Source of the DNA: Xanthobacteraceae bacterium
GTDB lineage: Bacteria > Pseudomonadota > Alphaproteobacteria > Rhizobiales > Xanthobacteraceae
Assembly: GCA_019746355.1 (NCBI GenBank)
Contig: JAIESC010000018.1
Span: 1-15,224, forward strand
DNA: 15,224 nt
Direction: 5' to 3'
The notes under the pieces: generated by a model
The model's database searches: none
What the model saw: the letters and a program-made list of their open reading frames with translations, nothing else
Told to the model about the DNA's origin: nothing
Made by a program: the position numbers and the translations under genes
Shown: piece by piece, positions 1 through 15,224 of the stretch
Position numbering within the stretch: position 1 is the stretch's first letter
Layout: each line of letters opens with the position of its first letter

Positions 1-71
1 GGCGAGCGAAGCGACGCCGTCCTTCGGACGGCTATAGGCGAGCGAAGCGACGCCGTCCTTCGGACGGCTAT
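1..71. repeat. Tandem pair of 35-base hairpin repeats
   Basis: Two identical 35-base units lie at 1-35 and 37-71, separated by one A, giving a 36-base period. Each unit contains a perfect 7-bp hairpin with a 3-base loop (GCCGTCC-TTC-GGACGGC) at 16-32 and 52-68. The second copy ends four bases before the stop codon of the gene at 75-605, so on the minus strand the hairpins lie just past that gene and could end or protect its transcript. There is no T-run, so classical intrinsic termination is not shown. The array may continue outside the window. I associate this unit with dispersed elements in Bradyrhizobium-type genomes, which is recollection and not a search result. Confidence 0.85.
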
Positions 72-74
72 GCG

Positions 75-605
75 CTAGCCGATCCGCTTCAGGCCCTTGG
101 CGTATTGCTGCGAGCGGCGCACGTAGATATCGGCGCCGTTCGCGATCATCCTGGTCATCTTCTCGTCGATCGGGCGGATGACGCGCGCCGGCGCTCCCAC
201 GATCATCGAGTTGTCGGGAAACGTCTTGCCCTCGGTCACCAGCGCCCCGGCTCCGACCAGCGAATTCCTGCCGATCTTTGCGCCGTTGAGCAGCGTTGCA
301 CCCATGCCGATCAGGCTGTTGTCGCCGACCATGCAGCCGTGCAGCATCACCTTGTGGCCGATCACGCAGTTGCTGCCGATCACCATCGGGAAGCCCGGAT
401 CGGTGTGCAGCGTGGCGTTGTCCTGGATCTGCGAGCGCTCGCCGATCTCGATCCATTCGTTGTCGCCGCGCAGCACCGCACCGAACCAGATGCTGGCGTG
501 GCTCTTGAGCCGCACGCGGCCGATCAGCACCGCGGTCTCAGCGATCCAGTAGTTGCCGTCAGCCGGAAATTCCGGCGCCTGCCCGTCGAGCTCGTAGATC
601 GGCAT
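75..605 (-). CDS. Gamma-carbonic-anhydrase-like hexapeptide-repeat protein
   Basis: This 176-residue protein is a left-handed beta-helix of the gamma-carbonic anhydrase/YrdA/PaaY group, at the usual length for the family. Hexapeptide turns run from about residue 25 to 140 (for example VIGSNCVIGHKVMLHG and LIGMGATLLNGAKIG). The three histidines expected to bind the metal are visible as His67 (TLHTDP), His84 (IGHK) and His89 (MLHGC), in the family's H-N16-H-N4-H spacing. Members are trimeric cytosolic proteins; some hydrate CO2, many have unproven activity, and PaaY-type members are thioesterases. The ATG at 605 follows a GAGGAA ribosome-binding site at good spacing. The gene lies downstream of the 720-1082 gene on the same strand, separated by a palindromic element. 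The family is sure, the substrate is not. Confidence 0.9.
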   Translation of the reverse strand: MPIYELDGQAPEFPADGNYWIAETAVLIGRVRLKSHASIWFGAVLRGDNEWIEIGERSQIQDNATLHTDPGFPMVIGSNCVIGHKVMLHGCMVGDNSLIGMGATLLNGAKIGRNSLVGAGALVTEGKTFPDNSMIVGAPARVIRPIDEKMTRMIANGADIYVRRSQQYAKGLKRIG

Positions 606-620
606 CGCGTTCCTCGCAAA

Positions 621-664
621 GCGCGTTCAGCAAAACTGGGAACCGGTTTTGCGTCCGAACGCGC
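621..664. repeat. 44-base palindromic intergenic element
   Basis: Arms GCGCGTTC (621-628) and GAACGCGC (657-664) are exact inverted repeats. Inside lies a second, imperfect symmetry (CAAAAC at 630-635 facing GTTTTG at 646-651, around AACCGG). The element sits between two minus-strand genes, 16 bases upstream of the carbonic-anhydrase-like start codon, so it would be transcribed if the two genes share an mRNA. The layout matches a dispersed palindromic repeat type that I associate with Bradyrhizobium-like genomes; that is recollection. Confidence 0.7.
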
Positions 665-719
665 GTCCACAGTGTGAGGCGCGCAAACTGCCATGTCCGA
701 GGGGTGTTAGCGAGCCGCC

Positions 720-1082
720 TTAGGCAACCAGCCGGCCGACGGCCTGAAACGCGGTCGCCACCACCGTGCCCGACATCAGGCTCCAGAACCCGGCGAGAAA
801 CGACGCGAGCGCCGCAAAGCCGAAGCTGCGGCCTTCGATCCGCGCGCCGCGGATGGTGTTGCGGATGATGATGAACGGCGCGGCGAACAGCAGGAACGGC
901 ACCGCGGCCAACGCCCGGTTGCGCTCCGGCTCGTTGAGGAGGCGGAAGCTCGCCGGCTGCAACGTCAGAAGCTGGTAGCCGCTGCACAGCATGCCGGCCA
1001 CGGCAAAGCCGAGCGCCAAGTCCAGCATGGAACGCACAGAATCCGACCAGATCAGCGAAAAAACCAACGCCTCGGGCGTCAT
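720..1082 (-). CDS. Small three-helix membrane protein, DUF6949-like (tentative)
   Basis: This is a 120-residue hydrophobic protein with three predicted membrane segments, at about residues 19-39, 57-74 and 86-112. A cytosol- or periplasm-exposed loop between the first two carries the motif LQPASFRLLNEPERN. That motif and the overall layout recall a small Rhizobiales membrane family that I believe is DUF6949; the name is from memory and the function is unknown. The frame stays open upstream to 1148, but the extra 22 residues are arginine-rich and poorly coding-like. The ATG at 1082 has a GGGGCAGG ribosome-binding site and starts the hydrophobic protein, so I chose it. It is divergent from the 1236-1940 gene, and the CtrA-type site at 1151-1166 lies between them. 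Confidence 0.75.
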   Translation of the reverse strand: MTPEALVFSLIWSDSVRSMLDLALGFAVAGMLCSGYQLLTLQPASFRLLNEPERNRALAAVPFLLFAAPFIIIRNTIRGARIEGRSFGFAALASFLAGFWSLMSGTVVATAFQAVGRLVA

Positions 1083-1150
1083 GATGCCTGCCCCACCGAT
1101 ACGCCTTTCGGAATTAGTCCCAGATCGGCGGGCCCGCCGCCAGCGCATGC

Positions 1151-1166
1151 TTAAGGAAAGGTTAAC
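1151..1166 (+). promoter_or_regulatory. Full CtrA-type binding site (TTAA-N7-TTAAC)
   Basis: TTAA at 1151-1154, seven bases, then TTAAC at 1162-1166 match the complete CtrA consensus of alphaproteobacteria. A candidate -10 element TATACA follows at 1180-1185, so the box sits over the expected -35 region, as at CtrA-activated promoters; the predicted transcript start is near 1192, about 44 bases before the 1236 start codon. The core half-sites are also readable on the minus strand, so the divergent gene starting at 1082 could be affected too. A GANTC site (the CcrM methylation sequence) lies at 1205-1209. Binding is inferred from sequence only. Confidence 0.65.
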
Positions 1167-1235
1167 GGGTGTGGCGTCCTATACACAGGGACGATCAGTC
1201 GGACGATTCGGAACTCGGGAAGCGGTCTGAAACCA

Positions 1236-1940
1236 ATGGCTTACGCGGCAACCATGGGGCGCCGGCGGCGCAAGGGCGCAGGGCTGTGGATCCGGGTCCT
1301 CACGGTCACCGCAGGCCTCGTCGTGGCCGGCCTTGCGGCCGCGCCCGCGGCCTACATGCTCTGGCCCGCACCGCGGCCGGTGGCCCCCGACGCACCGTCG
1401 CTGCCGGTCTCGGTCGGTGGCGTCTCGTTCAACGTCCCGCCCGGCGCGATCCGCTTCAAGGTGCAACGAAAGCCCGGCGCGCAGCCGCGCATCGACATGA
1501 TGTTTATGTGGCCTTCGCTGATGCCGCCCGACGCCACCGTCAAACCGCAGCCGACCGACGCACCGGACGTCACCGACCGGCTGTTCGTGACGATTGCCGC
1601 GGTCGACACGACGCTGGCGCCGATGGAGCGGCTGAAGACGATCTATCCGCGCTATCTCGACGCCGCCCCGGTGGTCGTCGACGGGCTCAGCACCCAGGTG
1701 TTCCGCGACGGCACCGCCTATCAGGGCGAGGACCTGATCCACGCCCCGGCGCGGCCGGAGCCGTTCGTGCTCCGCTGCACGCGGCTTACGGGACTCACGC
1801 CGCCGATGTGCCTGCACGAGCGGCGCATCGCCGGCGCCGACATCACCGTCCGCTTTCCACGCGAATGGCTGTCGGACTGGCGCGCCGTCTCCGACGGCGT
1901 CGAGCGCCTGATCGCTGGGCTCAAGCCGATGGTGCGGTAA
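1236..1940 (+). CDS. Membrane-anchored periplasmic protein of unknown function
   Basis: I do not recognise a named family for this 234-residue protein. After a basic N-terminus (RRRRK at 9-13) there is one membrane segment or uncleaved signal anchor at about 18-41, followed by a proline-rich linker (44-57) and a soluble, probably periplasmic domain. Cys181 and Cys192 are the only cysteines in that domain and could form a disulfide. The ATG at 1236 follows a weak GGGAAG ribosome-binding site; an in-frame ATG at 1254 is an alternative start. The gene is preceded by a full CtrA box, which suggests cell-cycle-linked expression. It ends three bases before the convergent gene at 1944. The gene call is firm and the function is unknown. 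Confidence 0.85.
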   Translation: MAYAATMGRRRRKGAGLWIRVLTVTAGLVVAGLAAAPAAYMLWPAPRPVAPDAPSLPVSVGGVSFNVPPGAIRFKVQRKPGAQPRIDMMFMWPSLMPPDATVKPQPTDAPDVTDRLFVTIAAVDTTLAPMERLKTIYPRYLDAAPVVVDGLSTQVFRDGTAYQGEDLIHAPARPEPFVLRCTRLTGLTPPMCLHERRIAGADITVRFPREWLSDWRAVSDGVERLIAGLKPMVR

Positions 1941-1943
1941 GAA

Positions 1944-2372
1944 CTACTCGACCTCGGTCGGACCGCCGTCCAGATCGACGTCGAGGATCGGCAATTCGAA
2001 GATGTAGGACTTGCGGCCCTTTTCGGTCTCGACGAACAGCACGCCCAAAAACTCCTCGCCGATATAGGCCTCGAGCGAGTCCGTCTTCTTCGGCCGCGTC
2101 ACCACGCGGATGTTCTCATTGTCGAACTTGCCGCGAAGATAGGTGTTGAGCACCGGCACCGGCTGCAGGCTCGGATCGTTGCTGACCTGAATGACCATGC
2201 GGAAGTTGTAGGAGCGGTCGCCGTCCTCGTCGTCGACCGTGAGCACGCCGAGATCGTCCTCGCCGACGAACACCTCGGCGGTGTCGCCCCTCTTCGGCAC
2301 CACCCGGATGTCCGGATTGCCGAACAGCTTCCGAAAGTAAGCGTCGAGCTTTTTGATTTCCAATACGTCCAC
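1944..2372 (-). CDS. Double-domain DUF3126 family protein
   Basis: This 142-residue protein is two copies of the short alphaproteobacterial DUF3126 domain in one chain. Copy 1 covers about residues 3-62 and copy 2 about 72-131. They align around IRVVPKRGDTAEVFVGEDDLG and IRVVTRPKKTDSLEAYIGEEFLG, each followed by a VL.V-acidic-SY.F segment. DUF3126 proteins as I know them are single-domain and about 70 residues, so this looks like an internal duplication with divergence. It has no signal peptide, so it is probably cytosolic, and the function is unknown. The start is a GTG at 2372 with a GAGGGG ribosome-binding site; an upstream ATG is out of frame. The next gene on the strand, cysE, lies upstream beyond a block of palindromes. 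Confidence 0.85.
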   Translation of the reverse strand: MDVLEIKKLDAYFRKLFGNPDIRVVPKRGDTAEVFVGEDDLGVLTVDDEDGDRSYNFRMVIQVSNDPSLQPVPVLNTYLRGKFDNENIRVVTRPKKTDSLEAYIGEEFLGVLFVETEKGRKSYIFELPILDVDLDGGPTEVE

Positions 2373-2446
2373 GGACCCCTCATCGCTTTGCGGGGCCGCT
2401 GTAGCACGGACGCCCGGGGATTGCCTACCGGCGAAGCCCTGTCGGC

Positions 2447-2489
2447 CTAAAACGGGATGACTTTTCTTCGAATCGTCATCCCGCTTTAG
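2447..2489. repeat. Palindrome, left half of a composite intergenic repeat
   Basis: CGGGATGAC (2453-2461) and GTCATCCCG (2475-2483) are exact inverted repeats around a 13-base T-rich loop. The symmetry extends outward (CTAAA at 2448-2452 against the complement of CTTTAG at 2484-2489) with one mismatch. On the minus strand it lies about 60 bases past the cysE stop codon and could act as a 3' stem-loop for cysE mRNA. A second palindrome follows ten bases away, giving a mosaic layout typical of dispersed bacterial repeats. Confidence 0.75.
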
Positions 2490-2499
2490 CTTCTTGTTT

Positions 2500-2548
2500 G
2501 AGCATGATCTTTTCCGAAAACCGCTTCACACTTTTCGGGATCATGCTC
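2500..2548. repeat. Palindrome, right half of the composite repeat, overlapping the cysE stop
   Basis: GAGCATGATC (2500-2509) is exactly complementary to GATCATGCTC (2539-2548). An inner pair (TTTTCCGAAAA at 2510-2520 and ACTTTTCGGGA at 2530-2540) adds partial symmetry. The last base of the right arm is the first base, on the plus strand, of the cysE stop codon (2548-2550), so the element begins precisely where the coding sequence ends. I associate this arm sequence with a common repeat of Bradyrhizobium and Rhodopseudomonas genomes, from memory. Confidence 0.8.
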
Positions 2549-3363
2549 TAGCCGGGGAACATATGATCCATGGTGCGGGAGGGCTCCTCGCACGGGCTAT
2601 CGCCGACGATCTTGGCCGGGATGCCGGCGACCGTGACGTTATGCGGCACGGCCTTGAGCACCACCGAGCCCGCGGCCACGCGCGAGCAATGGCCGATCTC
2701 GATGTTGCCGATGATCTTCGCGCCGGCGCCGATCAGCACGCCGTCGGCGATCTTGGGATGGCGGTCGCCGTGGTCCTTGCCGGTGCCGCCCAAGGTCACG
2801 TCGTGCAGCATGGAGACATTGTCGCCGATCGTCGCGGTCTCGCCGACCACGAGCCCGGTGGCGTGATCGAGGAAGATGCCGCGGCCGACCCTCGCGGCCG
2901 GATGAATGTCGCACTGGAACACCGCCGACGAGCGGCTCTGAAGGTAGTACGCGAAGTCCTTGCGGCCCTGGTTCCAGAGCCAGTGCGCAAGCCTGTGCGT
3001 CTGAATGGCATGGAAGCCCTTGTAGTAGAGCACCGGCTCGATGAAGCGGTCGGTCGCCGGGTCGCGGTCGAACACCGCGACGATGTCGGCGCGAAACGCC
3101 TCGCCGATCTTCGGCTCGGCTTCCAGCGCGTCGGCATAGGCCTGCCGGATCAGCTCGGCCGACACGTCGGCATGGTCGAGCCGCTCGGCGACGCGATGGA
3201 TCACCGCGGCCTCGAGCGTGTCGTGGTGCAGGATCGACGAAAAGATGAAGGTGCCGATTTCCGGCTCGTTGCGGACGATGGCCTCCGCCTCGTCGCGGAT
3301 GCGCGCCCAGACCGGGTCAAGCTTTTCCACCGCGCTGGTGGGCCGGGATTGCTTCTGCGCCAT
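2548..3363 (-). CDS. cysE: Serine O-acetyltransferase
   Basis: The enzyme transfers acetyl from acetyl-CoA to L-serine, making O-acetylserine for cysteine synthesis in the cytosol. The 271 residues are the normal length. An alpha-helical N-terminal domain (about 10-145) precedes a hexapeptide beta-helix (about 150-255). The catalytic pair is visible as Asp152 in DIHPAA and His167 in LDHATG, followed by the signature VTLGGTGK (189-196) and RHPKI. The C-terminal tail after IVGD is about 17 residues long and ends in MFPG; in enteric CysE the tail mediates cysteine feedback and cysteine synthase binding through a terminal Ile, which is absent here. The ATG at 3363 fits the family N-terminus. A perfect 15-base palindrome 54 bases upstream is a candidate operator. 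Confidence 0.95.
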   Translation of the reverse strand: MAQKQSRPTSAVEKLDPVWARIRDEAEAIVRNEPEIGTFIFSSILHHDTLEAAVIHRVAERLDHADVSAELIRQAYADALEAEPKIGEAFRADIVAVFDRDPATDRFIEPVLYYKGFHAIQTHRLAHWLWNQGRKDFAYYLQSRSSAVFQCDIHPAARVGRGIFLDHATGLVVGETATIGDNVSMLHDVTLGGTGKDHGDRHPKIADGVLIGAGAKIIGNIEIGHCSRVAAGSVVLKAVPHNVTVAGIPAKIVGDSPCEEPSRTMDHMFPG

Positions 3364-3416
3364 TCGCCGCCTCCGCCTTGCCCCGAACGATTTCCGGGTG
3401 AGCTTCTAGCACAGTT

Positions 3417-3431
3417 ATGGGACAGTCCCAT
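3417..3431. promoter_or_regulatory. Perfect 15-base palindrome upstream of cysE, candidate operator
   Basis: ATGGGAC-A-GTCCCAT is a perfect odd-length palindrome at 3417-3431. It is centred 61 bases upstream of the cysE start (3363) in the gap between cysE and the hydrolase gene ending at 3475. A weak -10-like CATAAC on the minus strand overlaps its cysE-proximal edge. Short perfect dyads of this type are usual for dimeric repressors such as the TetR family. The regulator is unknown, and no regulator gene lies in the window. Confidence 0.5.
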
Positions 3432-3474
3432 CCATCGCAATGCCAACGATAGAATATCTTTCTTCTTCAGTTAT

Positions 3475-4359
3475 TTATGCAGGCATTTTCAACTCAGACA
3501 GGAACTTCTCAATGGCGTTTGCGAACTGATCGTTGCGGTCGCCGGCCACCATGTGGCGGGCGCCGGACACGTCGACGTAGCGCGCGTGCGGCACGAGCTT
3601 GAGGAAATCCCTGGCGTGCTCCTCGCCCACCAGCTCCGAGGAGGCGCCGCGCACCAAGAGCGCCGGGATGGTGACGCGCCGGGCGGCCTCGACCAGCTTC
3701 CGCTCGACCTCGTCGGAGCCCGCACCGATCCGGCGGTTGCCTTCGAGGAATTTCGGGTCCCAATGCCAGCGCCAGCGGCCGTCGGGATGCAGCCGCAGGT
3801 TCTTCTTCAACCCCTCGTGCGAGCGCGGCCGTGGCCGGTGCGGCAGGTAGGCGGCCACCGCATCGGCCGCCTCGGCAATGGAGCCAAAGCCTTCGCGCAA
3901 CTGCGCGCGCATGAAACCCTGGATCCTGGCGACGCCGTCGCTGTCGATCCGCGGGGTGATGTCGACCAGCACCAGGGCGGAAAACACCTGCCCCTGCCCG
4001 CCACCGTTGGCCAGAAGCGCCGCCATCCCGCCGAGCGAGGCACCGACCGCCACCGGCCGCACACCGCTGCGCTCCGCGAGCGTATCGGCGAGCACGCGGG
4101 CGTCGGCGGCGAAATCCTCGTACTGATAGGCGCCGTCCTTGACCCATTCGGAATCGCCGTGGCCGCGCTGGTCGACCGCGTAGGCCACGCGCCCCATCCG
4201 TGCGATCAGCTCGCCGGTCTTCTTCCAGGCGTGCCGGGTCTGGCCGCCGCCATGCAGCAGCAGCACCGGCGGGCCCACTTCGCCATAAACGTCGCCCGTG
4301 AGCGTATCGCCCGATGCACCGGTGAACATCGCCGCCGCCGGCGCGATGTGACGCGTCAT
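3475..4359 (-). CDS. Alpha/beta-hydrolase fold protein (second gene of a hydrolase pair)
   Basis: This 294-residue cytosolic alpha/beta hydrolase shows the full set of family marks. These are an oxyanion-hole HGGG at 36-39, a DQRGHGDS strand-turn at 63-70, the nucleophile elbow GASLGG with Ser108, and the catalytic histidine at His269 (GARHMVAGD). The acid is probably Glu242 or a nearby residue in SSELVGEE rather than the more usual Asp. A cap region rich in Trp and Arg (about 145-215) would set the substrate, which cannot be named; such proteins range from esterases to epoxide hydrolases. Its ATG overlaps the stop of the upstream hydrolase gene by four bases (ATGA), so the two are almost certainly translated together. 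Confidence 0.9.
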   Translation of the reverse strand: MTRHIAPAAAMFTGASGDTLTGDVYGEVGPPVLLLHGGGQTRHAWKKTGELIARMGRVAYAVDQRGHGDSEWVKDGAYQYEDFAADARVLADTLAERSGVRPVAVGASLGGMAALLANGGGQGQVFSALVLVDITPRIDSDGVARIQGFMRAQLREGFGSIAEAADAVAAYLPHRPRPRSHEGLKKNLRLHPDGRWRWHWDPKFLEGNRRIGAGSDEVERKLVEAARRVTIPALLVRGASSELVGEEHARDFLKLVPHARYVDVSGARHMVAGDRNDQFANAIEKFLSELKMPA

Positions 4360-5120
4360 GAATGCTGCCCAGAGAACTGCAACAGAAACTCCAGCACGCC
4401 GGCCTTGAAGACCTTGTCGCCCACCGCGATCATGTGATCGCGGTCCGGGATCGGCAGCGCGTGCGCATTCGGCATCAGCGCCACGAGCTTGTCGGGCGAG
4501 CCCGCCACAAGGTCGCGCGTGCCGATCGCGACCAGCGTCGGCGTCCGGATCGAGCCCACCTGCCCGCGCGTCATCTCCTGGCGCGAGCCGCGGATGCAGG
4601 CGGCAAGCGCGCGGCGGTCCGATTTGGTCTTGTCGGCAAACGACCGGAAGGTCTGGCCCTGCGGATCGGTCACGTCGGCGAGCGACGGCGCGTCCATGGC
4701 GTCGGCGATGCTCTCGGGGAGGCCCACGCCATCGACCAGATGGATGCCGAGCCCGCCGAGCACGATCGAGCGGGTGAGTTCAGGGCTTTCGAGTGCAAGA
4801 AACGCGGTGATCCGCGCGCCCATCGAGTAGCCCATCACGTCGGCGCGGCCGATGCCGAGATGCGCCAGCAGCGCGCGGGCGTCGGAGGCCATTTTCGTCG
4901 TGTGATAGTCGGCCGGATCGTAGAGCTTGGCCGACTGGCCGTGCCCGCGGTTGTCGAGCGCGATCACCCGGCGGCCGGCGCCGCGGAGCGTCGCAAACCA
5001 GCCGGGCTGGACCCAGTTCACCTCCTTGGAGGAGGCAAAGCCGTGAATGAGCAGGATCGGGTCGCCCTCCCCCTCGTCGAGGTAGGCGATCTCAACAGAA
5101 CCGTTTTTGAAGGTCGACAT
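4356..5120 (-). CDS. Alpha/beta-hydrolase fold protein (first gene of a hydrolase pair)
   Basis: This is a 254-residue alpha/beta hydrolase with an intact triad: Ser99 in the nucleophile elbow GYSMGA, Asp203 (TRDLV) and His229 (DRDHM). The oxyanion-hole motif is LIHGF (24-28), and DNRGHGQS at 56-63 is the conserved strand-turn. It has no signal peptide, so it is probably cytosolic. Its sequence is clearly different from its overlapping neighbour at 3475-4359, so the pair is not a recent duplication. No clear ribosome-binding site precedes the ATG at 5120. The stop of the membrane-protein gene at 5154 lies 33 bases upstream, so all three may form one operon. The substrate is unknown. Confidence 0.9.
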   Translation of the reverse strand: MSTFKNGSVEIAYLDEGEGDPILLIHGFASSKEVNWVQPGWFATLRGAGRRVIALDNRGHGQSAKLYDPADYHTTKMASDARALLAHLGIGRADVMGYSMGARITAFLALESPELTRSIVLGGLGIHLVDGVGLPESIADAMDAPSLADVTDPQGQTFRSFADKTKSDRRALAACIRGSRQEMTRGQVGSIRTPTLVAIGTRDLVAGSPDKLVALMPNAHALPIPDRDHMIAVGDKVFKAGVLEFLLQFSGQHS

Positions 5121-5153
5121 GCCGGGGAGATAGAAACCAGGACCGCCGCGGGT

Positions 5154-6305
5154 TCAAGCCCGCGCCGCCACCATCGCCGCATAATGTGCCTGCCTTTGCG
5201 CCCGCTTGCGGGCGAGGTGGCGTTGCGTCATGCGCTCGACGCCGGCCTTGGCCGACGACACGAGGCCGAACAGCGTGGCGATCGCGCCGAGGATCCACAT
5301 GGCCAGGTTGAACGAGGCAACCGACAGCAGGATCGCGCCGCGGCCGAGCGTCTTAAGGATGGCGCGGGTCTTGCTGCCCTTCTTCTCGGCGAGCTTGGCA
5401 AGCTTCGCAACCTCGGCGGGATTTCGCGCAAGCTTGAGCCCGTCGAGCGCCGCCTGCGTGCCGGCCTTGGCCTGCACGCGGCCGACATCGCCGACGAGCC
5501 TGGTCAGCCCGCCCGCCTTCTCGACCTTCACCGCCTCGCGCGCGGCGCGCACCGCGACCGCAGGCTCGGCAATCGAGAAGCTCGCGCGCCGCAGCGCATT
5601 CCAGTCGACGGCCTCGCGCAGCGAGCGTCCGATCCACGCGGCCATCGGGCCGCCGATCCGGCCGGTCTTGCGCGCAGCCTTCACCGCCGAAAGCCCGACG
5701 CGGACGGGCGCAGCGGCACCGAAGCTCGCATAGGTGCCCGCGGTCAGCGCGATGCCGGCGCAGGCGAGCCCCAGCACCAGCTCGTCATAGTGCTCACCGC
5801 TGGCATAGCGGCCGCCCTCGCGAAGCGCGTCACGAATGTCGCCGAACACGAAGAGATCGCCGAGCGTGGTGCCGGCGAGGCTCACCACGTCGTCGGGCTC
5901 ACCGGTGATCAGCCCGCGCGTGAAATTCATGGCATGGGCCGACGCTGAATTGGCCTCCTCCACCGCGACATTGACGCGCTTCCGCAATTCCTGCGGCACA
6001 GCCACATGCCGGTCGTCAGCGAGCTCGACGAAGCTCCTGGCAAGGTCGGCGTCTTTCGCCTTGAGCGCGTCCTCGATCCCGTTGACCGCGGCGGAAGCGT
6101 CGAACGCCCGCGACAAAGCGCGGTCGGTGACCGCGACCGGATCGTCTTCGGTGGCCAGCAGAGTGCCCGCCTCGATCGCCAGCGGCACGCAGAGCAGCGC
6201 GGCCAGGGCAAAGCCGCAGGCCACGGTCCAGGCGGGCCAAGCGGGTCTGCCTGGCCAAGACCGAGAACGGACTGGCCACGGTGGTGGCTGGCTTTCGCGA
6301 ATCAT
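5154..6305 (-). CDS. Membrane protein of a Rhizobiales-type hypothetical family
   Basis: This 383-residue protein has no function I can name. It has a membrane segment at about 24-46, an acidic alpha-helical region (about 52-170) containing ITGEPDDVVSLAG and DLFVFGDIRDA, a second hydrophobic stretch at about 175-196, a long basic region, and a third hydrophobic stretch at about 322-350. The tail is rich in Arg, Lys and Ala. I recall similar hypotheticals with the TGEPDD and GDLF.GDIRDA motifs in other Rhizobiales. The frame is open to a GTG at 6395, but the ATG at 6305 has an adjacent AGGGAAGGA ribosome-binding site and leads straight into the membrane segment, so I prefer it. It is the probable first gene of an operon with the two hydrolases downstream. 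Confidence 0.8.
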   Translation of the reverse strand: MIRESQPPPWPVRSRSWPGRPAWPAWTVACGFALAALLCVPLAIEAGTLLATEDDPVAVTDRALSRAFDASAAVNGIEDALKAKDADLARSFVELADDRHVAVPQELRKRVNVAVEEANSASAHAMNFTRGLITGEPDDVVSLAGTTLGDLFVFGDIRDALREGGRYASGEHYDELVLGLACAGIALTAGTYASFGAAAPVRVGLSAVKAARKTGRIGGPMAAWIGRSLREAVDWNALRRASFSIAEPAVAVRAAREAVKVEKAGGLTRLVGDVGRVQAKAGTQAALDGLKLARNPAEVAKLAKLAEKKGSKTRAILKTLGRGAILLSVASFNLAMWILGAIATLFGLVSSAKAGVERMTQRHLARKRAQRQAHYAAMVAARA

Positions 6306-6511
6306 TCCTTCCCTGCTCCCGCGCGGCCTCGCGCGTTCCTTGCACGCGCTCCCGGCGCGACATCCCGAAGGAACAACGTCCTCGAATTCAGCCACGTTCC
6401 AAATGCGGTGAATTTGAGGTTTTGCAGATAGGTGTCGCTAGGAAAGTCCGGTAGGGGCCGCTATGGTGCGGCGCGGAAACCGGTTAACCACGCAAAAGCT
6501 CAAGCGAGATC

Positions 6512-6754
6512 ATGGCCGAGCACGTCGTTCCCCACTTCCACAACGATCCGGGCGTTGCCGTCATCGAGATCGGCGCGCGCGAGTTCATGTGCGTCGGCGC
6601 GCGGCCCCCGTTCGACCATCCGCATGTCTTCCTCGACATGGGTGACGACCAGGAAATCATCTGCCCGTACTGCTCGACGCTCTACCGGCACGCGCCGGGG
6701 CTCGACGCCCATGCGGCGCGCCCGGAAGCCTGCGCGCTGACCGAAACCGCCTAG
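6512..6754 (+). CDS. NDUFS6-like zinc-finger protein (zf-CHCC family)
   Basis: This 80-residue protein matches the small alphaproteobacterial relatives of mitochondrial complex I subunit NDUFS6. The zinc-binding set is Cys27, His36, Cys51 and Cys54, with the C-N8-H spacing and CPYC motif of that family, and the motif FMCVGARPPFDHPHVF is intact. In alphaproteobacteria the homologue is linked to the NADH-quinone oxidoreductase (complex I) peripheral arm; that role is from family knowledge, not from neighbours here. The ATG at 6512 follows a weak AGCGAG ribosome-binding site and matches the family N-terminus. A longer open frame at 6432-6740 in another phase is a shadow. The monooxygenase gene starts 19 bases downstream. 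Confidence 0.9.
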   Translation: MAEHVVPHFHNDPGVAVIEIGAREFMCVGARPPFDHPHVFLDMGDDQEIICPYCSTLYRHAPGLDAHAARPEACALTETA

Positions 6755-6773
6755 GCGGAGGGGCCAGCGGGTC

Positions 6774-8021
6774 GTGGCGTCTTCCCGCAATGTCCTGATC
6801 GCGGGGGCCGGCATCGGCGGCTTGAGCGCGGCGCTGATGCTGGCGCGGAGCGGCTTTCGCGTCACGCTCCTGGAGCAGGCCGAGCGGCTGGAGGAAACCG
6901 GCGCGGGCATCCAGCTTTCCCCGAACGCCACCCGCATCCTGATCGACCTGGGACTTGGTCCGCGCCTTCGCTCCGACGTGTTCGTGCCGGAGGCGGTCGC
7001 GATCAAGACTGCGACCGGCGGCACGCTCGCCCGCATCCCCCTCGGCAAGGACGCCGAAGAGCGCTACGGCGCGCCGTACTGGTCGATCCACCGCGCCGAC
7101 TTGCAGGCGGCGCTGCTCGAGGCGGTGCAGGGCAATTCGGACATTTCGCTGCGGCTTGGCACCAGGGTCGACGACTTTGTCGTGCATGCGCACGGCGTCA
7201 GCGCCGCCTGCCGCGCCCGCGCCCGCGCCATCGACGAGCACGGCATCGCGCTCATCGCCGCCGACGGGTTGTGGTCGGTGCTGCGGCCGCGCCTCGGCCA
7301 CCGCACCAGGCCGCAGTTCGCCCGGCGCACCGCGTGGCGCGCGCTCGTTCCGGCCTCCACGGTCGAGGCCGAATTCCGCGCCCCGGACGTCCAGCTCTGG
7401 CTCGGACGCAGCGCGCATATCGTGCACTATCCGGTCAAGACCGGCGCCCTCATCAACATCGTCGCCATCGTCGACGATGGCTGGTCCGAGCCCGGCTGGA
7501 CCGCGAGCGGCGACCGCGACGAGCTCATGGCCCGCTATTCGCTGTGGCGGTGGTGCGCACCGGTTCGCGATTTTCTCGCCCAGCCCGACCGCTGGCTGAA
7601 GTGGGCGCTCTATGACGTGCCGCCGCTCGGCCATTGGAGCGAGGGACCGGTCACGCTTCTGGGGGACGCCGCCCACCCGATGCTGCCGTTCCTCGCCCAA
7701 GGCGCGGCGATGGCGATCGAGGACGCGGCGGTCCTTGCCGACTGCATGGGCCGCTACCCCGACGACATCCCATCGGCCATGCGCCGCTACCAGCGGGCCC
7801 GGCGAAGGCGCACTGCGAGGGTGCAGAACGCTGCCCGCAACAATGGGCGGACCTACCACATGAGTGCGGCGGAGGCGGTGCTCCGCAACATGTTCCTGCG
7901 GCTCGCCGGCGGAAAGGCGCTGCGCCGCCGCTACAATTGGCTCTATGATTGGAGGACGGCGCCGCCCGGAAGCGCCGCGCGCCGCGACGTACTGCCCGGC
8001 AAGGGCGAAGACGACGAATAG
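6774..8021 (+). CDS. FAD-dependent aromatic-ring-hydroxylase-type monooxygenase
   Basis: This 415-residue group A flavoprotein monooxygenase resembles salicylate 1-hydroxylases and 6-hydroxynicotinate 3-monooxygenases. The FAD-binding GAGIGG is at 11-16, the middle DG motif appears as ADGLWSVLR at 163-171, and the ribityl-binding GD motif is GDAAHPMLPFLAQGAA at 297-312. Such enzymes hydroxylate aromatic or quinone-like substrates using NAD(P)H and O2; the substrate cannot be read here. Translation starts at GTG 6774, preceded by a strong GGAGGGG at 6757-6763. The reading frame has no ATG at a matching position. The stop codon lies in a 13-base tandem duplication (8014-8040). The gene is apparently co-transcribed with the genes on either side. 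Confidence 0.9.
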   Translation: MASSRNVLIAGAGIGGLSAALMLARSGFRVTLLEQAERLEETGAGIQLSPNATRILIDLGLGPRLRSDVFVPEAVAIKTATGGTLARIPLGKDAEERYGAPYWSIHRADLQAALLEAVQGNSDISLRLGTRVDDFVVHAHGVSAACRARARAIDEHGIALIAADGLWSVLRPRLGHRTRPQFARRTAWRALVPASTVEAEFRAPDVQLWLGRSAHIVHYPVKTGALINIVAIVDDGWSEPGWTASGDRDELMARYSLWRWCAPVRDFLAQPDRWLKWALYDVPPLGHWSEGPVTLLGDAAHPMLPFLAQGAAMAIEDAAVLADCMGRYPDDIPSAMRRYQRARRRRTARVQNAARNNGRTYHMSAAEAVLRNMFLRLAGGKALRRRYNWLYDWRTAPPGSAARRDVLPGKGEDDE

Positions 8022-8040
8022 CTCCAACGAATAGCTCCAA
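8014..8040. repeat. 13-base tandem duplication at a gene's stop codon
   Basis: ACGAATAGCTCCA occurs at 8014-8026 and again at 8027-8039, followed by a shared A. The first copy carries the TAG stop (8019-8021) of the monooxygenase; the second copy carries another TAG one base out of phase. The unit looks like a slippage product. It lengthens the gap to the downstream methyltransferase gene without changing either protein. Confidence 0.8.
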
Positions 8041-8068
8041 GGTCATTCAAGGGAAAAAGACGGGCCGC

Positions 8069-9088
8069 ATGTTTCCGACCACCATCGCGGGCTCTCTGCC
8101 GAAACCCTCCTGGCTTGCCGAGCCCGACAAGCTGTGGCCGCAGTGGCGGCTCACCGGCACCGAGCTCGCCGCGGGCAAGCTCGACGCCACGCTGCTCGCG
8201 CTCAAGCTTCAGGAAGACGCCGGCATCGACATCGTCACCGACGGCGAGCAGTCGCGGCAGCACTTCGTGCACGGCTTTCTCGAATTCGTCGACGGCATCG
8301 ATTTCGCCAACAAGGTGGAGATGGGCATCCGCAACGACCGCTACAAAGCCATGGTGCCGACCGTCACCGGGCCGCTGAAGCTGAAGGGCCGCGTGCACGG
8401 CACCGAGGCGACGTTCTCCCGCGCGCATACCACGCGAAAGCTGAAGATCACCATGCCGGGGCCGATGACCATCATCGACACCATCGCCGACCGGCACTAC
8501 GGCGACCGGGTCAAGATGGCGTTCGCCTTCGCCGAGCTGCTCAACCGGGAGGCCCGCGCGCTCGAAGCCGACGGCGTCGACGTGATCCAGTTCGATGAGC
8601 CGGCCTTCAACGTCTACATGAAGGAGGTCTCGACCTGGGGCATCGAGGCGCTGCATCGCGCGATCGACGGCCTCAAGTGCAAGACCGCCGTCCACATCTG
8701 CTACGGCTACGGCATCAAGGCCAACGTCGACTGGAAGGCGACGCTCGGCGGCGAGTGGCGGCAGTACGAGCAGACGTTTCCGGTGCTCGCCGCGAGCCGC
8801 ATCGCCGAGGTGTCGCTGGAATGCATCCACTCGAAAGTGCCGCTCGAGATTCTCGCGCTGCTCAACGGCAAGGACGTGCAGATCGGCGTCATCGACGTGG
8901 CGAACGACACGGTCGAATCGCCGGAGGAAGTCGCGCGTACCATCGAGACCGTGCTGAAGCACGTGCCGAAGGAGCGCATCGTCTGCGGCACCAATTGCGG
9001 GATGGCGCCGATGCGCCGCGACATTGCGGTCGCCAAGCTCGCCGCGCTCGGCCAGGGCGCGGCGCTGGCGCGCAGGCGGTTCGGCTGA
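8069..9088 (+). CDS. Stand-alone MetE-type (cobalamin-independent methionine synthase) catalytic core
   Basis: This 339-residue protein corresponds to the C-terminal catalytic half of MetE. The zinc ligands can be assigned as His209 and Cys211 (HICYGYG), Glu251 (SLECIH) and Cys310 (GTNCGM). Also conserved are the start motif TTIAGSLPKP, DGEQSR at 58-63, MPGPMT at 129-134 and DEPAF at 176-180. Full MetE is about 750 residues with a folate-binding N-terminal half, so this short form may use another methyl donor or act on a different thiol. Related short enzymes include folate-independent methionine synthases and the epoxyalkane:coenzyme M transferase. The frame extends upstream into the monooxygenase gene, but the ATG at 8069 matches the family N-terminus. 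An AAGGGA at 8049 is a weak, distant ribosome-binding site. Confidence 0.88.
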   Translation: MFPTTIAGSLPKPSWLAEPDKLWPQWRLTGTELAAGKLDATLLALKLQEDAGIDIVTDGEQSRQHFVHGFLEFVDGIDFANKVEMGIRNDRYKAMVPTVTGPLKLKGRVHGTEATFSRAHTTRKLKITMPGPMTIIDTIADRHYGDRVKMAFAFAELLNREARALEADGVDVIQFDEPAFNVYMKEVSTWGIEALHRAIDGLKCKTAVHICYGYGIKANVDWKATLGGEWRQYEQTFPVLAASRIAEVSLECIHSKVPLEILALLNGKDVQIGVIDVANDTVESPEEVARTIETVLKHVPKERIVCGTNCGMAPMRRDIAVAKLAALGQGAALARRRFG

Positions 9089-9120
9089 GCCGCGAGGCCG
9101 CGCCGCCGAGTGGCGCCACC

Positions 9121-9147
9121 AGCGCGTTGACGCGCGTACAACGCGCT
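9121..9147. terminator. Hairpin between convergent genes, probable bidirectional terminator
   Basis: AGCGCGTTG (9121-9129) and CAACGCGCT (9139-9147) form a perfect 9-bp stem with a 9-base loop, extendable outward with one mismatch. It lies between the stop of the plus-strand methyltransferase gene (9088) and the stop of the minus-strand lipoprotein gene (9171), where a shared terminator is expected. There is no T-run on either side, so factor-independent termination would be weak. Confidence 0.55.
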
Positions 9148-9170
9148 GATGGCTCGCCGGCGCGGGGGCG

Positions 9171-9527
9171 TCAATACAGCTGACGTCCGCTCGACCACTG
9201 GCTTTCGGAGGTGCACTTCTTGTCGTTCGCGGCCCTGGCAAGCTCCTGCAGCTCGCCACCCTTCTGGACGTATTCGGTGCGGTAGGCGAGCGCGTTGGCC
9301 AGCGCGCCACCCGGGCTCTGCTCCGAGCGGGCCATCAGCTGCTCCAGCTCGGTCCGCCGCGTGCGCGCGGCCTGGATCGCCGCCTCGATGTTGGGGCACG
9401 GATAGATGTCGAAGCGTCCCGGCGCCATCATGGCGCGGCCCGCCGTCTCGTCGCTGAGCGCGCCGCAACCGGCAAGCCCGAGCGCAAGCAGCATCGCGGC
9501 GCCCGCTGCGAGCCGCCGTTTCGTCAT
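9171..9527 (-). CDS. Small lipoprotein of unknown function
   Basis: This 118-residue protein has a lipoprotein signal: basic MTKRR, a hydrophobic stretch and the lipobox LAGC with Cys21 as the predicted lipidated residue. Residue 22 is Gly rather than Asp, so outer-membrane sorting is likely if Lol rules apply. The mature part contains a predicted helix with heptad character (about 46-66) and the segment NALAYRTEYVQKGGEL. Two further cysteines, Cys44 and Cys105, could form a disulfide. I recall similar small lipoproteins in Bradyrhizobium-type genomes but no function. The ATG at 9527 gives the complete signal peptide, although the ribosome-binding site is weak. Confidence 0.85.
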   Translation of the reverse strand: MTKRRLAAGAAMLLALGLAGCGALSDETAGRAMMAPGRFDIYPCPNIEAAIQAARTRRTELEQLMARSEQSPGGALANALAYRTEYVQKGGELQELARAANDKKCTSESQWSSGRQLY

Positions 9528-9663
9528 CTGGTCAGGCCGTAGATACAGGCTCGAACCCCTCCTGTCGGACCGCGATAACCCAAGATCGTAAAGAATCCGG
9601 GCGCAAATCCGGCAAAGGCGGGATAGCTGGATGGCAGAACGGCGATGGAGACCTAAACCGCCT

Positions 9664-10509
9664 TCAGTGCGCCATCAGCACCGGCAGCTCGGCATGCGCC
9701 AGGATGTGGCTGGTCGCGCCGCCAAAGATCATCTGCCGGAGCCTGCTCTGGGTGAACGCGCCCTTGACCAGGAGGTCGCAGCCTTCGGCCTTGGCCGCGG
9801 CCAGGATCGCCTCACCGGTGCTCTTGCCGTCGAGATTGACCGACTTGAGCTTGGCCGGGATGCCGTTGAGCCGAAGATGCCTGAGGAACTGGTCGGCCGA
9901 CGGTCCCGGCACGCCCTGCCCGCCGACGACGTTGAGCACGGTGACCTGCGCCGCCTGATGCAGGAGCGGCATGGCAAAGCCCGAGGTCCGCGCCTGCTCG
10001 GTGCTGCAATTCCAGTGCAGCATGATGTTGGTGGCGATCTGCTTCGGCGGCACCGGCGGCGCGAGCAGGACCGGCTTGCCGCTTTCGAACAGGCCGGACT
10101 CGATCGCGCGGTTGTGCAGGCCGATGGTGTTGGCGTCGGGCCGGCCGAGCACGGTGATGTCGAACACGCGGCCGTAGCTGCCGACGAAGCTCTCGCCCTC
10201 CGGCGCCTCGTCGAGCCAGGCGCACGACAGCCCCGCCGCGGTGCCGTTCGCCTTCGGCACGCTGCGCGCCTGCATGAACGCCTCGAACATGCGGCGCGCC
10301 TGCGCCGCCTCTTCCAGGCTCTCCTGGCGATACGACTCCAGCGGAATCGAGCCGGCCGGATCGACCGCGACGAATTCGCTGATGCCGAAGCGCAGCGGGA
10401 AGCCCTCGATGTAGCTCCCGCATTTGCGCGCGAGCAGCAGCGCAGTCTCCAGAACGGACGTCATCCCCTCATGCGGCTCCATCGGAACCAGAATCGATTT
10501 CATGCTCAT
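9664..10509 (-). CDS. Universal stress protein with two UspA domains
   Basis: This 281-residue protein carries an N-terminal UspA-like domain (about 3-150, starting KSILVPMEP) and a C-terminal one (about 158-280). The second ends in the nucleotide-binding segment VKGAFTQSRLRQMIFGGATSHIL (248-270). That segment keeps the GG(A)TSH portion of the ATP-binding pattern but has Thr where the second Gly of G-x2-G is usual, so ATP binding is uncertain. Tandem USPs of this length are common in alphaproteobacteria and respond to stress or growth arrest. ATG 10509 has a GGGAG ribosome-binding site seven bases away; a second ATG two codons later (10503) is less well placed. A good sigma-70-type promoter lies about 85 bases upstream. 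Confidence 0.9.
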   Translation of the reverse strand: MSMKSILVPMEPHEGMTSVLETALLLARKCGSYIEGFPLRFGISEFVAVDPAGSIPLESYRQESLEEAAQARRMFEAFMQARSVPKANGTAAGLSCAWLDEAPEGESFVGSYGRVFDITVLGRPDANTIGLHNRAIESGLFESGKPVLLAPPVPPKQIATNIMLHWNCSTEQARTSGFAMPLLHQAAQVTVLNVVGGQGVPGPSADQFLRHLRLNGIPAKLKSVNLDGKSTGEAILAAAKAEGCDLLVKGAFTQSRLRQMIFGGATSHILAHAELPVLMAH

Positions 10510-10592
10510 GGCTTGCTCCCGCGGCTCGCCGCCGGTCGCATCCCCATGCTCCGGCGATGATGGAACGCAGCGTCGTGACTCGACGTCGATAA

Positions 10593-10622
10593 ACTATGTG
10601 ATTTTGCTGATGTTTTTGTCAA
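10593..10622 (-). promoter_or_regulatory. Sigma-70-type promoter for the universal stress protein gene
   Basis: On the minus strand a perfect -35 TTGACA (10622-10617) is followed after 18 bases by CATAGT (10598-10593), four of six matches to the -10 consensus. The predicted start is near 10586, giving a leader of about 77 bases. The spacer is AT-rich, unlike the surrounding DNA. Confidence 0.6.
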
Positions 10623-10640
10623 TCGCAGGGGGCGGATCTT

Positions 10641-10662
10641 CACCCGCCGGGTGCGGCGGGTG
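10641..10662. other. GC-rich perfect hairpin upstream of the stress-protein promoter
   Basis: CACCCGCC (10641-10648) and GGCGGGTG (10655-10662) form a perfect 8-bp stem with a 6-base loop. It lies 19 bases upstream of the -35 element and downstream of the tRNA gene on the minus strand. It may help end tRNA read-through or be an operator; no T-run is present. Confidence 0.4.
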
Positions 10663-10751
10663 CGACCGCACGGTCACCGATCTTAAGTTGCGATGCGACG
10701 CGATTGTTGCGCTGCATCCGCCACGGCCGGCAGCGCGCCCCGAACGATCGG

Positions 10752-10773
10752 CGCATAGGCTTTCGCCTATGCG
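10752..10773 (-). terminator. Stem-loop just past the tRNA-Leu 3' end
   Basis: On the minus strand CGCATAGGC, GAAA and GCCTATGCG form a perfect 9-bp stem capped by a GNRA tetraloop, starting five bases after the encoded CCA. It is well placed as the 3' stem-loop or terminator of the tRNA precursor. It is not followed by a T-run, so it may instead protect the 3' end until processing. Confidence 0.5.
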
Positions 10774-10777
10774 GGTT

Positions 10778-11106
10778 TGGTGCGGGCGGCCGGACTTGAA
10801 CCGGCACAGCGCTTTCGCGCCTAGGGATTTTCGTACCTGCTACGGCTTTCGCCGCCCTCACCTCCCGCGCTGCCGCGTGAGGCTCGGTTTGGGGTCTGGA
10901 CTATACCTTCACCGTTGCGCACACGCGCGCTTTAGGTGCTGCCCGTCTAGTCTCTACACCTTCGCCCCGGCCTTTTCGGCCGATGCGCTTGGCTCGGGAT
11001 TGCCTGTCACCGGTTTCCCCGAATTTGAGCAGTTCTGCATCCCGCGTTTCCCCGGGAGCACTCAAAGATCTCAAGTCCCTTGCGTCTACCATTTCGCCAC
11101 GCCCGC
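10778..11106 (-). tRNA. tRNA-Leu(UAA) interrupted by a group I intron
   Basis: The 5' exon is 34 bases (11106-11073) and the 3' exon 54 bases (10831-10778, with encoded CCA). Joined, they fold as a normal class II leucine tRNA. The acceptor pairs GCGGGCG with CGCCCGC, with discriminator A. The anticodon stem AGGGA/TCCCT encloses the loop CTTAAAA, giving anticodon UAA. The variable arm is GCGC-GAAA-GCGC, and the T arm GCCGG-TTCAAGT-CCGGC. No other reading gives an intact anticodon arm. The intron splits the anticodon between U34 and A35. A plausible promoter lies just upstream (11116-11145). Standard tRNA searches can miss such a gene because the intron separates the two halves of the tRNA. 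Confidence 0.92.
10832..11072 (-). ncRNA. Group I self-splicing intron in the tRNA-Leu(UAA) anticodon
   Basis: The intron is 241 bases and starts after U34. P1 forms between exon ACUU and intron GAGU (intron positions 10-13), with the required U-G pair at the splice site. UUU just before this guide can pair with the 3' exon AAA as P10. Conserved core pieces are readable: P4 from TCGGG and CCCGA (within GGCAATCCCGAGCC), P3 from CTGC and GCAG, and P7 from GACTA (in AGAGACTAGACGGGCAGC at 10938-10955) and TAGTC (in GGTATAGTCCAGACC at 10893-10907). The last base is G, as expected for omega-G. No open frame for a homing endonuclease fits. The core matches the IC3-type tRNA introns of cyanobacteria and plastids; self-splicing is inferred. 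Confidence 0.9.
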
Positions 11107-11115
11107 GAATGCCGA

Positions 11116-11145
11116 TCTATAGCCTTGGCATAGCCAAGCCGCCAA
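11116..11145 (-). promoter_or_regulatory. Candidate promoter of the tRNA-Leu gene with an internal inverted repeat
   Basis: On the minus strand TTGGCG (11145-11140) and TATAGA (11121-11116) are spaced by 18 bases, each with four of six consensus matches. The predicted start, near 11109, would leave a very short leader before the tRNA 5' end at 11106. The spacer contains CTTGGC-TAT-GCCAAG, a perfect 6-bp inverted repeat (11124-11138) that could be a binding site. Confidence 0.45.
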
Positions 11146-11179
11146 TCCATCGAAGCAAAAAGCAACAGTGCAAATTCAA

Positions 11180-11210
11180 AACGGCGGCACGTTGTTGCAG
11201 CGCCGCCGTT
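11180..11210 (-). terminator. Intrinsic terminator of the cupin gene
   Basis: On the minus strand AACGGCGGC (11210-11202) pairs with GCCGCCGTT (11188-11180) across a 13-base loop, followed by TTGAATTTG. The GC-rich stem with trailing T-rich bases, 33 bases past the cupin stop, is the best intrinsic terminator in the window. It separates the cupin transcript from the tRNA gene. Confidence 0.75.
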
Positions 11211-11243
11211 CCCGAATTGCCCGACTGCCGCAAGTTACGCGGA

Positions 11244-11693
11244 TCAGCCCTTGCCGGTGTGGCCCCAGACCTCGTCCCAGATCTGCCCGGTCGGATCGGT
11301 CACGCGGCCATCCTTTTCGTAGAACTTGTTCGGCACCTGGAAGATCGCGAGCATTAAGCCGCCCTCCGGGCACCAGGCCGAGTGCCGGCTGCCGGCTTCG
11401 CGCCAGATGAACTCGCCCTTGGCCGCGGCCATGCCTTCGACCGGGCCTTCCTTGTCCACCAGGCGGCCTTCGAGCACGAAGGTCTGCTCGATGTTGACGT
11501 GCTCGTGGTCCGGCAGCACCGCCCCCGGCGCAAAGCGCATCAGCGCGGTCATCAGGCCGGTCTTGGGATCCATCAGCAGCGTCTTGACCTCACAGCCGGG
11601 GAAGCGCGTCGGCTTCCATTCCATGTCCTGGGGCTTCACGAGATGCGAATGCTGGTCTGCAGTGACGTGCTGCTTCGGCGTGACGGCGTCCAT
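11244..11693 (-). CDS. Cupin-domain protein, ChrR-like
   Basis: This 149-residue single-domain cupin has metal-binding residues His63, His65 and Glu69 in motif 1 (PDHEHVNIEQTFVLEGRL) and His104 in motif 2 (GSRHSAW). This is the usual 3-His/1-Glu set, so it probably binds Fe, Mn or Zn. The layout resembles ChrR-like cupins and small dioxygenases or isomerases; the substrate is not predictable. It has no signal peptide, so it is cytosolic. The ATG at 11693 is preceded by a strong GGAGGA (11704-11699) five bases away. The transporter gene ends 54 bases upstream on the same strand, so the two may be co-transcribed, and an intrinsic terminator follows the cupin gene. Confidence 0.88.
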   Translation of the reverse strand: MDAVTPKQHVTADQHSHLVKPQDMEWKPTRFPGCEVKTLLMDPKTGLMTALMRFAPGAVLPDHEHVNIEQTFVLEGRLVDKEGPVEGMAAAKGEFIWREAGSRHSAWCPEGGLMLAIFQVPNKFYEKDGRVTDPTGQIWDEVWGHTGKG

Positions 11694-11747
11694 GACGATC
11701 CTCCGTTATTGACCCCGGACTCGATGCCCTGTTCCGATGATAGCGGA

Positions 11748-13532
11748 TTACGGCTTCACGGGCCACAGCCGAGCCATCGCGGAGACGAGCAAGCCCATGC
11801 CGAGACAGACTGGCACGACGGCCCAAAGCCACGCCTCGCGGCCGGTCATGACATGGATCGCGACGGCAACGGCTCCACCGAGTGCGCCGCATCCCATGAT
11901 CGCAAGCGCCCAATTCCGGCTGACGGTTCCCACGCCTTTGCTCATCGGTGCCAAGAGCGGGCCCAGCACGAGCGGCAGGAAAGCGAGCTGGGCGGAAGCC
12001 AGCGCGAACAAGAGCGCGAGGAATGTGCTGCCTGAAATGCTGATCCGAAACGCCGTCTCGGCCACGAGGAACGCCACGGCGATCGCGGCCAGAAATCCAA
12101 CTCCCGCGATCATGACGCGGCGCATCGTGACTGCCTCATCGGCCGGTTGAGCCGCACCTGCCGAGAGCTCCGGCCGAAACCACGGCAGGATGTCGTAGCG
12201 TATGGTGCCGAGACTCGCGGAGAGCATGGAGATCATCGTCGACAGCGCGATCGCACACACACCCACGAGCAACAGCGGCAAGATGATGACGGTGACTTCG
12301 TTCTGGTCCGACACAAGCTGCGTGACGAAGGCGGGCATCACATCCGCGCTGCCGGGCGTCTGCGTGGCCATGACCGCAAGCGCGCCGAACATGCACATCA
12401 GGAGCCCAAGCAAAGCGCCTTCCGTGCCGGTCATCCTGAAGAAGCTGCGCAGAATCCCGGGTCGCAGGCCGGGTTCAAAATTGCTTTCGTCGATGTGCTT
12501 TTCGATCGCCGCCAACCTTTGCCAGTTGGCAACGTCAACAAGCGGGTAAAGCAGCGGAAGCAGGATCAGGGCGATCAGTCCTGCGGCCGGCACGTTGGTT
12601 CCGACCTGAAAGGCAGCCATGCTCTCGCGGCCGGCGCCAGGAAGCCCGATGAAGTAGAACAGCATGCCGGCGATAACGATGGCGAGAACGACGAAGATCG
12701 AAATAACGGGGCTGAGAAGCTGCTGAAACTTCTTCAGCGCGGCTGCACCGCGGGGTGGGCGATCCGGATCGGCAAGGCGGATCAGATTGGTGTCGACGTA
12801 TTTCGAGCGCCGGTAGGCCAGAACGAAAACGCACCACCCCGCGATCAAGCCGATTGCGAGCGTGCCATGGGGCGGCATCGGACCAAGCATGGAGGCCTGC
12901 AGATACAGAAGCAGCGCGGCCGATCCGATAAGGCCCAGATAGGCCATGCCGAGCTGCAATTGCGCGCAAGCCATCGCCGCCGAATTGCCCGAAACCAGCG
13001 CACACAGCAGCGTCAAGATCAGCATGCCGAACACCGACGGATAGACCAAAGACGTGCTTCCCAGCACCGGCTTCAGCAGCGCTGCGACCGCGATTGACTC
13101 GCCAACGATCAGGCCAAAGAGGGCGAACAGCGTCAGGCTCGCGGCGAGCAGACGCACCGTCGGATCGTCGCCGTGCTGGCGCGCAACAAACGCATGCACC
13201 GTGATGGACCGGTCCTCGCGGAGCGCTCCGGCCACGAATTGAACAATCGGGCCGCGTAACCTGTAGAGCAGAAGAAATCCCATCCCGAGGCATCCCGAAG
13301 CGACCACGGCCGGCCAAACATCGCCGGTCGCGCCCCAGGCGAAAAACGGTCCGACGGCCGCAAGGCGCAGTGTCGAGGCAACGGAAGCGTTCCCGATCAC
13401 GCCGAGCGGGGTGGACCGGGACGAGACGAAAAAATCCTGCGCCCGCACATGACGCTGGCGGCGCAGCAGGTATGCCGGGACGAGGCAGATCGCGATGGAA
13501 AGTGCGACGGCAGCGAAGCCCAAAAATGACAT
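11748..13532 (-). CDS. SSS-like (LeuT-fold) membrane transporter
   Basis: This 594-residue integral membrane protein has about 13-15 hydrophobic segments. It resembles the sodium:solute symporter (SSS) family. An early RAQDFFVSSRSTP segment (30-42) aligns with the D-[YF]-F-[LV]-x-[GS]-R motif that follows TM1. DVANWQRLAA (333-342) matches the characteristic D-x-x-x-x-Q-R-x-x-A motif. A Ser-rich helix STMISMLSAS (431-440) sits where the Na+-site serines lie in the family, followed by YDILPWF. The match is distant, and neither substrate nor ion can be named. The frame is open to a TTG at 13616, but the ATG at 13532 starts right before TM1 and is preferred, though its ribosome-binding site is weak. 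A cupin gene follows and a divergent exported-hydrolase operon lies upstream. Confidence 0.82.
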   Translation of the reverse strand: MSFLGFAAVALSIAICLVPAYLLRRQRHVRAQDFFVSSRSTPLGVIGNASVASTLRLAAVGPFFAWGATGDVWPAVVASGCLGMGFLLLYRLRGPIVQFVAGALREDRSITVHAFVARQHGDDPTVRLLAASLTLFALFGLIVGESIAVAALLKPVLGSTSLVYPSVFGMLILTLLCALVSGNSAAMACAQLQLGMAYLGLIGSAALLLYLQASMLGPMPPHGTLAIGLIAGWCVFVLAYRRSKYVDTNLIRLADPDRPPRGAAALKKFQQLLSPVISIFVVLAIVIAGMLFYFIGLPGAGRESMAAFQVGTNVPAAGLIALILLPLLYPLVDVANWQRLAAIEKHIDESNFEPGLRPGILRSFFRMTGTEGALLGLLMCMFGALAVMATQTPGSADVMPAFVTQLVSDQNEVTVIILPLLLVGVCAIALSTMISMLSASLGTIRYDILPWFRPELSAGAAQPADEAVTMRRVMIAGVGFLAAIAVAFLVAETAFRISISGSTFLALLFALASAQLAFLPLVLGPLLAPMSKGVGTVSRNWALAIMGCGALGGAVAVAIHVMTGREAWLWAVVPVCLGMGLLVSAMARLWPVKP

Positions 13533-13657
13533 AACCAATTCGCCGGGTTTACCCGCGTGCCGCAACAGGCCATGGCGGATTCGCGCAAGACTAATGGACG
13601 CAGCGATGAGCGCCAACCGGCCGTGCCCGCAGAAATGGCCTCGCGTTCAGACCGCAA

Positions 13658-13685
13658 TGGACAATGGCGCAACGAAGGACATAAT
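13658..13685 (+). promoter_or_regulatory. Sigma-70-type promoter of the exported-hydrolase operon
   Basis: TGGACA (13658-13663) and CATAAT (13680-13685), 16 bases apart, each match five of six consensus positions. The predicted start is near 13692, 47 bases before the ATG at 13739. It lies in the 206-base divergent gap shared with the transporter gene. Confidence 0.6.
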
Positions 13686-13738
13686 TGCCATGGTCGGGCG
13701 ACAGCAAACCAGGCCATAGGCTCTTTGGGACGGTGTCC

Positions 13739-14389
13739 ATGCGTCGCGTTCGCGTCCGTTGCAGGTTGAAAGCATATGCCCGGTGGATGGGAGCGATGGC
13801 GACCGTCGCGTCGCTGTCGTGCAGCAACGCCCACGCCTCCGAAACGCGGGCCTATCTGCTGCGTGGCTGGTTCGGGGTGTTCTCGACCGGGATGGACGAG
13901 CTTGCCGGCGATCTGAGAAGCAAGGGCATCAAGGCCGAAGCGGTCGGACACCTGGCCTGGAAATCAACGATATCCAAGATCGTCCAGGATCGGGCGGCCG
14001 GCAAGATCGGCGCGCTCGCCCTGATCGGCCACTCGCAAGGCGCAATCAACGTGATCGAGATGGCGCAGTCGCTCAAGGCGCACAAGATTCAGGTGGATCT
14101 CCTGGTCACGCTCGCCCCGCTCGGACAGAATCCAGTGCCAACGAACGTGGTGCGGGCGATGAATTTTTACCAGAGTCCCGGATGGGGCTCGGCGATTACC
14201 GCCGAAACGGGCTTCCGCGGCAAGCTTTCGAATATCGACCTCAGCTCGGACCTGACCGTTACTCACATCACCATCGACAAGAGCGCCAAGGTTCAGGGGG
14301 AAATTGCCCGGGCGATTCTCGCCATTCCAAAGGCGAAAGAGAGCGCAAGCCCCAGAGAGGCCGCTCAGCCCGCCGCGCCTTCACGGTGA
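13739..14389 (+). CDS. Exported alpha/beta-fold hydrolase (lipase/thioesterase-like)
   Basis: This 216-residue protein has a basic N-terminus (MRRVRVRCR), a hydrophobic segment and a signal-peptidase-like site after AHA (about residue 33), so it should be periplasmic. The mature part begins with YLLRGWFGVFSTGMD, the oxyanion-strand region of small lipase-like hydrolases. It continues with the nucleophile elbow GHSQG (Ser99) and a likely catalytic His176 (TVTHITIDK). It is small, with no evident cap domain, and has a proline/alanine-rich tail. The frame is open upstream to 13685, but the ATG at 13739 follows GGGACGG and begins the signal peptide. The next gene starts four bases after its stop, so the two exported hydrolases form an operon. 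The substrate is unknown. Confidence 0.85.
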   Translation: MRRVRVRCRLKAYARWMGAMATVASLSCSNAHASETRAYLLRGWFGVFSTGMDELAGDLRSKGIKAEAVGHLAWKSTISKIVQDRAAGKIGALALIGHSQGAINVIEMAQSLKAHKIQVDLLVTLAPLGQNPVPTNVVRAMNFYQSPGWGSAITAETGFRGKLSNIDLSSDLTVTHITIDKSAKVQGEIARAILAIPKAKESASPREAAQPAAPSR

Positions 14390-14393
14390 TCGA

Positions 14394-14990
14394 ATGGCCA
14401 AGGGGTGCGCAGTCAAATCACCCGAGCGGCTGACGTTCTGCGATGCGTCAGCCGCCATCATTCTTGCGGTTTCTCTTCTGGTGTCGGCAACGATCGCAGC
14501 CGATGCCGCCCCGCTTCGCATCGTCGCCGTCGGCGCGAGCAACACACACGGCTGGTACGTCGGCAATCGCGGCGCTTATCCGGCTCTGCTGGAGGCCCTG
14601 CTGAAGGCGAAGGGCATCGATGCGCAAGTCACCAACGCCGGCGTGCCGTTCGACACCACCGCCGGCATGCTCAAACGGATCGACAGCGACGTGCCCAAGG
14701 GAACCAATATTGTGATCCTGCAGCCCGGCGCAAACGACCGCCGCTTCCTGATGACGAAGGAGCAGCGCGCCACCAACATCGCGACGATGGAGCGCCAGTT
14801 GCGCAGTCGCTCGATCAAGGTGATCGTCTACGATGAGGAGATCCCGCTGCGCTACTACAGCGTGGATTTGATCCACTTCAACAGCGACGGCCATGCCATG
14901 ATCGCGGCCGCCTTGCTGCCGCGGGTCATGGCCATCATCGGCCGCGCGCCTGACAGCGCGCCGCAAGCCGGCCGACCAAGGCAGCCCTAA
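14394..14990 (+). CDS. Exported SGNH/GDSL hydrolase
   Basis: This 198-residue secreted esterase of the SGNH superfamily is related to TesA-type arylesterases. All four blocks are visible: Ser49 in VAVGASNTHG (GAS in place of GDS), Gly83 in TNAGVPFDTT, Asn114 in LQPGANDRR, and Asp158/His161 in DLIHFNSDGH. A hydrophobic signal segment (about 19-38) ends in ADA before the mature start at Ala39. The frame is open upstream to 14304 inside the previous gene, but the ATG at 14394 gives a compact signal peptide and sits four bases after the upstream stop, which implies translational coupling. Such enzymes cleave acyl or aryl esters or acetylated sugars; the substrate is unknown. Its stop lies 15 bases from the convergent gene at 15006. 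Confidence 0.9.
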   Translation: MAKGCAVKSPERLTFCDASAAIILAVSLLVSATIAADAAPLRIVAVGASNTHGWYVGNRGAYPALLEALLKAKGIDAQVTNAGVPFDTTAGMLKRIDSDVPKGTNIVILQPGANDRRFLMTKEQRATNIATMERQLRSRSIKVIVYDEEIPLRYYSVDLIHFNSDGHAMIAAALLPRVMAIIGRAPDSAPQAGRPRQP

Positions 14991-15005
14991 AGATCAGGCC
15001 CGCCG

Positions 15006-15224
15006 CTAGTTCTCGAGCTTGATCTTGGCCTTGTCGATGATGTCGGCGAATTTCCGGCTCTCCGCCTCGACGAAGCCTTTGAACTGCGCCGCCGTGGTCT
15101 TGCGCGCGACGATGCCCTGCTTATCGAGGGTCTCCGCGGTCTTTTGCTCCGCCAGCGCCTTGAGCGTCAGCCCGTTCAGCCGCTCCACCATGTCGGGCGG
15201 CGTGCCGCCGGTCGCGAACAGCCC
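15006..15224 (-). CDS. Tripartite-tricarboxylate (Bug/TctC) solute-binding protein, C-terminal part only
   Basis: Only the last 72 residues are present; the gene runs off the window's right edge. The reading GLFATGGTPPDMVERLN, then a KALAEQKTAETL segment, QGI and TTAAQFKGFVEAESRKFADII, matches the C-terminal end of Bug/TctC periplasmic binding proteins. In these, GLFAPAGTP-type and SPEEFAAFLRAE-type segments precede the final helix. Such proteins deliver carboxylates or related acids to TTT transporters, but in Bradyrhizobium-type genomes many are orphans with unknown ligands. An ATG at 15191 is internal and is not the start. The family call is good for so short a piece. Confidence 0.8.
   Translation of the reverse strand, partial: GLFATGGTPPDMVERLNGLTLKALAEQKTAETLDKQGIVARKTTAAQFKGFVEAESRKFADIIDKAKIKLEN

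Follow-up and report, generated by a model that had tools for sequence, protein, structure and literature searches.

A group I intron-split tRNA-Leu(UAA) gene in an alphaproteobacterium, related to the cargo of islands that split the native gene

Anatomy and distribution of the intron-split gene

The stretch of DNA analysed here, 15,224 nucleotides of a Xanthobacteraceae genome assembly (contig JAIESC010000018.1) that we call the window, carries on its minus strand, at 11106-10778, a tRNA-Leu(UAA) gene into which a group I intron of 241 nt is set, between U34 and A35. The 5' exon (11073..11106) ends with U33-U34 of the anticodon loop, the intron (10832..11072) ends with a terminal G at 10832, and the 3' exon (10778..10831) begins with A35 and encodes the CCA end. 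When introns are allowed, ARAGORN places a 241-nt intron at 34/35 of a tRNA-Leu(UAA), and the joined exons give an 88-nt tRNA with a clean cloverleaf, a long variable arm and a UAA anticodon; the 5' exon is also delimited by the 44-row alignment described below. The observation made in an earlier note on this DNA, including its exon coordinates, the length of the insert and its position within the anticodon, is thus confirmed. The note had also warned that standard annotation might miss the gene, and under default settings ARAGORN indeed finds no tRNA anywhere in the window. We considered the short D-loop of the tRNA as a sign of damage and rejected this reading, since several other carriers of the intron have the same short D-loop. 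Nine nucleotides before the tRNA, a promoter-like TTGGCG-18-TATAGA can be read from the sequence (11116..11145, minus strand), an element that a consensus promoter scan of the window did not list.

The sole Rfam match in the window (cmscan, 4227 families) is to the group I intron model RF00028, at 10883-11082 on the minus strand; it covers the full model (1-253) and scores 50.1 bits (E 2.2e-10), which is marginal against a gathering cut-off of 50 bits. P1, P3, P4 and P7, which the earlier note had listed, can be read in the sequence, along with P8. An internal guide, GAGU (11060..11063), forms P1 with the exon sequence ACUU (11073-11076), leaving a U.G wobble at the splice site; the 5' strand of P3, CTGCTC (11027..11032), pairs with 10939-10944; that of P4, TTCGGG (11018..11023), pairs with 10993-10998; and that of P7, the guanosine-binding helix of group I introns, is GACTA (10948..10952), with its partner at 10899-10903, all on the minus strand. 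A P10 pairing is plausible, and the terminal G is in place. By its anatomy the intron has the parts needed for guanosine-dependent self-splicing: the predicted course is an attack by guanosine just after the U that the exon contributes to the P1 U.G pair, followed by joining of the exons at the anticodon, which would yield a normal tRNA.

Because the RF00028 score is marginal, we tested the structure on relatives, using an alignment of 44 intron-bearing tRNA-Leu(UAA) genes that share the intron site and include the window and two plasmid copies. The set leaves aside L136/L216 (one locus, with an unmatched 3' exon) as well as L121 and L127, although ARAGORN reads both of the latter as tRNA-Leu(UAA) with an intron. 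Across 46 named pairs in 12 helices, 98.1% of cells can pair, as against 28.6-45.5% when the partners are slid by 1 to 3 columns, a difference that excludes a chance origin of the fold. Changes on both sides of a pair occur in 18 pairs, including one of the six in P3, where U-A is replaced by C-G in 7 of 44 rows, and two of the five in P7; both helices pair in 100% of cells. The U.G pair that the guide forms at the 5' splice site is kept in 44/44 genes. The counted pairs of P4 are invariant in the 44 rows, so this helix offers no test of covariation, and the terminal G is no independent count outside the window, the rows having been extracted by a pattern that requires G before AAAATC. A consensus computed with RNAalifold contains P1, P3, P4 and P8 and is without P7, because P7 cannot be drawn together with P3. 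The covariation among these genes, added to the covariance-model check, bears out the assignment to group I.

A neighbouring protein leads to relatives in the order Hyphomicrobiales, in agreement with the alphaproteobacterial host proposed earlier; its closest match, L043, is 96% identical over 165 residues and comes from a metagenome-assembled genome (G001). Among 296 sampled genomes of the family of G001, 31 match RF00028 and 25 of these carry the exons of tRNA-Leu(UAA), the other six comprising three tRNA-Arg(CCU), one tRNA-Lys and two partial matches, G115 and G060 (the latter Thr according to ARAGORN). Used alone, ARAGORN shifts the boundaries and names several of the Leu-intron genes Phe or Ser. 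With 25/296 family genomes carrying the intron in tRNA-Leu(UAA), plus others of the class, we reject a reading of this intron as a rare oddity, and with it the earlier suggestion that a Leu intron is unusual in proteobacteria. Another three matches (Bradyrhizobium lablabi SZCCT0009, B. cenepequi CNPSo 4026 and B. agreste CNPSo 4010) come from 48 further genomes reached via named loci, some of which are also among the 296. With all tRNAs pooled, RF00028 matches 31 of 385 genomes across the class, and scores in other genomes range from 26 to 76 bits; searches across more than 40 genomes use stricter filters, by which weak matches are lost. Other alphaproteobacterial tRNAs, apparently Lys and Arg(CCU), also match RF00028 (L222, L226, L227 and L104, L106, L109). 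One genome, G236, has four RF00028 matches (L177, L178, L179 and L180), all in tRNA-Leu(UAA)-type genes, the D-arm of L179 being damaged.

Islands that split the native tRNA-Leu(UAA) gene

Several genomes have another tRNA-Leu-like sequence 1.4-1.6 kb upstream of the intron-bearing tRNA; where read, it is a 5' half only, ending in or just past the anticodon loop, and a gene of about 400 codons stands between the two. We sought the missing 3' half in 16 genomes and found it in ten, 20-40 kb downstream and on the same strand; G339 has the right half only, and G024, G163, G470, G698 and G713 gave no correctly placed partner half. In all ten islands the joined 5' and 3' halves restore a clean native tRNA-Leu(UAA) with matching acceptor stems (for example GCTCGCG/CGCGAGC), whereas none of 20 unjoined control stretches reads as a tRNA. 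The two ends of each of the ten islands have CTTAAAA in common, most with a few extra bases. This is the seven-base anticodon loop, which one account of tyrosine recombinases describes as their usual overlap region in tRNA genes (PMC8371274).

Each of the ten islands contains a complete second tRNA-Leu(UAA) gene, which is intron-split in eight (G091, G236, G274, G213, G073, G216, G074 and G430) and intronless in two (G195 and G209). The eight intron-carrying islands do not represent eight independent events, because G091 and G236 are near relatives whose integrases are 97% identical. The intron interrupts the loop core CTTAAAA, and one of 44 introns leaves CTTAAAA at its 5' junction. We propose that these 20-40 kb islands insert by means of a tyrosine recombinase into the 7-bp anticodon loop, leaving the native tRNA-Leu(UAA) gene halved, and that the complete and usually intron-split tRNA-Leu(UAA) borne by the island would read UUA once the native gene is split.

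Seven of the roughly 400-codon proteins were scanned against Pfam: six match integrase domains, four of them over the curated cut-off, and the seventh (L183) matches none, while a profile built from the six integrases matches L183 at 669 bits. Of 54 fetched regions, 13 contain the gene by this profile, and all 13 belong to the 45 Leu-intron regions, which come from 42 genomes (G236 contributes four); set against 0/9 regions with introns in other tRNAs, 13/45 is not a significant excess (p 0.09). The integrase gene ends at most about 140 bp upstream of the intron-bearing tRNA in 12 of the 45 and 1.9 kb before it in L212, and it is partial in L219; the orphan 5' half lies about 60-210 bp before the integrase frame in 9 of the 13 integrase-linked regions. 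L192, L193 and L217 lack this first type of integrase and have, about 200 bp upstream, a 5' half. The island of G213 is of another type, with a different integrase (PF00589 with PF13356) near its other end that scores 20.7 bits against the first profile; its cargo includes arsenic genes and an ArdC-like gene, and its intron-bearing tRNA belongs to a separate, well-supported branch of the intron tree.

A search for the first integrase in the 296 family genomes gave 20 matches in 18 genomes. Beside these lie eight intron-split UAA genes, two intronless UAA genes (L270 and L264, the latter with a stop inside its integrase frame) and two intronless CAA genes (L268 and L273); at the last two, the same integrase family also splits tRNA-Leu(CAA), and an intronless CAA copy lies beyond the integrase. 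Five of the other eight matches end in a tRNA-Met-like gene (three confirmed by ARAGORN), another is at a contig end next to the 5' half of a tRNA-Leu(CAA), and for two no clear partner is seen. The four intronless copies beside the same integrase led us to reject the idea that the intron is obligatory in every replacement tRNA. The intron is nevertheless enriched beside the integrase: it occurs in 7 of the 9 genomes with an adjacent UAA copy compared with 18 of 287 others (p 4e-7), or, counted by loci, in 8 of 10 (p 5e-8), with p-values that ignore relatedness and rest on the sensitivity of RF00028. The 25 carriers in the family divide into seven with this integrase adjacent, two with the 5' half of an other-type island and 16 with neither.

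Three states of one locus and the origin of the window's gene

The tRNA gene of the window is flanked on the left by a ChrR-like cupin gene (11244..11693, minus strand; Pfam), which marks the native tRNA-Leu(UAA) locus, and on the right by a gene for a Usp-domain protein (9664..10509, minus strand), which marks that locus in the nearest kin. The cupin gene stands left of an intronless tRNA in L002, L003, L005 and G002, left of an island in G074 and G216, and left of an intron-bearing tRNA without that integrase in the window, G001, G208 and G150. In L002-L005 the window's locus holds an intact intronless tRNA-Leu(UAA) with acceptor strand GCCGACG. On the right side, the window's methionine-synthase-like and FAD genes are found again in L001-L005, as well as in G208, where they lie about 6 kb beyond the tRNA, and the right flank of G208 matches 3.7 kb that start about 4 kb beyond the 3' half in G074. 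A single chromosomal place is thus found in three states, with an intronless gene, with an island, or with an intron-bearing tRNA alone, the window being an example of the last.

Two further features of this neighbourhood deserve mention. In G002, the genome of L001, one contig (L300, G002:C33) has the cupin gene next to an intronless tRNA-Leu(UAA) that is intact, and another (L001:1-1650) has a 3' half that follows foreign sequence; the two contigs are unjoined, and together they suggest an island of the ordinary kind, one that restored its target, at the window's locus. The window also holds, at 11748-13616, a coding-like frame of 622 codons with no Pfam or NCBIfam match, which G001 shares (87%) and which is absent from the other kin loci compared.

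We consider it likely, with a probability of nearly four in five, that the whole gene was acquired, most likely via an island of the kind described above, its type being foreign to the lineage. The exons of the window's gene are foreign to its locus: identity between the spliced tRNA and the native one of L002-L005 is 82-84%, while 28 of 42 other intron-bearing tRNAs are closer to the window's than these native kin, the best being L098 at 94%, and the integrase-linked L099, L092 and L128 have exons 92% identical to the window's. The other 14 of 42 are no closer than the native ones, the lowest at 76%. The acceptor strand GCGGGCG is found in 32 of 44 intron-bearing tRNAs, and the eight native genes that intron-carrying islands have split all lack it; it is no signature when taken alone, because some intronless tRNAs (G195 and G060) have it too.

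The region just upstream of the tRNA tells a related but weaker story. We compared the 45 bp upstream of the window's gene with those of 42 carriers (G001 left out) and with shuffles of each. The best scores at the same locus are those of G208 (z 7.0), the island copies of G074 (4.1) and G216 (3.9), and G150 (3.8), and good scores from other loci are those of L098 (z 4.1) and L129 (z 3.8); four native kin range from -0.2 to 0.2, and four host halves from -0.4 to 2.3. In all, z exceeds 2.3 in 12 of the 42 carriers, namely 7 of 12 integrase-linked ones against 5 of 30 others (p 0.02), and the remaining 30 fall below. This comparison supports an island origin at the window's locus, and the upstream region is no general mark of intron-bearing tRNAs.

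These comparisons also bear on the idea that the intron alone entered the native tRNA gene by homing or reverse splicing, perhaps co-converting exon bases as it did so. Group I introns can in general move in these ways, and co-conversion could alter the bases that flank them. An intron of 241 nt, however, is too small for a homing endonuclease gene, the acceptor stem differs on both sides from that of the kin's native gene, and the upstream 45 bp are closer to the island copies at this locus than to the native ones. Entry of the intron by itself is accordingly improbable, and the exon identities and the upstream region led us to discard the view that gain of the intron by the native gene is the more likely course.

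Another alternative is that the intron is an old resident of the lineage's tRNA-Leu(UAA), as in cyanobacteria, and was lost in many relatives. Some inheritance is clear: the same intron is present at the end of a contig of G001, whose upstream 4.1 kb are 92% identical to the window, indicating that the two have inherited it since their split, and a second set of carriers has common flanks on both sides. In a tree of the introns the window groups with G001 (99/96), and this pair with G109 and G042 (96/97), inside a 15-row set. This set itself holds two integrase-linked introns, however, and the 12 integrase-linked introns are dispersed across the tree (5 changes, 2 of them forced by well-supported branches), so that linked and unlinked introns are interleaved. 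Moreover, the tRNA of the kin at this locus is another one, intronless and with a dissimilar upstream region, and the islands carry split native halves. We find long vertical descent unlikely on these grounds. The earlier note had left the choice between vertical inheritance and transfer undecided; the kin's intronless gene, the exons, the upstream region and the related islands lead us to favour transfer of the whole gene, with inheritance confined to the time thereafter.

The gene might instead be a non-functional relic, with another gene doing its job. TTA accounts for only 1 of 287 Leu codons across 12 genes of the window, the full genome of the window lies outside the data, and a plasmid copy in Bradyrhizobium elkanii (pUSDA76) shows that such genes can decay. 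Against this, the exons form a clean cloverleaf and the core helices pair, and five carriers represented by one near-whole-genome contig each (G029, G099, G142, G171 and G208) showed no intronless UAA copy at up to 3 mismatches. Carrier G079 does have an intronless UAA copy. That none was found in G001 is weak evidence, because its tRNA-Leu(CAA) was not found either, and it is possible that the window's genome has a second, intronless UAA copy beyond the contig stretch analysed. We regard disuse of the gene as very unlikely.

Group I introns in tRNA genes also occur on plasmids and perhaps in a phage. The pUSDA76 copy (L112:3990-4253) consists of an intron-like stretch and a 3' exon without a 5' exon, lies beside a TrlF-family ATPase gene and gives no RF00028 match at E 0.01. 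A plasmid of Bradyrhizobium sp. ISRA443, typed as conjugative, has a complete intron-bearing tRNA-Leu(UAA) beside trb conjugation genes (L111:4001-4290). The plasmid pCTX-M3 (L113:4001-4299) carries an intact intron-bearing tRNA-Leu(UAA) of another branch than the window's, near aac(3)-IId. This pCTX-M3-type gene is present in 1280 of 72,556 PLSDB records (1273 at a level of at least 99%, 1257 covering at least 80%), on plasmids from Escherichia, Klebsiella, Salmonella, Acinetobacter and other hosts, and it recurs on the arsenic island of G213. Finally, Gordonia phage Daredevil (L114:1380-1690) has a group I-like core in an apparent phage tRNA with the loop CUU|UUAA (perhaps Lys) and an integrase gene near it; this core did not reach E 0.01 with RF00028.

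Returning to acquisition of the whole gene, we found no remnant of an island or of a native tRNA beside the window's gene (scores of 15 and 22 against shuffled maxima of 21 and 24), and no integrase domain among the 20 window frames scanned. The window's gene is a relative of island cargo and not itself an island, and since no island remnant surrounds it, we infer from its relatives that it passed through an island that is no longer there. The intron-bearing tRNA would have replaced the native gene at its home locus in the window's lineage, with either the island body being lost or the gene alone recombining in. One plausible route would be recombination between the two copies of the 5' half, with deletion of the integrase as its result; an A-C mismatch in the acceptor stem of L090/L181 hints at such an exchange between 5' halves and is no proof of it.

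Why the intron should accompany these islands invites a more tentative proposal. An island that leaves the anticodon loop split must supply a replacement tRNA, yet an uninterrupted replacement would be an attachment site in its turn. With a self-splicing intron inside the 7-bp crossover core, the replacement could be shielded, the site being hidden in DNA and the tRNA restored in RNA. We hold this to be possible and rather less than an even bet, and two of the ten islands carry intronless replacements. If true, it would offer a testable reason for the intron's site, explaining both the anticodon-loop position of bacterial tRNA introns and the spread of introns without an endonuclease, and it would also explain the presence of the intron in two types of island whose integrases are very different and lie beside opposite halves, the left in one type and the right in the other.

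Intron travel and relation to known systems

The structure of these islands suggests one way in which such introns travel between bacteria. Mobility of introns is usually explained by an endonuclease, which the group I introns found here in bacterial tRNAs are too short to encode, and still these introns occur in a scatter of genomes; the islands provide a visible vehicle, and would tie the spread of the intron to island integration. A prediction follows, that carriers depend on ribozyme splicing to read UUA. For those who search genomes, detection of introns of this kind lies outside the design of tRNAscan-SE 2.0, according to its authors (PMC8450103). The islands, too, would probably escape any island finder whose starting point is an intact target tRNA.

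Group I introns in tRNA-Leu(UAA) and islands in tRNA genes are both already known. What appears to be new is the mode of travel, in which bacterial islands leave a tRNA gene split and bring along an intron-split copy: we found no earlier report of it, and a literature search over titles and the starts of abstracts, with most subscription journals outside its reach, gave no report of a group I intron on a tRNA-targeting bacterial island.

The intron site between U34 and A35 of tRNA-Leu(UAA) is, we take it, the same as in cyanobacteria such as Anabaena. The cyanobacterial intron encodes no protein and has been described as long inherited with its host lineage, whereas the gene described here is foreign to its lineage and of a type found on islands, so that we liken the two by site only. 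A group I intron in tRNA-Leu(UAA) of a deep-subsurface gammaproteobacterium was reportedly described by Vepritskiy et al. in 2002, and is likewise a proteobacterial tRNA-Leu(UAA) intron, a likeness that we draw by description only. The introns of Azoarcus tRNA-Ile and Agrobacterium tRNA-Arg(CCU), which belong to subgroup IC3, are also small group I introns in the anticodon loop, but of other tRNAs, and we know of no island link for either.

Among islands, those catalogued by Islander are described as having a tyrosine integrase, a tRNA target, an attachment site in the anticodon loop and a displaced tRNA fragment; by the same account, islands in tRNA genes normally restore the split target with a fragment carried in the island, and the 5' fragment is the one displaced in 159 of 3919 (PMC4383910). 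The islands described here differ in that the native gene is not restored, its halves remaining at the two ends, and in that they carry a whole extra tRNA, mostly with an intron. A further parallel concerns the disrupted tRNA-Thr(GGU) of Caldiarchaeum, where a 5' fragment and a recombinase gene are followed by an intron-bearing tRNA 1.8 kb on, and for which Sugahara et al. (2012, PMC3293823; discussed in PMC8371274) propose that a mobile element brought the archaeal intron. That case involves archaeal introns in one population, whereas the intron described here is a bacterial group I intron, both native halves are mapped in ten islands, and the replacement tRNAs belong to more than one lineage.
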